Source of the DNA: Pseudomonadota bacterium
Lineage (GTDB): Bacteria; Chloroflexota; UBA5177
Reading direction: 5' to 3'
DNA: 63,171 nt
Assembly: GCA_021324655.1 (NCBI GenBank)
Contig: JAJPIP010000012.1
Coordinates: forward strand, 1-63,171
Below, one piece after another: positions 1 through 63,171 of this stretch (the first letter of the stretch is position 1; the number at the start of each line of letters is the position of its first letter). Below the pieces are notes generated by a model. The model had not been told where the DNA came from. It saw only the letters and a list, made by a program, of their open reading frames with translations, and ran no database searches. The position numbers and the translations under genes were made by a program.

Positions 1-2691
1 CTCGAGCACCGAGAGACCTTCACGGAAGTTGGAAAGGATCGGCAGCTCGATGATCTTGCCGGAAGGATCGGCCATCAGGCCACGCATGCCCGCGATCTGG
101 CGAACCTGGGTGAAGCCACCTTTGGCGGCGCCGGAGACCGACATCATGTAGATCGGGCCGTGCGGGTTCAGGGACGCGGTCACCGCATCCTCGACCTCCT
201 GGCTCGCCTGGGTCCAGGCGTCCACCGCCTTACGGTAGCGCTCATCTTCCGTGATGAGACCTTCCTCGTACTGCTCCTGAATGCGGAGCACTTCGTCCTC
301 CGCCCGGCGCAGGATCTCCGGCTTCTCCTCGGGGATGTTGATGTCAACCAGGCTGATCGTGATGCCCGACTGTGTCGCGTAGTGGAAGCCGAGACGCTTG
401 ATCTCGTCCGCCACCTCGGCCGTGCGCTCCTGGCCGTGCGCGGCGTAAACCGCGGCGACCACGTCGCGCAGCGTGCCCTTGTCCTGGACACGGTTCTGAT
501 AGGGGATGTCCTCGGGCAGCGCCTCGTTGAACACGATGCGGCCCACGCTCGTCTTCAGGCCCTTCGCCTTCGAGCTGTTCGGCAGCGCCTCGATATCGGC
601 GGTGGACACGAGCCCGGCTGTAGTGGGTACCGATCCGTCCGCGCTCTCCAGCTGGTGCGACGGGATGTTGACCCAGATCGGGGCCTGCAGGTGAATGAGG
701 CCCAGCTCAAAGGCATGCAACGCCTCGTCGAAGCTGGCGAAGACCGTCCCAGCGCCCTTCTCCCTCTCGTTGAGGGACGTGAGGTAGAAGCAGCCCAACA
801 CCATATCTTTGGTCGGGTTGACGATCGGCTCGCCGTTGGCCGGAGAGAGCAGGTTCTTCGTGCTCATCATGCGGCTGCGTGCCTCGTCCTGCGCCATCTT
901 GGACAGTGGCACGTGGACGGCCATCTGGTCACCGTCGAAGTCGGCATTGAACGCCGTGCAGACCAGCGGGTGGATCTGGATGGCACTGCCTTCAACCAGG
1001 ACCGCATCAAAGGCCTGGATACCGAGGCGGTGCAGCGTCGGGGCACGGTTCAGCAAGACCGGATGGTCCTTGATGACCTCTTCGAGGACGTCCCAGACCT
1101 CGGGCCGCACCCGTTCCACGATGCGCTTGGCGCTTTTGATGTTGTGGGCGAAGCCGCGCTCCACCAGCTTGCGCATGACGAACGGCTTGAACAGCTCGAG
1201 CGCCATCTTCTTGGGGAGACCGCACTGGTTGAGCTTGAGTTCCGGACCGACCACGATGACGGAGCGGCCGGAGTAGTCGACACGCTTGCCGAGCAAGTTT
1301 TGCCGGAAGCGGCCCTGCTTGCCTTTCAGCATGTCGGACAAACTCTTCAGCTTGTGATTGCCCGAGCCGTTCACGGCACGACCGCGCCGCCCGTTATCGA
1401 TCAGGGCGTCGGTCGCCTCCTGAAGCATGCGCTTCTCATTTCGGATGATGATCTCCGGCGCGCCGAGCTCCATGAGCCTCTTCAACCGGTTGTTCCGGTT
1501 GATCACGCGGCGGTACAGATCGTTGAGATCGCTCGTGGCGAACCGTCCGCCGTCGAGCTGGACCATGGGTCGCAGGTCGGGCGGAATGACGGGCAGCACG
1601 GTGAGAATCATCCAGTCCGGCTGCTGACCGGACTTGCGGAAGGCCTCGACAACGCGCAGCCGCTTCGTCGCCTTCTTGCGACGCTGGCTGGACTGGCTCG
1701 AATTGCGGATCTCGTTGCGGAGATCGACGGCAAGCTGGTCCAGGTCGATCTGCAGGATGATGTCGCGGATTGCCTCCGCACCCATACCTGCCTCGAAGAG
1801 GTAGCCGTGACGATCCTTCAGCTCCCGATATTGCGCCTCGGTGAGCAGCATGAGCGGCTGGAGCGATTCGATCTCCTCAATGCGCTTGGCCGTGTCGGAG
1901 CGGACGTCGTCGATCCTGTCGTCGAGACCCTGGCGAGCCTGCACCATCTCGGCGTCCGCGGCGCGCTCCAGCGCGTCGCGCTGCTCGGTGAAGCGCGCGT
2001 CGAGCGCCTGGCGATCGCGCTCGAAGCCGGCCTCGATCTCCTCGACGCGGGCCTGCGCCTCGGCCAGTTCCACGCCGCTGGCCATCACTTCATTGATGGA
2101 CTCGACGCGGCGAGTTTCGAGGGTTTGCGTCTCACCCGCGCGCTCGGCGTCCAGTGCCTGGAGATCGGCTGCCAGTTGCTCAGCGCGGCCCGTCACTCCG
2201 CTCTCAATCTCCCGGATCCGCGCGTCTTCTTCCTCGCGGATGCGGTCTAGCGCCCGCTGTCGCTCATGCTCGTTGACGTGCGTCACGATATACAGCGCGA
2301 AATACAGGATGCGTTCGAGGTTTCGGGGCGAGATGTCGAGCAGCAGGCCAAGCCGGCTGGGCGTGCCCTTGAAATACCAGATGTGGCTCACGGGCGAGGC
2401 CAGCTCGATGTGGCCCATGCGCTCGCGGCGAACCTTGGCGCGCGCCACCTCGACACCGCACTTGTCACAGATGATGCCCTTGTAGCGCACCCGCTTGTAC
2501 TTGCCGCAGTAGCACTCCCAGTCCTTGGTCGGTCCAAAGATCCGCTCGCAGAACAGTCCGTCCTTCTCCGGCTTGAGAGTGCGGTAATTGATTGTCTCGG
2601 GCTTGGTCACTTCGCCGTAGGACCAGCCCCGAATCTGCTCGGGCGATGCCAGGCTGATTCGAATAGCGTTAAAGTCGTTTACTTCAAGCAA
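1..2691 (-). CDS. rpoC: RNA polymerase beta-prime subunit, 3' end cut by window edge
   Basis: Catalytic largest subunit of RNA polymerase. The frame is open from the window edge through 897 codons. I place the start at a TTG (2691-2689) preceded by GGAGG with 5-nt spacing; the product then begins [20 protein letters not shown], as in actinobacterial and chloroflexal RpoC. The N-terminal zinc site is C60, C62, C75, C78. Residues about 130-280 form a charged coiled-coil insertion like that of Mycobacterium. The catalytic loop NADFDGD is at residues 582-588, with the Mg-binding aspartates D584, D586 and D588. The fragment ends near the FREGLSVLE segment before the trigger loop, so the C-terminal part is outside the window. 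It lies 109 nt behind rpoB on the same transcript. Confidence 0.97.
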
Positions 2692-2705
2692 TGTTTCCTC
2701 CGATA

Positions 2706-2800
2706 GAGCTATGAGCTGTGAGCTTCGAGCCGTGAGCTGCGGGTGTCCATCGTGGTTCCCTCACAGCTCACAGCCCGTTGCTCAGGGCTGCTCACAGCTA
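2706..2800. repeat. Iterated inverted repeats in the rpoB-rpoC gap
   Basis: The short gap between rpoB and rpoC is built from copies of a GAGCTGTGAGC-like unit (2713-2723, degenerate copies at 2706-2713 and 2727-2738) and its complement GCTCACAGC (2766-2774 and 2790-2798). In the transcript these halves would pair into a branched hairpin between the two cistrons. A spacing, processing or REP-like role is possible; none is shown by sequence alone. Confidence 0.6.
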
Positions 2801-5800
2801 CTAGTCGCCCTTCTCGAATCCGGTGATGTTGACATCCAGGGACGGCATCTGATCCTGGCCCGCCTCATCGGCGATGTGGACCTCTTCGTCCTCTTCGTTC
2901 AGAACCTCAACCGAGAGGGCCAGGCTCTGCAGCTCCTTCACGAGCACCTTGAAGGATTCGGGCACGCCGGGTTCCAGGATGCTCTCCCCCTTGACGATGG
3001 CCTCGTATGTCTTGACGCGGCCGATCACGTCGTCCGACTTGACGGTCAGCAGCTCTTGCAGGATGTGAGCGGCGCCGTAGGCCTCGAGGGCCCAGACCTC
3101 CATCTCGCCGAAGCGCTGTCCACCGAACTGCGCCTTGCCACCCAGCGGTTGCTGAGTTACCAGCGAGTACGGGCCGGTGGAACGCGCGTGAATCTTATCC
3201 TCCACCAGATGGGCCAGTTTCAGCATGTAAATCTGACCCACCGTCACGTTCTGGTCGAATTGCTCGCCGGTCCGCCCATCGAACAGCCCGATCTTGCCGC
3301 TCTCGGGCAGCTCAGCCTTCTGCAGCTGACCGACGATCGCGTGCTCCGAGGCTCCGTTGAAGACCGGCGTGGCCGCCTTGTAGCCGAGCTCGGCGGCCGC
3401 CCACCCCAGATGAGTCTCGAGCACCTGACCGATGTTCATCCGGGAAGGAACGCCGAGGGGGTTCAGGATCATGCCGACCGGAGTCCCATCGGGCAGGAAC
3501 GGCATGTCCTCCTTCGGCACGATGCGGGAGATGACGCCCTTGTTACCGTGGCGTCCCGCCATCTTGTCGCCTTCCGAGATCTTGCGCTTTTGCGCGATGC
3601 TGACGCGGACCAACTGGTTGACGCCCGGTGGGAGCTCGTCACCCGCCTCACGGCTGAAGACCTTGACGTCGACGACCTTCCCGCGCTCGCCCTGTGGCAC
3701 GCGCAGCGAGGTGTCCTTGACCTCTCGTGCCTTCTCACCGAAGATGGCGCGCAGCAGGCGCTCTTCCGCGGTGAGCTCGGTCTCACCCTTGGGCGTGATC
3801 TTGCCCACCAGGATGTCTCCCGGCTCAACTTCGGCCCCCAGGTACACGATGCCGCGCTCGTCGAGATTCTTCAGCCCCTCCTCTCCCACGTTCGGGATGT
3901 CGCGGGTGATCTCTTCGGGACCGAGCTTCGTGTCGCGCGCGTCTACCTCGTGCTTCTCCATGTGGATCGAGGTGAACGTGTCCGTGCGAACCAGATCCTC
4001 GCTGATGAGAATGGCGTCCTCGTAGTTCCCGCCTTCCCACAGCATGAACGCAACGAGCACGTTCTGGCCGAGGGCCAGCTCGCCGTGATCGGTTGAGGAA
4101 CTGTCGGCGAGCACGTCGCCGCGGGCGACACGCTGCCCCTTGCTCACGATGGCTCGCTGATTGATCGTGGTGCCTTGATTGGAGCGCACAAACTTGCGTA
4201 GTGGGTAGCGATACTCACTCCCGTGGTCCGTGTCGTCCAGCACGACGATTTCGCGCCCGGTGACGCTCACGACCATGCCGTCAGACTCCGACAGAATGAG
4301 CTGGCCGGAGTCGTAGGCAGCCCGTCGCTCGGTGCCGGTACCGACGTATGGGGCTTCCGGCGTGAGGAGCGGCACAGCTTGACGCTGCATGTTCGAGCCC
4401 ATAAGTGCCCGGTTGGCGTCGTCGTGCTCCAGGAACGGAATCAACGCCGTGGCGACGCTGACGAGCTGACGCGGCGACACGTCCATGTAGCTGATGCGCG
4501 AAGGCAGTTCCATCTCGAAGCCCTCGCCATAGCGAACCGAGACGCGCTCCTCGACGAATTCGTCCTTGTCGTTCAGCCGGGCGTTGGCCTGAGCGATGGC
4601 GAAGTTTTCCTCCTCGTCCGCTGTCAGGTACTGAATGTCACCCGAGGCGAAAGGACGCACCGCGACCTCATCGACGCCGGCAGCCCTGATGCGCTCCAGC
4701 ACAGCGTCATCGATGACCGTTCCACCTTCCACGACAACCTCGCCCGCGTCTGACACCACGTTCTGGCGGACGGTGCGTCCCACCAGACGCGGATCGCCGA
4801 CGGACAAGCCGGCGTACACGCGCCGGTACGGAGTCTCAATGAACCCGTACGCGTTGGTACGCGCGTACGTCGCCAGGGAGCCGATCAGACCGATGTTCGG
4901 GCCCTCCGGCGTCTCGATCGGGCAGATCCGGCCGTAATGCGAGTGGTGCACGTCGCGAACGTCAAACCCGGCGCGCTCGCGAGAAAGACCGCCCGGACCG
5001 AGCGCCGAGAGGCGACGCTTGTGCGTCAATTCGGCGAGCGGGTTTGTTTGGTCCATGAACTGCGAAAGCTGACTACCGCCGAAGAACTCTTTCATGGCGG
5101 CGACGACGGGCCGGATATTGATCAGCGCGTTCGGCTTTGCCGTCTCGACGTCCTGGATCGTCATGCGCTCCTTGACGACGCGCTCCATGCGCAGCAAGCC
5201 GATGCGGAACTGATTCTGCAAGAGCTCACCCACCGCCCGGACGCGCCGGTTACCGAGGTGATCGATGTCGTCGCGCTTGCCGAAGCCGTTGTTGGCGCGG
5301 ATCATTTCGCGGACGATGGCGAGCAGATCCTCTTTGGTCAGGATCTGCGGACCTACCTCGCTGGCGAAGCCGAGACGCTTGTTGAGCTTGTAGCGTCCGA
5401 CGCGGTTCAAGCTGTAACGACGGTCGTTGAAGAACAGCGAGTTGATGAGGCTGCGCGCGTTCTCCAACGTCGGCGGATCACCCGGGCGCAGCTTCTTGTA
5501 CATCTCGATCAAGCCCTCTTCGTGGGACTTCGTCCCGTCACGCTCGAGCGTGGCGTCGAGGTACTTGTGGTCATCGTCGGTATCCCCGTCACCGAGCAGC
5601 TCCCGCAGCTCTTCGTCGGATCCGTAGCCGACCGCCCGCAGCAGCGTGGTCACGGGGATCTTGCGCTTGCGATCGATCTTGACCGTCATGACGTCCTTAT
5701 TGCTCGTTTCGAACTCGAGCCAGGCGCCTCGGTTCGGGATGAGCTTCGCCCCCCACAGGGAACGGCCGGTTGTCGGGTCTTCGTCCGCAGTGAAGTAGAC

Positions 5801-6241
5801 ACCGGGAGAACGGACCAACTGGCTCACCACCACGCGCTCGGCCCCGTTGATGATGAACGTCCCTTGATCGGTCATGAGCGGGAAGTCCCCCATGAACACT
5901 TCCTGCTCGGTAATCTCGCCGAGGGGCTCGCCTTCCGCCGTCACCTTCTTGACGAGGCGGGCCTTGACCGTGAGCGGGGCAGAATAGGTCACCTCGCGCA
6001 GTCGCGCGTCGGCTTCGCTATACTTTGGCTTCCCGAACGGATCTTCGGGAACGATAAACTCAAGGGACATCTTGCCGGCGAAGTCCGTGATGGGCGATAT
6101 TTCCTGGAAAAGTTCCCGAATCCCCTCCGCCTGGAACCAGCGGAATGAATCCAGTTGGACCTGGATGAGGTTGGGAAGCGGCAGCACTTCGTTGAATCCG
6201 GCGAATGAGACGCGCCGGTCTCCGGAGACTTCTACAGCCAT
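2801..6241 (-). CDS. rpoB: RNA polymerase beta subunit
   Basis: Complete 1146-residue beta subunit of DNA-directed RNA polymerase. Family hallmarks are visible: the N-terminal [20 protein letters not shown] stretch, the rifampicin-pocket region around [29 protein letters not shown], and the C-terminal part with [23 protein letters not shown]. The length is typical of forms without the large proteobacterial insertions. It has its own promoter immediately upstream rather than following rplJ-rplL, and rpoC follows after 109 nt. The leader contains a 9-bp hairpin and the promoter carries an inverted repeat, so specific control of polymerase synthesis is plausible. Confidence 0.98.
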
Positions 6242-6288
6242 TCAGACTCCTTGTCAGGGGAATATAAGGGGGTATAAAACGGGCAATG

Positions 6289-6310
6289 GCACTTGCTGCA
6301 TAGCAAGTGC
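6289..6310 (-). promoter_or_regulatory. Perfect hairpin in the rpoB leader
   Basis: GCACTTGCT and AGCAAGTGC form a perfect 9-bp stem with a 4-nt loop, about 15 nt after the predicted transcription start and about 48 nt before the rpoB start codon. No T-run follows, so it is not a simple intrinsic terminator. It may be a binding site or an mRNA-stabilising 5' stem. Confidence 0.6.
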
Positions 6311-6331
6311 TTAGTGGGGACCAGAACTTTC

Positions 6332-6360
6332 ACTATACCACAAAGGCGATAGTTGGTCAA
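6332..6360 (-). promoter_or_regulatory. Sigma70-type promoter of rpoBC
   Basis: On the minus strand, -35 TTGACC (6360-6355), a 17-nt spacer and -10 TATAGT (6337-6332) lie about 90 nt before rpoB. Both hexamers match the consensus in five of six positions and the spacing is ideal. Confidence 0.8.
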
Positions 6361-6365
6361 CTATC
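6348..6365. promoter_or_regulatory. Candidate operator over the rpoB -35 element
   Basis: GATAGTTG and CAACTATC form a perfect 8-bp inverted repeat with a 2-nt centre. It covers the -35 hexamer and part of the spacer of the rpoB promoter, where a dimeric repressor would compete with polymerase. A second, shorter inverted repeat (CCGGCA 6369-6374, TGCCGG 6380-6385) follows towards pyrF. The regulator is unknown. Confidence 0.5.
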
Positions 6366-6424
6366 TCACCGGCACGGAATGCCGGCGATTAGACAGCAGT
6401 TGGGGGAGGTAGCCACGCGTTCTT

Positions 6425-7279
6425 ATGGTAACCTATTCGTTGCCCTCGCACCAACCCCCCTTCGCCGTGCGACTGCGGCGTCGCGCCGCCGACATCCGGT
6501 CCTGGCTTTGCGTCGGCCTGGATCCTGATCTGGAGCGGCTGCCGGATGGAATATCACGCGATGCATCCGGTGTCGAGGAGTTCTGCCGCGCGATCATCGC
6601 AGCCACCCACGACTATGCCGCTGCCTTCAAGATTAACTTCGCCTTCTTCGAGGTGCTGGGGACGGCTGGATGGGCCGCGCTCGACGCGGTACGGCGTGCC
6701 ATCCCGGATGACGTTCCGGTCATCGCCGACGCCAAGCGCGGCGATATCGGCAATACGGACCGCGCCTATGCCCGCGCCATTCTCGAGGTGCTCGGCTTCG
6801 ACGCGGTGACCGTCAGTCCGTATTTGGGGTGGGACAGCGTCGCTCCCTTTCTCGGCATACCCGGCAAGGCCGCCCTCGTGCTGTGCAAGACGTCCAACCC
6901 GGGGTCGGCTGACTTCCAGGATCTTCCCGTTGATGGAGTTCCTCTCTATATGAGGGTGGCGCGGACCGCGATCACCCATGCCGGCCTCGACAGCGCCCCC
7001 GGCGAGGTGGGACTGGTGATCGGCGCGACGTATCCCGACGCCCTGCGCTCGGTCCGTGCGCTCTCGGACGGCATGGTGTTCCTGGTTCCGGGCGTCGGGG
7101 CGCAGGGTGCCCGGGCAGGTGATGCCGTCGCGGCGGGCGCCAATGCGCGGGGTGAAAACGCTCTGATCTCGGTATCGCGCGAGGTCATCTTCGCCTCGCC
7201 CGACAAACACTTCGCGGAAGCCGCCGGGCGTGCCGCGCAATCACTCGCCGCGGAGACGGTCCGTGCGCCCACCCACTGA
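6425..7279 (+). CDS. pyrF: Orotidine 5'-phosphate decarboxylase
   Basis: Catalyses the last step of UMP synthesis, OMP to UMP plus CO2. The 284-residue product is a TIM barrel of the type 2 (mycobacterial) subfamily. It contains [10 protein letters not shown] near the N terminus, the catalytic DAKRGDI motif with its Asp-Lys-Asp dyad near residue 100, and VPGVGAQG in the phosphate-binding region. A GGGGGAGG sequence lies 15 nt before the ATG used here, rather far, so a slightly different start is possible. The gene is divergent from rpoB, and the DUF951 gene overlaps its end, so the two are probably co-transcribed. No other pyrimidine genes are nearby. Confidence 0.95.
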
Positions 7280-7466
7280 GTTTCGCCTGGGCGATCGCAT
7301 CGAGATGCGCAAGCCGCATCCGTGCGGGGGGCGGGAGTGGGACATTGTGCGGCTCGGCGCCGATATCGGCTTCCGGTGCCGGACCTGTGGACGCCGCGTG
7401 CTACTCGAGCGCGCCGACGCGGAGCGCCGAGTCAAGAAGTTTGTGGAGCGCGGTCCGGAGGCGTGA
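7263..7466 (+). CDS. DUF951 family protein
   Basis: Small protein of about 67 residues. The [17 protein letters not shown] and [14 protein letters not shown] segments are the signature of DUF951; the cysteines (one in PCGG, a CxxC in CRTC) suggest a small metal-binding or nucleic-acid-binding fold, but the family's function is not known. I start at the GTG at 7263, which overlaps the last 17 nt of pyrF; an in-frame ATG at 7230 would add an unconserved basic tail. The overlap implies translational coupling to pyrF. It converges on the gene at 7473 with only 6 nt between. Confidence 0.85.
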
Positions 7467-7472
7467 AACGGT

Positions 7473-7799
7473 CTATGCGACCGTTTCGATCAGCCAGCGG
7501 CTCGGAGTTCGGCGCGTCACATCCATGCGCTTGCCCGTGGAGAGCTCGAGACAGCGAAGACCGTACGCCACGTCCTCGGTGCGGCGGCTGTCGATCCAGA
7601 GTTCGTTTGGATAGATCTCGGCCACGACCGACTCACACAGGCCGTCGGTGCTCATGTAGTGACGGACCAAGTCTCCCTTGTTGGTTATCCCGGACAACCG
7701 GTTCTTGATCTCCATGATGACTGTGGCGTACTTCGCCTTCTTCTCCAGGTCGCCGAAGTAGATGTACCACTCGAGAGCCGACTTCCATACGTCGCGCAC
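7473..7799 (-). CDS. Conserved-looking hypothetical protein
   Basis: A 108-residue protein I do not recognise. It starts with GTG behind a good GGAGG site. The N-terminal third is aromatic and basic ([21 protein letters not shown]), followed by an amphipathic stretch and a C-terminal part rich in Arg. There is no signal peptide or membrane segment, so it is probably a small cytoplasmic or DNA-associated protein. It follows the acyltransferase gene by 90 nt on the same strand and may be the last gene of the long atp transcript. Confidence 0.7.
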
Positions 7800-7889
7800 C
7801 CTATCCTCCTTGGCTGAGTCCGGATTCTGGGCGCGACCTACAGCATGTTTTGTGCCAGCCGTGCCGGCGCCGGCGGTCCAGCAGCCGCA

Positions 7890-9023
7890 TCACGGTTCCG
7901 CGATGCCGGTCATCACCGGCATTTCGGCCGCCGCAGGTGCTTCGCGGCGGTATCGAACGGACTTCGACCACCGCTGTGCCGGCCGCTCCACGAGCCGGTA
8001 AAACGCACCGGCCGCCGCGATCGTCAGGATCAGGCTCAATGCCAGCACCGCGACGCGCGCCGGGCCGGAGTGCACGTGCGCTAGACCGAAGCCGAGGATC
8101 CGGCCGCCGACCGGAACGTGAATGAGGTACAGAGAGTAGGAGATCGTACCGAGCCACACGAGAGGGCGTATGTCGCGCCGGACGAACGCGATAAGCAAGG
8201 CCGTGACGAGAGCAAGCGCGGCGACAACCAGGCCCAATGTGATGGCGGTGCCGGCCGTGAGGAGCGCGAGAAGGATACCGAATGTCCGCCGGCCGATGAT
8301 CCCGGCGAAGTACTGGAACGTCGCCATGCCGAGCATAAAGACGAAAAGGTAATGGAAAAGCAGCGAGGTCTCCGGGAAGGCGAGGGCGAGCACGGCCATC
8401 GCCACGAAAACAGCCCAACGCCCACGCCAACCCCCGGCGAGCAAGCCGAACACGACGCCCATCGCGACGTAGTACTGAAATTCAATGGCCAGCGTCCAGT
8501 AGACCGGATTGAGCCATTGCTGGCCGAAGAAGGCGTTGAGATAGCCGATATGCAGCAGGAGTGGCGTGATTTTAGGGTCGAAGGACGGTCCGTGCAGGTG
8601 CGGAACGGCGGCCCAGATAAACCACAGCGCGAGACAGAGGAGCGCGCTGACCAGGTACGGCGGGTCGAGCCGGAGTAGGCGCCGAGCGAGGAACGTCCAG
8701 AAGGACCCTATCGAATATCGCGCGCGATAGAGCGCGAACGGAATGACGAAGCCGGAGATGACGAAAAACACGTCGACGCCCATCCAGGCGTCTTGCGCCG
8801 ACAGACGCAGGAGGATGGAGACCAGACTCGTCCCCAGGAACGCGTGATCGGCGTAGACGAAGTGGTACCAGCAGACAGCGAGCGAGGCGATCCCCCGCAG
8901 CGCATCCACCACCCCGACGCGCGCATCGCGCAGGACAGTCGCTGCGGCCGCGTTTCCGACGGCACCGGACGATGCGGGCAAGCGAACAGGATGGGAGGCC
9001 CTGCCGCTGGAAGGAGACGCCAC
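7890..9023 (-). CDS. Acyltransferase 3 family membrane protein (OafA/YrhL-like)
   Basis: A 377-residue integral membrane protein with about ten hydrophobic segments. It has the family's opening VDALRGIASLAVCWYH with the conserved Arg and His, then FFVISGFVI, RRLLRLDPPYLVSALL and the WTLAIEFQYY motif. Such enzymes transfer acyl groups (often acetyl) to cell-surface polysaccharides, lipids or macrolides; the substrate cannot be told. The GTG start is 5 nt behind the mreB stop, so it sits in the same operon as the ATP synthase genes and mreB. The first 35 residues are poorly conserved, and a start closer to VVDALRG is possible. Confidence 0.9.
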   Translation of the reverse strand: MASPSSGRASHPVRLPASSGAVGNAAAATVLRDARVGVVDALRGIASLAVCWYHFVYADHAFLGTSLVSILLRLSAQDAWMGVDVFFVISGFVIPFALYRARYSIGSFWTFLARRLLRLDPPYLVSALLCLALWFIWAAVPHLHGPSFDPKITPLLLHIGYLNAFFGQQWLNPVYWTLAIEFQYYVAMGVVFGLLAGGWRGRWAVFVAMAVLALAFPETSLLFHYLFVFMLGMATFQYFAGIIGRRTFGILLALLTAGTAITLGLVVAALALVTALLIAFVRRDIRPLVWLGTISYSLYLIHVPVGGRILGFGLAHVHSGPARVAVLALSLILTIAAAGAFYRLVERPAQRWSKSVRYRREAPAAAEMPVMTGIAEP

Positions 9024-9028
9024 CTTGT

Positions 9029-10021
9029 CTACGAGAGGTGGCGCTTCATGATGTGGTAGTTCTCGAGCGCTTTCCCGGTCCCCACCGCCACGCAGTACAG
9101 AGGAAACTCCGCGACGTGGGCAGGGATCTCGGTGACGCGGGTTAGCAACTGGTCGAAGTTCCGGAGGAGGGACCCGCCTCCCGTCATCACCATGCCCCGG
9201 TCCATGATGTCCGATGCCAGCTCCGGAGGCGTTTCTTCCAGGACGGCCCGGACGGCGTCGACAATCGTCGCCAGCGGATCGGCGATCGCCTCCACGATCT
9301 CGTTCGTACTGATCGGAATCGACTTGGGCAGGCCTGTCACTTGATCGCGCCCGCGGACGTCCATGGTGAGCTCTTGCTCCAGTGGTAACGCGCTTCCAAT
9401 CTGGATCTTGACTTCCTCGGCGGTCGCGTCGCCGATCATGAGTCCGTATTTCCGCCGAATGTGGTTGGCTATCACCTCGTCGATCTTGGTCCCGCCGATG
9501 CGAACCGTCCGATGGAGCACGATGTCGTTCAGGCTGATGACGGCGACCTCTGCGGTCCCCCCGCCGATGTCCACGATCATGTTGCCGGTCGGTCCGGCAA
9601 TGGGGACGTTGGCGCCGATCGCCGCGGCGATCGGCTCTTCGATCAAGAAGGCCCGCCGCGCCCCGGCCTGAATGGCGGCGTCGTGCACGGCTCTTTTCTC
9701 AACGCTCGTGATGCCGGCCGGAATCGAGATCATCACCTCAGGCTTGAACATGGAAAACGTGCCGACCAGCCGGCGGATGAAGTACCGGAGCATGCCTTCG
9801 GTGCGGACGTAGTCCGCGATGACGCCGTCGCGCATCGGACGCACCACGGTGATACTGGCCGGGGCTTTTCCCAACATTTGGCGTGCCTCATCCCCGACCG
9901 CCACGATCTTGTTGTCGTCCGTGACCGCCACGACGGACGGCTCATTGAGCACGATGCCACGGCCACGGACGTAGACCAGCACGTTCGCCGTGCCGAGATC
10001 GATCCCTATTTGCTTTGCCAG
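9029..10021 (-). CDS. mreB: Rod shape-determining protein MreB
   Basis: Actin-like filament protein that guides cell-wall synthesis. The actin-fold motifs are present: [14 protein letters not shown] (phosphate 1), [16 protein letters not shown] (phosphate 2) and [14 protein letters not shown] (adenosine). I start at a CTG (10021), which follows the atpC stop by 1 nt, has GGAGAG at normal distance, and gives [10 protein letters not shown], exactly the usual MreB N terminus. The upstream GTG at 10075 would lie inside atpC, has no ribosome site and adds 18 unrelated residues. The predicted length is 330 residues, normal for MreB. Linkage to the ATP synthase operon is seen in some bacteria. Confidence 0.93.
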
Positions 10022-10022
10022 C

Positions 10023-10457
10023 TTATCTCTCCAGTTGTGGCGGCCTCTCGTGCCGGCGGCGTCTTTCCGCCACACGCAAGCGTAGCAAAGCCTTTTGAAG
10101 AGACGCAGCAGCCTGCGCTTCTAATGCCGTTCCCTTGTGCTCGATGAGCAATGCCTCGGCACGCCGCCGGGCTTCCTCGGCCCGCTCGCGGTCGATTTCT
10201 TCCGACCTTTCGGCCACGTCGGCAAGCACGGTGACCTTGTCCGGGCGCACCTGCATGAACCCGCCATCGATCGCCAGGTGACGCTCCTCACCGTCGACCC
10301 GGTACGTTAGCTCTCCGATGGGTAGAGGCGTGACCAACGGCTCGTGGCCGTGGAGGACGCCGATATCGCCTTCCGCCCCGCGGGCGACGACGATATCGAC
10401 ATCCTGTTCGAGGACTGTGCGTTCCGGTGTGACGACTTCGAGCGTGATTTGTGCCAT
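10023..10457 (-). CDS. atpC: ATP synthase epsilon subunit
   Basis: A 144-residue subunit of the F1 central stalk that couples gamma rotation to catalysis and inhibits ATP hydrolysis. The N-terminal beta-sandwich is clear ([34 protein letters not shown]), followed by a helical hairpin from about residue 88 ([21 protein letters not shown]). The C-terminal tail is Arg-rich. It is the last structural atp gene, lies 5 nt behind atpD, and its TAA is 1 nt before the proposed mreB start. Confidence 0.96.
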
Positions 10458-10462
10458 CTGAA

Positions 10463-12827
<2,365 letters not shown>

Positions 12828-12836
12828 ACGCGACTC

Positions 12837-14399
12837 CTACTGGGCGGCAGCTGCCGGCGCTGCAGCGGAGAAGCCGGTCGACTGTTTGAAGTCGTCGATC
12901 GCCGCTCGCAATTCCTGCTCGATCTCGGTCGTGAGCTGCTTCTCGCGCTCAATCGAATCGGCGAGGTCGGCATGGCTCGCCGCCATGTAGCGGCGAAACT
13001 CACGCTGGAACTGCTGGATCCGGTCAACCGGCACGTCGTCGAGATACCCGCGGCCGAGGGCGAAGAGGATCTCGACCTCTTCGTGCATGGACAGGGGCTC
13101 GAACTCAGGCTGCTTCAGCACTTCCGTCGCTCGCTGTCCTCGTTCCAGCTGCGCCCGCGTCGACGGATCGAGATCGGATCCGAACTGGGCGAACGCGGCC
13201 AGCTCACGATATTGTGCGAGGTCGATTCGGAGCGAGCCGCTGACCTGGCGCATCGCCTTGGTCTGAGCGTCGCCCCCCACCCGGGACACGGAGAGACCGA
13301 CGTTGATCGCGGGCCGGATCCCCGCATAGAACAGATCCGACTCCAGGAAGATCTGACCGTCCGTGATCGAGATCACGTTCGTGGGAATGTACGCCGAGAT
13401 GTCGCCGGCGAGCGTTTCGATGATGGGCAGCGCCGTCAGCGAGCCGCCGCCGTGCTCCTCGTTGAGCTTTGCCGCGCGCTCGAGCAGACGAGAGTGCAGG
13501 TAGAACACATCTCCCGGGTAGGCCTCGCGTCCCGGCGGGCGGCGCAGGAGAAGCGAGAGTTGTCGGTAGGCCCAGGCATGTTTGGTCAGATCGTCGTAGA
13601 CGACAAGCACGTCCCGTCCGCTCTCCATCCATTCCTCGCCCATCGCGGTTGCCGCGTAGGGCGCCAGCCACTGGAGCGCCGCGGACTGCGATGCGCCGGC
13701 CGCGACAATCGTGGTCCACTCCATGGCGCCGTGTTGCTCCAGGATCGCCGCAACCTGCGCCACTTTCGCTTCCTTCTGGCCGATGGCGCAGTAGATACAG
13801 AGGAGGTTCTGCCCTTTCTGGTTAATGATTGTGTCGATGGCGAGGGCGGACTTGCCGGTCTGGCGGTCGCCGATCAGCAACTCTCGCTGACCCCGTCCAA
13901 TCGGCGTCATCGCATCGATCGCCTTGATCCCGGTCTGGACGGGCGTGTTGACCGGTGAGCGGACGACCACGCCGGGGGCGAGGCGTTCCACGGGCCGTGT
14001 TCCGGTGGACGGAATGGCGCCCTTCCCGTCGAGGGCACGCCCGAGCGGGTCCACGATGCGCCCGATCAGCCCGTCGCCCACCGGCACCTCGACGATGCGG
14101 CCGGTGCTGCGGACCTCGGTCCCCTCGGTGACGCGCTCGAATGGACCCAGGATCACGACGCCGACGGTGTCCTCTGCCAGGTTCTGCGCGATACCGAGAA
14201 CCGGCTGACCGGTATTGGGATCGAGGATTCCGACGAACTCGACCAGCTCGTTGAACACGACCCCCTGCAGGCCCCAGACGTGAGCGATACCGTCGCCGAC
14301 GTCGATGACGCTACCCACATTGGTGGCAGTCACGTTCTCGCCGAACTGCCTGATCTGTGACTCGATGATTTTCTGAATGTGATCGGCCTCGTCGGCCAT
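12837..14399 (-). CDS. atpA: ATP synthase alpha subunit
   Basis: Regulatory nucleotide-binding F1 subunit, 520 residues. The P-loop [16 protein letters not shown] and the region [43 protein letters not shown] are typical, as is the N-terminal [17 protein letters not shown] beta-barrel. The C terminus ends in a short Ala-rich tail. It lies in the normal place between atpH and atpG. Confidence 0.97.
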
Positions 14400-14420
14400 G
14401 CCCCTCTCCTTCTGTAACTG

Positions 14421-14951
14421 TCAGACGGCCAGATCCTGGCGCAGGCGTTCGAGGCGTCCCGCGACGCTGGCGTCAATCAGGTGATCTCCCACGCGGATGA
14501 TGATTCCGCCAATGATGCCCGGGTCTATGCGCGTAGTTATGTCAACTTCCCTGCCGGTTGCCTGCCCGAGCCGGTGCGCGATCGCCTGCTTCTCCCCGTC
14601 CGAGATGGGTCGCGCCACCGTGACTCCGGCTTCCAGAATGCCGCGCGCTTCCCGTTCCAGATGCTGGAACTCGCTCTGGATCTGCGGCAGCAAGTGAATG
14701 CGGTGACGCACCGTGAGCAAACGGAGCAGATTGAGCAGATGCGACTCTGCCGACGGAAAGAGAGACGGCAAGAGCTTGAGCTTGTCGTCGTCCGGAATGT
14801 TCGGATCCTCAAAGAAGGTTCGCGCCGCGTCGCTCTGCAATGCCTGTGACGCCGCGGCGAGCTGTCGGCTCCAGTGCTCGACCTGCCCATCTTCGCGGGC
14901 AACGTCAAAGGCAGCTTCGGCAAAACGGCGGGCGGTCGTCGACGGCCTCAT
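14421..14951 (-). CDS. atpH: ATP synthase delta subunit
   Basis: Peripheral-stalk subunit that links the top of F1 to the b subunits. The 176-residue product starts RPSTTARRFAEAAFDVAREDGQ, the usual helical N-terminal domain, and ends with the conserved IDPGIIGGIIIRVGDHLIDASVAGRLERLR segment. Its start overlaps the end of the preceding b-type gene by 4 nt. Confidence 0.95.
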   Translation of the reverse strand: MRPSTTARRFAEAAFDVAREDGQVEHWSRQLAAASQALQSDAARTFFEDPNIPDDDKLKLLPSLFPSAESHLLNLLRLLTVRHRIHLLPQIQSEFQHLEREARGILEAGVTVARPISDGEKQAIAHRLGQATGREVDITTRIDPGIIGGIIIRVGDHLIDASVAGRLERLRQDLAV

Positions 14952-15466
14952 CGCAGCCCCTGCAGCTGATCGAGCGACGTGTCAATGATGGCGCGATCGG
15001 TCTGCGGCTCAAGATTGCGCTCGACCACCTCGCGCGCCGCGTCCACGACGATGTCGGCGGCTCTGCGCTGAAGTGCCATGACGGCGCGCTCCTGTTCGTA
15101 CTGAATCTGTGAGCGCGCCTGGTCAAGGATACGGTTGTATTCCTCGCGCGCTCGTGCCTCCAGGTCCGCCTGAATGGCCTGACTTGTCTGCCCCGCCCGT
15201 TCGACAATGCTCGCCGCCTCGTGTCGCGCCTCTTCTACATCCTGCAACGCTTCCTCATGCAGGCGCTGCGCTTCCTCTCGGCTACGTTGCGCGGCTTCCA
15301 GCTGGTGTTGAATCCCGTCACGGCGCGACTGCAGCGACTTCTGCAGCAAGCCCCAGATCGTGCCTCCGTTCAGAAAGCCAAAGTGGTGGAAAAGGAAGAA
15401 GTACACCAGGATGGCAATAGCCGCCACCTGGGCGATCCACCACAGCACAAAGTTATTGGCGAGCAT
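14948..15466 (-). CDS. atpF: ATP synthase b-type subunit (second copy, b')
   Basis: A 172-residue peripheral stalk subunit. One N-terminal membrane helix (about residues 9-30) is followed by a long charged coiled coil from residue 45 to the end. It is preceded after 3 nt by another, divergent b-type gene, so the stalk is probably a b-b' heterodimer. The membrane segment is rich in aromatic residues (VLWWIAQVAAIAILVYFFLFHHFGF). Which of the two copies corresponds to classical b cannot be decided here. Confidence 0.9.
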   Translation of the reverse strand: MLANNFVLWWIAQVAAIAILVYFFLFHHFGFLNGGTIWGLLQKSLQSRRDGIQHQLEAAQRSREEAQRLHEEALQDVEEARHEAASIVERAGQTSQAIQADLEARAREEYNRILDQARSQIQYEQERAVMALQRRAADIVVDAAREVVERNLEPQTDRAIIDTSLDQLQGLR

Positions 15467-15469
15467 CGC

Positions 15470-15973
15470 CTACCCCAGTCCCTCGCGATTGACGACCGCA
15501 GCGGCCAGTTGGCGAACATCCGGCGAGTTGAAGGTTTGCCCGGTCACGGTGGATGCCGCCATCAGCGCAAGATCGACGATCCGCCCTTGCAGCGACGCAG
15601 CGTCGCGCTCGCGTTCCGCCGCGATCTCGCCCTGTGCTCCGTCCAGCATCTCCCGGAACTTGACACCTGCCTCGCTGACCAGGTCGTCTCGTACCTGCCC
15701 GCCCCGGGCAACGGCCGCATCGATCTGCTCCTGGGCCTGGGCCCGCGCCGCTGCGAGGATTTGTTGCACCTCGGCGCGAGCGCGCTCGATCTCGTCCCGG
15801 CTCTCCGAGGACGCGGCAAGCCCTTCCTGGATGCGCCGGTCGCGCTCCGCCCACGCGCCGCGGATCGGCGTGAAGACGAAGCGCTCCATGGCCCACACCA
15901 TGACGAGAAACAGCACCACCTCAACGACGAGCGTGGAGACGCTAATGCTGACGGGAATGCTGAGTTCGATCAC
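15470..15973 (-). CDS. atpF: ATP synthase b subunit (first copy)
   Basis: A 167-residue stalk subunit with an N-terminal membrane helix (about 12-32, STLVVEVVLFLVMVWAMERF), then the FTPIRGAWAERDRRIQEGL hinge typical of b/b' subunits and a long Ala/Glu/Arg coiled coil. It starts directly at the atpE stop codon and is followed by the second b-type gene. The pair resembles the b/b' arrangement of cyanobacteria and alphaproteobacteria. Confidence 0.92.
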   Translation of the reverse strand: MIELSIPVSISVSTLVVEVVLFLVMVWAMERFVFTPIRGAWAERDRRIQEGLAASSESRDEIERARAEVQQILAAARAQAQEQIDAAVARGGQVRDDLVSEAGVKFREMLDGAQGEIAAERERDAASLQGRIVDLALMAASTVTGQTFNSPDVRQLAAAVVNREGLG

Positions 15974-16246
15974 TTACGGCTTTCCGAACATGACCACCAG
16001 ACCGAAGACGAGCGCGATGACGGCATAGGCCTCGATCAGACCGACACCGATGAACATCCACGTCGTGAGCAGACCGCGCGCCTCCGGCTGGCGTGCCAGC
16101 CCGGCCACCAATTGCGAGGTCACCAGACCGTCGCCGATGCCGGCACCGATCGCTCCGCCGCCGAGCATGAGGCCCGCCCCGATGTATGCACCCATGGCCT
16201 GCGTGGCTCCAGCCCCCGTCAAGCCGATTGACAGTAGTTCAGACAC
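15974..16246 (-). CDS. atpE: ATP synthase c subunit
   Basis: A 90-residue membrane rotor subunit with two hydrophobic helices and the polar loop ARQPEARG. Helix 1 carries the [18 protein letters not shown] glycine pattern used for ring packing. Helix 2 carries the ion-binding carboxylate in [12 protein letters not shown]. The residue after the Glu is Ala rather than the Ser/Thr of sodium-binding rings, and no helix 1 Gln is aligned with it, so proton coupling is expected. Confidence 0.97.
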
Positions 16247-16257
16247 CTCTTCCTCCC

Positions 16258-17007
16258 TTAGTGTTCGTGCGCCGGTTCACTGGCGATGGCCATGTATGCC
16301 ACCGTAAGCACTGTAAAGATGAATGCCTGGATGGTCCCAACGAAGAGACCGTAGGCGACAAAGACCGCGTTCCACAGGGCCGTCACGGGGGCTCCGACCC
16401 CCGACGGCAGCAGGAACGCCCACACAACAAGTAAGACCTCGCCGGCCAGGATGTTGCCGAAAAGACGGAAGGCCAGCGTGAGCGGGCGGGAGAGCTCGTT
16501 CACCGCGCCGAGAAGGACCGACACTTCATTGAGTCCCAGCCACGCCCACCACGCATTCCGCCAATAGTGTCCCTTATAGGACTGCAGCCCACTGGTGCGG
16601 ATGTAGCGGACGTGCAGCAGGATGAACACCAAAATCGCCAGCGCGAACGTGGCATTGATGTCCGACGTGGGCGAGTGGATGTGCGGGATCGGCAGAAGGC
16701 CAATCATATTGGCCACCCAGATGAAGAAGAAGAGAGTGAGGGCAATTGAGGCGATCGTCCCCGGATTGCGGCCCAGATTCTCCTCGATGATTCCATTGAG
16801 GAACTGCATCACGGATTCGACGACGTTCTGAAGGGTACCGGGTGGGCCGCTGGTCGCACTACGGCGAATGAACAGGCCCATGACGAAAAGAATCCCGGCT
16901 GCCAGGAGAGAGAGCAACACTGTGTCCAGATGGAGTGCCCAGATGCCGCTCCCGATGTTCCAGTGCTCGCCGATCGGCAGGCCCGCTCCAAGAACCGTCG
17001 GGCTCAC
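16258..17007 (-). CDS. atpB: ATP synthase a subunit
   Basis: Membrane stator subunit forming the two proton half-channels, 249 residues. It has about six hydrophobic segments; the essential Arg is in [22 protein letters not shown], and the C-terminal helix [21 protein letters not shown] is typical. The GTG start overlaps the end of the upstream atpI gene by 4 nt. Confidence 0.96.
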
Positions 17008-17402
17008 GGGGTCTGCCTCCCCGCCGCGACCGACGCACGGCCCTTCGTCAGGTAGAACACCGCCAGCATGGCCAACTGAGTGATTCCGAACCCGGCAGCC
17101 GACGCCACCGCCATGACGACAGAGATCTTGACCAGAATGATGGTGGTGACGCCGATGATAGTGAACGTCAGAACCAGTCCCACTTGCATCACCATCAAGG
17201 CGCGGCCCATGTCTCCGGTGTCGGCGGCCGTCTCAACGCGTCCCGAAAGCAGGAGCATGTTGAGAAAGGCAAGCGCACTCCCCACGGCGACACCGATGCC
17301 GATGGGATGCGATACGGCCAGGGCTATCAATGCTCCCACCACCACACCGGCCGCCGGTACCAGCGGATTGGCCCGCGACAGCGTGGCACGTTCTGCCGTC
17401 AC
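17004..17402 (-). CDS. atpI: ATP synthase I-type assembly protein
   Basis: A 132-residue membrane protein with four hydrophobic segments, in the usual position of the non-essential I protein that helps c-ring assembly or magnesium supply. Sequence conservation in this family is low; the call rests on topology and position between atpZ and atpB. The GTG start overlaps atpZ by 4 nt, and the stop overlaps atpB. Confidence 0.82.
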   Translation of the reverse strand: MTAERATLSRANPLVPAAGVVVGALIALAVSHPIGIGVAVGSALAFLNMLLLSGRVETAADTGDMGRALMVMQVGLVLTFTIIGVTTIILVKISVVMAVASAAGFGITQLAMLAVFYLTKGRASVAAGRQTP

Positions 17403-17632
17403 TCCCCTAACTCTCCCATCGCCAGTCTGTACGTGAGATAGAAGCTCGCTCCGAATCCGGCAAGCACGCCCACGATCAAGAAAATCGGCCCCGTCCGCAG
17501 CACCTTATCGAGCAGAAGACCAAGGCCCAACCCCAGAACTATGCAGAGCAGGACATAACCCCCGATCGCCCCCGCGAGGGCAAGGCCGCTCCGTTGAGGG
17601 CGCCCCGGTTGGTTCGGCGAACGGGGAGACAC
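17399..17632 (-). CDS. AtpZ/AtpI-type F0F1 ATPase-associated protein
   Basis: A 77-residue protein with two membrane helices (about 18-42 and 49-68) and the Gly-rich LGLGLGLLLDKVLRTGPIFLIVG pattern of the AtpZ family. These proteins precede atp operons and are thought to help in magnesium or calcium handling or in assembly. It is the first gene of the operon, 21 nt from a candidate promoter. Confidence 0.85.
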   Translation of the reverse strand: MSPRSPNQPGRPQRSGLALAGAIGGYVLLCIVLGLGLGLLLDKVLRTGPIFLIVGVLAGFGASFYLTYRLAMGELGE

Positions 17633-17652
17633 TCTACGCTCTCTCCGGCATC

Positions 17653-17681
17653 AATTTACCATGCGCTTGACGGGTGGCCAA
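17653..17681 (-). promoter_or_regulatory. Candidate promoter of the atp operon
   Basis: On the minus strand TTGGCC (17681-17676), a 17-nt spacer and TAAATT (17658-17653). Each hexamer fits the sigma70 consensus in four of six positions. It lies just before atpZ and is divergent to rplS. Confidence 0.5.
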
Positions 17682-17753
17682 AACCCTTCCCCGTCTTCCG
17701 GCCCCCGTGATACACTTCGTCGGCGCAGCTATTATTTTGGTGAGAGATGTAGT

Positions 17754-17777
17754 GAGAGGCGACGATGGGCGCCTCTT
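17754..17777 (+). promoter_or_regulatory. Hairpin in the rplS leader
   Basis: AGAGGCG (17755-17761) pairs with CGCCTCT (17770-17776), plus one wobble pair, around an 8-nt loop, 23 nt before the rplS start. A TATTAT -10-like element lies upstream at 17730-17735. L19 mRNAs of other bacteria carry autoregulatory leaders; whether this stem acts the same way is a guess. Confidence 0.4.
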
Positions 17778-17799
17778 CGTTCTGTTTGGAGATATTTCG

Positions 17800-18147
17800 A
17801 TGGGCATGATCCTGGAGAGCATCAGGCAGCAACAGCTGAAGGAAGATGTGCCGGACATCTTTCCGGGCGACACGGTTCGCGTGCATGTACGGGTCGTCGA
17901 GGGCAACCGCGAGCGTATTCAGGTCTTTGAGGGCACGGTCATCAAGATCACGAAATCGGGTCCCGATCGGAATTTTACCGTGCGCCGCGTGACTCACAAT
18001 GTCGGCGTCGAGCGGACCTTCCTCATCAACTCCCCGCGTGTCGAGAAGATTGACGTGGTCCGCCGCGGCGACGTGCGGCGCGCTCGTCTCTTCTATCTGC
18101 GTGACCGGGTCGGCAAATCGGCGCGCATCAAGGAAAAGCGCGTCTAG
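17800..18147 (+). CDS. rplS: Ribosomal protein L19
   Basis: A 115-residue protein of the large ribosomal subunit at the 30S-50S interface. It shows [72 protein letters not shown], all typical of L19. The start is the ATG at 17800, which has GGAG 8 nt upstream and gives [20 protein letters not shown], the usual N terminus; the longer reading frame adds 42 unrelated residues. rnhB follows after 21 nt. Confidence 0.96.
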
Positions 18148-18168
18148 CGCGGTAGCCCGCTTCGGGAT

Positions 18169-18801
18169 GTGACGCAGCCCGGTCCGACACTCGAGCTGGA
18201 GGCGAGCCTCGTCGCCCAGGGATTCGACCGTGTCGCGGGCATTGATGAAGTGGGGCGTGGGAGCCTGGCCGGCCCGGTGGTGGCCGCCGCCGTCATCTTT
18301 CCCCGCTGGAACTCTGCACCGGACGAGTTATCCGGAGTGCGCGACTCAAAGCAGTTGGATAGCGCGCGCCGGGAACAGGCTGCTGAGCGAATTCTGTCGC
18401 TGGCCCTCGCGGTCGGCCTGGGATGGTCCTGCCACCATGTGATCGACCGAGAGGGTATCGCGGCTGCAAACCGGCTCGCGATGTTGCGCGCCCTCGGCCG
18501 GCTCGGAGTGACTCCGCACGCACTGCTTCTGGATCATGTCCGCTTGCCGACCTGCCCCCTCCCGCAGACGGCGCTTCCCAAGGCCGACTGCCTGTCACTG
18601 TCGGTCGCGGCAGCGTCCATCATCGCCAAGGTCGTGCGCGACCGATACATGCGACTGGCCGATGCTCTGTATCCCGACTACGGCTTTGCCTCCCACAAGG
18701 GCTATGCGACGGAGATGCATCTAGCCGCGATCGCCGAGCGCGGCGCCTGCCGCATCCACCGCCGCAGTTTTCGACCCTTCGCGCCGTCGTTGCTGCCGTG
18801 A
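18169..18801 (+). CDS. rnhB: Ribonuclease HII
   Basis: Removes ribonucleotides and RNA from RNA-DNA hybrids. The 210-residue product carries the catalytic signature VAGIDEVGRGSLAGPVVAAAVI (Asp-Glu pair), a further Asp in LLLDHVRLP, and the C-terminal YGFASHKGYATEMH motif. It starts with GTG. The next gene, yraN, begins inside its stop codon, and the rplS-rnhB-yraN order is common in bacteria. Confidence 0.95.
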   Translation: MTQPGPTLELEASLVAQGFDRVAGIDEVGRGSLAGPVVAAAVIFPRWNSAPDELSGVRDSKQLDSARREQAAERILSLALAVGLGWSCHHVIDREGIAAANRLAMLRALGRLGVTPHALLLDHVRLPTCPLPQTALPKADCLSLSVAAASIIAKVVRDRYMRLADALYPDYGFASHKGYATEMHLAAIAERGACRIHRRSFRPFAPSLLP

Positions 18802-19154
18802 CCCTCGGTTCCTTCGGCGAAACCTGGGCTCTCGGGTATTTGCGCCGGGCCGGGTATCGAGTCATCGACCGGAACGTGCGTTTCCGGGTCGGAGAGCTCG
18901 ACATTGTCGCCTGGGACGGCGATACGCTGACCTTTATCGAAGTGAAGACTCGACGGTCGGGGCGCTACGGCACTCCGGCGGAATCGATCACCGCCAGCAA
19001 GTATCGCCATCTCGCCGCCGCCATCGAGCAATATCTGCAGCTGCGTCATCTCGCTGCCGCCAACTACCGCCTCGACCTCCTGGCCCTGTTGGTCGGACGG
19101 GACGGAGATGTTGTCAGTTGCGAGCTTCTCCGCGGCATCGAGCCACCGGAATGA
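18798..19154 (+). CDS. yraN: UPF0102 (YraN) family nuclease-fold protein
   Basis: A 118-residue protein of the YraN family, which has an endonuclease-like (PD-D/ExK) fold. Visible are GSFGETWALGYLRRAGYRVIDRN, then VGELDIVAWDGDTLTFIEVKTRRSGRYG with the Glu, Asp, Glu and Lys of the presumed active site, and SKYRHLAAAIEQYL. The GTG at 18798 overlaps the rnhB TGA (GTGA), showing coupling. Its cellular substrate is not established. Confidence 0.92.
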   Translation: MTLGSFGETWALGYLRRAGYRVIDRNVRFRVGELDIVAWDGDTLTFIEVKTRRSGRYGTPAESITASKYRHLAAAIEQYLQLRHLAAANYRLDLLALLVGRDGDVVSCELLRGIEPPE

Positions 19155-19205
19155 CTCCACCGCTTGGCCGGTGGCGTCTGACCTTGTTATTGTGCGATAT
19201 GACTT

Positions 19206-19319
19206 GGGCGCTCATGTGCTGTTGTCTTGGGCTGGACGGGATAGTGGTCGCGGAGGCGGCGCGCAGTCACTAGACAGACCCGTGGAACTTTATGAGCCGG
19301 CCGCCGGGCCGGTTTTTTT
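19206..19319 (+). ncRNA. Structured leader RNA of metX, candidate riboswitch
   Basis: The 180-nt gap before metX can fold into nested helices closed by GCTCAT (19210-19215) with ATGAGC (19292-19297). Inside are ACGGG/CCCGT (19236-19240, 19279-19283), TAGTG/CACTA (19242-19246, 19268-19272) and CGCG/CGCG (19249-19252, 19260-19263). A strong intrinsic terminator follows at once and ends 16 nt before metX. This is the layout of an aptamer plus expression platform. I see no SAM-I, SAM-II, SAM-IV, cobalamin or T-box consensus in it, so the ligand, if any, is unknown. Confidence 0.5.
19297..19319 (+). terminator. Intrinsic terminator before metX
   Basis: CCGGCC, a 4-nt loop and GGCCGG are followed by seven T. 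It is 143 nt behind yraN but only 16 nt before metX, so it more likely acts as an attenuator in the metX leader than as the end of the rplS operon. Confidence 0.85.
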
Positions 19320-19334
19320 GTTGGCTGGAGAGGG

Positions 19335-20522
19335 ATGACGGCAGAAGTTCAGGCAGGATCGGTGGGCGAGGTCGAGACCCGTGTCAAGCGTTTGTCGAGG
19401 CCGGTGCGACTCGAGGCCGGCGGTTACCTGTCTCACGTCGAGATCGCGTACGAGATCTACGGCACCCTCGCGCCGGCACGCGACAATGCAATCCTGGTCT
19501 GCCATGCTCTCAGCGGCGATGCCCACGCCGCCGGATGGCGGCCCGGTACCCCGAGCGCGGTGGACGGGTTCGGCGCGGAGGACAAGCAGGCCCTGCCGGG
19601 TCTTGGATGGTGGGACGGGCTGATCGGGCCCGGCCGGGCGCTGGATACCGACACCTACTGCGTGATCTGCTCCAATGTCATCGGCAGCTGCCGCGGCTCG
19701 ACGGGGCCGGCCTCTCTAAGCCCGGCGACCGGCCGCCCCTATGGGTCTTCTTTTCCGGTCGTCACCGTTGGGGACATGGTTCGCGCCCAGCGTCTCTTGC
19801 TCGACGAGCTGGATATTCCGCGGCTACGCGCGGCGATCGGCGGATCGCTGGGCGGGATGCAGTCGCTGGAGTGGGCTCTGGAGTACCCGGATCGCATCGA
19901 CGCGGTGATCCTCACCGCCAGTACCGCCCGACTGGGAGCGCAGGGCCTCGCATGGAACGCGATCGCGCGAAGCGCCATCATGGCGGATCCGAACTGGCAA
20001 GGTGGAGACTATCTGGACACGACACGCCGTCCTGACCCCGGCCTCGGAGTGGCTCGGATGGTGGGTCACGTCACGTACTTGTCTCAAGCCGGCATGGCCG
20101 AGCGGTTTGGCCGCCGCCTCCAGGAGCGCGACGCGTACAGCTATACGCTCGACAATCCTGACTTCGCCGTGGAGAGTTATCTTCGACACCAGGCCGAGAC
20201 GTTCCCGCGCCGCTTCGACGCCAACAGCTACCTCTATCTGTCCCGTGCCCTCACATACTTCGACGCGGCACGGGCTTATGGACGCGGCTCTCTGCCCGAG
20301 GCTGTCCGCCGAATACGGGCAGAGACCCTCCTCATCTCCTTCGACTCCGACTGGCTCTATCCGACGTCCGATTCCATCGAACTCGAGTCCGCCTTGCGCG
20401 CCGCGGGGAAGTCCGTCGAACGACACGAGCTGTCGGCTCCCTACGGCCACGATTCGTTTCTCCTGCAGACCGACCAGCAGACTTCGATCATCCGCCATTT
20501 TCTTGCCCACCTCGCCGCGTGA
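19335..20522 (+). CDS. metX: Homoserine O-acyltransferase (MetX type)
   Basis: Activates homoserine, most likely to O-acetylhomoserine, as the first committed step of methionine synthesis. The 395-residue product has the alpha/beta-hydrolase pattern of MetX: LVCHALSGDAHAAG, the oxyanion and nucleophile elbow GGSLGGMQSLEWA, the acid in FDSDWLYP and the His in YGHDSFLL. The segment ICSNVIGSCRGSTGP is also diagnostic. An ATG with GGAGAGGG follows directly after the leader terminator. metY is 12 nt downstream. Acetyl rather than succinyl donor is assumed from the partner gene. Confidence 0.95.
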   Translation: MTAEVQAGSVGEVETRVKRLSRPVRLEAGGYLSHVEIAYEIYGTLAPARDNAILVCHALSGDAHAAGWRPGTPSAVDGFGAEDKQALPGLGWWDGLIGPGRALDTDTYCVICSNVIGSCRGSTGPASLSPATGRPYGSSFPVVTVGDMVRAQRLLLDELDIPRLRAAIGGSLGGMQSLEWALEYPDRIDAVILTASTARLGAQGLAWNAIARSAIMADPNWQGGDYLDTTRRPDPGLGVARMVGHVTYLSQAGMAERFGRRLQERDAYSYTLDNPDFAVESYLRHQAETFPRRFDANSYLYLSRALTYFDAARAYGRGSLPEAVRRIRAETLLISFDSDWLYPTSDSIELESALRAAGKSVERHELSAPYGHDSFLLQTDQQTSIIRHFLAHLAA

Positions 20523-20534
20523 AGGGATTTTCTT

Positions 20535-21860
20535 ATGTCAGGTGACAATGCCGGGATACGTGAGTTCGGGTTCGATACGCGGGCCGTACATGCCGGTCAG
20601 CGCCCCGATCCCTATACGGGGGCGCGGGCGGTTCCCATCTTCCAGACCACCAGCTACGTCTTCGAGGATCCCGAGTCGGCGGCCGCCTACTTCAATCTTC
20701 AGGAGTACGGCAACACCTACTCACGCATCATGAATCCGACAGTCGCCACGTTCGAAGAGCGTATCGCGAGTCTGGAGGGAGCGGTAGGCGGAGTTGCCTT
20801 CGCCAGCGGACTCGCCGCCCAGGCGGCCGCTCTCTTCACCATGCTCGAGTCGGGAGACCACGTCGTGGCCTCGAGCGCGCTGTACGGCGGGTCCGTCACG
20901 CAACTGAAGCACGTCCTGCGGAAATTGGGAGTGGCGCTCACCTTCGTGGACCCCGACAGGATGGAGGAATGGGAGGGGGCCATTCGGCCCGACACGAAGC
21001 TCCTCTTCGGCGAGACCATCGGCAACCCCGGCGGAAACGTCCTGGATATCGAGGCGGTTGCTGCTCTCGCCCACCGGCACGGCATGCCCCTCATGGTGGA
21101 CAACACCTTTGCTACCCCATATCTTTGCCGGCCCATCGACTGGGGCGCCGACATCGTCGTCCACTCCGCCACCAAGTTCCTGGGCGGCCACGGGACGAGC
21201 ATCGGAGGTGTGGTCGTTGAAGCGGGGAAGTTCGATTGGTCCAACGGCCGCTTTCCGGTCGTTGCGGACCCGTCACCCGCCTATCACGGCCTGGCCTTCC
21301 ATGAGACATTCGGCATGTACGGCTACCTGATGAAGCTGCGAGCCGAGTCGCTCCGCGACCTGGGTGGTGCCATGAGCCCGTTCAACGCGTTTCTATTCCT
21401 CCTCGGCGTCGAAACGCTGTCCCTGCGCATGGACCGGCACGTGCGGAACGCGGTCGAGGTCGCACGCTTCCTGTCGGATCACCCGGGGGTCGAGCGGGTC
21501 CGGTACGCCGGGCTGCCCGACAGTCCCTACGCCCCCCTCGCCGCGAAGTACCTGCCGAGGGGAGCGGGGGCCGTCTTCGCCTTCGACGTGCATGGCGGAC
21601 GTAGGGCCGGGACGACCCTCATCCAGTCGCTGGACGTCTGGAGTCATCTCGCCAACGTCGGCGATGCCAAGAGCCTCATCATTCACCCCGCCAGCACCAC
21701 GCATCGCCAGTTGACGGATGACGAATTGGCAGCGGCCGGCATCGGCCCGGGAACTATCCGCCTCTCGGTCGGCATTGAGGATGCCGGCGATCTCATCTGG
21801 GACTTGCGCCGTGGCCTCGAGAGAGTGACGGCGCAAACTCCCGAAGAGGTCACGGCATGA
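20535..21860 (+). CDS. metY: O-acetylhomoserine sulfhydrylase
   Basis: PLP enzyme that makes homocysteine from O-acetylhomoserine and sulfide (direct sulfhydrylation). The 441 residues start with FGFDTRAVHAGQRPDPYTGARAVPIFQTTSYVFED, the usual opening of this subfamily. The cofactor Lys is in VVHSATKFLGGHGTS, and the long MetY-type insertion around DPSPAYHGLAFHETFG is present. It lies between metX and a CoA-binding gene that overlaps its stop by 4 nt. Confidence 0.95.
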   Translation: MSGDNAGIREFGFDTRAVHAGQRPDPYTGARAVPIFQTTSYVFEDPESAAAYFNLQEYGNTYSRIMNPTVATFEERIASLEGAVGGVAFASGLAAQAAALFTMLESGDHVVASSALYGGSVTQLKHVLRKLGVALTFVDPDRMEEWEGAIRPDTKLLFGETIGNPGGNVLDIEAVAALAHRHGMPLMVDNTFATPYLCRPIDWGADIVVHSATKFLGGHGTSIGGVVVEAGKFDWSNGRFPVVADPSPAYHGLAFHETFGMYGYLMKLRAESLRDLGGAMSPFNAFLFLLGVETLSLRMDRHVRNAVEVARFLSDHPGVERVRYAGLPDSPYAPLAAKYLPRGAGAVFAFDVHGGRRAGTTLIQSLDVWSHLANVGDAKSLIIHPASTTHRQLTDDELAAAGIGPGTIRLSVGIEDAGDLIWDLRRGLERVTAQTPEEVTA

Positions 21861-22342
21861 TCGATTCACCTGCGCGTTATCAGGAGCCCGACACGATCCG
21901 GCGCCTGCTCACCACAGCAAGCACCGTCGCCATCGTCGGCTTATCGGCCAATGTTCTTCGGCCGAGCAACTTTGTGGGGTTTTACCTTCAGCGGCACGGC
22001 TACCGAGTCGTCCCCGTCAATCCGCGCGAGAAGGAGATTCTCGGCGAGGTGTCGTACCCGAGCCTGTCCGCCATTCCTTTCCCCGTGGACATCGTCGATG
22101 TTTTTCGCGCTCCTGACGCGGTCCCCGGCATCGCTCACGAGGCGGTGGAGATCGGTGCCGGAGCCCTCTGGCTGCAGTTCGGTGTGATCAATCCGGAAGG
22201 CGCAGTGATTGCCGAGGCGGGCGGCCTTGACGTGGTCATGGATCGCTGCATGAAGGTCGAGCATGCCCGCTTCCTCGGACGCATGCACTGGCTGGGGTTC
22301 AACACGGGGCGGGTGACGGCCCGCCGCCAGTCCGCCGTCTAA
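21857..22342 (+). CDS. CoA-binding domain protein (YccU-like)
   Basis: A 161-residue Rossmann-fold protein of the CoA_binding_2 family. It shows TVAIVGLSANVLRPSNFVGFYLQRHGYRVVPVNP, then VDIVDVFRAPDAVPGIAHEAVEIGAGALWLQFGV and VVMDRCMKVEHAR. Such proteins often sit next to metY and may sense or protect CoA or related thiols; the exact role is not known. The ATG overlaps the metY stop, so it belongs to the methionine operon. It converges on the giant hydrolase gene with a 4-nt overlap. Confidence 0.88.
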   Translation: MIDSPARYQEPDTIRRLLTTASTVAIVGLSANVLRPSNFVGFYLQRHGYRVVPVNPREKEILGEVSYPSLSAIPFPVDIVDVFRAPDAVPGIAHEAVEIGAGALWLQFGVINPEGAVIAEAGGLDVVMDRCMKVEHARFLGRMHWLGFNTGRVTARRQSAV

Positions 22343-25300
22343 CGCGGCGAGGGCGGGCTCTCGATGTTTCGGAACGTGTCGATCAGCGCCGGCAAGCGGA
22401 CGGACGTCCAGTTCGGCCGCAGCACATAATTCGGCGTCGGGTCGCCGGAGTGGCTGGTGCCGTTCAGGGCCCAGAACGACCAGCCGATCTCGGGGTGCGA
22501 GCGCAGGAAGCGCATCAGGAACGAGAACCAGAGGCCCTGTGAGCCGGGCTTTGTGTCGCTCACGCAGGTCGGCACCTGGCCGCACGTTCCGAACTCTCCG
22601 AGGAAGATCGGAACCGGATTCGAGTTCGAGGCCGCTTCGAGGTAGCCCCAGTGTCTTTCCCAGATCGACACGATGCTGTTGTACGTCATGTGGGGGCCGA
22701 AGAATGACATGGGGTACTTGCCGGGGCCGTACTCGTGGGGTGAGTACACGAGCTGGTTGGGAACGCTGAGCTGGACGGGGTAGGGACCCGCCGGGGTGAG
22801 AATACCTCCCCACCAGTACGAGTCGATACCGCCCGGTTGACCGGCATCCGGATAGAGCTGGAGCCCCTCCACCATGATCAGGAGGTGCGGATTAATGGCG
22901 AGCACCGCATCGCCCCCTCTCTCGGCAGCCAATCGCCAGTCCGTTGCCGGGTTCTCCTGACCTCGATATGGTCCCCACGTCGCGCCTTGATGCAGATATG
23001 CCTTAACGGACCACGGACCGGGCGGAGCCGTGTGCGGCTCATTGCGAAGGTCCACGGCGACGACTGTGGAGTTATTCAGATACCGGCGCACCAGCGTCTG
23101 CCAGTCGGCTATCCATGCGGATTCCGGATACGCTTTCTCATACCAGAGACCGTTGGGCGCCGGCTGCGTCCCGGCCGTCGAGCGGGCGTCATCCAGGATG
23201 ATGCGCAAGCCGTGCGCGCCCGCCGATGCGACGATGCGGTCCATGAGATCGAGGTAGGTCAGACCCTGTAGATCCGGATTCGCCTCCAGATGGGTGGTCA
23301 GAACCGGGTCTTGCTCCACCCCCTGATTGCTGAACGGGAGCCGAATGGCATTGAAGCCGAGGTCGTGCACGCGCTGCATGATGGCATCGAGGGGCTGCTT
23401 GTCCAGGCCTGCCGGGACGAAATAGTGGTCCTCCATGCCAAACCAGTTCACCGCCGCGATCCGCACCGGCCGACCCTCGGCGTCGACGATGCGATTGCCC
23501 TGCGTGTGCCAGTAGCCGGTGTCGGCTGCCAGAGGTCCGGTGGACGTCACAGTATGCGCCTGCAATGACGTGTACTGGGCGAGCACCGGCTGCGACGTCA
23601 ATCCGCCTGCGTGGCCGCGGTTCCAGACGGCAACGGCGAGCACGTTGTCGCCATTGGTGTTCAGGAGACCCTGCGGCAGGTAGAACTCATGCTGCGGCCC
23701 CTTCTGTTCCCAGTACCGTCCGATCTGCCAACCGTTCAGCCAGATCACGGCCTTGTCGGCGGCGTGGGGAATGACCAACCCGATTGGCGCATTGGTACTC
23801 GCCGAGACGTGGAGAGTGAAGTGCGTTCGGTACCAGCCGATTGGCGCGCTGACGCCCCTCTTCTTCCAGTTGTCGGGCAGAGACACCGTTTGCCAGCTGG
23901 TATCGTCGAAGCCGGGCAGGTACCAGCCGGATCTCTCTCCGAAGAGGCCGCTGGCATTCTGCAGGCCGCGCAGCGTGTCCGGCGGATTCTCGCCGCCCTG
24001 ATCGCCCTGAATGCGCCAGGTGATCGGCGATGTCACGCCGGTAATCGAGGCAGCCAGGATACCCTGCGGCGACTGGGCTACGGGCCCCGCAAGCCAGCCT
24101 TCGTCGTGTCCCAGGCTCTCGGTGAGAACGGCGACGACGTTGTCCTGACCGGGCCGCAGCGTCCCCCGCGGGAAGCGGAAGAAGTGCATGCTGCCGTAGG
24201 GGTGCGGCGGGTCGCTCAGTGATGTGTCGCCCTGGCCGATCTGTTTCCCGTTGAGAAAGACGGCGTAGCTCTGGCGTGCCTCGAGATTGATTCCCGTTTC
24301 GCCGCCGTTCGAAACAAAGTGCGCTCGGTACCACACGAAGCCGTAATGAAAGCCGTAATCGTCGGCGAGCAAAGACGGTCCCTGCGGTACGTTCGGATTC
24401 GTTGTTGTCGCGTGATTGGCCACAGTCCAGTTCGAATCGTCGAACGACGGCAGGGTTTCCGGCGCTTCGGTCTGAAACCGCCAGCTGCCGAGCGCGGGAA
24501 GAGAGACGTGCGGAGCGCCGCCGAGAATGCCCAGGTCGATCATCCCCATGAAGGCATCAGGTGAGGCGGACGTGCGTCCTGCCACGTTGTACGCCATGTT
24601 GGGCGCGGCGCCGTAGACGCGCACGTCGCGCGCGCTCGTATTCGAGATCGAGAGGGAGCCGTCGTCCTCGACGAGATCTGGGCCTGCCAGGATGACGCCG
24701 TTGTCCATCCAGTACCGGCCGGCTTGCGCCGTGTCGGTGACGATGATGCGCAACGGCCCGGAGGGAGTCTGAATGTCGATGAGACGGGGATCGGCCGTGT
24801 GGGTGTAATTGAGCCGCAGTTCGGCCCCGGTCTCGGTGACTTGCACGCCGTCGTTGTGGTCGACGGTCACCGCTCCCTGTGGCAAGGTAAAGTCTGTCTC
24901 CCCGGCGGAGCCTGAAGGGCCGTCCAACACGAGGTACTGCCCCTGCTGCGTGTTGCTGCTGGTCAGAACGTTCGAGGTCGAATAGTTGAGGTGCAGGGGC
25001 CCGGTTGTGGCGTCGGCGACCAATAGCTCGGCGCCGTGACTCGGGACGGTGATTCCTGTGCCTCTCTGCTGCGGCACGGTGCCGGAGAACCCGGGAACGG
25101 TCAGGTGGACGGCCGTCTGGACGGCCGGCCTGGCATCGCCGTGGCGCAGGAAGATGAATGTCATGCCGCTCGACGGGTCGGCCCGGCTGTGCACGACCAC
25201 CGTGCTATTGGAAACGGTTGCGGCAGCGGGTGCCGCGCTTGAGCCGGCGAGGATGGGACCAAAGGATTGGAGGAAAAGAGCGAGACGGTGCGCGGCGTAG

Positions 25301-26424
25301 TACGCGGGTCGAAGTACCCCTGCTTCGCTGATCGGCGCGCCATAGTCGTACGAGGTGTACGTGCCGGGATCGGACATATAGCCCCAGTTCGTGCCGCCCG
25401 CGAACATATAGGTGTTCAGAATCGTCGTGCCCTGCGCGAAGGCGGATTGATCCAGGGCGTTCAGCCAATCGCCGTTCAGCGTGCTGGCCACCTTGTCGTA
25501 GCCGACCCCGCCCCATGGGTCGTACGAGCCACCCTGCAGCTCTGCCACGAACATGGGAGTCTGGATGCCCAGTTGCTGACGGAGGTGCGACTCCCAGGTA
25601 TCTATGCCGTGGAAGTGGATGTCCCACCACTGGTGGCAACACTGGAAGCCGTACGGATAGCTATCGAACGCGTACAGATTGACCAGTTTGCTCCAGTCGC
25701 CTCGGAAGTAGAAGTCGTTGTGGAAGATGGGTACGGTGATGCCGTCCGTCCGTGCTGCCTGGTAGAGGTCCTGCATGTACTGCGCTGAGCCGGCGGTCTG
25801 GTCATACTCATTCTCAATCGAAAGCAGGATGACCGAGCCGCCGTTCGTCACCTGGTGTCGAGCCAGGATGGGGAGCAGGTGGCCGTACCAGTCCTCCGCC
25901 TGTTGGGAGAACAGCGGAGAGTAATCGGCGGACGCCTTACTTCCATTCCAGGACTGAGACCGCGGAAATAGCGGCTCGGTGAGAAGCCATCCCGGCAAGC
26001 CGCCGGCATCGACCTCGGCGTTGACATAGGGGCCGACGCGGGCTATGACATAGAGTCCTAGCCGATCGGTGAGAGAAAGCAACTGGTCCACATCACGCGG
26101 TCCCGAGAAGTCATATTGCCCGGGAGCGCTCGAGTGATACTGCCAGTCGAAGTAGATGGAGACCGCGTTGAGGCCCGCGGCTTTGATCTTCTCGAGGCGA
26201 TCCTTCCACTCGGCGGGCGACGGCATCCGGAAATAGTGGAACTCGCCGGAGTAGAGAAATAGCCGCTGCCCATCCACGAAAAGGCTGTGCGAGTCCCATG
26301 TGACCGTATGGGCAGGCTGGGCGTGGACGAGCCGGGGAGTCGAGGTCGGAAGCCAGGCAACGAGTAACGCGGCGGCGACGACGATCGCCCTCAGGGGAAG
26401 CAGGCGCACCGTGGGTTGTAACAC
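22339..26424 (-). CDS. Secreted two-enzyme glycoside hydrolase: GH35 plus GH5
   Basis: A 1361-residue exported protein. Residues 1-36 form a signal peptide ending VHAQPAHT. Residues about 40-360 are a GH35 beta-galactosidase barrel: LYSGEFHYFRMP, ARVGPYVNAEVDAGGLPGWLL, acid/base E206 in SIENEYD and nucleophile E295 in FVAELQGG. Residues about 380-950 hold beta domains, including two galactose-binding-like repeats (FDDSNWTVAN, FDDTSWQTVSLPDNW). Residues about 970-1350 are a GH5 barrel with GFNAIRLPFS, acid/base E1129 in DLRNEPH and nucleophile E1277 in FLGEFG. Both active sites look intact. It probably breaks down a galactose-decorated beta-glucan, mannan or xyloglucan. It stands alone, without transporter or regulator genes. 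Confidence 0.92.
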   Translation of the reverse strand: MLQPTVRLLPLRAIVVAAALLVAWLPTSTPRLVHAQPAHTVTWDSHSLFVDGQRLFLYSGEFHYFRMPSPAEWKDRLEKIKAAGLNAVSIYFDWQYHSSAPGQYDFSGPRDVDQLLSLTDRLGLYVIARVGPYVNAEVDAGGLPGWLLTEPLFPRSQSWNGSKASADYSPLFSQQAEDWYGHLLPILARHQVTNGGSVILLSIENEYDQTAGSAQYMQDLYQAARTDGITVPIFHNDFYFRGDWSKLVNLYAFDSYPYGFQCCHQWWDIHFHGIDTWESHLRQQLGIQTPMFVAELQGGSYDPWGGVGYDKVASTLNGDWLNALDQSAFAQGTTILNTYMFAGGTNWGYMSDPGTYTSYDYGAPISEAGVLRPAYYAAHRLALFLQSFGPILAGSSAAPAAATVSNSTVVVHSRADPSSGMTFIFLRHGDARPAVQTAVHLTVPGFSGTVPQQRGTGITVPSHGAELLVADATTGPLHLNYSTSNVLTSSNTQQGQYLVLDGPSGSAGETDFTLPQGAVTVDHNDGVQVTETGAELRLNYTHTADPRLIDIQTPSGPLRIIVTDTAQAGRYWMDNGVILAGPDLVEDDGSLSISNTSARDVRVYGAAPNMAYNVAGRTSASPDAFMGMIDLGILGGAPHVSLPALGSWRFQTEAPETLPSFDDSNWTVANHATTTNPNVPQGPSLLADDYGFHYGFVWYRAHFVSNGGETGINLEARQSYAVFLNGKQIGQGDTSLSDPPHPYGSMHFFRFPRGTLRPGQDNVVAVLTESLGHDEGWLAGPVAQSPQGILAASITGVTSPITWRIQGDQGGENPPDTLRGLQNASGLFGERSGWYLPGFDDTSWQTVSLPDNWKKRGVSAPIGWYRTHFTLHVSASTNAPIGLVIPHAADKAVIWLNGWQIGRYWEQKGPQHEFYLPQGLLNTNGDNVLAVAVWNRGHAGGLTSQPVLAQYTSLQAHTVTSTGPLAADTGYWHTQGNRIVDAEGRPVRIAAVNWFGMEDHYFVPAGLDKQPLDAIMQRVHDLGFNAIRLPFSNQGVEQDPVLTTHLEANPDLQGLTYLDLMDRIVASAGAHGLRIILDDARSTAGTQPAPNGLWYEKAYPESAWIADWQTLVRRYLNNSTVVAVDLRNEPHTAPPGPWSVKAYLHQGATWGPYRGQENPATDWRLAAERGGDAVLAINPHLLIMVEGLQLYPDAGQPGGIDSYWWGGILTPAGPYPVQLSVPNQLVYSPHEYGPGKYPMSFFGPHMTYNSIVSIWERHWGYLEAASNSNPVPIFLGEFGTCGQVPTCVSDTKPGSQGLWFSFLMRFLRSHPEIGWSFWALNGTSHSGDPTPNYVLRPNWTSVRLPALIDTFRNIESPPSPR

Positions 26425-26544
26425 GCGCGACGAATCGCTTGCAACCGGTTGACCACCACCGCATTGTCGCCTAAGCTGGAGACGAGCGAACCGCCAGCGC
26501 TCAGCCTCCCCGGCATCTCAGGACACCCAGTACGGAGGAGAGAC

Positions 26545-26799
26545 ATGAACGTTGGACGGTTATGCTCGATCGAGGGCGCGCGCGAGCTGGATACGCACCA
26601 GCGTGCGTCCGATTACTTGAAGCACGTGTGCTCGCGCTACCCCGGCATGGGATTCACGGCGAGGATTGAGTGGATCGGGGAGCAGACGATCGACGCCCTT
26701 CGCCTTCTGCTCGCGGACACGAACTGCAGCGAGGACGAGCGGCGCGCCGTCGAGCGCTTCCTCGACCTCGCGGCGGAGGAATTGCCCGGGGTGGTTTAG
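26545..26799 (+). CDS. Small hypothetical protein
   Basis: An 84-residue protein that I do not recognise. The ATG at 26545 has an excellent GGAGGAGAG site, which decides against a longer reading. The sequence is mostly helical and charged (ELDTHQRASDYLKHVC, then EDERRAVERFLDLAAEELPG) without signal or membrane segments. Its stop overlaps the stop of the convergent gene at 26796. The dense cluster of small genes here is accessory in character. Confidence 0.65.
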   Translation: MNVGRLCSIEGARELDTHQRASDYLKHVCSRYPGMGFTARIEWIGEQTIDALRLLLADTNCSEDERRAVERFLDLAAEELPGVV

Positions 26800-27053
26800 A
26801 CCCCAAGCGCGGCGCGGCTGGCTCGCATCCCTGCCTCGTAGGCGTCTTCCGGCGTGTCGTACGGTTCGACGCCCGGATCGTTCGGGAACGCCATGGAGGC
26901 TCCGGGGCGGACCAGCCAGAGCGTCACGCCTCCCTCGTCGATCGGCACGATCCCGAACTCGACTTCATCGCCTCCTGCGCGCACGGTGTAGGCACGCATT
27001 CCCGTTTCATCGTCGATGACGGGTCCGCTGACTTCCACATTCTGTGCCGTCAT
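26796..27053 (-). CDS. Small hypothetical protein
   Basis: An 85-residue acidic protein of unknown family. Alternating short strands (VEFGIVPIDEGGVTLWLVRPG) followed by a helical end (DTPEDAYEAGMRASRAALG) suggest a compact alpha/beta fold. Its start overlaps the end of the gene at 27050 by 4 nt, so the two form a small operon. Its stop overlaps that of the opposite gene. Confidence 0.65.
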   Translation of the reverse strand: MTAQNVEVSGPVIDDETGMRAYTVRAGGDEVEFGIVPIDEGGVTLWLVRPGASMAFPNDPGVEPYDTPEDAYEAGMRASRAALGV

Positions 27054-27448
27054 TGTCCGCTCTCCTCGCCCCGCGTGCTCCTCATGTCCGCCTGGAGACG
27101 GCGAAAGTCGGAGACGACCGCGCGGAGACGCCCGATCTCGTCTTCCTGGGGGCCCTTGGTCTCTATTTCCTGCCGCAGGGCGGCCAGGGTCTGCAGGTCA
27201 CGCTCCAGCCGGTCACCTACCGAGTCATGCCGGCTGGTAAGGATAGACCACAAGCGCAGCCGTCCGTAGGCATTGGCCAGCGCGCCGATGGCCCCCGCGA
27301 CGGCATCGACACGCCACCGCTCCCCTTCTCCCGGGATCTGCCCCGTGCGAATCCATGCTTCCGCCAGCTCGAGTTCGGATTCTACGCTGGAACTTGAGAG
27401 TTCGAGCAGCTCGCGCGCCCGTTCCTCAGCTATCGTGGGCTCCGTCAT
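27050..27448 (-). CDS. Hypothetical coiled-coil protein
   Basis: A 132-residue, almost fully helical protein with Glu/Leu/Arg heptad character (EERARELLELSSSSVESELELAEAWI; then LERDLQTLAALRQEIETKGPQEDEIGRLRAVVSDFRRLQADM). It resembles no enzyme I know and may be a scaffolding or partner protein. It is the first gene of a two-gene operon with 26796-27053. Confidence 0.65.
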   Translation of the reverse strand: MTEPTIAEERARELLELSSSSVESELELAEAWIRTGQIPGEGERWRVDAVAGAIGALANAYGRLRLWSILTSRHDSVGDRLERDLQTLAALRQEIETKGPQEDEIGRLRAVVSDFRRLQADMRSTRGEESGQ

Positions 27449-27603
27449 ACCGCTTCCCCTCTGCGTCTGGACGGCCCGTACCGCGGCGCGTGTATGCCGC
27501 GTCGGCCCCTCTCACTGCAGCGCGGGCAAGTTGCGTGCCCGTTGTTGCGGCACCGCGTCCTCGTGCAACAATGGATGTGTTTATGTCTACAAGAGGAACT
27601 CAT

Positions 27604-28053
27604 ATGCGCACGACCTTCGCCGCCTTCTTCGCCATGCTCGTGTTGGCCGGCTGCGGCACGACATCCGCCCAGTCTCCGTCTGCCACGGCCACACCGCCGC
27701 CTCCCCGCCCCACCGCCACCCCTCCTCGCATGGATAGAGTTCTGCTGAGTGTCGGTGGCAAGGCCCAGGACTACAAGACGAAGGCATTCCACGCCGCGCA
27801 CCAATGGGAGGTGGGGTACACCCAGAACTGTGCCTACGTCGCCAACATGGATCCCTCGGGAGGAATCTTCCAGATCTACGGTGACAATCCTACCAAACCG
27901 AATAGCGCCGAGTTGGGAATCGTGTACTCCTTGAGCCGGAACGGGTACCGGAAGAGCGGGGTGAGCACCCTGCAATCCAGGGGTAACTGGAAGTTGCATA
28001 TCCTTGCTGCTCCCGGGTGCAGCTGGCACGTGACGGTGCGCGAGGCGTCATAG
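27604..28053 (+). CDS. Probable lipoprotein of unknown function
   Basis: A 149-residue exported protein. The N terminus RTTFAAFFAMLVLAGCG is a lipoprotein signal with the lipobox LAGC (Cys at about 16). A Ser/Thr/Pro-rich tether (about 20-42) precedes a small domain with three further cysteines or aromatic clusters (YTQNCAYVANMDP, APGCSWHV), possibly one disulfide. The ATG at 27604 is chosen because it gives the signal peptide directly; upstream ATGs at 27571 and 27583 are in frame but spoil it. Confidence 0.72.
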   Translation: MRTTFAAFFAMLVLAGCGTTSAQSPSATATPPPPRPTATPPRMDRVLLSVGGKAQDYKTKAFHAAHQWEVGYTQNCAYVANMDPSGGIFQIYGDNPTKPNSAELGIVYSLSRNGYRKSGVSTLQSRGNWKLHILAAPGCSWHVTVREAS

Positions 28054-28100
28054 GCACCTCTGGCATCAGCCTTGCTCGCAGCGGCGGCGGAGGCTTTCTC

Positions 28101-28808
28101 ATGCACGTTGATGAAATGCGGGCTAGCGAGACGCATGCCGAGGGATTACTGTTGGCTCGGCCGCGCCTGGTTGAGGCGGATGCGCCGTCCGGACTCCTAC
28201 CGCTGGGGCTGAACTCGCGCCGCGATGCCTACCTCTACGTCCCGGACGGCTATTCTCACCGGCATCCTGCCCCCCTGGTTCTCATGTTGCACGGTGCAGG
28301 GGGTGACGGGCTCAATGCCCTCAACATCTTCCAACCGTATGCGGACGCTCTCGGGCTCATCTTGCTCGCGCCCGATTCTCGGCGCCAGACCTGGGATGTC
28401 CTGTACGGCAACTTTGGACCCGACGTTGCCTTCATCGACCAGGCCCTGCAGGTGACGTTTAGCCGCTATGCAGTGGATGGAGCGCAGATCGGCATCGAGG
28501 GGTTCTCGGACGGGGCCTCGTATGCGCTGTCGCTGGGCCTGACCAACGGCACCCTGTTCGGAGACATCATCGCGTTCTCTCCGGGCTTCATGGCACCTGG
28601 ACCCGCGCACGGCCGGCCGCGCATCTACATTTCCCACGGAACAGGGGATGACGTTCTCGCGATCGAGCGCACCAGCCGCGTGATCGTCCCCCGCCTCCAG
28701 AAGGCCGGCTATGACGTCACCTATGAAGAGTTCGTCGGACCGCACACGGTCCCGCCCGTCATCGCCCAAACCGCCCTGCGCAGCTTCCTGGGGAACCGAC
28801 ATGGTTGA
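28101..28808 (+). CDS. Alpha/beta-hydrolase esterase (PHB depolymerase/LpqC-like)
   Basis: A 235-residue hydrolase without signal peptide. The fold is clear: DAYLYVPDGY, LVLMLHGAGGDG (oxyanion loop), the nucleophile elbow IGIEGFSDGASYALSLGL with Ser in GFSDG, an acid near SHGTGDDVL and the His in GPHTVPP. It is close to phospholipase/carboxylesterase and polyhydroxybutyrate-depolymerase-type esterases; the natural substrate is unknown. The ATG at 28101 has GGAGG 7 nt away. The following small gene overlaps its end by 8 nt. Confidence 0.85.
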   Translation: MHVDEMRASETHAEGLLLARPRLVEADAPSGLLPLGLNSRRDAYLYVPDGYSHRHPAPLVLMLHGAGGDGLNALNIFQPYADALGLILLAPDSRRQTWDVLYGNFGPDVAFIDQALQVTFSRYAVDGAQIGIEGFSDGASYALSLGLTNGTLFGDIIAFSPGFMAPGPAHGRPRIYISHGTGDDVLAIERTSRVIVPRLQKAGYDVTYEEFVGPHTVPPVIAQTALRSFLGNRHG

Positions 28809-29094
28809 GGGCGATCGGCCGTCATCGAATCCCAACGTCGAGGAGAGGCGTGATCAGGCCGCCTATCACGCGATCCTGTCCGACCTGCACCGCGTCCAGT
28901 CCGCCATACTAAGCCTTCAGACCCTGGACTCTCCTCACACGGCGGAGAGTCTGCGAGACTACTTCACCCGCGAGCGGAGCATCGCCTTGGGGCGTCTCCG
29001 GGAATGGGAACAGCGCCGGCCTGACGTCTACCGCCTGGCTGGTGAGGCCTTCCGCCGTGAAGGGAGGTTCCCGGCAGACGACGACAATGACTAG
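28801..29094 (+). CDS. Small hypothetical helical protein
   Basis: A 97-residue protein I do not recognise. It is charged and helical (AAYHAILSDLHRVQSAILSLQTL, then AESLRDYFTRERSIALGRLREWEQRRP) with an acidic tail of Asp and Asn. Its start lies within the last codons of the esterase gene, so translation is probably coupled and the two products may work together. Confidence 0.65.
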   Translation: MVEGDRPSSNPNVEERRDQAAYHAILSDLHRVQSAILSLQTLDSPHTAESLRDYFTRERSIALGRLREWEQRRPDVYRLAGEAFRREGRFPADDDND

Positions 29095-29169
29095 TGTCGG
29101 CGCTCCCCGTGACCGATTTGTCCGCACCTACCCGCTTTCGGACGCTCTCCAGGCTTTGGCGAACCTGTC

Positions 29170-29610
29170 TTAAGCGGGCGCGCCCGCTTCGCTCTGCATT
29201 TCCGTATCCGCTTGAGCGTGCGGGGAACCCGGCATGATCTGCATGAGTTCGATCCGGTTCCCATCGGGGTCGGTGAGCCAGAACTGCCAGTTACCGTCGA
29301 GTCCCATGGACGGCTCACCCTCGATGTCCAGCCCGCGGCGAGTTAGATCGCGCAGCGTTGCGGCCAGGTCATCGACCACGAGGCAGAAGTGAGTGTATCC
29401 GACACCGCCGGTTGCCGCCTCTCCCGATGCACCTGGAAACAGCTCGATGAAATTGCCCGGGCTCACCTGCAGATAGACGATCCAGGGTGAGGGCCCGCCC
29501 TCACGATCCAAACGAAACGCTTCTCTTAGGGCCAGCTTGCCGCAATAGAAGTCAAGGGCCTCGGCGAGGTCGGTGATGCGGAAGGCGACATGCCCAATCC
29601 CCGTGGTCAT
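29170..29610 (-). CDS. VOC family (glyoxalase-like) protein
   Basis: A 146-residue protein with two beta-alpha-beta-beta-beta modules of the vicinal-oxygen-chelate fold. Metal-ligand positions are visible: His in IGHVAFRI, Glu in NFIELFPG, His in YTHFCLVV and Glu in NRIELMQI. It could be a lyase, isomerase or dioxygenase relative of lactoylglutathione lyase; the specific reaction is not predictable. It follows the receiver-domain gene by 18 nt. Confidence 0.85.
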   Translation of the reverse strand: MTTGIGHVAFRITDLAEALDFYCGKLALREAFRLDREGGPSPWIVYLQVSPGNFIELFPGASGEAATGGVGYTHFCLVVDDLAATLRDLTRRGLDIEGEPSMGLDGNWQFWLTDPDGNRIELMQIMPGSPHAQADTEMQSEAGAPA

Positions 29611-29628
29611 GAGCTACCGGCCGGCCTC

Positions 29629-30018
29629 CTACGTCGCCACCGAACGGTCGAGATGTTCGGCGATAGTATCCATGAGCCGGTCGATGTCAGGCGATGCGAC
29701 GCTGCGATCGTAGACGACGATCTCCTCGAACATGTCCGCCGCCTCGCCGATCTCCTCCATGAGAGAGGATGACGTTGTTCCGATAACGGGCAAGCTGTCG
29801 AAACCGGCGGCGCGGAGTCGCTCCACTACCTCGATGCCGGTCAGTGGAGGAACCATCAACGAGACGATGGCCAGATCCGGCTGGATCTCGCGGGCGATAT
29901 CCGTAACCTGTTCAGGATCCATAAGAGCAACCACATGGTGCCCGTGGATCTCGAGCAAGTCGTGAAGTGTCCGGGCTGTGCTGTTGTCGCCTTCCACGAT
30001 CAGGATGTTCGCGGGCAT
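29629..30018 (-). CDS. Degenerate response-regulator receiver domain, stand-alone
   Basis: A 129-residue single receiver domain. The fold is recognisable (NILIVEGDNSTARTLHDLLE, PDLAIVSLMVPPLTGIEVVERLR, LPVIGTTSS), with E9 and D11 in the acidic pocket. The position of the phospho-accepting Asp holds Ser53, and the conserved Lys of the switch is missing (VVYDRSVASP). It therefore cannot be phosphorylated in the usual way and probably acts as a protein-interaction module. A good GGAGG site precedes the ATG. No histidine kinase gene is near. Confidence 0.82.
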   Translation of the reverse strand: MPANILIVEGDNSTARTLHDLLEIHGHHVVALMDPEQVTDIAREIQPDLAIVSLMVPPLTGIEVVERLRAAGFDSLPVIGTTSSSLMEEIGEAADMFEEIVVYDRSVASPDIDRLMDTIAEHLDRSVAT

Positions 30019-30079
30019 CGCTGCCTCCTCCTCTTCCCCTCTGAGGATACCGCGGAAGCCTCGTTAACTGGTGTCCGTG

Positions 30080-30107
30080 GGTCAAGCTGAAGGGGACTCG
30101 AACCCCT
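30080..30107 (-). pseudogene. tRNA-like 3' fragment (T arm plus acceptor strand)
   Basis: On the minus strand AGGGG, the loop TTCGAGT and CCCCT form a canonical T arm, followed by TCAGCTT and G like an acceptor 3' strand. No matching 5' half exists upstream, where the promoter and coding region of the next gene begin. It looks like a leftover of a tRNA gene, for example after element integration or deletion. Confidence 0.5.
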
Positions 30108-30112
30108 CGACG

Positions 30113-30142
30113 TTGTCAAGCCCGCCGAAAGCTCGATATCAT
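30113..30142 (+). promoter_or_regulatory. Sigma70-type promoter of the 678-residue protein gene
   Basis: TTGTCA (30113-30118), an 18-nt spacer and TATCAT (30137-30142); each hexamer matches five of six consensus bases. The expected transcription start is about 30149, 5 nt before the ATG at 30154, which has no ribosome site. The mRNA would be practically leaderless. Confidence 0.65.
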
Positions 30143-30153
30143 GGCCCCACACC

Positions 30154-32190
30154 ATGACCGCCCCTGATCCCGGGCACCGCAGCCGTCAGGTCACAACGCA
30201 CGATGGAGGCATTAGCTTCCACGATCTCCCCGCGGCCGGCGCGGCCATCGGACTGGCCGGCGTGATAGAAGGACCCGACGAGTTGTGTCGGAGGATCTAC
30301 GACATCATCGGCGAGGCCTCGGGCGACACGGACGCGCTCGTCGAAGCGGTGCAGCGCGATCCCAACGAATTGCTCACCGCTGTTCTCAAGCAGGTCGATC
30401 TCGCGTCGACCGACGAGCAAGGGGCGTCCGTTGTCATTGCGATCTGGCTGCGCAGGCACCTCGTCATCGGTTTCCGCAGTGGCGCGGCGGCATACCTGGT
30501 CGTACCCGGACAGCCTCCCGCATGTCTCACCGCAGGACAGCAGCGTGGTGTGCGCGTCGCATGGGCCGGGCCCGGAGCCATGCTGGTTCTGGCGGGAGCG
30601 TCCCTCCCGCGGCGGTTGTCCGATGCCGACATTGAGGCTGCCCTCGCCGGCGCCGACGCTTCCAGTGCGGACCGCGAGCTCTCTCGTATGTCGGCTGAGC
30701 AGGGAGGACGCGAGCCTCTCGTGCTTGCGGTCCAATTACCAAAGACCGGTCCCGGGGCGTCCACCCGCCCGACCGGGCCGGGCTCGGCCGAGAAGAAGAC
30801 CGGCGCTCCGAGCGCGGCTCATGACTCCATGGCCGGCCGAGTCCAAGGATCTCGGGCCTCCGGGGCGGCGCCGCCTCGGGAGTCGTCAAAATCCAATGCG
30901 CCAGGTGCCGGGACGCGGCATCTATGGAAGCCCCGACCACCGAAAGTCGGGCTCTCGGTGCTTCGCTCTGCCGCCCGAAAGGCCGGACAGGTTCCGGGTT
31001 CACTCGCCGATGTCGCTGACGAGACCGCAGACTCAGAGGTCCCGGTTCCCCCGGAGACGCTCGCGGAGCAGGACACGGTACCGCTCGCGCCGAAAAGTGA
31101 GGCCGTCCCGGACGTTGCACCTGAACCTGTCATCGAGCCTGTTCCGGAACTCTCGTCAGGACCCGTACCGGCCCCTGTGCCGGCGCCTGATTCCGAGGCC
31201 ATGCCACAGCACCTGCCCGAGCCCGAATCCAAAGTCGCCACGGAAGAGTTACGTCAGCCTGCAGAGGAGCTGACACCCAATCGAGTGTCTGAACCGGCGC
31301 CGAACCTCGAGACGGCAGAGAGTGGCGAAATGGCACCGTCTCCCGAAACGACGGCGCGACCAGCTGCGCAATCCGCGGTCGAAACTCCTCTGGAATCGGC
31401 ATCGCCGGCGGCTCCCGATCCAGTGCCCGACGCTGCGACGTTCCATGCATCTCGTCTCGCCGCCGTACCACTCCCGGAGTCCAGCCCTGAAACCGAGCTT
31501 GAGAATGCGCCTGAGCCGGAATCGAAAATAAGCTCCCTGGCAGTTCCCCAGACCGCGCCCACCGACAGTGTGGACCCAGCACCCGAGTCCCTGCGCGAGC
31601 CTCCGTCAGAGCCGGCAGCCCAGACTCCACCGTTGATAGCCCCGGAAGGGGCCGGTCCGCCGCGTCCGCGCGCGTCGCCGAAACCGCCGCCTATTCTCAC
31701 CAGTACCGGCCGAGCCGAGCCCCTTCCTTACCGGCTCGCGCTGCGGGCGATCGGAGCTCTGCTCGACGAGAGCTCGGCCCGTGAGCTCACTCTCGTGGAG
31801 ACGCGGGGGACGGTCACCGTGTCCTTCATCGAAGGCGACGAATGGATCGTCTGGGATCTGGCGCCGGGCCAGATGGAGAGCTTTTACCTGTCACTGCGGC
31901 AGAGGCGTCGGTGGCGGGGCACCAAAGCCGCCGGTCCCTACCAAGACTTCCTGCGCTCGCTCGGAGAGTACCTTGATGCCATCGAGGCGCGAGCGATTCT
32001 CATCAGCGAGATCGAAGAAGGCTTCCTGCTCACGCACCAGTTTGGCGGCGTGCAGCAGGGCTTGTCCTGGAAAAAGCGCCGGGTTGTGATTGAATCCTCG
32101 CGGGCTGAAAGGTTGCGGCAGGCATGCCGGTCCCAGCGTAACGCGAAGACTTTGAACCAGGGCACCATGGCTCGGGCCCTGGGCGACTGA
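30154..32190 (+). CDS. Putative PP2C-like pseudophosphatase with long Pro/Glu linker
   Basis: A 678-residue protein. Residues about 15-205 can be read as a PP2C-type fold: GASVVIAIWL, VIGFRSGAAAYLVVPG (where active enzymes have VGDSRAYL), GPGAMLVLAGASLPRRLSDADIEAAL (where they have CSDG), and EPLVLAVQLP. The metal-binding aspartates are replaced, so it should be inactive. Residues about 205-525 are a low-complexity linker rich in Pro, Glu, Ala and Ser. Residues about 525-678 are a separate basic alpha/beta domain that I do not recognise (LTLVETRGTVTVSFIEGDEW, GPYQDFLRSLGEYLDAIEARA). The PP2C reading is an inference from motif order. The gene has its own promoter and a nearly leaderless start. 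Confidence 0.8.
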   Translation: MTAPDPGHRSRQVTTHDGGISFHDLPAAGAAIGLAGVIEGPDELCRRIYDIIGEASGDTDALVEAVQRDPNELLTAVLKQVDLASTDEQGASVVIAIWLRRHLVIGFRSGAAAYLVVPGQPPACLTAGQQRGVRVAWAGPGAMLVLAGASLPRRLSDADIEAALAGADASSADRELSRMSAEQGGREPLVLAVQLPKTGPGASTRPTGPGSAEKKTGAPSAAHDSMAGRVQGSRASGAAPPRESSKSNAPGAGTRHLWKPRPPKVGLSVLRSAARKAGQVPGSLADVADETADSEVPVPPETLAEQDTVPLAPKSEAVPDVAPEPVIEPVPELSSGPVPAPVPAPDSEAMPQHLPEPESKVATEELRQPAEELTPNRVSEPAPNLETAESGEMAPSPETTARPAAQSAVETPLESASPAAPDPVPDAATFHASRLAAVPLPESSPETELENAPEPESKISSLAVPQTAPTDSVDPAPESLREPPSEPAAQTPPLIAPEGAGPPRPRASPKPPPILTSTGRAEPLPYRLALRAIGALLDESSARELTLVETRGTVTVSFIEGDEWIVWDLAPGQMESFYLSLRQRRRWRGTKAAGPYQDFLRSLGEYLDAIEARAILISEIEEGFLLTHQFGGVQQGLSWKKRRVVIESSRAERLRQACRSQRNAKTLNQGTMARALGD

Positions 32191-32263
32191 GCGTGGTGGG
32201 CGCCGAGATGCCGTAGCTCAAGCCGGCCGGGCCCATGGTCCGGGCCGATGCTCTCCCTGTCTC

Positions 32264-32364
32264 GGGGGACTCTAGCCTCTCCTCACGGGGCCTCCGTTGT
32301 GGTTTTATAGCCGTGGTGGGACGTACGGAGGTCCGGCCCTGGTGGGGACTACGGGTCGGGCCTC
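32264..32364 (+). ncRNA. Candidate rod-shaped non-coding RNA in a 315-nt gap
   Basis: Nothing in 32191-32505 looks like a protein gene. A long irregular hairpin is possible: GGGCCTCCGT with ACGGAGGTCC (32288-32297, 32325-32334), TCCTCAC with GTGGGGA (32280-32286, 32342-32348), GACTC with GGGTC (32268-32272, 32353-32357) and GGGG with CCTC (32264-32267, 32361-32364), separated by internal loops. The outline recalls 6S RNA, but high GC makes chance folding easy, and the strand is not certain. Confidence 0.3.
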
Positions 32365-32505
32365 CCTCACCCTCCACATGGCGTCGCCGGAACCGCCGAG
32401 TCGGCCGCATCGACATGTGGGGCGTGGTCATACTGGGCGACACGGATTCGGGCGAGGATATCGACCGCCAGCCCGGTGCCGGACCGCCTCTGGCATCATG
32501 AACGC

Positions 32506-33387
32506 ATGAAGGTCGGTATCGTTCTCTCGCCCTCGTCGACGGCGCATGGGACTCGCCGCTATGCGGAAATCTGGGAGCTTGCACTGCAGGCAGAGGCGCT
32601 GGGACTCGACTCACTGTGGGTCTTCGACCATCTCTTTGCCCGTTTCCCGCCGGACCCACTGAGCGGCTCATGGGAAGGATGGACACTTCTCACGGCCCTC
32701 GCCGAGGCCACGCAACGCGTTCAACTCGGGAGCCTCGTGCTGTCAGTTCCATTTCGCAACCCTGTTCTCCTCGCGAAAATGGCAGCGACCGTGGACGAGA
32801 CCAGCAACGGGCGGCTCATACTGGGCCTGGGAGCCGGCTGGCATCGTCCGGAGTTCGACGCCATGGGGATTCCGTTTGGAGCGAGGGCGGACCGCTTCGA
32901 AGAGGCCCTGCAAATCATTTGCCCTCTGCTGCGTGAGGGACGGATCACGTACGACGGGACCTACTATCGGGCGATCGAGGCCGAGATCATGCCCCGTGGG
33001 CCGCGACCGTCCGGCCCACCCGTCCTGATCCGGGCGTTTCGATCGCGGATGCTCCGGCTCGCCGCCCGCTACGCCGACATGTGGAATACTGCCTGGTATG
33101 GTTACGCCGGCGACGCGCTTCGACAAGCGCAGGAGGCCGTGCGGGTGGCCTGCCGTGAGGAGGGCCGGGACCCCAGCACTCTCGTCATGACGGCCGGCAT
33201 AATTGTCTCGGAACCCAATGGCGAGTCGGGTCGGACGCTCTACGGCACGCCGGAAGAGATCTCAGTCAGACTACGCAACTTCGAGGAAGCAGGAATCGCT
33301 CACGGTATCTGCGAGCTCGAACCACTCAATGAAGAGACAGTCGGGCACCTGGGACATGCGTTGCAGATCTTCCATCGCGGGCGGTAG
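32506..33387 (+). CDS. LLM-class flavin/F420-dependent oxidoreductase
   Basis: A 293-residue TIM-barrel protein of the luciferase-like monooxygenase superfamily. Typical segments are MKVGIVLSPSS, AEALGLDSLWVFDHLF, VQLGSLVLSVPFRNPVLLAKMAATVDETSNGRLILGLGAGWHRPEFDAMG and the C-terminal GTPEEISVRLRNFEEAGI. Members use F420 or FMN; the opening and the GLGAGWH-EF motif fit F420 enzymes. The substrate is unknown. The ATG at 32506 is used because the barrel starts there; an upstream ATG adds ten unrelated residues. No ribosome site is evident, and a CATCAT hexamer 7 nt upstream could be a -10 element of a leaderless mRNA. Confidence 0.88.
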   Translation: MKVGIVLSPSSTAHGTRRYAEIWELALQAEALGLDSLWVFDHLFARFPPDPLSGSWEGWTLLTALAEATQRVQLGSLVLSVPFRNPVLLAKMAATVDETSNGRLILGLGAGWHRPEFDAMGIPFGARADRFEEALQIICPLLREGRITYDGTYYRAIEAEIMPRGPRPSGPPVLIRAFRSRMLRLAARYADMWNTAWYGYAGDALRQAQEAVRVACREEGRDPSTLVMTAGIIVSEPNGESGRTLYGTPEEISVRLRNFEEAGIAHGICELEPLNEETVGHLGHALQIFHRGR

Positions 33388-33430
33388 CTCGCGGCACCCG
33401 GAGGCCGGACACCTGAGTGTGTCACGCAAA

Positions 33431-33490
33431 GCAGAGCGAAACGCAATGGACTGACCCGTGCCCTCGTTTCCGTTGACGTGTTCGCTCTGC
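33431..33490. repeat. Perfect 10-bp inverted repeat
   Basis: GCAGAGCGAA (33431-33440) and TTCGCTCTGC (33481-33490) are exact complements, 40 nt apart, in the gap between the LLM gene and the selenocysteine tRNA. No T-run follows either arm. Possible roles are a regulatory stem or a remnant of an element; none can be chosen. Confidence 0.5.
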
Positions 33491-33557
33491 GTCCAGAATT
33501 GAAGGCGAGAGACCGACCTGCGCCCAAGTTAGTGGCCGCGCGATGACGGAAACGACA

Positions 33558-33656
33558 TGGCGGGAGTGCATGGGAGTCGAACCCACCCGGGAACGCGTCG
33601 CGCGCCCCCGCAACGGTTTTGAAGACCGCGCCACTCACCGGAGCAGCCGCACTCCC
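33558..33656 (-). tRNA. selC: tRNA-Sec (anticodon TCA)
   Basis: A 99-nt tRNA on the minus strand with encoded CCA (33560-33558). The acceptor is 8 bp (GGGAGTGC with GCACTCCC), longer than in normal tRNAs, as known for bacterial tRNA-Sec. The anticodon loop is CTTCAAA with TCA at 33622-33620, which reads UGA. A long variable arm (CGGGGGCGCGCGACGCGTTCCCG region) precedes the T loop TTCGACT. The organism should therefore insert selenocysteine; selA, selB and selD are not in the window. Confidence 0.95.
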
Positions 33657-33728
33657 CCGCTCCGCAGTGTCACCCTCCAGCCGGAACCACGTCAAGGCTC
33701 GTGGTAGGATACCGACTGGGGAAGGTCA

Positions 33729-34454
33729 ATGGGCTATCTCGTGCTCGCGGACATCCATGCGAACCTGCAGGCGCTTGACGCCGTGCTGGCCGCCGCACCC
33801 GAGTACGATGCGGTCTTGTTTCTCGGCGATCTCGTCGGGTACGGGCCCAATCCGAACGAGGTCGCTGAGCGACTCCTCGCCCTGCCCAACCTCACCGCGC
33901 TTCTGGGCAACCACGACCTGGCCGCATTGGGCGCGATCGATCTCAGTACCTTCAATCCGGTCGCCCGCTTTGCAGCGGAATGGACCGCTCGGCAGCTGTC
34001 GCCCGAGAGCCGGGAGTATCTGGCGGCGCTCTCGCCGCGCCTTGACCTCACCGACGTTACGCTGGCGCACGGCAGCCCCCGCGATCCCGTCTGGGAGTAT
34101 CTCGTCGACCTCGACGAGGCCGAGCCGAACTTCGCTGCCTTTACCGCGCCCCTTGCCCTCGTGGGTCATACCCACGTCCCGCGTACCTTCCTCGTGACGG
34201 ACGGCGCCATCACTCTTCCGCCAAGCAATGCAGGGGCCGTGCTCAATACAGCGTCTGGGAGGGCAATCGTGAATCCCGGCGGCGTGGGGCAACCGCGCGA
34301 TGGCGATCCGCGGGCCGCGTTCGGGATTCTGGATACAGACGAGGAGACGTTTCGATTCGAGCGTGTGCCCTACGATGTCGGCGAGACTCAGGAGAGGATG
34401 CTCGAGGCTGGATTGCCGCCGTCCCTGGCGGCACGTCTTTCCTACGGCCTCTGA
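33729..34454 (+). CDS. Metallophosphoesterase (YfcE/MJ0936-like)
   Basis: A 241-residue calcineurin-fold phosphoesterase with all dimetal motifs: LADIHANLQAL, LFLGDLVGYGPNP, LLGNHD, HGSPRDP and VGHTHVPRTF. Such enzymes cleave phosphodiesters or phosphomonoesters, sometimes cyclic nucleotides; the target is not predictable. The ATG has GGGGAAGG at good distance. It converges on the penicillin-binding protein gene, 9 nt away. Confidence 0.92.
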   Translation: MGYLVLADIHANLQALDAVLAAAPEYDAVLFLGDLVGYGPNPNEVAERLLALPNLTALLGNHDLAALGAIDLSTFNPVARFAAEWTARQLSPESREYLAALSPRLDLTDVTLAHGSPRDPVWEYLVDLDEAEPNFAAFTAPLALVGHTHVPRTFLVTDGAITLPPSNAGAVLNTASGRAIVNPGGVGQPRDGDPRAAFGILDTDEETFRFERVPYDVGETQERMLEAGLPPSLAARLSYGL

Positions 34455-34463
34455 GCGCCCGTC

Positions 34464-36869
34464 CTAGGGGACGGTCTGGGTACTGGGCGGCACAGCCGCC
34501 GTGGGAGCAGCGGCGGGCGGTGCAGTGGCAGCCGGCGGGGACGTGGCGACCGGAGGAATAGCCGTGGGAGCCGGGGCCGCTGCTGTCGGCGGGGGCGCGG
34601 TGGCAACTGCTCCGTAACTCGATGTCTGCGGCACAGGAAGAGATCCGCTGAGCGATCCCACCGAGCAGTAGGGCTCGACGCCGGCCCAGATATCGAACAC
34701 CCCTGTCGCCGGCGAACCATAGGCGTCCGGTTCACGGCAGAGAGAGCCGGAATATACGTTCGCGGGCTCGACAAACGCCTTGGGTGGGAGGTTCAGGATC
34801 TGGAACGCCTTCAACATGAATGCGTTCCAGATCGGCGCGGCGCCCGTGATTCCGGTCGTGCCGACCATCGGGGTGTAGTTTGCATTGCCGACCCATACCC
34901 CCGTGACGAGGTCAGGCGTGTAGCCGACAGTCCAGTTGTCGGTGAAGCTGTTGGTCGTTCCCGTCTTGGCCGCCGCGGGGCGACCCAGATAGAGAGGACT
35001 TGTGAGGCCGAACTCGCATACCTGCGGCAGGCAGCGCGACGCGTTGTCGGAGAGCACGTTGGTCATCTCGTAGGCAAACCAAGGAGCCATGACCTGTTGC
35101 CGGTGCCCGTAGCCCGCGTCGCGATTCAAAGACCATAGCACCTTGCCGGTCGTCCGGTCCTTCACCTCGACGATGGCCGACGGCGGCACACGATACCCGT
35201 TTGCACCGAACACGCCGTAGGCGGACGTCTCCTCGACTAAACGCACGCCGTGCGGCATGCCCCCGAGGGTGAGAGACCATCCACAGCATCCCTGGTTGTC
35301 GGCGCGGAACGAGGTCATGCCCTGCTTGATCGCCTGGTTGGCGATGTTCCACAGTCCGTCCGGTCCGCACGTTCCGCAGGAGGCGCTGTATTGCTCGACC
35401 TTGACGGCGGGTACGTTGAGCGAGTTCTGCAGCGCCGTGCGCAGCGTCACTACGCCGTGCCATTGATGGTCGTAGTCCGTGGGCTCGTAGTACGTTCCGT
35501 CCCCATTGGGAATCGCGATGGGCGCGTCGAGAACGGTTGTGCCGGGCCCGAGCCCGTGCTGGAAGGCGTAGATGTAGTTGAACGGCTTGAAGGACGACCC
35601 CGGCTGGCGGGGCGTGTCGGCCATGTTGATCTTGCCTGCGGGGGCATTGTAATCCGCGCTGCCGACCATAGCGAGAATGCAGCCGTAGCAATTGGGATCG
35701 AGGCTCATGGAGACCAGAGCGCCGTCCGTGACATTCAGCCCAGCGACGTAGGCCACCTGTTGGGCGACGATTGACTGGGCCGCGTCCTGCAGGCGCGGGT
35801 CAAGCGACGTGTACACTTCGAGGCCGCTGTAAATGCGCCCCTTCAACTGAGGCATTTGCTCCAGCTGACTCAGCGCGTACGCCACGAAGAACGGATAGTG
35901 GTTCAGCTGCCGCGGCGGCGTGAAGGCGCCCCAGTGCTGCGCTTCGTTCATGTACCTGTCGATGAGCGACTTGTCGGGCTTACCGTTCGTGCGCAGATAG
36001 CCGTGGATGTACATGAGATGCAGCACGTAACGCATGCGTGCCATTGCTGCGGGACGGTCATTGACGGGATCGTAGATGGAGGGCGCCTCGGGAAGGCCCG
36101 CCAGTAGAGCGCACTGCGCCGGATCGAGCTGCCACACGTTTTCGTGGAAATACGCCTCTGCCGCCGCTTCGGCGCCCTGAGCCTCATTGCCGTACGAGAC
36201 ACCGTTCAGGTAGTACCAGAGGATCTTCGTCTTCGGGTACTTCTGCGTCAACTCGGCGGCCAGGACGATTTCCTCGGCCTTGCGGGACATGGTCTCCTTT
36301 GAACCGACCATGTATTCCTTCACCAGCTGCTGCGTGATGGTACTCGCGCCGGAGACGATGTGGCCCTGGGTCAGGTCGTCATACGCCGCGCGCACGATGC
36401 TGAATGGATCGAAGCCCGGATTGGACCAGAATGTGGCGTCCTCCGTCGCGATCGTCGCGTTCTGCAGCGCCTGCGGGATGCCGTGGTCGAGCCGTCCCGA
36501 CGGCCCGGTTCCCACCAGCCAGGTCTCCTTGCGCGACTGATAGTACGCGGTCGGGTGACCCGGCATCTGTAGCGGTTCGACGACGCGCTCGGCGCCGCCG
36601 GCGCGGGACAGATCGGCAAGGTTGTACAACTCGTGGCCGAATCGATCATAAAAGACCGAGTTCTGGAACTGGGTGGCTTTGTCGAACGACTTCACGCTCG
36701 GCAGGTTGTTGCCGTAAAAGAAAATGGTCGCCGCGCTCGCTCCCGAGGTCAGCATGGTGAATGCGACCAGAAAGACGATGAAGACGCGGATCAGGACGTG
36801 TGTGCTGGCGCGGCGATGCCCGTTAATGGCGCGATATGCAGTGCGCCGGCGCAGGGTCCGAGATGACAT
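34464..36869 (-). CDS. Class A penicillin-binding protein (PBP1A-type)
   Basis: Bifunctional peptidoglycan synthase of 801 residues. One membrane helix (about 27-50) anchors it. The GT51 glycosyltransferase domain has its catalytic Glu at E143 (ATEDATFW) and GASTITQQLVKEYMV. The transpeptidase has SSFK (425-428, nucleophile S425), SLN (483-485) and KTGT (635-638). A Pro/Ala/Thr-rich tail ends the protein. Unusual for an external enzyme are paired cysteines (C394/C397, C498/C501, C528/C529, C613/C618), which may form disulfides. A CATAAT -10 element lies 9 nt before the ATG. Confidence 0.94.
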   Translation of the reverse strand: MSSRTLRRRTAYRAINGHRRASTHVLIRVFIVFLVAFTMLTSGASAATIFFYGNNLPSVKSFDKATQFQNSVFYDRFGHELYNLADLSRAGGAERVVEPLQMPGHPTAYYQSRKETWLVGTGPSGRLDHGIPQALQNATIATEDATFWSNPGFDPFSIVRAAYDDLTQGHIVSGASTITQQLVKEYMVGSKETMSRKAEEIVLAAELTQKYPKTKILWYYLNGVSYGNEAQGAEAAAEAYFHENVWQLDPAQCALLAGLPEAPSIYDPVNDRPAAMARMRYVLHLMYIHGYLRTNGKPDKSLIDRYMNEAQHWGAFTPPRQLNHYPFFVAYALSQLEQMPQLKGRIYSGLEVYTSLDPRLQDAAQSIVAQQVAYVAGLNVTDGALVSMSLDPNCYGCILAMVGSADYNAPAGKINMADTPRQPGSSFKPFNYIYAFQHGLGPGTTVLDAPIAIPNGDGTYYEPTDYDHQWHGVVTLRTALQNSLNVPAVKVEQYSASCGTCGPDGLWNIANQAIKQGMTSFRADNQGCCGWSLTLGGMPHGVRLVEETSAYGVFGANGYRVPPSAIVEVKDRTTGKVLWSLNRDAGYGHRQQVMAPWFAYEMTNVLSDNASRCLPQVCEFGLTSPLYLGRPAAAKTGTTNSFTDNWTVGYTPDLVTGVWVGNANYTPMVGTTGITGAAPIWNAFMLKAFQILNLPPKAFVEPANVYSGSLCREPDAYGSPATGVFDIWAGVEPYCSVGSLSGSLPVPQTSSYGAVATAPPPTAAAPAPTAIPPVATSPPAATAPPAAAPTAAVPPSTQTVP

Positions 36870-36877
36870 TCCGGGAG

Positions 36878-36907
36878 ATTATGCATGGTCCGCGCGGTGT
36901 CCGTCCA
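36878..36907 (-). promoter_or_regulatory. Candidate promoter of the penicillin-binding protein gene
   Basis: On the minus strand TGGACG (36907-36902), an 18-nt spacer and CATAAT (36883-36878). The predicted start of transcription is about 2 nt before the ATG, so the mRNA would be leaderless. The -35 element is weak (four of six). Confidence 0.4.
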
Positions 36908-36941
36908 CACGTATCATGGGACGGCAGGCAAGGAGGGTCTT

Positions 36942-37931
36942 ATGGCGCCTCGAGTCTACGTGACGCGCGTTATCCCGCGGGCCGGGGTCGATCGGCTGCA
37001 ACAGGCCGGGTTCGACGTGGATGTCAACGAGGGCGACGTTCCCCTCCGGCAGGACGACCTCGTGGAGAAGGCCCGCTCGTATGACGCGCTGGTGACGCTC
37101 TTGACCGACCGGGTCGACCGCCGCGTGCTGGAAGCTGCGGCGAGTGCTGATTTGAAAATTGTCGCCAACGTCGCGGTCGGGTATGACAACGTTGATGTCG
37201 CGGCGGCCACCGATCTCGGCATTCCGGTTACCAACACTCCCGGAGTTCTCACCGAGACCACCGCCGATTTCGCGTGGGCGCTCTTGATGTCGGTCGCCCG
37301 CCGCGTTCCCGAGGCAGAGCAGTTCTTCCGGGCCGGCAAGTACCACGGCTGGGGCATACTCATGCTTCTTGGTGAAGACGTCCACGGCAAGACGCTGGGC
37401 ATCGCTGGATTCGGCCGGATAGGTCAGGCGGTCGCCCGGCGAGCGGCCGGGTTCGATGTGAAGATCCTCTACTACGATCCGGTCCTGGGGCCGGACGTTG
37501 GCAAGCCGTTCGGCGCGCAGCACGTTGAGCTCGATACCCTGCTACGGGAGAGCGACTTTGTCAGTGTCCACGTGCCGCTCACGCCGGAGACCCGGCATCT
37601 CATTTCGACGCAGCAGCTTCAGTTGATGAAGCCCACCGCCTATCTGATCAACACCTCACGCGGTCCGGTCGTCGACGAGGGCGCGCTCGTCGAGGCACTG
37701 CGCGCGGGCATCATCAAGGGCGCGGCTCTCGACGTCTTTGAGAACGAGCCGCTGGCCCATCCCGGTCTGCTGGAATTGACGAATGTCGTCCTTACGCCTC
37801 ACATCGCATCGGCATCCCGGGAGACCCGAGACCGCATGGCGACAACAGCGGCCGACAACGCTATCGCCGCCTTGCAGGGACGGAGGCCGCCAAACCTGGT
37901 GAACCCTGAGGTCTGGACAGAGCGCAAGTAG
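36942..37931 (+). CDS. D-2-hydroxyacid dehydrogenase (glyoxylate/hydroxypyruvate reductase type)
   Basis: A 329-residue NAD(P)-dependent enzyme of the GyaR/GhrB group. It shows LKIVANVAVGYDNVDV, the nucleotide fold GKTLGIAGFGRIGQAVARRA, the catalytic Arg in INTSRGPVVDEGAL, Glu in DVFENEPLAHPGLLEL and His in LTPHIASASRETR. Likely substrates are glyoxylate, hydroxypyruvate or D-glycerate. The ATG at 36942 behind AGGAGGG is clearly the start. It is divergent from the penicillin-binding protein gene with a 72-nt gap. Confidence 0.92.
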   Translation: MAPRVYVTRVIPRAGVDRLQQAGFDVDVNEGDVPLRQDDLVEKARSYDALVTLLTDRVDRRVLEAAASADLKIVANVAVGYDNVDVAAATDLGIPVTNTPGVLTETTADFAWALLMSVARRVPEAEQFFRAGKYHGWGILMLLGEDVHGKTLGIAGFGRIGQAVARRAAGFDVKILYYDPVLGPDVGKPFGAQHVELDTLLRESDFVSVHVPLTPETRHLISTQQLQLMKPTAYLINTSRGPVVDEGALVEALRAGIIKGAALDVFENEPLAHPGLLELTNVVLTPHIASASRETRDRMATTAADNAIAALQGRRPPNLVNPEVWTERK

Positions 37932-38004
37932 CTCTCAAGCTCGCCCGTTACATGGCCCACAGCGACCCGCCCTACGTGTGCCCCCGGGGGCGAGCGCCCC
38001 ATCG

Positions 38005-39192
38005 TCAGGTCTGCGTCGTGCTTAGCGCCGCATGCTCCAGAACCTCCTTCATCCGTCCGAGCGCCCTCTCCAGGTTCTCGTACGAATTCGCGTAGGACAG
38101 GCGCAGGTAGCCTTCCCCATTGCTGCCGAAGGAGGTTCCCGCCAGCACCGCAACTCCCGCTTCATACAGCAGCAGGTCGGCTGCCTCCCGGGACGAGAGG
38201 CCCGTCCGCGCGATGTTAGGGAAAGCGTAAAAGGCGCCCTGCGGCACAGCGCAGGTGACTCCGGAAGTGTCGTTGAGACCGGGGATGACAAGATCCCGCC
38301 GGCGTCGGAACTCATTCACCATCGAGGTGACGGACTGCTGTGGGCCGGTCAGGGCCTCGACCCCGGCCATCTGGACGAAGGTGGCCGTGCACGACGTCGA
38401 GTTGGTCACGAGTCGCGTCACCTGGGGGGCCAGCCACAGCGGCATGACGCCGTATCCGAGACGCCAGCCCGTCATCGCGTATGTCTTCGAGAATCCGTCG
38501 AGCACACATGTCTTCTCTGCCATCCCCTCCAGAGACGCGATGCTGCAAAAATCGTCGTCGTACAGCATGCGGGAGTAGATCTCATCGGACAGCACGAGGA
38601 TGTTTCTCCCACGCACCGCTTCCGCGACGCGCTCCAGATCCGGCCGCCCGATGTTTGCTCCCACTGGATTGGAGGGCGAGTTGATGACAATCATTTTGGT
38701 GCGGGGACCGATACGCTCAAGCGCAGTGTCCACGTCCCACGACAGCCGTCCCCCCACCTCGTTGAACCCGATCGGAATCGCTCGGGCGTTCAAGAAGTTG
38801 ATCATCGATTCGTAGATCGGGAAGCCAGGGTTGGGATAGATGACTTCGTCGCCGGCCTCGAGGAGGGCGAGCATCACGTAAAACATGATCGGCTTGCCCC
38901 CCGCTGTCACCACGACGTTGTCGGGCGACGCGTTCAATCCCTTCCGGCGATTTTGATCCTCGGCGATCGCGACGCGCAGCTCGTCGACGCCGGCCGACGG
39001 GTTGTAGTGGGTGTAGCCTTCTCGCAGAGCACGAACAGCGGCGTCGACGATGTTCCCCGGCGTGTCGAAGTCGGGCTCACCGATTTCCAGATGGATGATG
39101 TCGCGGCCCTGCCGCTCCAGGTCGCGAGCGCGCGCCAGCACCTCAAATGCCGTCTCTGTCCCTAGACGCGACATGCGCGCGGCGAACTCCAT
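38005..39192 (-). CDS. PLP-dependent class I aminotransferase
   Basis: A 395-residue fold-type I aminotransferase of the aspartate/branched family. It contains HLEIGEPDFDTPGNIVDAAVRALREGYTHYNPSAG, VVVTAGGKPIMF, INSPSNPVGA, LVLSDEIYSRMLYD, the cofactor Lys in VLDGFSKTYAMTGWRLGYGV and the substrate-binding Arg in GYLRLSYANS. The ATG at 39192 has GGAGG 7 nt upstream, and its MEFAARM start is typical; upstream starts add nonconserved sequence. The amino donor and acceptor cannot be specified. Confidence 0.93.
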   Translation of the reverse strand: MEFAARMSRLGTETAFEVLARARDLERQGRDIIHLEIGEPDFDTPGNIVDAAVRALREGYTHYNPSAGVDELRVAIAEDQNRRKGLNASPDNVVVTAGGKPIMFYVMLALLEAGDEVIYPNPGFPIYESMINFLNARAIPIGFNEVGGRLSWDVDTALERIGPRTKMIVINSPSNPVGANIGRPDLERVAEAVRGRNILVLSDEIYSRMLYDDDFCSIASLEGMAEKTCVLDGFSKTYAMTGWRLGYGVMPLWLAPQVTRLVTNSTSCTATFVQMAGVEALTGPQQSVTSMVNEFRRRRDLVIPGLNDTSGVTCAVPQGAFYAFPNIARTGLSSREAADLLLYEAGVAVLAGTSFGSNGEGYLRLSYANSYENLERALGRMKEVLEHAALSTTQT

Positions 39193-39328
39193 GGCTGCCT
39201 CCGGCAAAGTAGATTGCATAGACACCCCGAGACAGGGGCAAAATGCCCAAACCCGAGGGCAATCCGCCCTCATTCGCAGTATATCCTTGGGATGAAAGGG
39301 CTCCCGCACGATCATTCGTCACGCGTAT

Positions 39329-40078
39329 TTGGCGAACTTTTTACTCGTCACGGCCCTGACCGGCTGCGGTGCCCATGCCGCATCACGTGCGACTGCGACC
39401 ACGATTCCAAGCCCCATTCCCACCGCGACTCCTGATGTGAGTTTCCTGGTGAATGTCACACCCGGCACGCAGACGGCCTCCACTCCGCGGCCCTCGCCCG
39501 TCCCGACACGTTTCGTGCCTCCGGCCGGACCCTACATCCACCTATCGCGGCAGGCCGGACCGCCGCGGCAGCGCACGCTCACGGTGACCGGGGGACATCT
39601 TCCCACTTCCGCTGAGGTCTCCCTTCAGTGGATGGCCGGCAATCGCTCGCCGCTCACGACGATCGCCTGGACGAACAGCGCCGGCCGGCTAGCGACACAG
39701 TTCACGGTGCCCGCCTCGCCTCCCGGTTCCTATCGCATCGTTGCCGTCATCAATGGCACGACATACGCATCAGCGCCGTACCACATCGAGTCGCTGGCGG
39801 CTCTTGCGGTCACGGTTGCCCCGTCCGGCAACGGAGATCTGATCCGAGTGCGGGGCGATGGATTCGTCTCCGGAGCCCGCCTCATGCTCATCACGTACCC
39901 GCTGGGCGCACGCTTGCGGCCGTTCTTGCTCGCCCAGGTAACGTCCGGCACCACCGGAGACTTCGCGGTGGCCCGGTTGGTCCGCCGCCTACCTCTCGGC
40001 CAGTACGTCTTGCGCGCCTACACGGAAGGCGGATTGACGGCTCAAATGGCTGAAGCGTACTTCGAGGTTGTGATCTGA
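39329..40078 (+). CDS. Probable lipoprotein with beta-sandwich repeats
   Basis: A 249-residue exported protein. The signal LANFLLVTALTGCG ends in a lipobox LTGC. Then follow a Thr/Pro/Ser tether (to about residue 68) and two domains of Ig-like or IPT-like beta pattern (IHLSRQAGPPRQRTLTVTGGHLP; VAPSGNGDLIRVRGDGFVSGARLML). The TTG at 39329 gives an n-region without positive charge; an in-frame ATT at 39314 would give MRHAYLANFLLV, a better signal peptide, so the real start may lie there. The stop overlaps the hpt start by 1 nt. Function unknown, perhaps surface binding. Confidence 0.75.
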   Translation: MANFLLVTALTGCGAHAASRATATTIPSPIPTATPDVSFLVNVTPGTQTASTPRPSPVPTRFVPPAGPYIHLSRQAGPPRQRTLTVTGGHLPTSAEVSLQWMAGNRSPLTTIAWTNSAGRLATQFTVPASPPGSYRIVAVINGTTYASAPYHIESLAALAVTVAPSGNGDLIRVRGDGFVSGARLMLITYPLGARLRPFLLAQVTSGTTGDFAVARLVRRLPLGQYVLRAYTEGGLTAQMAEAYFEVVI

Positions 40079-40647
40079 TGCCGGCGCCTCCGATCGAGCT
40101 TGACCGGCCGCTGATAACGGCCGATCAAATTGAAGGACGACTGCGCGAGCTGGCCGGGGAGATCAGCCGCGACCTGGGTCGAGCCGATCGGCCTGTGTCC
40201 GTCATCGTCGTCCTGAAGGGCGCCGCCTTTTTCGCCGTCGATCTCATGAAGCACCTAGATTTCTCGACCCGCGTCGATTTTCTTCAGGCGTCCTCGTATC
40301 ACGGGGGGACGGAATCTCTGGGCGAGGTGACGTTGGTCAAAGACATCACCATGTCGGTGGCCGGCACGCATGTTTTGCTGGTGGAGGACATTGTGGACAC
40401 GGGACTGACGGCGTCCTGGTTAAAACAACATCTCGCCAGCCATCATCCCGCTTCCCTCAAGCTTGTGACGCTGCTGGACAAGCCGTCGCGCCGCCGTGTT
40501 CCCGTCGATATCGATTTCATCGGGTTTCAGATCCCCGATGAATTCGTCCTTGGCTATGGGCTGGATTACGACGAAGGCTACCGAAACCTTCCCGCGGTGT
40601 ACGTCGCTCGCCCGAAAGCGAAGAACATCCCGAACATCGGCCCGTAG
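40078..40647 (+). CDS. hpt: Hypoxanthine phosphoribosyltransferase
   Basis: Purine salvage enzyme, hypoxanthine/guanine plus PRPP to IMP/GMP, 189 residues. The PRPP motif HVLLVEDIVDTGLTASWL is perfect; ASSYHGG (flexible loop with Ser-Tyr) and FVLGYGLDYDEGYRNLPAVYV are diagnostic. Its ATG overlaps the TGA of the lipoprotein gene (TGATG), so the two are translationally coupled although functionally unrelated. Confidence 0.95.
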   Translation: MPAPPIELDRPLITADQIEGRLRELAGEISRDLGRADRPVSVIVVLKGAAFFAVDLMKHLDFSTRVDFLQASSYHGGTESLGEVTLVKDITMSVAGTHVLLVEDIVDTGLTASWLKQHLASHHPASLKLVTLLDKPSRRRVPVDIDFIGFQIPDEFVLGYGLDYDEGYRNLPAVYVARPKAKNIPNIGP

Positions 40648-40695
40648 CACCTGCGCGCCGCACGCCGACCCTTTTGAGGCCTCATATATAGTTGG

Positions 40696-41820
40696 GTGAC
40701 CATGCATACCGGCCCGCTCCCTCCTACCGGTCCGCCGGCCGATCCGGCCGCGACAACCGTACAGAGCGCCGAACCTGTACCCTCCATGATGACGGCCCTC
40801 TGCAAGGCGCGCCCCGGACCGGGAGCGGAATTGGTGGACATGCCGGTCCCCAATCTCGGTCCGCGTGACATCCTGATCAAAGTGCGTGCCGCGTCTATCT
40901 GTGGAACCGATCTGCACATTTATTCCTGGGATCCGTGGGCGCAAGGTCGCGTGCACCCGCCGCTGGTGTTCGGCCATGAATTCTGCGGGGATGTCGTTGC
41001 CGTCGGGTCCGACGTGACTCGGGTTCCGCTGGGATCGTACGTCGCCGCCGAGAGCCATGTGGTCTGCGGCGAGTGCTACGAGTGCCGTCACGGCATGGCC
41101 CACATTTGCCGGTATGTCCAGATTCTCGGGGTGGATCGTCCCGGCGCCTTCGCCGAGTACGTGGCGATCCCCGAGCAGAACGCCTGGCTCACCGACCGAC
41201 GGTTTCCGCCGGAGATCGCGACAGTTCAGGAGCCGATGGGGAATGCAGTCCACAGCGCTGCCGTCGCTCCCATCGCGGGCGCGAACGTTGCGATTTTCGG
41301 CATGGGACCTATCGGGCTCTTCACCGTCCCTATTGCCCGCGCCTCCGGCGCCGCTCGGATTATCGTGGTAGAACCCAGCGAGGATCGGCGCCGGCTCGCC
41401 ACACGAATGGGGGCCGACGTGGTTCTTGACCCGGTGACCGACGACGTGGTGAGGCGGATCCGTGAGGAGACCGGTGGCGAAGGAGCCGATGTCCTGCTTG
41501 AAATGTCGGGAAACGCGGCGGCTATCCGACAGGGGCTCGAGGCTCTTCGCTTCGGCGGTCATGCCTCGCTGCTCGGCATTCCATCCCGCCCGGTCGAACT
41601 CGACCTGGCTGACGGCGTCATTTTCAAGGGCGCGACCGTGATGGGTATCGCCGGGCGCAAGCTGTGGGACACCTGGTACCAGACCCGGGGCTACCTCGAA
41701 TCCGGCATGGATCTCTCGCCGATCATCACTCACAAACTTCCTCTCTCGGAGTACGAGCGGGCGTTCGACCTGGTGGCATCCGGCCGCTCCGGCAAGGTCG
41801 TTCTGCTCCCCACCGGCTGA
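40696..41820 (+). CDS. tdh: L-threonine 3-dehydrogenase (zinc alcohol-dehydrogenase family)
   Basis: Oxidises threonine to 2-amino-3-ketobutyrate with NAD. The 374-residue product has a structural-zinc loop (VVCGECYECRHGMAHIC), catalytic-zinc residues (SICGTDLHIY, FGHEFCG), the fold VAIFGMGPIGLFTV and the Tdh-typical end RKLWDTWYQTRGYLESGMDLSPIITH. The next gene, kbl, completes the pathway. The N terminus has about 30 extra low-complexity residues if the GTG at 40696 is used. A TATATA element (40685-40690) puts the transcript start at about 40697, so this GTG or the ATG at 40702 could be a leaderless start. An internal start at MTALCKARPGPG is the alternative. Confidence 0.93.
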   Translation: MTMHTGPLPPTGPPADPAATTVQSAEPVPSMMTALCKARPGPGAELVDMPVPNLGPRDILIKVRAASICGTDLHIYSWDPWAQGRVHPPLVFGHEFCGDVVAVGSDVTRVPLGSYVAAESHVVCGECYECRHGMAHICRYVQILGVDRPGAFAEYVAIPEQNAWLTDRRFPPEIATVQEPMGNAVHSAAVAPIAGANVAIFGMGPIGLFTVPIARASGAARIIVVEPSEDRRRLATRMGADVVLDPVTDDVVRRIREETGGEGADVLLEMSGNAAAIRQGLEALRFGGHASLLGIPSRPVELDLADGVIFKGATVMGIAGRKLWDTWYQTRGYLESGMDLSPIITHKLPLSEYERAFDLVASGRSGKVVLLPTG

Positions 41821-41847
41821 CATGTTTCACTGAAGGAGGCACGCCCT

Positions 41848-43047
41848 ATGCCCGGCGTAATGGACTGGGTCGAGGGAGAACTCGACCAGTTGCGTGAGGC
41901 GGGAGTCTTCCGCCCTCTGCGCGATCTCCAGTCGCCCCAAGCCCCGCGGGCGACGTTCGATGGACGCGAGGTCATCAACCTCTCCTCGAACAATTATCTC
42001 GGTCTCACGACCCATCCGCGTCTCATCGCGGCAGCGGAAGAGGCGGCCCGCCGCTTCGGCGCGGGTTCCGGTTCGGTCCGTACCATTGCCGGCACTATGG
42101 ACATGCACGAGGAGTTGGAGCGGAAGCTGGCCGACTTCAAGCACACCGAGGCTTCACTGGTTTTCCAATCCGGTTTCACCTGTAACTCGGGGACAATTCC
42201 GGTGGTGGCCGAAGAGGGCGACGTCATTATCAGCGACGAACTCAACCATGCCAGCATCATCGACGGGATCCGCCTTTCAAAAGCCGCTCGCAAGATTTAC
42301 CCACACGCGGACATGGCGGGCTTGGAGCGGGCCCTGGAGGAGAGCTCCGGCTTCCGCCGCAAGCTCGTCATCACCGACGGAGTGTTCAGCATGGACGGCG
42401 ATGTCGCGCCTCTGCCGGACATCGTCGAGCGCGCCGAGCGCTTCGGCGCCATGGTCTACGTCGACGACGCCCATGCCAGCGGTGTGTTCGGAAAAAACGG
42501 CCGTGGGACCGTGGACCACTTCGGCCTGCACGGGCGTGTCCATTTCCAGATAGGGACTCTTTCCAAGGCGATTGGCGTCCTGGGCGGCTATGTGGCCACG
42601 ACGCAGGCGATGAGGGATCTGCTGATCCATAAGGCTCGTCCTTTCCTCTTCAGCACGTCCCATCCACCGGCTGTGACGGCCGCGGTGATCGCCGCTCTGG
42701 ACGTGCTGCTCGACGAGCCGGAGAGGATCGATCGGCTGTGGAACAATACGCGCTACTTCAAGCGCGGATTGCAGAACCTCGGCCTGGATACCGGGCACAG
42801 TGAGAGCCCTATCACTCCCGTGATCGCGGGCGAAGGGCGCAAGGCCATGCAACTGAGTGATGGCTTGTTCCGCGAGGGTGTCTTTGCACAAGGCATCGGC
42901 TATCCAACCGTCCCCGACGCAAAATCGCGCGTGCGGACCATCGTCACCTCGGAGCACACGCGCGACGATCTTGACCAGGCCCTGGCGGCCTTCGAGAAGG
43001 TAGGCAGCGCGCTCGGGCTGACGCGCCAGCCGGAAACGGCGGGGTAG
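41848..43047 (+). CDS. kbl: 2-amino-3-ketobutyrate CoA ligase (glycine C-acetyltransferase)
   Basis: PLP enzyme that splits 2-amino-3-ketobutyrate with CoA into glycine and acetyl-CoA; 399 residues. Family marks: [76 protein letters not shown] and the cofactor Lys in [14 protein letters not shown]. An AGGAGG site precedes the ATG. It is paired with tdh, which makes the specific function more certain than for other alpha-oxoamine synthases. Confidence 0.95.
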
Positions 43048-44538
43048 GTGAGCATGAACGCATCAGTGGTATCCAAGGTCTCGGACGTTGCCGACAATGC
43101 TGTCGTCGCAACGGCACTGTTCGAGGGTGAGGACTCGGCCTCCCTTCCCTTCCTGTCACCCGAGCAGTCGGCGCAACTCGCTGCTCTCCTCAACCTTGGA
43201 CCTGCCGTCACACGCCGCGGCACCACGACTCTCCTCCCGGCCGGCCGGAGCGCGCGACCGGTTCTCGTCGTCGGCGCAGGCAAGCGCGGGGACGTCACCG
43301 CGCTGAATCTCAAGCGCGGCGCTGCCGTCGCGTCACGCTACCTCACCGGCCTTGGGTTCTCCCACATCGCGTACGTGGCCCGTTCCCAGATGGATGGCGA
43401 GGCGTGGGGACAGGCCTCCCTCGAAGGCGCGCTCGAAGGCGCCTACGACTCGGCCATCAAGAAGACGTCCGACAGGACGCCGCGCCGGCTGGACACCGTC
43501 ACGCTGGTGTCGACCTCGGACGGCGTGGAGAGCGGCGTCCGTGTCGGTCAAATCGTGGGCGAAGCGCGCGACATCGCGCGGGAGTTGGTCAATCTCCCCC
43601 CCAACGAGCTTACGCCGACGGTCCTTGCCGAGCGGGCTCAGGAGCTTGCGAGCCGGCATGGCCTGGAGTGCTCAGTTCTGGATGAGAACCAGATTGAGCA
43701 CATGGGCATGGGAGCGCTGCTTGGCGTGGCAGCCGGCAGCAAACAGCCGCCCCGGCTCATCACGCTACGGTACGGCTCGCCGGATGCCCGGAAGCGCGTG
43801 GCCTTTGCCGGTAAAGGGCTCACCTTCGATAGCGGTGGGCTCTCGTTGAAGACGGGCGAGGGAATGGAGACGATGAAGAGCGACATGGCCGGCGCTGCCG
43901 CCGTTATCGCGGGCATGGTCGCGGTCGCTCGCCTCCAGCCGCAAGGGGTGTGCGTGACGGGGTACGTGGGGACCACGGAGAACATGCCGGGAGGTGGGGC
44001 GATGCGTCCCGGCGACGTGCTGACAGCCATGAACGGCAAGACGATCGAAGTTCTCAATACTGACGCCGAAGGGCGGCTCGTGCTCGCCGACGTCCTCTCG
44101 TACGCCGTCAAGCAGGGCGAAACGCACATCGTCGACTTTGCGACTTTGACGGGGGCGGCGGTGGTTGCGCTGGGCCACGCGGCCGCGCTTGCCACCGGCA
44201 AGCCGATGTCGTGGGTGGAGGACGTCGTCAAAGCGTCCGACTCCGGTCTCGATCGCGCCTGGGCCATGCCTCTGTACCCGGAGTATCGGCGGGCCATGGA
44301 CAGCACCATTGCCGACCTCAAAAACACCGGGGGTCGGTCGGCCGGGGCCGGCGCCCTGACGGCCGCGGCATTTCTCAGCGAGTTCGCGGAGGGGGCCGAA
44401 TGGACCCACATGGACATCGCTGGCATGGCGTTCAACCGAGAAGGCTCATCATCGTCGGCTCCCGGCGGCACGGGGACCGGGGTTGGCACGATCGCTGCGG
44501 TCACACGATCCATGGCGTCGTCTGCCGCGCAAGAGTGA
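43048..44538 (+). CDS. pepA: Leucyl aminopeptidase (M17 family)
   Basis: Cytosolic dimetal aminopeptidase, 496 residues. The catalytic C-terminal domain has VAFAGKGLTFDSGGLSLKTGEGMETMKSDMAGAA (Lys and Asp metal ligands), the signature NTDAEGRLVLADVL (Asp, Glu and Arg) and the end HMDIAGMAFN. The N-terminal macrodomain-like part starts near residue 10. The GTG at 43048 is adjacent to the kbl stop; an ATG two codons later is equally likely. It presumably shares the tdh-kbl transcript. Confidence 0.95.
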   Translation: MSMNASVVSKVSDVADNAVVATALFEGEDSASLPFLSPEQSAQLAALLNLGPAVTRRGTTTLLPAGRSARPVLVVGAGKRGDVTALNLKRGAAVASRYLTGLGFSHIAYVARSQMDGEAWGQASLEGALEGAYDSAIKKTSDRTPRRLDTVTLVSTSDGVESGVRVGQIVGEARDIARELVNLPPNELTPTVLAERAQELASRHGLECSVLDENQIEHMGMGALLGVAAGSKQPPRLITLRYGSPDARKRVAFAGKGLTFDSGGLSLKTGEGMETMKSDMAGAAAVIAGMVAVARLQPQGVCVTGYVGTTENMPGGGAMRPGDVLTAMNGKTIEVLNTDAEGRLVLADVLSYAVKQGETHIVDFATLTGAAVVALGHAAALATGKPMSWVEDVVKASDSGLDRAWAMPLYPEYRRAMDSTIADLKNTGGRSAGAGALTAAAFLSEFAEGAEWTHMDIAGMAFNREGSSSSAPGGTGTGVGTIAAVTRSMASSAAQE

Positions 44539-44585
44539 CTGGCGCGCATAGCGCCCTGCGGGGCGGATAGAGCGAGAGGATACGT

Positions 44586-44999
44586 GTGAATAGGGATACG
44601 AGGCGAAGCCGGGAGGGCGCCTTCCACGCGTACCGGCTCATGGATCGACACGATGAAGCGGGGCGTTGGCGCCCCAACGTCGATATCTACGAGACCGAGC
44701 AGGCGCTCGTCGTCGTCATGGACCTTGCCGGCGTATCGCCGGACAACCTCAGCGTCGACGTAACCCCACGGTCAATGACCGTGACCGGGAAGCGGACCAG
44801 GCTGGTTCGCAACACCGTTCGGCGCATCCACCGGCTCGAGATTCCACACGGTGCGTTTGAGACAGTGATAGATTTGCCGGCCCCGGTTGACCCGGCGCAA
44901 GCGCAGGCCTCCGCCCATGACGGTCTGCTCGAAGTGATCTTGCCACTTCCGGTTCCGTTCCGTCCCGAGGTGACGGCCCAGGCGAAAGGCCCACGATGA
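44586..44999 (+). CDS. Hsp20/alpha-crystallin small heat-shock protein
   Basis: A 137-residue small chaperone. The alpha-crystallin domain covers residues about 27-125: WRPNVDIYETEQALVVVMDLAGVSPDNLSVDVTPRSMTVTGKRTR, then IHRLEIPHGAFETVIDLPAPVD and AHDGLLEVILPLP. The C-terminal I-x-I-type anchor is not evident. The GTG start at 44586 is used. Its stop overlaps the lon start by 4 nt (ATGA), so chaperone and protease are co-translated, a sensible heat-stress pair. Confidence 0.92.
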   Translation: MNRDTRRSREGAFHAYRLMDRHDEAGRWRPNVDIYETEQALVVVMDLAGVSPDNLSVDVTPRSMTVTGKRTRLVRNTVRRIHRLEIPHGAFETVIDLPAPVDPAQAQASAHDGLLEVILPLPVPFRPEVTAQAKGPR

Positions 45000-47389
45000 C
45001 GGACCAGCAAGACGAGCAGGTACTCCAACCGGAGGTATCGGCCCCCAGCGAGATCGCTATCTTGCCCACCGGCGACACCGTCGTATTTCCGTCGATGGTC
45101 TTCCCCATGGTGGTGAAGGATGATCGGTCGGTCGAGTTGGTGACGCAAGTTGCGACCCATGACGATCGGCGCCTGGCTCTCTTTCCGCTCCGCGATCCCC
45201 AGCAGGAGCCGACACCCGATAACCTCTTCGAGTTCGGCACGCTCGCCCACATTCTGCGCTTGATGCGGGCGCCGGACGGCTCGATTCACCTCGTCATTGC
45301 CTGTGACGAGCGCCTGCGACTCGGCAGAATCACCCAGGTCGACCCATATCTCCGCGGCGAGGTCGAGGAGACGCCGGACGTCGTCGTGGAGACGACCGAG
45401 CTGGAGGCTCTTCAGCGAAATCTGCTCAGTCTCTTCGAGCGGATTGTCGCGCTGTCACCGAGCCTTCCGGAGGAGGTGGCGAATGCAGCCGCCCAGGTCT
45501 CAGGCCCGGGCCGCGTCGCCGATTTCATCTCCAGCGCGCTCGAGTTGAGCCACGAGCAGAAGCTTGAACTGCTGTCGATGGGCGACGTCGGAGTGCGCCT
45601 GCGGCGGCTGACGGGGTATGCGACCAGCGAGCTGGAAGTTCTCGAGCTTGGATCCGAAATCCAGAGCCGTATCCGCTCGGAAATGGACAAGGGTCAGCGC
45701 GAATACTTCCTGCGGGAACAGCTCAAGCAGGTGCAGCGAGAGCTCAGTGAGCTGACGGGAGAGGAGACCGAGGCCGGCGAGCTCCGCCGGCGCGTCGAAG
45801 AAGCGGACCTGCCGGAGGGTGCCCGCAAGCAAGCGGATGATGAGCTGCGGCGCCTCGAGCATGTCCCGGCTGCCTCGCCGGAATACGGCATCATTCGCAC
45901 CTACATCGACTGGCTGGTGAGTCTGCCGTGGTCGCGGTTATCCACGGACAATCTCGATCTCGAGCAAGCGCAGCAAATCCTGGACGAGGATCACTACGAC
46001 CTGGAAAAGATAGAGGAGCGGATTCTGGAGTATCTGGCCGTTCACAAGCTGCGGGGAGAGGTGAAGGGGCCGATCCTGTCGTTCGTCGGACCACCGGGGG
46101 TCGGAAAGACGTCGCTGGGGCAGTCCATCGCACGGGCCCTGGGCCGGGAGTTCATCCGCATCTCACTGGGAGGCGTGCGGGATGAGGCGGAGATCCGCGG
46201 GCATCGCCGCACCTACGTCGGTTCGATGCCGGGACGGATTATTCAAGGTCTGCGCCGGGTTGGAACGCGGAATCCTGTCTTTATGCTGGACGAGATCGAC
46301 AAGCTGTCCATCGGCTTTCAGGGGGACCCCGCAGCAGCACTGCTGGAGGTGCTTGATCCGGCACAGAACTCGGACTTTACCGATCACTACCTCGACGTCC
46401 CGTTCGATCTCTCCAAGGTTCTCTTCATTGCCACCGCGAACGTGCTGGATACGATCCCACCGCCCCTCCGCGACCGTATGGAGATCATCGAGCTGTCCGG
46501 CTACACCGAGGAAGAGAAGTTACATATCGCGCGCAAGTATCTCGTGCCTCGTCAAATTGCCGAGAACGGTTTGTCGACAGGCAGTGTCCGCATCGACGAC
46601 GCGGCCCTCAAGCGCAGCATCTCCGATTACACTCGCGAGGCCGGAGTTCGCGGACTGGAACGTCAGATCGGCGCAGTCCTGCGTAAGGTGGCGCGGCAGG
46701 TGGCGCAGCACGGAGCCAAGCGGGTGCGAGTGACGGCGAAGAACCTTTCCGACTATCTGGGTCCGGTTCCCTTCCACCGCGAAGTAGTCGAGGAAGGTGA
46801 CGAGATCGGCGTGGCCACCGGAATGGCGTGGACACCTGTGGGCGGCGACGTCCTCTTCGTCGAAGCCAGTAAGATGCCGGGAAAGGGCAACCTCATCCTG
46901 ACCGGTCAGCTCGGCGACGTGATGCAGGAATCGGCGCGTGCCGCCGTGACGTATGTGCGGGCGCGTGCCGAGGATCTTGGTATCGATCCGAGCTTTTACG
47001 ACAAGTACGATTTCCACATTCATGTCCCGGCGGGAGCCATTCCCAAGGATGGTCCGTCGGCGGGCGTCACCATGGCGACGGCACTGGTGTCGAGCCTGAC
47101 GGGACGCCGCGTCGACAAGGAGACATCCATGACCGGCGAGGTCACGCTCCGCGGCCGAGTTCTGCCCGTTGGAGGTATCAAGGACAAGGTACTGGCGGCC
47201 CACCGCGCGGGCATCAAGACGGTGATCCTTCCGAAAGAGAATGAGCAGGACATTGCCGATATCCCGGAAGATGTGCGCCGCGAGCTACGGATCGAACTCG
47301 CTGATCACATGGACAAGGTGCTGGCGGTCGCGCTCGATCCCAATGAAGGGGCGGCAAGGGGCCGGGGGCCGGTTGCTGCCGCAGGATAG
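44996..47389 (+). CDS. lon: ATP-dependent protease Lon
   Basis: A 797-residue AAA+ serine protease that degrades misfolded and regulatory proteins. The N-terminal LAN domain (about 15-210) begins EIAILPTGDTVVFPSMVFPM. The AAA+ core has the Walker A GPPGVGKTSLG, Walker B VFMLDEIDKL and sensor residues. The protease domain carries the Ser-Lys dyad S688 (PKDGPSAGVT) and K731 (GGIKDKVLAAHRAG), 43 residues apart as in E. coli Lon. It overlaps hsp20 and is followed by a small zinc-ribbon-like gene. Confidence 0.97.
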   Translation: MTDQQDEQVLQPEVSAPSEIAILPTGDTVVFPSMVFPMVVKDDRSVELVTQVATHDDRRLALFPLRDPQQEPTPDNLFEFGTLAHILRLMRAPDGSIHLVIACDERLRLGRITQVDPYLRGEVEETPDVVVETTELEALQRNLLSLFERIVALSPSLPEEVANAAAQVSGPGRVADFISSALELSHEQKLELLSMGDVGVRLRRLTGYATSELEVLELGSEIQSRIRSEMDKGQREYFLREQLKQVQRELSELTGEETEAGELRRRVEEADLPEGARKQADDELRRLEHVPAASPEYGIIRTYIDWLVSLPWSRLSTDNLDLEQAQQILDEDHYDLEKIEERILEYLAVHKLRGEVKGPILSFVGPPGVGKTSLGQSIARALGREFIRISLGGVRDEAEIRGHRRTYVGSMPGRIIQGLRRVGTRNPVFMLDEIDKLSIGFQGDPAAALLEVLDPAQNSDFTDHYLDVPFDLSKVLFIATANVLDTIPPPLRDRMEIIELSGYTEEEKLHIARKYLVPRQIAENGLSTGSVRIDDAALKRSISDYTREAGVRGLERQIGAVLRKVARQVAQHGAKRVRVTAKNLSDYLGPVPFHREVVEEGDEIGVATGMAWTPVGGDVLFVEASKMPGKGNLILTGQLGDVMQESARAAVTYVRARAEDLGIDPSFYDKYDFHIHVPAGAIPKDGPSAGVTMATALVSSLTGRRVDKETSMTGEVTLRGRVLPVGGIKDKVLAAHRAGIKTVILPKENEQDIADIPEDVRRELRIELADHMDKVLAVALDPNEGAARGRGPVAAAG

Positions 47390-47398
47390 GAGACGACG

Positions 47399-47590
47399 AT
47401 GGAGGATCAGACGCAGTACGAAAAAGGTGAATTGGTGCCGGCGGCCGGAACGTACCGCTGCACGGGCTGCGGTGAGGTATGGACGGCCGACCAGACCGGC
47501 ATCCGCTTCCCGCCATGCGACGACGACAAAAGCGGCCAGGCCCGCTGGGTGCCGGTCTCGGCGGGGGACACGCGGCCGGCGGGCCCATAG
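47399..47590 (+). CDS. Small zinc-ribbon-like protein
   Basis: A 63-residue protein with the pattern YRCTGCGEVW and FPPCDDD, where two cysteines in CxxC and a later one suggest a zinc ribbon with an incomplete or shared fourth ligand. Similar short proteins occur next to stress genes, but I know no defined function. The ATG follows an AGGAGACGACG sequence, and the gene lies 9 nt behind lon, so it belongs to the hsp20-lon operon. Confidence 0.75.
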   Translation: MEDQTQYEKGELVPAAGTYRCTGCGEVWTADQTGIRFPPCDDDKSGQARWVPVSAGDTRPAGP

Positions 47591-47624
47591 CTTACCGCCG
47601 CCACGGAAACTCGATCCCCACGGG

Positions 47625-48857
47625 TCAGGCCCGAATCTCCTGGCTCGGGTGCATGAGCCCTGCCGCTATCTCCTCGCGGACGGTGGCGTCCTGCTCGCCT
47701 GGTGCCGCCGACTTCAAATGCTCTCTGGTGGGAATCCCCAGGCGCCGCTCGATCGCCGCCAGAGCCCAGGCGGCATGGCCGCGGACGACCGGGTGGTCAT
47801 CGGTGCGGAGAGCGCGCACGAGCGGCTCGATCGCCTCGGCCGTGCCGACGTTGCCGAGCGCAATCGCCGCATTGCGCCGGAGCATCCAGCACTTAGCGCG
47901 GCGAATCGATGTGCCGCGGACCATCGCGAGGTACTCGTCGTGCGTCAGAGCGAGCAGGCGAAGCAAGTCGAGCTGCGGGCGTACCTCGCCCTCCATCAAT
48001 GCGCCCATCGGCCCCGGACCCTCGATCGGCGCGCTGGTGGGCTTACCCGCCATCTCGGCCCGGACGCCATCTGCCCAGGCGCGTTTGGCGGCGCTGTCGG
48101 GCACGAAGTGCTGCATGGTCGGTGGGCACACGTCCTGGCACACGTCGCAGCCAAAGACCCAGGCGCCGATGAGTGGCCGCAAGTCTCGAGGGATGGGACC
48201 GCGGTGCTCGATCGTCAGGTACGAGATGCAGCGCCTGCTGTCGATGCTGTATGACGGCCCGATGGCGCCGGTCGGGCACGCCGTTTCGCAGAGTGAACAG
48301 GAGCCGCAGGAGGCGGTGAGTGGCCGGTCGGGTGTCAGAGGAAGAGTGGTCAGCACCTCCCCGAGCAGGACGTACGAGCCGAACTGCTCGGTGAGAATGT
48401 TCGAGTTCTTACCGTACCAGCCAAGGCCGGACCGCTGGGCCCAGGCCCGGTCCATGACCGGCCCGGTGTCGACATACCAGCGATGGTCTCCGCCAAACGC
48501 GTCGCTCAGCGCCTGCGAAAAGTCGCGGAGCCGGTCTCCCATCACGGCGTGGTAGTCGCGGCCCCACGCGTAGCGCGCCACTCGACCATGGTTGGGACGA
48601 TCGGGAGGGCGGTGACCTCCCCAGCAGGTCATGCCGACCGCGATGACGGAGCGGACCCCCTTCAGTGCAGACTCCGGGACTGACGCCTTCGCAACACGCT
48701 CTTCCGTGATCCAGGCCATCTCCGCGTGGCGTCCTGCCCGCAGCCAGGCCATGTAGCGGGCCCTCTCCACGTTGAGTTCCGCCGCCTCGGCAATGCGCAC
48801 CAGGTCGAATCCGGCGGCGCGGCCGATCTCGCGGACGCGCCGGCTCGCGTCAGTCAC
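47625..48857 (-). CDS. queG: Epoxyqueuosine reductase
   Basis: Cobalamin and iron-sulfur enzyme for the last step of queuosine synthesis in tRNA. The 410-residue product has an N-terminal reductase part (YAWGRDYHAVMGDRLRDF, YVDTGPVMDRAWAQRSGLGWYGKNSN), two 4Fe-4S motifs (CGSCSLCETACPTGAI and CDVCQDVCPP) and a C-terminal HEAT-like repeat part (RRNAAIALGNVGTAEAIEPLVRAL). The GTG at 48857 overlaps the TGA of the DUF72 gene. Other queuosine genes are not in the window. Confidence 0.94.
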   Translation of the reverse strand: MTDASRRVREIGRAAGFDLVRIAEAAELNVERARYMAWLRAGRHAEMAWITEERVAKASVPESALKGVRSVIAVGMTCWGGHRPPDRPNHGRVARYAWGRDYHAVMGDRLRDFSQALSDAFGGDHRWYVDTGPVMDRAWAQRSGLGWYGKNSNILTEQFGSYVLLGEVLTTLPLTPDRPLTASCGSCSLCETACPTGAIGPSYSIDSRRCISYLTIEHRGPIPRDLRPLIGAWVFGCDVCQDVCPPTMQHFVPDSAAKRAWADGVRAEMAGKPTSAPIEGPGPMGALMEGEVRPQLDLLRLLALTHDEYLAMVRGTSIRRAKCWMLRRNAAIALGNVGTAEAIEPLVRALRTDDHPVVRGHAAWALAAIERRLGIPTREHLKSAAPGEQDATVREEIAAGLMHPSQEIRA

Positions 48858-49774
48858 GCGCGCGCGACGGGAGCTCCGTCTGCCTGAAGCAGGAGGGCCA
48901 TCTGTTGCGCGTTGCGGACGCCGTAGTCGGAGTAGCAGTTGTTCATCAGCACGTGCGTCTGCTGTGTCTCGGCCGCGAGTCGCTCCACCTTCGGCACCCA
49001 CTCCTGCAATTCGCCCTCGCTGTAGCAGTACTTGAACCGCTCCTCCACGCCGACGTCGCGTGCCACCCAGGTCTCCTCGCGACGTCCATGGAAGCGCACG
49101 ACCGAGAGCTGGGCGGTCGTTGCGGCGGCGAGCGGAGGGATGCTGGCCCGTGTCCCCTGCGGTTCGTCGACCGCCACGTAGGCCAGGTCGTTCTCCCGCA
49201 GGAAGTCGAAGGTCTTCTCGCGGTTCTCCTCGCTCAGCCAACTTGGCTGTCGAAACTCGACCGCGACTCGATAGTCCGGGAAGTGCTCGCGGGCCTCGAG
49301 AATCCTCTGCATGTTCTCTCGGCTGAAGTAGAACCAATGCGGGTACTGGAAGAAGACAGCGCCCATCTTGCCCGCGCTGTGGACCGGCATCAGGGCCTGA
49401 CGATACATTCTGTAGATGTCGTCAACGACATCCTTCGGCAAGTCCTTGCGGTAGATATTTCTCTTGTCTTTAAGAGAGTCGGGGAGCGCGTCGCGGACTT
49501 TTTTGGGAAGGGCCTTGATCGGAGTCGGGTGATCGGTAAACAGGCGAAACGCCTTGAAATCGAACGTGAAGTGATCCGGCGTTCGGTCCGCCCAGAGCAC
49601 GGCGGTTCGCTCGGCCGGCAGTCCGTAGTACGTGCTGTCCACTTCGACGAGCGGAAAACGCGATGCGTAGTACTCGAGACGCGTGGCCGGCGTATCGGCA
49701 TCGGGAGGGTACCACCCGCTGGTCAGCAAAGTGGGGTCTGTCCACGACGACGTCCCGGTCAGGATTTGCCCCAT
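48854..49774 (-). CDS. DUF72 family TIM-barrel protein
   Basis: A 306-residue protein of the DUF72 (YecE-like) family. Typical are GTSSWTDPTLLTSGWYPPDA, ASRFPLVEVDSTYYGLP, FTFDFKAFRLFTDHPTP, GAVFFQYPHWFYFSRENMQRI, AVEFRQPSWL and HVLMNNCYSDYGVRNAQQMA. The family adopts a TIM barrel and probably binds a nucleic acid or nucleotide, but its reaction is not known. It starts an operon with queG, whose start overlaps its stop. Confidence 0.9.
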   Translation of the reverse strand: MGQILTGTSSWTDPTLLTSGWYPPDADTPATRLEYYASRFPLVEVDSTYYGLPAERTAVLWADRTPDHFTFDFKAFRLFTDHPTPIKALPKKVRDALPDSLKDKRNIYRKDLPKDVVDDIYRMYRQALMPVHSAGKMGAVFFQYPHWFYFSRENMQRILEAREHFPDYRVAVEFRQPSWLSEENREKTFDFLRENDLAYVAVDEPQGTRASIPPLAAATTAQLSVVRFHGRREETWVARDVGVEERFKYCYSEGELQEWVPKVERLAAETQQTHVLMNNCYSDYGVRNAQQMALLLQADGAPVARA

Positions 49775-49897
49775 AGTCTTCCTCCCGCTAGTTTTGACAA
49801 TCTATTCTACCAGCGTACGTGACCACCCGGCAGTCTCTGCCCGCGGACCCCCACCGCGCCGCCGGCGCTAGCCGGCACACGGCGGACGCCCACTGAC

Positions 49898-49936
49898 AAT
49901 AAAGAGGGAGAGCGCCGCCTAGCGGTGCTCTCCCTC
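49898..49936 (-). terminator. Intrinsic terminator of the EF-G-like gene
   Basis: A 15-bp stem with a 3-nt loop (GAGGGAGAGC at 49904-49913 pairs with GCTCTCCCTC at 49927-49936, inner part to 49926) is followed on the minus strand by TTTATT. It lies 37 nt behind the stop of the EF-G-like gene. Confidence 0.85.
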
Positions 49937-49972
49937 CACTTCTACCGGCCTCGCGATGCGCCTTGCGCCGTG

Positions 49973-51991
49973 CTAGTGCTCTACCGCCTCTTTGCGCTTG
50001 TCGATGATTTTCTGCGCCTCGTATGGAGGCACCTGCTCGTAGTCGAGGAGGCTCATATGAAATGATCCGCGCCCCTGAGTGATGGAGCGCAGCGCCGTGG
50101 CGTAGTGCGTCATCTCGGCGAGCGGCGCCTGCGCCATGATGCGAGTGCGGCCGCCGCCAATCGGCTCCATGCCCAGCACCCGCGCCCGCTTCGAGTTGAG
50201 ATCCCCGATCACGTCGCCCATGTAACTCTCCGGCACGACGACCTCGACGTTCATGATCGGCTCGAGCAACACCGGGTGCGCCTTCTGCATCCCTTCGCGG
50301 AAAGCCAGGATTCCCGCTGTCTTGAATGCCATCTCGGAGGAGTCGACGTCGTGGTACTTGCCGTCATACAGAGTGGCTTTCACGTTGATGACCGGGTAGC
50401 CCGCGAGCGGTCCCTTGCGCATCGCCTCGTGGATGCCCTTCTCCACCGCCGGGATGTACTGTTTCGGGACCGCGCCGCCGACGATCTTGTTCACGAACTG
50501 GAAGTCGGCCTCCGGGCTGGGTTCGAACTCGACCCAGACGTCACCGAATTGGCCGCGGCCGCCGGTCTGCTTCTTGTGCCGACCTTCCGCCTTGGCAGCA
50601 CTCGTGATTGTTTCCCGATAGGGCACCGCAGGCTCACCCAGCTCGACGTCGACGCCGTATTTGCGTTTGATGCGCTCTACCACGATTTGCAGGTGTGACT
50701 CACCGACGCCGGAGAGAATCGTTTCCCCGGTATCAGGGTCTCTTTCCACGTGAAGGGACGGGTCTTCCTCCTGGATTCGGTGCAACGCCTGGCCGAGCTT
50801 GTCGAGATCCGCCTTGGTTTTGGCGACGACCGAGGCCGAGAAAGCCGGCTCCGGAAAGTCGATGGGGTCGAGCACAACGGGCGCGTCCTTGGTCGACAAG
50901 GTGTCGCCGGTTGTCGTGTGGTGGAGCTTGGCGACCGCCCCGATGTCGCCTGCGGATATTTTCGGCACCTGCTCCTGCTGCTTGCCGCGAATGACCAGCA
51001 CCGGCCCGATGTGCTCATCCAGCTCTTTGCTGGCGTTATAGACGTGGGAATCGTTCTGCACCGCCCCGCTGAACACGCGGAAGTAACTGAGCTTCCCGAC
51101 GTAGGGGTCACTGAGCGTCTTGAATACGAGGGCGGCCAGCTTGCCGTTCGGGCTTTCCTGGACCTCGAGAGGGCTCGGCGTGTACCGCACCAGGGCCGCC
51201 AGGAGCTGCTCGATCCCGACATTGTGAGTCGCCGAGCCGCAGAGAACCGGAAAGATCTCGCCACGCACGGCGCCTTCGTGGAGCGCTCGGGCCAGGTCCT
51301 CGTCGGAGATTGCATCGTCCCCCAGGTATCTCTCCATGAGGTCATCGTCGCTCTCGCAGACCGACTCGATGAGCTGCTGGCGATACTCGGCAACGGCATC
51401 CTGGAGGTCGGCCGGCACGTCTCCTGCTTCGCCGCCGGAGCGGTAGGCTTTCTGGCTCAGAAGATCGACGAGTCCCGAAAACTCGTGCTCGCGCCCGATC
51501 GGAATCTGGATGGGAACCACTGACGTGCCGAAGCGCTCTCGCAGCTGCGCGACGACGGCGTCAAAGTCGGCATTCTCGCGTTCCATCTTATTGATGAAGA
51601 AGAGCCTGGCCAGACCACGATCAGCCGCTGTCTGCCAGGCAATCTCGGTCCCGACCTGCAGGCCGTCGACCGCCGACACCGGGAGCAATACGGAGTCCGC
51701 AACTCGCAGACCTTCCTTCATCTCACCCAGGAAGTCGGCGTACCCGGGCGTGTCGATCACGTTGATCTTGTAGCCGTCCCACTCCACGGGAGCGACACCG
51801 ACGTTAATCGAGACCTGGTGCTTGATCTCATCCGGGTCCCAGTCCGAGACTGTGTTCCCCTCTTCCACCTTGCCAAGGCGCGTGGTTGCTCCGCTGTCAT
51901 ACACCATGGCCTCGACCAGCGATGTCTTCCCGGTTCCCTGATGCGAGGCCAGCGCTACATTGCGGATGCGGTCTGTCGGGTACTCCTTCAT
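49973..51991 (-). CDS. Elongation factor G-like GTPase (EF-G2 type)
   Basis: A 672-residue translational GTPase with all five EF-G domains. The G motifs deviate from main EF-G: G1 is SHQGTGKTSLVEA (usually AHIDAGKTT), G3 is VIDTPGYADF and G4 is NKMERENADF (usually NKMD). Domain IV contains KKQTGGRGQFGDVWVEFEP, and the C terminus has YEQVPPYEAQKIIDKRKE. This matches the EF-G2 paralogues found besides the canonical fusA; a ribosome-associated role under some condition is likely, translocation activity is uncertain. It is transcribed alone, with its own promoter and terminator. Confidence 0.9.
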   Translation of the reverse strand: MKEYPTDRIRNVALASHQGTGKTSLVEAMVYDSGATTRLGKVEEGNTVSDWDPDEIKHQVSINVGVAPVEWDGYKINVIDTPGYADFLGEMKEGLRVADSVLLPVSAVDGLQVGTEIAWQTAADRGLARLFFINKMERENADFDAVVAQLRERFGTSVVPIQIPIGREHEFSGLVDLLSQKAYRSGGEAGDVPADLQDAVAEYRQQLIESVCESDDDLMERYLGDDAISDEDLARALHEGAVRGEIFPVLCGSATHNVGIEQLLAALVRYTPSPLEVQESPNGKLAALVFKTLSDPYVGKLSYFRVFSGAVQNDSHVYNASKELDEHIGPVLVIRGKQQEQVPKISAGDIGAVAKLHHTTTGDTLSTKDAPVVLDPIDFPEPAFSASVVAKTKADLDKLGQALHRIQEEDPSLHVERDPDTGETILSGVGESHLQIVVERIKRKYGVDVELGEPAVPYRETITSAAKAEGRHKKQTGGRGQFGDVWVEFEPSPEADFQFVNKIVGGAVPKQYIPAVEKGIHEAMRKGPLAGYPVINVKATLYDGKYHDVDSSEMAFKTAGILAFREGMQKAHPVLLEPIMNVEVVVPESYMGDVIGDLNSKRARVLGMEPIGGGRTRIMAQAPLAEMTHYATALRSITQGRGSFHMSLLDYEQVPPYEAQKIIDKRKEAVEH

Positions 51992-52052
51992 CGGCGTTCC
52001 TCACTAGCCCGCCGGCGCCCGCGCCGGCCCTGGGCGGGGTTTTGGTGTCGTG

Positions 52053-52080
52053 ATTATAGACCTGACCGCAGGGCGGTCAA
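52053..52080 (-). promoter_or_regulatory. Promoter of the EF-G-like gene with overlapping inverted repeat
   Basis: On the minus strand TTGACC (52080-52075), a 16-nt spacer and a perfect TATAAT (52058-52053). The -35 element overlaps the stop codon of the upstream gene. An inverted repeat GACCGC-N3-GCGGTC (52064-52078) lies over the -35 hexamer and spacer. The leader then carries a GC-rich palindrome around 52010-52030. Confidence 0.8.
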
Positions 52081-53303
52081 AGTTGAGCCGCTGTCACCTT
52101 CAGCAGCCCGGAACGCTCGGCTGCCTGTCGCAGATCGGACTCCAGGTCGCTCGGGGCTTCCAGGCCGACCGACATCCGAATCGTCCCCTGTCCGATGCCG
52201 ATCCGCCGCAGGGCTTCCTCGTCCAACTGGCGGTGCGAGGCCAGAGGGGGATAGAGCACTAACGATTCGACATCGCCCAGGCTGGTGCCCGGCACGAAGA
52301 CGCGCAGCGCGTCCAGGAAGCGCAGGGCGTCTTCCCGGCCACCCTTGAGATCGAAGGCCAGCATGCCACCATACAGGTCTCCCAGTTCTCGACGGGCGAT
52401 GGCGTGTTGCGGATGCGACGGCAGTCCCGGATAGTGCACTCTTTCTACCCACGGCTGCCCCTCCAGCCATCGTGCGATTCGCAGGGCGGATTCCGAGTGG
52501 CGCTGCATGCGGAGCGGCAGGGTGCGAATGCCTCGCATGGTGAGCCACGCCTCGAATGGGCTCAGCACGGCGCCCGTCACCGTGCGAATGTCGCGCACGG
52601 CTCGCGCGCGGGAGCGGTCACCCACGACGAGGCCCGCAATGACATCTCCATGGCCGGCGAGGAACTTACTGGCGCTGTGCACGACGAGGTCCACCCCGCG
52701 TCGCAGCGGTTGGAAGAGGAAAGGTGTGGCGAACGTGTTGTCGAGGATCACGGCCGCTCCGCGCGGGCGGGCCACATTCACCAGCGCCTCGACATCTGGG
52801 ACTTCGACAAGAGGATTCGTCATGGACTCGAGGTACAAGAGGCGTGATCCCGTCTCGGTGAGCGCAGCGGCGACCGCGTCGAGGTCGAAGATGTCGACAT
52901 ATCGTGTCTGAATGTCATACGAAAGCAACTGAGTGAAAAGGCCGCGCGTTCCCCCGTACAGCCCGCTTCCGGCCACGATGGTATCGCCCGCTTCAATGCT
53001 AAAGGCCTGGATCGCGGCCGCTATGGCCGCCATGCCCGAGGCGAAGGCAACTGCCTCATCCGCGCCCTCCAGCGACGCGACAACCTGCTCGAGCGCCACG
53101 ACGGTGGGATTCGCGTTGCGCGCGTAAGCGAAGCCCTGCCCTTCCGGGCCAAGTGCCTCGTGGATCCGGTTCACCGTCTCGTAGGTAAACGTCGTCGACG
53201 GATCGATCAGCGGCGCCGTCGATATCGTGTCTCCGATCCTCATGCCGACACCCGCCCGGGCCGCGAGCGTCTCGAAATGCAGGCTCTCCTCGTGCTGGTT
53301 CAC
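52077..53303 (-). CDS. Cystathionine gamma-lyase/synthase-type PLP enzyme
   Basis: A 408-residue trans-sulfuration enzyme. It has FETLAARAGVG, TFTYETVNRIHEALGPEGQGFAYARNANPTVVALE, SGLYGGTRGLFTQLL, ESMTNPLVEVPDV, VILDNTFATPFLFQPL, the cofactor Lys in VVHSASKFLAGHGDV and GTSLGDVESLVLYP. It could be a gamma-lyase for cystathionine, methionine or homocysteine, or a gamma-synthase; sequence alone does not decide. It is shorter than the MetY at 20535 and clearly a different subfamily. GTG start with AGGAGGAG. Confidence 0.88.
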   Translation of the reverse strand: MNQHEESLHFETLAARAGVGMRIGDTISTAPLIDPSTTFTYETVNRIHEALGPEGQGFAYARNANPTVVALEQVVASLEGADEAVAFASGMAAIAAAIQAFSIEAGDTIVAGSGLYGGTRGLFTQLLSYDIQTRYVDIFDLDAVAAALTETGSRLLYLESMTNPLVEVPDVEALVNVARPRGAAVILDNTFATPFLFQPLRRGVDLVVHSASKFLAGHGDVIAGLVVGDRSRARAVRDIRTVTGAVLSPFEAWLTMRGIRTLPLRMQRHSESALRIARWLEGQPWVERVHYPGLPSHPQHAIARRELGDLYGGMLAFDLKGGREDALRFLDALRVFVPGTSLGDVESLVLYPPLASHRQLDEEALRRIGIGQGTIRMSVGLEAPSDLESDLRQAAERSGLLKVTAAQL

Positions 53304-53369
53304 GTCGCTCTCCTCCTGTGACTCTCTCGGAGACTACCACCGTGACAGTTATGTCGAGAGATCGATGCC

Positions 53370-53399
53370 TATAATCCGCGCGGGACCGCAAAAGCGGTC
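53370..53399 (+). promoter_or_regulatory. purA -10 element and leader hairpin
   Basis: A perfect TATAAT lies at 53370-53375; the -35 element is weak. Right at the expected transcript start a hairpin GACCGC-AAAA-GCGGTC (53384-53399) is followed at once by the ribosome site GGGGAGG. The arms are the same six bases as those of the inverted repeat in the EF-G-like promoter. Confidence 0.6.
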
Positions 53400-53411
53400 G
53401 GGGAGGACGTG

Positions 53412-54677
53412 ATGCCGGTCACCGCCATAGTCGGAGCGCAGTGGGGAGATGAGGGCAAGGGCAAAATCACCGACCTGCTGGCCGAAGCGGCAGACCTCGT
53501 CATTCGATTCGGCGGGGGCAGCAACGCCGGGCATACCGTCATCAACGGGCTCGGCGAGTTCAAGCTTCACCTACTTCCGTCGGGGATCTTCAATGCCGCC
53601 GCTATTTCGCTGCTTGGAACCGGCATGGTCGTCGACTTCGCCGCGTTGCAGCGCGAGCTCGATGACCTCCGGCGTGCCGGGGTCTCCGGCTCCGGACTTC
53701 GCATTTCCAATCGCGCTCAGGTCGTCATGCCGTACCACATCGTTCTGGATCGCCTTCTGGATGAGGCGCGAGGCGAAGAACGCGTGGGGACGACGCAGCG
53801 CGGCATCGGTCCGGCATACGCGGACAAGGTTGCCCGCCTCGGCATTCAGACGGGCGACATTCTGTTTCCCGACGTGGTCCGACGCAAGCTGGATCTCCTT
53901 CTCCCCGAGACCAACCGGACTCTCCTGCGGCTCGGCCACCCGGCGATCGACCCGGCCGACATCATGCGTCAGGCCGGAGAATGGCGAGAGTGCTTCGGGA
54001 CTCTGCTGGTCGACCAGGTCGAGCTGGTCGATCGATATCTGACCGAGCAGCGCCCCATCGTCCTGGAAGGTCAACTGGGAGCGATGCGAGACATCGACTG
54101 GGGCGAGTACCCGTATGTGACCTCCTCGACGACGATCGCCGGCGGGGGAGCCGTCGGGGGAGGCGTTCCCCCGGCGGCGATAGACCGTGTCGTGGGGGTG
54201 GTCAAGGCGTACACCACGGCCGTGGGGACCGGTCCGATGCCGACCGAACTTCACGGTGTGGAGGCCGACGACCTCAGGACCAAGGGGGCGGAGTTTGGTG
54301 CGACGACGGGAAGACCGCGACGTGTCGGATGGTTCGACGGTCCGGCAGCCTGTTATGCACGCCGGCTGAACGGCTTCACGGACATGGCGGTCACCAAGCT
54401 CGATGTCCTGAGCGGCCTGGAGTCGATTCCGATCTGCGTTGCGTACGACGTGGCCGGACGTGCGTCCTCCGACATGCCGGTCACGCCGTTGCTGCGCGAC
54501 GCGGAGCCGGTCTTCGAGTCCGTGCCGGGCTGGGAAGCGGATATCTCCGATATCCGTTCGTGGTTCGACCTGCCGTCTGAAGCCCGCTTCTACCTAAGCC
54601 GACTGGAGGAACTGGTGGGCGCGAAAGCGGGTATCGTGTCCGTCGGGCCGCATCGTGCACAGACGATTCTCCGCTGA
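53412..54677 (+). CDS. purA: Adenylosuccinate synthetase
   Basis: GTP-dependent first step from IMP to AMP, 421 residues. It has the P-loop region IVGAQWGDEGKGKITDLLAE with the catalytic Asp and Lys, FGGGSNAGHTV with the catalytic His, GTTQRGIGPAYADK, LEGQLGAMRDIDWGEYPYVTSS and TTGRPRRVGWFD. The ATG at 53412 has better spacing (5 nt) to GGGAGG than the GTG one codon earlier. Purine genes are otherwise absent here apart from hpt. Confidence 0.96.
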   Translation: MPVTAIVGAQWGDEGKGKITDLLAEAADLVIRFGGGSNAGHTVINGLGEFKLHLLPSGIFNAAAISLLGTGMVVDFAALQRELDDLRRAGVSGSGLRISNRAQVVMPYHIVLDRLLDEARGEERVGTTQRGIGPAYADKVARLGIQTGDILFPDVVRRKLDLLLPETNRTLLRLGHPAIDPADIMRQAGEWRECFGTLLVDQVELVDRYLTEQRPIVLEGQLGAMRDIDWGEYPYVTSSTTIAGGGAVGGGVPPAAIDRVVGVVKAYTTAVGTGPMPTELHGVEADDLRTKGAEFGATTGRPRRVGWFDGPAACYARRLNGFTDMAVTKLDVLSGLESIPICVAYDVAGRASSDMPVTPLLRDAEPVFESVPGWEADISDIRSWFDLPSEARFYLSRLEELVGAKAGIVSVGPHRAQTILR

Positions 54678-54688
54678 GCGCCGAGTCT

Positions 54689-54717
54689 CTGACCCGGCGA
54701 CAGACGCTCTCTATACT
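54689..54717 (+). promoter_or_regulatory. Promoter of the xdhC-yqeB cluster, probably leaderless
   Basis: CTGACC (54689-54694), a 17-nt spacer and TATACT (54712-54717). The expected transcript start (about 54724) coincides with the ATG at 54723, and no ribosome site is present. Confidence 0.65.
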
Positions 54718-54722
54718 CGTGC

Positions 54723-55538
54723 ATGGCAGCCGATGCCGGTCTGAGCGCAATCGTGCCGGTTGTCGAGACGGCACGACGGGCGGGGAAGGGTGTCGCTGTC
54801 GCCGTCCTCGTGCGGTCGCAGCGAACGTCCGTTCCGCGGCGGATGGTCGTACTGGAGGACGGTGAAACACACGGCTCCCTTCATCAGGCACTTGATCCGA
54901 TTGTCATCCGTGACGCACTCGCGTCCCTCGCCGCGCGGCGCAGCCGGCTACGAAGCTATCGAGCGACTGGCGCCGGGCGTCTGGAGGCGGTTCGCGTGCA
55001 GGAGGGCGACGAGGATGTGTTCTTCGACGTTCTCTCGCGCCCACCCCGTCTTATCGTGGTGGGTGCGGGCCATATCGCCCAGCCACTGGCTTCCCTCGGC
55101 TCAATCCTTGATTTCGACGTGACCGTGCTCGACGATCGTGCGGAGTACGCCCGTTCGGAGCGCTTCCCCGAAGCGGAGACCGTTCTCGTCGGGCCGTATC
55201 GCGAGACACTTGCCGCGCTCGGTATCGATGGCGACACCTACGTCGTGCTCGTCACCCGGGGGCATGTCCACGATCAAGCTTGCCTGGAGGAAGTGTTACC
55301 GACGCCGGCAGCGTACATAGGCATGATCGGCAGCAAACGCCGCGTCAACACGGTCCTCGAGCATTTGCGAGAGAAAGGCTTCGCAGTGGAGAGATTGAAA
55401 GAGGTCCGCGCCCCCGTGGGACTCGATCTGGGGGCGCGAACCCCGGCTGAGATCGCCCTGGCGATCATGGCCGAGATCGTACAGGTTCGCCAGGGCGGGA
55501 CCGGCCGGCCGCTGTCCGGTAGCCGCGGGGAGACATGA
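54723..55538 (+). CDS. XdhC/CoxI family molybdenum-enzyme maturation factor
   Basis: A 271-residue protein of the XdhC family, which binds molybdenum cofactor and helps sulfurate or insert it in xanthine-dehydrogenase-like hydroxylases. Residues about 10-95 are a reduced XdhC_CoxI part; the Rossmann part from residue 107 (RPPRLIVVGAGHIAQPLASLGSILDFDVTVLDDR) runs to AYIGMIGSKRRVNTVLEHL and the usual APVGLDLGARTPAEIALAIMAEIV. It is the first gene of three that overlap by 4 nt each. Confidence 0.9.
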   Translation: MAADAGLSAIVPVVETARRAGKGVAVAVLVRSQRTSVPRRMVVLEDGETHGSLHQALDPIVIRDALASLAARRSRLRSYRATGAGRLEAVRVQEGDEDVFFDVLSRPPRLIVVGAGHIAQPLASLGSILDFDVTVLDDRAEYARSERFPEAETVLVGPYRETLAALGIDGDTYVVLVTRGHVHDQACLEEVLPTPAAYIGMIGSKRRVNTVLEHLREKGFAVERLKEVRAPVGLDLGARTPAEIALAIMAEIVQVRQGGTGRPLSGSRGET

Positions 55539-56377
55539 TCCGCGCCGTCATTCGTGGAGGGGGCGACCTGGGGTCAGGGATCGCCCTCCGTCTCTGGCGC
55601 TGCGGCTTCGAGGTTGTCGTGCTGGAAGCCGCGGCGCCTGTCGCCGTGCGGCGGACAGTGGCCTTCGCGGAGGCAGTGTACGAGGGTGCGCAGCGGGTCG
55701 AGGAGGCGCGCGGAGTTCTGGCGGCCGAGGACGACGTGGAATCCTTGATTGCGGCGGGCGACATCCCGGTCCTTGTCGATCCGGCCACAGTATCGCTATC
55801 CGCTCTTCATCCGGCGGTGCTCATTGATGCCACGATGGCCAAGCGGAACCTGGGAACGCGTTCCGACATGGCACCAATCACGGTGGCGGTAGGACCCGGC
55901 TTTCATGCTCCAGAGGACGCGCACGCGGTGGTAGAGACGCAACGCGGACCGCACCTGGGCCGCGTCGTATGGGAAGGAGGCGCCGAACGGAACACGGGTG
56001 TTCCCGGAGCAGTTGCCGGGCGCGGCGTAGAGCGAGTGTTGCGGGCCCCCGCGCAGGGCGTGTTCAGTGTCCAACGCGAGATCGGCGACATCGTGGCGGC
56101 TGGTGACGTGGTCGCCCGCGTGGCCGGAGAGCCGATCGAAGCGCCGTTTCCGGGCCTTGTCCGCGGGTTACTGCGCCCCGATACTCTCGTCTCCGCCGGC
56201 ATGAAAGTGGGCGATCTGGATCCACGCCTCGACCCATCTCTCGCGTTCCTTGTGTCGGACAAGGCTCTGGCGGTGGCGGGAGGTGTTCTGGAAGCCATCC
56301 TCTCTCTCAGCGGGGGCCGGCGCAGGGACGATGCTACCCGCCGGCCCAGTGGGCGCGAACTCCAGGCCGAACAATGA
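55535..56377 (+). CDS. yqeB: YqeB-type selenium-dependent molybdenum hydroxylase maturation protein
   Basis: A 280-residue protein of the EF2563/YqeB family. It starts with a nucleotide-binding pattern IRGGGDLGSGIALRLWRCGFEVVVLE and continues VDPATVSLSALHPAVLIDATMAKRNLGTRSDMAPITVAVGPGFHAPEDAHAVVETQRGPHLGRVVWEG, all typical. A C-terminal part resembles a lipoyl or hammerhead fold (VFSVQREIGDIVAAGDVVARV). The family occurs with selenium-dependent molybdenum hydroxylases, where it is thought to help place a labile selenium. Its start overlaps xdhC, and its end overlaps the next gene. Confidence 0.9.
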   Translation: MIRAVIRGGGDLGSGIALRLWRCGFEVVVLEAAAPVAVRRTVAFAEAVYEGAQRVEEARGVLAAEDDVESLIAAGDIPVLVDPATVSLSALHPAVLIDATMAKRNLGTRSDMAPITVAVGPGFHAPEDAHAVVETQRGPHLGRVVWEGGAERNTGVPGAVAGRGVERVLRAPAQGVFSVQREIGDIVAAGDVVARVAGEPIEAPFPGLVRGLLRPDTLVSAGMKVGDLDPRLDPSLAFLVSDKALAVAGGVLEAILSLSGGRRRDDATRRPSGRELQAEQ

Positions 56378-56706
56378 TACGCTGGCCCATGGGCGCTCCG
56401 TACGACGAGCTGAGATCTATTCTGGCCGGAGGCGAGCAAGCCGTGCTTGCCACGATCATCCACACCCGCGGCTCGACACCCCGTGAGGTCGGGGCGAGAA
56501 TGATCGTGCGCGCCGACGGCACCACCAGCGGGACGGTGGGAGGCGGTTGTGGCGAGGCAGACGTCTGGAGCGCGGCGATGGAGGTGCTGGACTCGGGCGA
56601 GGCACGGATCCTCGAGGTCGACCTTCTCCACGATCACGACACTGAAGGCGGCCGGGCCTGCGGCGGCCTCATGTACGTCTTCCTGGAACCCGTACGCCCT
56701 TCTTGA
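56374..56706 (+). CDS. Short XdhC/CoxI protein (N-terminal domain only)
   Basis: A 110-residue protein consisting only of the XdhC_CoxI N-terminal domain: LAGGEQAVLATIIHTRGSTPREVGARMIVRADGTTSGTVGGGCGEADVW, with the Cys in GGGCGEAD and a second in GRACGGLM that are conserved for cofactor handling. It supplies the part that is degenerate in the XdhC at 54723, so the two probably act as a split pair. ATGA overlap with yqeB. The hydroxylase itself is not in the window. Confidence 0.9.
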   Translation: MIRWPMGAPYDELRSILAGGEQAVLATIIHTRGSTPREVGARMIVRADGTTSGTVGGGCGEADVWSAAMEVLDSGEARILEVDLLHDHDTEGGRACGGLMYVFLEPVRPS

Positions 56707-56747
56707 CCCCTTCCGTCAAGTCATGCCACAATGATGCACAGGCAGTG

Positions 56748-56997
56748 ACGGAAACGAGTACGCTCGCCGGCGCCGCGCAGCGAACCCGGGATGGTGTGAG
56801 CCGGGTCGGTACGGGGAAACGGAAAATCCTTCCCGAGCCTCCCCGCGAACTCTTATGACGGTAGCGGGCGATGGGGTAGCCGGCCATTATCCCGGCGGGA
56901 GACGAGGCGCGCCTCGTGTCCGATGAGAGAGCGGTTGGCTAATGTGGGTGGTACCGCGGGTTCAGATGGACTCGTCCCATGGGACGAGTCTTTTTTT
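56748..56997 (+). ncRNA. T-box riboswitch, isoleucine type
   Basis: The leader of alaX-ileS has the parts of a T-box: the distal Stem I loop region CCGGGATGGTGTGAG (near 56785-56800), a specifier loop with ATC at 56826-56828, the T-box bulge sequence GGGTGGTACCGCGG (56946-56959) and a terminator. In the bulge, TGGT would pair with the end of uncharged tRNA; the variable T fits discriminator A of tRNA-Ile. Uncharged tRNA-Ile would promote read-through into alaX and ileS. Confidence 0.9.
56969..56997 (+). terminator. T-box terminator
   Basis: GACTCGTCCC (56969-56978) and GGGACGAGTC (56981-56990) form a perfect stem followed by seven T. It ends 11 nt before the alaX start and is the regulated terminator of the T-box. 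Confidence 0.93.
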
Positions 56998-57008
56998 GTG
57001 GTGTGAGG

Positions 57009-57737
57009 ATGACGGACCTTCTGTATCAGAGCGATAGCTATCTCCGAGAGTTCGATGCGGTCGTCGTGGACGTCCAGGACCAGAATGTGATCCTCGATCG
57101 GACGGCTTTCTATCCGCGTGGTGGCGGCCAGCCGGCCGATCGCGGCTTCGTCAGCTCCGGGACGGGACGCTGGGAGGTTGTCGCCGTCGAGAAGCGTGGC
57201 GGCGACGTGATGCACACGGTCGAGGGGAAACCGCCGGCCGTGGGAACCTCGGTTCACGGTGTGGTGGATTGGGACTTCCGCTACCAGATGATGCGGACGC
57301 ATTCGGCGTTGCACGTGCTCTGTGGCGTCATCTTCCAGCAGTACGGCGCCCTGGTCACCGGCAATCAAATGTATCCCGACCGCGCCCGCATGGACTTCAC
57401 CCTCGCCGATCTCACGCCCGAGCGCATACGCGAGATCGAGAATCTCAGTAATCAAGCGATCGCCGCCGGATATCCGGTACGGGTGCGTTTTATCTCGCGC
57501 GCCGAAGCGGAAACCATACCGGACCTCATTCGAACGAAGGTCAATCTGGTGCCACCGGAGGTCGATCCGATTCGCACCGTCGAAATCGTCGGCCTGGATC
57601 ATCAGGCAGATGGGGGCACCCACGTGAGCAACACGCTGGAGATAGGCGGTCTGCGCGTGACGAAGACCGAAAACAAGGGCAAGCAGAACCGGCGGCTGGA
57701 AATCCAGCTGTTTCCCCTGGAAGGACAAGTTCAGTAA
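57009..57737 (+). CDS. Alanyl-tRNA editing protein AlaX-like
   Basis: Free-standing editing-domain protein that hydrolyses wrongly charged tRNA-Ala (Ser or Gly), about 242 residues. It begins with the AlaRS-like barrel (FYPRGGGQPADRGFV) and has the zinc motif HSALH (HxxxH) and the second metal site in ADGGTHVSNTLEIG. A start ATG at 57009 is used; a GTG at 57001 is in another frame. It is unusual that it is the first gene behind an Ile-type T-box; its stop overlaps the ileS start by 1 nt. Confidence 0.9.
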   Translation: MTDLLYQSDSYLREFDAVVVDVQDQNVILDRTAFYPRGGGQPADRGFVSSGTGRWEVVAVEKRGGDVMHTVEGKPPAVGTSVHGVVDWDFRYQMMRTHSALHVLCGVIFQQYGALVTGNQMYPDRARMDFTLADLTPERIREIENLSNQAIAAGYPVRVRFISRAEAETIPDLIRTKVNLVPPEVDPIRTVEIVGLDHQADGGTHVSNTLEIGGLRVTKTENKGKQNRRLEIQLFPLEGQVQ

Positions 57738-60700
57738 TGTTTCCATCGGTACCGCGCGACTTCGATGTGCCGGGACTCGAGCGCCAGGTGCTGGACTTCT
57801 GGCGAGAGAACGACGTGGAGCGCCGCTACCTGGAGCGGAACGCCGATTCACCGGAACGCTTCAGCTTCCTCGACGGTCCTATCACCGCCAACGGCCAGAT
57901 GGGAGTGCACCATGCCTGGGGACGCACGTACAAAGATCTCTGGCAGCGCTACAACACGATGCTCGGCAAACGTCAGCGCTACCAGAACGGGTTCGACGGA
58001 CAGGGCCTGTGGGTGGAAGTGACCCTGGAGCGCGCGCTCGGATTCACATCCAAGCGCGACATCGAAGACTTCGGCATCGCGGAATTCGTACGGCGCTGCA
58101 AGCAGAGCGTCTTTGAGTTTGCCGACACCATCACCCAGCAGTCTCAGCGCCTCGGCTACTTCATGGACTGGCCGAACTCGTACTACACCCTGTCGGACCA
58201 GAACAACTACGCGATCTGGGCTTTCCTGAAGCGCTGCCACGAGCGAGGGCTGCTCTACGAGGGCAACGACGTCATGCCCTGGTGCACGGGCTGCGGCACC
58301 GGCATCTCCGAGATGGAAGCAGCCGAGGGCTACCAGACACTGAAACATAAGTCCGTCTACGTGGCCTTTCCGCTCCTGGGAACACCGGGCGAGTCTCTTC
58401 TGGTGTGGACCACAACGCCCTGGACGCTCACGTCGAACGTCGCGGTTGCCGTGAATCCAGATTTGACGTATGTCAGGGTTCGTCAGGGTGATGACATCTA
58501 CTACCTGGCGGAGCAGCGCCTCTCCGTCCTGCGGGGTGAGTACGACCGGCTCGGCGAGATGCCGGGAAGTGAAATGGTCGGGTGGCGCTTCCGCGGGCCT
58601 TTCGACGAGCTACCGGTGGCACACGGGATTCAGCATACGGTGATCCCGTGGGAAGACGTCAGCGCCGACGAAGGGACGGGGCTCGTCCACATCGCTCCCG
58701 GTTGCGGCGCGGAGGACTTCGCTTTGAGTAAGCAGTTCGGGCTCCCGGTGATTGCGCCGATCAACGAGTCGGGCATCTACGGCGAAGGCTTCGGGCCGCT
58801 GGCGGGCCGGGATGTCCTCACGGTGGGGGACGATATCATCAGCGACCTCAAGCGCAAGGGCCTCCTCTACCGCACCGAGACTATTGAGCACCGCTACCCG
58901 ACCTGCTGGCGGTCCGGCCACGAGCTCGTCTTCCGCCTCGTCGACGAGTGGTTCATCTCGATGGGTCCACTGCGCGAGCCCATGATGGACGTTGCCAGGC
59001 AAATTCATTGGTTGCCGCCCTACGGACTTGAGCGTGAATTGGACTGGCTGCGGAACATGGGCGACTGGATGATCTCGAAGAAGCGCTATTGGGGCCTCGC
59101 GCTGCCGTTCTGGATCTGCCCGGACGGTCACTTGACCGTGGTCGGTGGCAAGGAGGAGCTGTTCGAGCGAGCTGTCAGCGGACTTGATGGACTGGAGTCG
59201 CCGCACCGTCCGTGGATCGACGATGTGACGATCCGCTGCGGTCAATGTGACAAGGTGGCTGAGCGGATCCCCGACGTGGGAAACGTCTGGCTCGACGCCG
59301 GCATCGTTCCGTACTCGACCATGGGCTACTTTGACGATCGATCCTACTGGCAGGACTGGTTCCCCGCACAGTTCATCACGGAGAGCTTTCCGGGCCAGTT
59401 CCGTAACTGGTTTTACTCGATGCTTGCGATGAGCACCGTCCTGGAGAACGCCGCCCCATTCGAGACCGTCCTCGGCTATGCCCTCATGCGGGATCAAGAC
59501 GGACGGGAAATGCACAAGAGTTGGGGAAACCTCATCCCGTTTGATGAGGCGGCGGATCGTGCCGGCGCCGACGTGATGCGGTGGCTGTTCGTTCTCCACG
59601 ATCCCGAGAGGAATCTGAACTTCGGATGGCAGTCGCTCGACGAAATCAAACGCCGTCTGCTGACGCTGTGGAACACGTACAGCTTCTTTGTCACGTACGC
59701 CAACGTCGATGGCTGGTCTCCGGAGCAGGGCGCTTTGCCCCCCGCCGAACGTCCCCTTCTCGACCGGTGGCTCCTGGCACGGTTGAACGTGCTCATTGGT
59801 GATGTACGCACTGGGCTCGATCGGTACGATGCGGCGCACTCGGCCGGCGCCATCGATGCCTTCATTGAAGACATGTCGACATGGTACGTGCGCCGGAGCC
59901 GGCGCCGTTTCTGGCGGAGTGAGTCGGACGCCGACAAGCTCGCGGCCTACGCCAGCCTTTACGAAGCTCTTACCATCCTCGCCCAGCTGATCGCACCCTT
60001 CATGCCCTTCCTGTCGGAGTATCTGTACCAGCAGCTGGTTCGGCCCGCGAACCCGGATGTAGCGCTCAGCGTGCATCTGACCGACTATCCGCAAGCCGAC
60101 CACGCTCTGATCGATCACGCGCTCCTGGACGCGATGACGGCTGCCCAAAAGGTCGTTGCACTGGGCCGGGCCGCGCGTGACAAGAGCACCATAAGGGTCC
60201 GTCAGCCGCTGGCGGCGATGTTCGTCAAGACGCCGACGCCGGAAACGGCTGGGGATGTACAGACGCTCTGCGATATCATCCTCGACGAGCTGAACGTCAA
60301 GAACCTCGAGTTCGCGGGAACCGCCGAGGAGTACATGGAATACTCGGTGCGGCCCAACCTACCTGTGCTCGGCCCCAAGTACGGGAAGCAGGTTGGGGCG
60401 ATTCGCCAGGCGCTGTCGGAGTTGGACCCGGCAGAGGTGACGCGCCAGGTTGAATCCGGACTGCCCGTGGTCGTGAGCGCCGACGGACACCTCGTCGAGC
60501 TCTTGCCGGACGAGATTCTCACGGGGGCGCGGGAGCGAGCCGGCTTCGCCGCCATGGCTGCCGACGGCTACCTCGTCGCCCTCGATACCACGCTGACACC
60601 CGATCTGGTGGCCGAAGGCTGGGCACGAGAAGTGATCCGGCGCGTGAACGATTGGCGGCGAGCAGCGGGGTTCAACGTCGATGACCGTATTACCATACGG

Positions 60701-60886
60701 TACGAGGCGAGCGACCCGCTGGCGGATGCAATCCGCGCGCACCGGGGCTACATCGCAGCGGAGACCCTGACGGAGGATCTGCAGGAGGCAGAACCGGCCA
60801 ATGGTTACATCGGCGAGGCCGACTTCGCGGGACAATGGCTGAAAGCGTCGCTGGCACGGGTGAAGACGCCGATCACGGCGTCGTAG
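57737..60886 (+). CDS. ileS: Isoleucyl-tRNA synthetase
   Basis: Class Ia synthetase of 1049 residues, of the longer type 2 (eukaryote-like) group. The HIGH signature is HHAWG at about residue 57, the editing domain has TTTPWTLTSNVAVAV, and the KMSKS counterpart is MHKSWGN near residue 593. The WWFISMGPLREPMM-like segment (EWFISMGPLREPM) precedes the zinc-less core. The anticodon-binding helical domain occupies about 650-820 (TWYVRRSRRRFWRS). Control by an isoleucine T-box upstream agrees with the assignment. Confidence 0.96.
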   Translation: MFPSVPRDFDVPGLERQVLDFWRENDVERRYLERNADSPERFSFLDGPITANGQMGVHHAWGRTYKDLWQRYNTMLGKRQRYQNGFDGQGLWVEVTLERALGFTSKRDIEDFGIAEFVRRCKQSVFEFADTITQQSQRLGYFMDWPNSYYTLSDQNNYAIWAFLKRCHERGLLYEGNDVMPWCTGCGTGISEMEAAEGYQTLKHKSVYVAFPLLGTPGESLLVWTTTPWTLTSNVAVAVNPDLTYVRVRQGDDIYYLAEQRLSVLRGEYDRLGEMPGSEMVGWRFRGPFDELPVAHGIQHTVIPWEDVSADEGTGLVHIAPGCGAEDFALSKQFGLPVIAPINESGIYGEGFGPLAGRDVLTVGDDIISDLKRKGLLYRTETIEHRYPTCWRSGHELVFRLVDEWFISMGPLREPMMDVARQIHWLPPYGLERELDWLRNMGDWMISKKRYWGLALPFWICPDGHLTVVGGKEELFERAVSGLDGLESPHRPWIDDVTIRCGQCDKVAERIPDVGNVWLDAGIVPYSTMGYFDDRSYWQDWFPAQFITESFPGQFRNWFYSMLAMSTVLENAAPFETVLGYALMRDQDGREMHKSWGNLIPFDEAADRAGADVMRWLFVLHDPERNLNFGWQSLDEIKRRLLTLWNTYSFFVTYANVDGWSPEQGALPPAERPLLDRWLLARLNVLIGDVRTGLDRYDAAHSAGAIDAFIEDMSTWYVRRSRRRFWRSESDADKLAAYASLYEALTILAQLIAPFMPFLSEYLYQQLVRPANPDVALSVHLTDYPQADHALIDHALLDAMTAAQKVVALGRAARDKSTIRVRQPLAAMFVKTPTPETAGDVQTLCDIILDELNVKNLEFAGTAEEYMEYSVRPNLPVLGPKYGKQVGAIRQALSELDPAEVTRQVESGLPVVVSADGHLVELLPDEILTGARERAGFAAMAADGYLVALDTTLTPDLVAEGWAREVIRRVNDWRRAAGFNVDDRITIRYEASDPLADAIRAHRGYIAAETLTEDLQEAEPANGYIGEADFAGQWLKASLARVKTPITAS

Positions 60887-61527
60887 GGCCGCCCCGGCCG
60901 CCGGCGCCGGTGGTCGCGGCCGCCCTGTCCGGCTTTGTCGTGGGAGTCTTTCTGACCCTCCTGGCCACCGGCGCTCTCCAGCGGCATGTGGCAAGCGGGC
61001 CGACGGTGGTAACGCCGCCACCCGCGACGATCGTGCCGGACCGGGTTCTTCAGGCGCGCGTCACCCGGATCGTCGCCCAGCAGCTTGGTCCCATGCCCAC
61101 CGACCCCAAGCGGTCGCGCCTGCTCTCGATCGCGCTGGCGCCTCCGGACGCGGGGAAGGGGCCGCTCACGTCCACCCAGGTGCTGGCATCCTACCGCTCG
61201 GTCACCATCATTTTTCAGCTGAATGACCACCCGTTTGGCGGCATCTGGCGCCTGCGTGCCGCGCGCGGCGACGTCTTTGCCGTGATGAAGGCCCTGTATA
61301 CGAGTCAGCTGCCCGTCTACGACGTCACCATGGAAGGGTGCTTTCCGTTACCGGCGCGAGACGGCACTCGCTGCGCGTCCGGCCCCCCAGCGCTGCGCGT
61401 GAGCGTGGTGGCGTCACTGGCACATGAAACGGCGGAACTCATCCCCTGGAAGAAGTGGAACCGGGCCGATGAGACGCGTTTATGGGCGCTTCTCACGTAC
61501 CGAACCGTCAATCCCCATTTCGGCTAG
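60835..61527 (+). CDS. Membrane-anchored protein of unknown function
   Basis: A 230-residue protein with one membrane helix (about 26-48, VVAAALSGFVVGVFLTLLATG), a Pro-rich stretch and an external or periplasmic domain of about 170 residues with two cysteines (GCFPLPARDGTRCASG), perhaps a disulfide. I recognise no family. With the ATG at 60835 it overlaps ileS by 52 nt; an internal GTG near residue 26 would remove the overlap. No ribosome site supports either choice strongly. Confidence 0.7.
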   Translation: MAESVAGTGEDADHGVVGPPRPPAPVVAAALSGFVVGVFLTLLATGALQRHVASGPTVVTPPPATIVPDRVLQARVTRIVAQQLGPMPTDPKRSRLLSIALAPPDAGKGPLTSTQVLASYRSVTIIFQLNDHPFGGIWRLRAARGDVFAVMKALYTSQLPVYDVTMEGCFPLPARDGTRCASGPPALRVSVVASLAHETAELIPWKKWNRADETRLWALLTYRTVNPHFG

Positions 61528-61546
61528 TTTGCATAACAGTCGAATG

Positions 61547-61605
61547 GGTGGATAACTTGTCGAGAGACGCGGGGGTTTTCCACACCGGTCGGGGTGTTAT
61601 CCACG
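61547..61605. other. Cluster of DnaA boxes, candidate origin region
   Basis: Three matches to TTWTNCACA lie in 59 bp behind dnaA: TTATCCACC (minus, 61555-61547), a perfect TTTTCCACA (61576-61584) and TTATCCACG (61597-61605). The outer two form a perfect inverted repeat GTGGATAAC/GTTATCCAC. An AT-rich unwinding element is not obvious in these 80 bp, so further origin parts may lie elsewhere. Confidence 0.6.
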
Positions 61606-61609
61606 CAAC

Positions 61610-62950
61610 TCACTCGGTGCCGTATAAAGCGCTCCGAATCGCGAGCACATCATTGCGCAGTTGATGGTCTTCCTGGACCGCGTGGCCGATCTTGTCCCAA
61701 CCGTGCATGACGGTCGTGTGGTCCCTGCCCCCGAGCATCTGGCCGATCTGCTCCAGAGAGACACTGGTTTCCTCACGGACCAGGTACATGGCGATCTGCC
61801 GCGGCACGACCACTGACTTGTCGCGTCCCTTACCGGTCAGCGAGTCCATGGAGAGGCCGTAGTAGTTCGCCACACAGTCGATGATCGACTGGGGCGTCAG
61901 TTGTGCGCGCCGCGGCCCACTCAGGCTGTCGAGCGCGGCTGCGGCGAGATCGATCGTGAGCTGGCGCTCATTGTGGGCCGCATAGGCAAGGATGCGATTG
62001 AGGCTGCCCTCCAACTCACGTATATTGCTCGGTACGCGGCGTGCGAGAAACTGGATGACGTCCGGCGGGACCGGTAGCCCCTGTTTCTCGGCCTTAGACC
62101 GCAGAATCGCGATGCGCGTTTCCAGTTCCGGCGGCTGAATATCGGCGATGAGTCCGCCTTCAAAGCGCGACCGTAGACGGTCGGCCAGCGGGTTCATGGC
62201 CTTCGGCGGCTTGTCGGATGAGATAACGATCTGCTTCTCGCTGTCACGCAGGGCGTTGAAGGTGTGGAAAAACTCCTCCTGCGTGCTTTCTTTGCCCGCG
62301 ATGAACTGGATGTCGTCGATAAGAAGAACGTCAACGCGCCGGTAGATATCGCGAAAGTCGTCCATGCTCCCATCGCGGATGGCACGGATCATTTCATTCA
62401 TGAACTGCTCGGAGGTGGTAATCACGACGCGATAGTCGGGATAAGACTTCTGAACGGCATGACCGATCGCGTGGAGGAGGTGAGTCTTGCCCAGACCGAC
62501 TCCGCCGTAGAGAAAGAGCGGGTTGTAGGTTCCCCCCGGCTGTTCGGCGACGGCCTGCGCCGCCGCATGGGCAAATCGATTGCTGCCCCCGACTATGTAG
62601 TCAGCGAACGTGTAGCGGGCGTTGAAATCCGACCGCTGAGCGTCAAACAACGGGTTGGAGTATGCGCCGTTGCGGCTGCGACGCCTCCCCGGCCCGTCTG
62701 CGAGTTCGCTGACGACCTGGAAGCGCACGTCGGTATCGGGTTGTCCGACTTCGGTGAGGGTCCGGCGAATGACCGGCTGCAGACGCTGCTCCAGCCACTC
62801 CCGGCTGTACGTGCTGGGCACCCCCACGGTGAGGACGCCATTGCCCAGATCGAGCCCCTTGGTGGGTCGGAGCCACTGGTTGAAGTTCGCCGGGGCCATT
62901 GAATCCTGGAGTTGAGAGAGAACGGAGCGCCACAGAGCGTGTGCTTCCAA
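61610..62950 (-). CDS. dnaA: Chromosomal replication initiator DnaA
   Basis: AAA+ initiator that binds DnaA boxes and opens the origin, 446 residues. Domain I begins LWRSVLSQLQDSMAPANFNQWLRP. The linker (about 85-110) is short. Domain III has Walker A NPLFLYGGVGLGKTHLLHAIGH and Walker B VDVLLIDDIQFIAGKESTQEEFFHTFN. Domain IV ends with the DNA-binding signature LGGRDHTTVMHGWDKIG. The start is a TTG at 62950 with GGGGG upstream; this gives the usual N terminus. dnaN would be expected near but is not visible in the remaining 220 nt. Confidence 0.97.
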   Translation of the reverse strand: MEAHALWRSVLSQLQDSMAPANFNQWLRPTKGLDLGNGVLTVGVPSTYSREWLEQRLQPVIRRTLTEVGQPDTDVRFQVVSELADGPGRRRSRNGAYSNPLFDAQRSDFNARYTFADYIVGGSNRFAHAAAQAVAEQPGGTYNPLFLYGGVGLGKTHLLHAIGHAVQKSYPDYRVVITTSEQFMNEMIRAIRDGSMDDFRDIYRRVDVLLIDDIQFIAGKESTQEEFFHTFNALRDSEKQIVISSDKPPKAMNPLADRLRSRFEGGLIADIQPPELETRIAILRSKAEKQGLPVPPDVIQFLARRVPSNIRELEGSLNRILAYAAHNERQLTIDLAAAALDSLSGPRRAQLTPQSIIDCVANYYGLSMDSLTGKGRDKSVVVPRQIAMYLVREETSVSLEQIGQMLGGRDHTTVMHGWDKIGHAVQEDHQLRNDVLAIRSALYGTE

Positions 62951-62994
62951 GTCGACCCCCGGGGAGATGAGATGAAGAGGAGGAGCGCGACGTC

Positions 62995-63023
62995 ATCGTA
63001 TCAAACCCCCGGGAATCCAACAA
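62995..63023 (-). promoter_or_regulatory. Candidate dnaA promoter
   Basis: On the minus strand TTGTTG (63023-63018), a 17-nt spacer and an extended -10 TGATACGAT (hexamer TACGAT, 63000-62995), about 45 nt before the TTG start. The -35 element is weak. The remaining bases to the window edge show no gene, only GACATG-containing short repeats. Confidence 0.4.
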
Positions 63024-63171
63024 TGAATTGGGAGGGCGCCGCAACCTCCCAGAAAAGCCTGCCACCACGACATGCAGTGGACATGGACAGCTTCCACACC
63101 GACATGTAGGAATGCGACAGGAGCTGCGGCACAAAGATTACATACGCCAATTTTGTCACTATGCGTGCCGC

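Follow-up and report, generated by a model that had tools for sequence, protein, structure and literature searches.

A candidate Met/Cys leader-peptide attenuator upstream of metX-metY

RESULTS

A short ORF and an intrinsic terminator lie between yraN and metX

The window, by which we mean the whole stretch of 63,171 nucleotides analyzed here, carries on its plus strand the genes rplS-rnhB-yraN, followed after ~180 nt by metX-metY and a gene for a protein with a CoA-binding domain. The neighbor on the 5' side, behind rplS and rnhB, is a gene of the yraN family (18801 to 19154; NF009154 above cut-off). The identification of metX in an earlier note on this DNA is supported by NCBIfam: metX (19335 to 20522), which encodes a protein of the homoserine O-acetyltransferase family, matches NF001209 with 474.5 bits (cut-off, 331), and metY (20535 to 21860), which encodes an O-acetylhomoserine sulfhydrylase, likewise matches TIGR01326 with 605.5 bits (cut-off, 495).

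Directly upstream of metX is an intrinsic terminator (19296 to 19318, plus strand) with a stem of 7-9 bp, a GCCG loop, and a run of seven T (GCCGGCC-GCCG-GGCCGGT followed by the T run). The earlier note had placed a terminator 16 nt in front of metX, and both the sequence and a terminator scan agree with this; a site scan found 3 terminator-like sites per 600 nt compared to 0.3 expected. The metX start at 19335 follows the U-tract after only ~16 nt, which is too close to the terminator for metX to have a promoter of its own.

Most of the sequence that the earlier note had described as a structured leader is filled by a short ORF that was overlooked. This ORF (19199 to 19273, plus strand) has 24 codons (MTWALMCCCLGLDGIVVAEAARSH), begins with ATG ACT TGG GCG CTC ATG TGC TGT TGT CTT GGG CTG, and ends with the TAG stop codon at 19271-19273. 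The codons ATG TGC TGT TGT (Met6 Cys7 Cys8 Cys9; 19214 to 19225) are the putative sensing codons. The frame is open back to an ATG at 19151, giving a longer form of 40 codons (19151 to 19273; MTPPLGRWRLTLLLCD-MTWALMCCC...) that overlaps the yraN stop codon in an ATGA motif, so that read-through from rplS-rnhB-yraN would yield transcripts on which these codons are translated as well.

No Shine-Dalgarno sequence is present before the window ORF. A putative promoter (19164 to 19193) is formed by TTGGCC (19164-19169), 18 nt, and TATTGT (19188-19193); it was missing from the sites listed by a stricter consensus scan. The -10-like TATTGT ends 5 nt 5' of the ATG at 19199, which corresponds to a leaderless geometry, and, counting both strands, only 14 of the 1,738 ATGs in the window (0.8%) have a TANNNT box 5-7 nt before them. 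Judged from its sequence, the ORF is probably leaderless.

ORF and terminator recur before metX in a genome of the same family

For comparison, we used seven genomes of the class, including G002, which is from the same family as the window genome. Only in G002 did we find a comparable metX leader. The G002 leader ORF (positions 1335 to 1418 of L002; MTARCIMRPMPCYRMIPGPGWHGVGRA) occupies the same place before metX, and its stop codon is followed by 25 nt, the terminator ACCGGCCGCAGGGCCGGTTTTTT, and then metX. A -10-like box, TAAGGT, ends 6 nt before its ATG, with TTGGTC 17 nt farther 5'; in both genomes, a TANNNT box is thus located 5-6 nt before the ORF start. In the alignment, ATG TGC TGT TGT of the window lies in frame opposite ATG CCC TGT TAC of G002 (Met-x-Cys). 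The window leader combines a Cys-Cys-Cys run with a -10-like box at the spacing of a leaderless start, whereas the two Cys of the G002 ORF are apart from each other. The two terminators match at 93% over 28 nt, and the conservation between the two leaders is for the most part limited to the terminator and the codons for Met and Cys, with no aptamer-like block.

Retention of the terminator in relatives, which the earlier note had made a touchstone of its reading, was found in part: it is kept in G002, and no other close relative has a terminator in a metX leader devoid of an aptamer; leader and terminator are absent before metX in G001, G003, and G006. When the phylum was searched with the leader DNA, the G002 terminator was the sole convincing match, and the other matches were 19-35 nt long and chance-like.

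The G002 locus helps to weigh two other explanations. First, the hairpin could be a plain intrinsic terminator of the rplS-rnhB-yraN operon, with metX being expressed by leak-through or from an unseen promoter; indeed, yraN lies on the same strand and ends just 140 nt farther 5'. In G002, however, the gene 5' of the metX leader points in the opposite direction and has its start ahead of the leader, so that the terminator can act only on the metX leader transcript and not on an upstream operon, and yet it is kept. As the spacing to metX also leaves no space for a promoter, we consider this explanation unlikely. Second, the ORF could encode a small hydrophobic, possibly membrane, protein, made in its 40-codon form by coupling to yraN, with Met and Cys being incidental. 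This would fit the hydrophobic, signal-anchor-like stretch in the longer form as well as the ATGA overlap, whereas the ORF at the same place in G002 lacks a hydrophobic character, is preceded by a divergent gene, and has kept its Met/Cys richness, which makes a small protein very unlikely.

Met and Cys codons are enriched in both leader ORFs

Met and Cys were picked post hoc, after the window peptide had been seen, and G002, having been seen in the same output, represents a second case and not a fully blind test; read in this light, 4 of the 23 non-initial codons of the window ORF (binomial P, 9e-4) and 5 of the 26 of the G002 ORF (binomial P, 1.3e-4) are for Met or Cys, based on a Met+Cys background of 1.9% of residues in nine window genes. 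Start-anchored dinucleotide shuffles, in which base composition is kept and which are more lenient, gave values of 0.012 for the window and 0.013 for G002.

We then counted ORFs with an ATG start, a length of 15-45 codons, a position near the gene, and at least four Met/Cys codons making up at least 15%. Such ORFs are present in 2 of 86 metX upstream regions, i.e., those of the window and G002, in none of the 84 other metX upstream regions, and in none of 56 control regions of the class (before ilvB, trpE, cysK, leuA, metK, and metH). Before cysK, trpE, leuA, metK, and metH of the relatives, we found several T-boxes instead of Met/Cys leader peptides.

A search of the seven class members for the pattern ATG...TGYTGY...TTTTTT, the spacing limit of which is too short for the window leader, gave counts close to those of a reversed-pattern control in most genomes. 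Two matches, G003:C60 and G004:C51, are Cys-rich; on inspection, G003:C60 was not convincing as a leader. Separately, a similar Cys-rich ORF of 24 codons is located ~500 nt 5' of the metX match in L013 and L014, which are from one genus (VSNCCMPGSCDPNRNMYGWMLNNC and VLNCCMPGSCDPNRNMYGWMLNCC, respectively); it may represent a gene read in the wrong frame.

The leader matches no known riboswitch class

The earlier note had suggested an attenuator before metX that lacks a known riboswitch. Our data agree on this point: the terminator is present, and an Rfam scan of the window yielded no match at gathering score except for a tRNA gene elsewhere and, thus, no known riboswitch class. The tRNA gene is for selenocysteine (tRNA-Sec; 33562-33656, minus strand; RF01852, 75.4 bits). 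At loose E-values, the region from 19100 to 19400 gave just two chance matches, both with E>3. Neither the SAM, SAH, and SAM-SAH covariance models nor the T-box model RF00230 matched the leader of the window or G002, and positive controls for both were detected before metX in other genomes. Because Rfam searches detect SAM-I riboswitches and T-boxes well in this phylum, the lack of a match at the window leader is informative.

As one possible mechanism, the earlier note had named a new or strongly diverged riboswitch for SAM, SAH, methionine, or homoserine, which would act directly on the terminator. A terminator and a GC-rich leader do precede a methionine gene here, and other metX genes of the phylum do have SAM riboswitches in front of them. 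However, no Rfam riboswitch matched up to an E-value of 10 in the window leader or 5 in the G002 leader, while the same tool picks up SAM-I riboswitches and T-boxes at other metX loci; the leader folds no better than shuffled sequences (z, −0.69 with and −0.89 without the terminator); and the two leaders share no aptamer-like block, their similarity residing chiefly in the terminator and in the codons for Met and Cys. We therefore regard a riboswitch as quite improbable. A degenerate, tRNA-sensing T-box leader would fit with the T-boxes that precede metX in several genomes of the phylum, but the sub-threshold T-boxes of relatives have E-values of 1e-9 to 1e-19, whereas the window has no match up to 10, and the space between yraN and the terminator is no more than ~160 nt; a T-box is extremely unlikely.

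The nested helices that had pointed the earlier note to a sensor were closed by GCTCAT (19210 to 19215, plus strand) and ATGAGC (19292-19297). This inverted repeat is present in the sequence, but a meaning beyond chance is not evident from the z-scores given above, and one perfect pair of 6-nt arms per ~120 nt is at chance level (estimate, ~1.5 pairs). The arms share sequence with the base of the terminator stem and pair only if its 3' arm is missing; in folds of the full-length leader, the terminator always prevails over this pairing (P, ~0.99). A ribosome on the ORF would hide GCTCAT. Neither the diverged sensor nor the alternative named with it, an attenuator without a peptide, is supported by a leader that holds a Met/Cys-rich ORF in leaderless geometry, as the G002 leader also does.

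Leaders of other genes and genomes in the family and phylum

Upstream of ilvB, we identified clear leader peptides rich in Ile/Leu/Val in two members of the family. In G003 (L204), the peptide contains IFVIILPILVILSVLVLIAG and is followed by the hairpin/terminator AAGGCCTCCCGAACGGGAGGCCTT-TTCTTT; the peptide ends in GGIFVIILPILVILSVLVLIAGAGGWRS and a stop codon, and next come AAGGCCTCCCGAACGGGAGGCCTTTTCTTT and ilvB. In G002 (L205), the peptide contains VLLISIISVLLPVL and ends in GGVLLISIISVLLPVLEVPGGSTGG and a stop codon, behind which lie a GC hairpin and then ilvB. On the strength of these sequences, leader-peptide attenuation appears to be native to the family of the window genome.

In other genomes of the phylum, the leaders of metX contain SAM-I riboswitches and T-boxes, several of them with a terminator. 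In L016 (862-1373) and L018 (806-1366), a SAM-I riboswitch and a T-box, both detected by Rfam, are arranged in tandem before metX. A further tandem of this type precedes metX in L193 (426-534 and downstream), in which the T-box was recognized by eye only. Three genomes of one family (L140, L142, and L143) share ~200 nt of conserved, GC-rich, and apparently non-coding sequence at most ~350 nt before metX (...GGGGACCGGTCGGCCCTTTCGGGTTGTCGA...GTCGCGTGGTCTAGCTCACCAGGCAGG...); this block matched no Rfam family, was not recognized as a tRNA or tmRNA, and is possibly an unannotated RNA. Just 5' of metH in G002 (L251) and G003 (L254), the sequence between a -10-like box and metH contains short GC hairpins with T-rich stretches behind them, as in CCGCCGCATCAAGGCGGCGG-CTCTTTCT; these could be attenuators without a leader ORF.

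A model for attenuation by the leader peptide

The ORF, its codons, the terminator, and the recurrence of these elements in G002 can be read directly from the DNA. Together, they make it likely that metX-metY is preceded by a ribosome-mediated, leader-peptide transcription attenuator that senses the supply of Met and/or Cys. We infer the promoter, the translation of the ORF, stalling, antitermination, and which of Met and Cys counts.

In this model, a transcript starting at ~19199 would have a 5'-terminal AUG and would be translated at once to give a peptide of 24 residues. With ample Met-tRNA and Cys-tRNA, the ribosome would reach the TAG at 19271-19273, and the sequence ahead of the terminator would have no antiterminator strand to pair with; the GC hairpin and U-tract would then form, and RNA polymerase would halt before metX. 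When the cell runs short of charged Met- or Cys-tRNA, the ribosome would stall at ATG TGC TGT TGT and free the downstream leader to hold the 5' arm of the terminator, either by pairing of GGCTGG with CCGGCC or by pairing of GGCGGC with GCCGCC. Antiterminated transcription would enter metX-metY and, in this way, favor the formation of homocysteine and then methionine.

We folded the leader up to the terminator loop with the ribosome at different codons. The candidate antiterminator strand GGCTGG (19230 to 19235, plus strand) pairs with CCGGCC (19297-19302) when the ribosome is at codons 4-7, and at codons 6-7, the occupancy of the terminator 5' arm is 0.86. With the ribosome at codons 8 to ~16, the alternative pairing involves the second candidate strand, GGCGGC (19255 to 19260, plus strand), and GCCGCC (19300-19305). 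Near the stop codon, the occupancy is at most 0.40, and the arm is largely free. The sign of this change is as required for attenuation; because dinucleotide-shuffled spacers equalled or exceeded the antiterminator occupancy in 18-22% of trials for codons 6-7 of the window and in 14-17% for codons 10-12 of G002, the folding with ribosome positions is a consistency check and not evidence. Since the terminator is favored almost everywhere at full length, antitermination would have to be kinetic and occur during transcription.

DISCUSSION

When the control of methionine genes is discussed, the focus is usually on SAM riboswitches and T-boxes. A search of the open-access literature for a leader attenuator with Met codons before a methionine operon found no earlier report; the type of switch is known, and the sensed amino acid is what lacks an earlier report there. 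In a survey of Actinobacteria from 2005, leader regulation was found for cysteine and none for methionine (PMC1262725), and a survey from 2010 added Firmicutes to the leader-peptide systems, which had previously been described from Proteobacteria and Actinobacteria only (PMC2965389).

If the model is correct, a Met/Cys leader peptide before metX-metY, together with the ilvB leaders, would add both a phylum and an amino acid to those for which the mechanism is known. It would also pose a puzzle, i.e., how methionine can be sensed by a peptide whose own initiation needs Met-tRNA; we speculate that the cysteine codons may solve it. Chances are about even that the leader is a leaderless attenuator in which mixed Met/Cys codons sense sulfur amino acid supply and an intrinsic terminator controls a methionine operon, in a bacterial family in whose phylum other members rely on SAM riboswitches and T-boxes to control this gene. 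The phylum is probably the Chloroflexota, as named Chloroflexales records are among the near relatives of metX.

The metX leaders with SAM-I (RF00162) or T-box (RF00230) resemble the window leader in being RNA leaders before the same gene, several with a terminator, but the window matches neither model. The trp, his, leu, and ilv attenuators share with it a short ORF with codons for the product of the pathway and, behind it, an intrinsic terminator before the first gene. The window leader differs from these classical systems in its Met and Cys codons, the metX-metY operon, and the apparently leaderless start, and its antiterminator occupancy is within the range of shuffles. The ilvB leaders of G002 and G003 have the same order of leader peptide, hairpin, and first gene and are from the same bacterial family; they contain Ile/Leu/Val codons in place of Met/Cys, and the comparison concerns architecture only.

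Mycobacteria are reported to have leaderless short ORFs encoding polycysteine (Canestrari et al. 2020, cited in PMC13236596), for which candidates were reported earlier (PMC1262725). These ORFs are described as regulating by translation attenuation (PMC13236596) and as having no conserved terminator hairpins (PMC1262725). The window leader is similar to them in that a short, probably leaderless ORF containing consecutive Cys codons precedes genes for sulfur amino acids, and it differs in having a strong intrinsic terminator, a Met codon within the run, and a methionine operon behind it.
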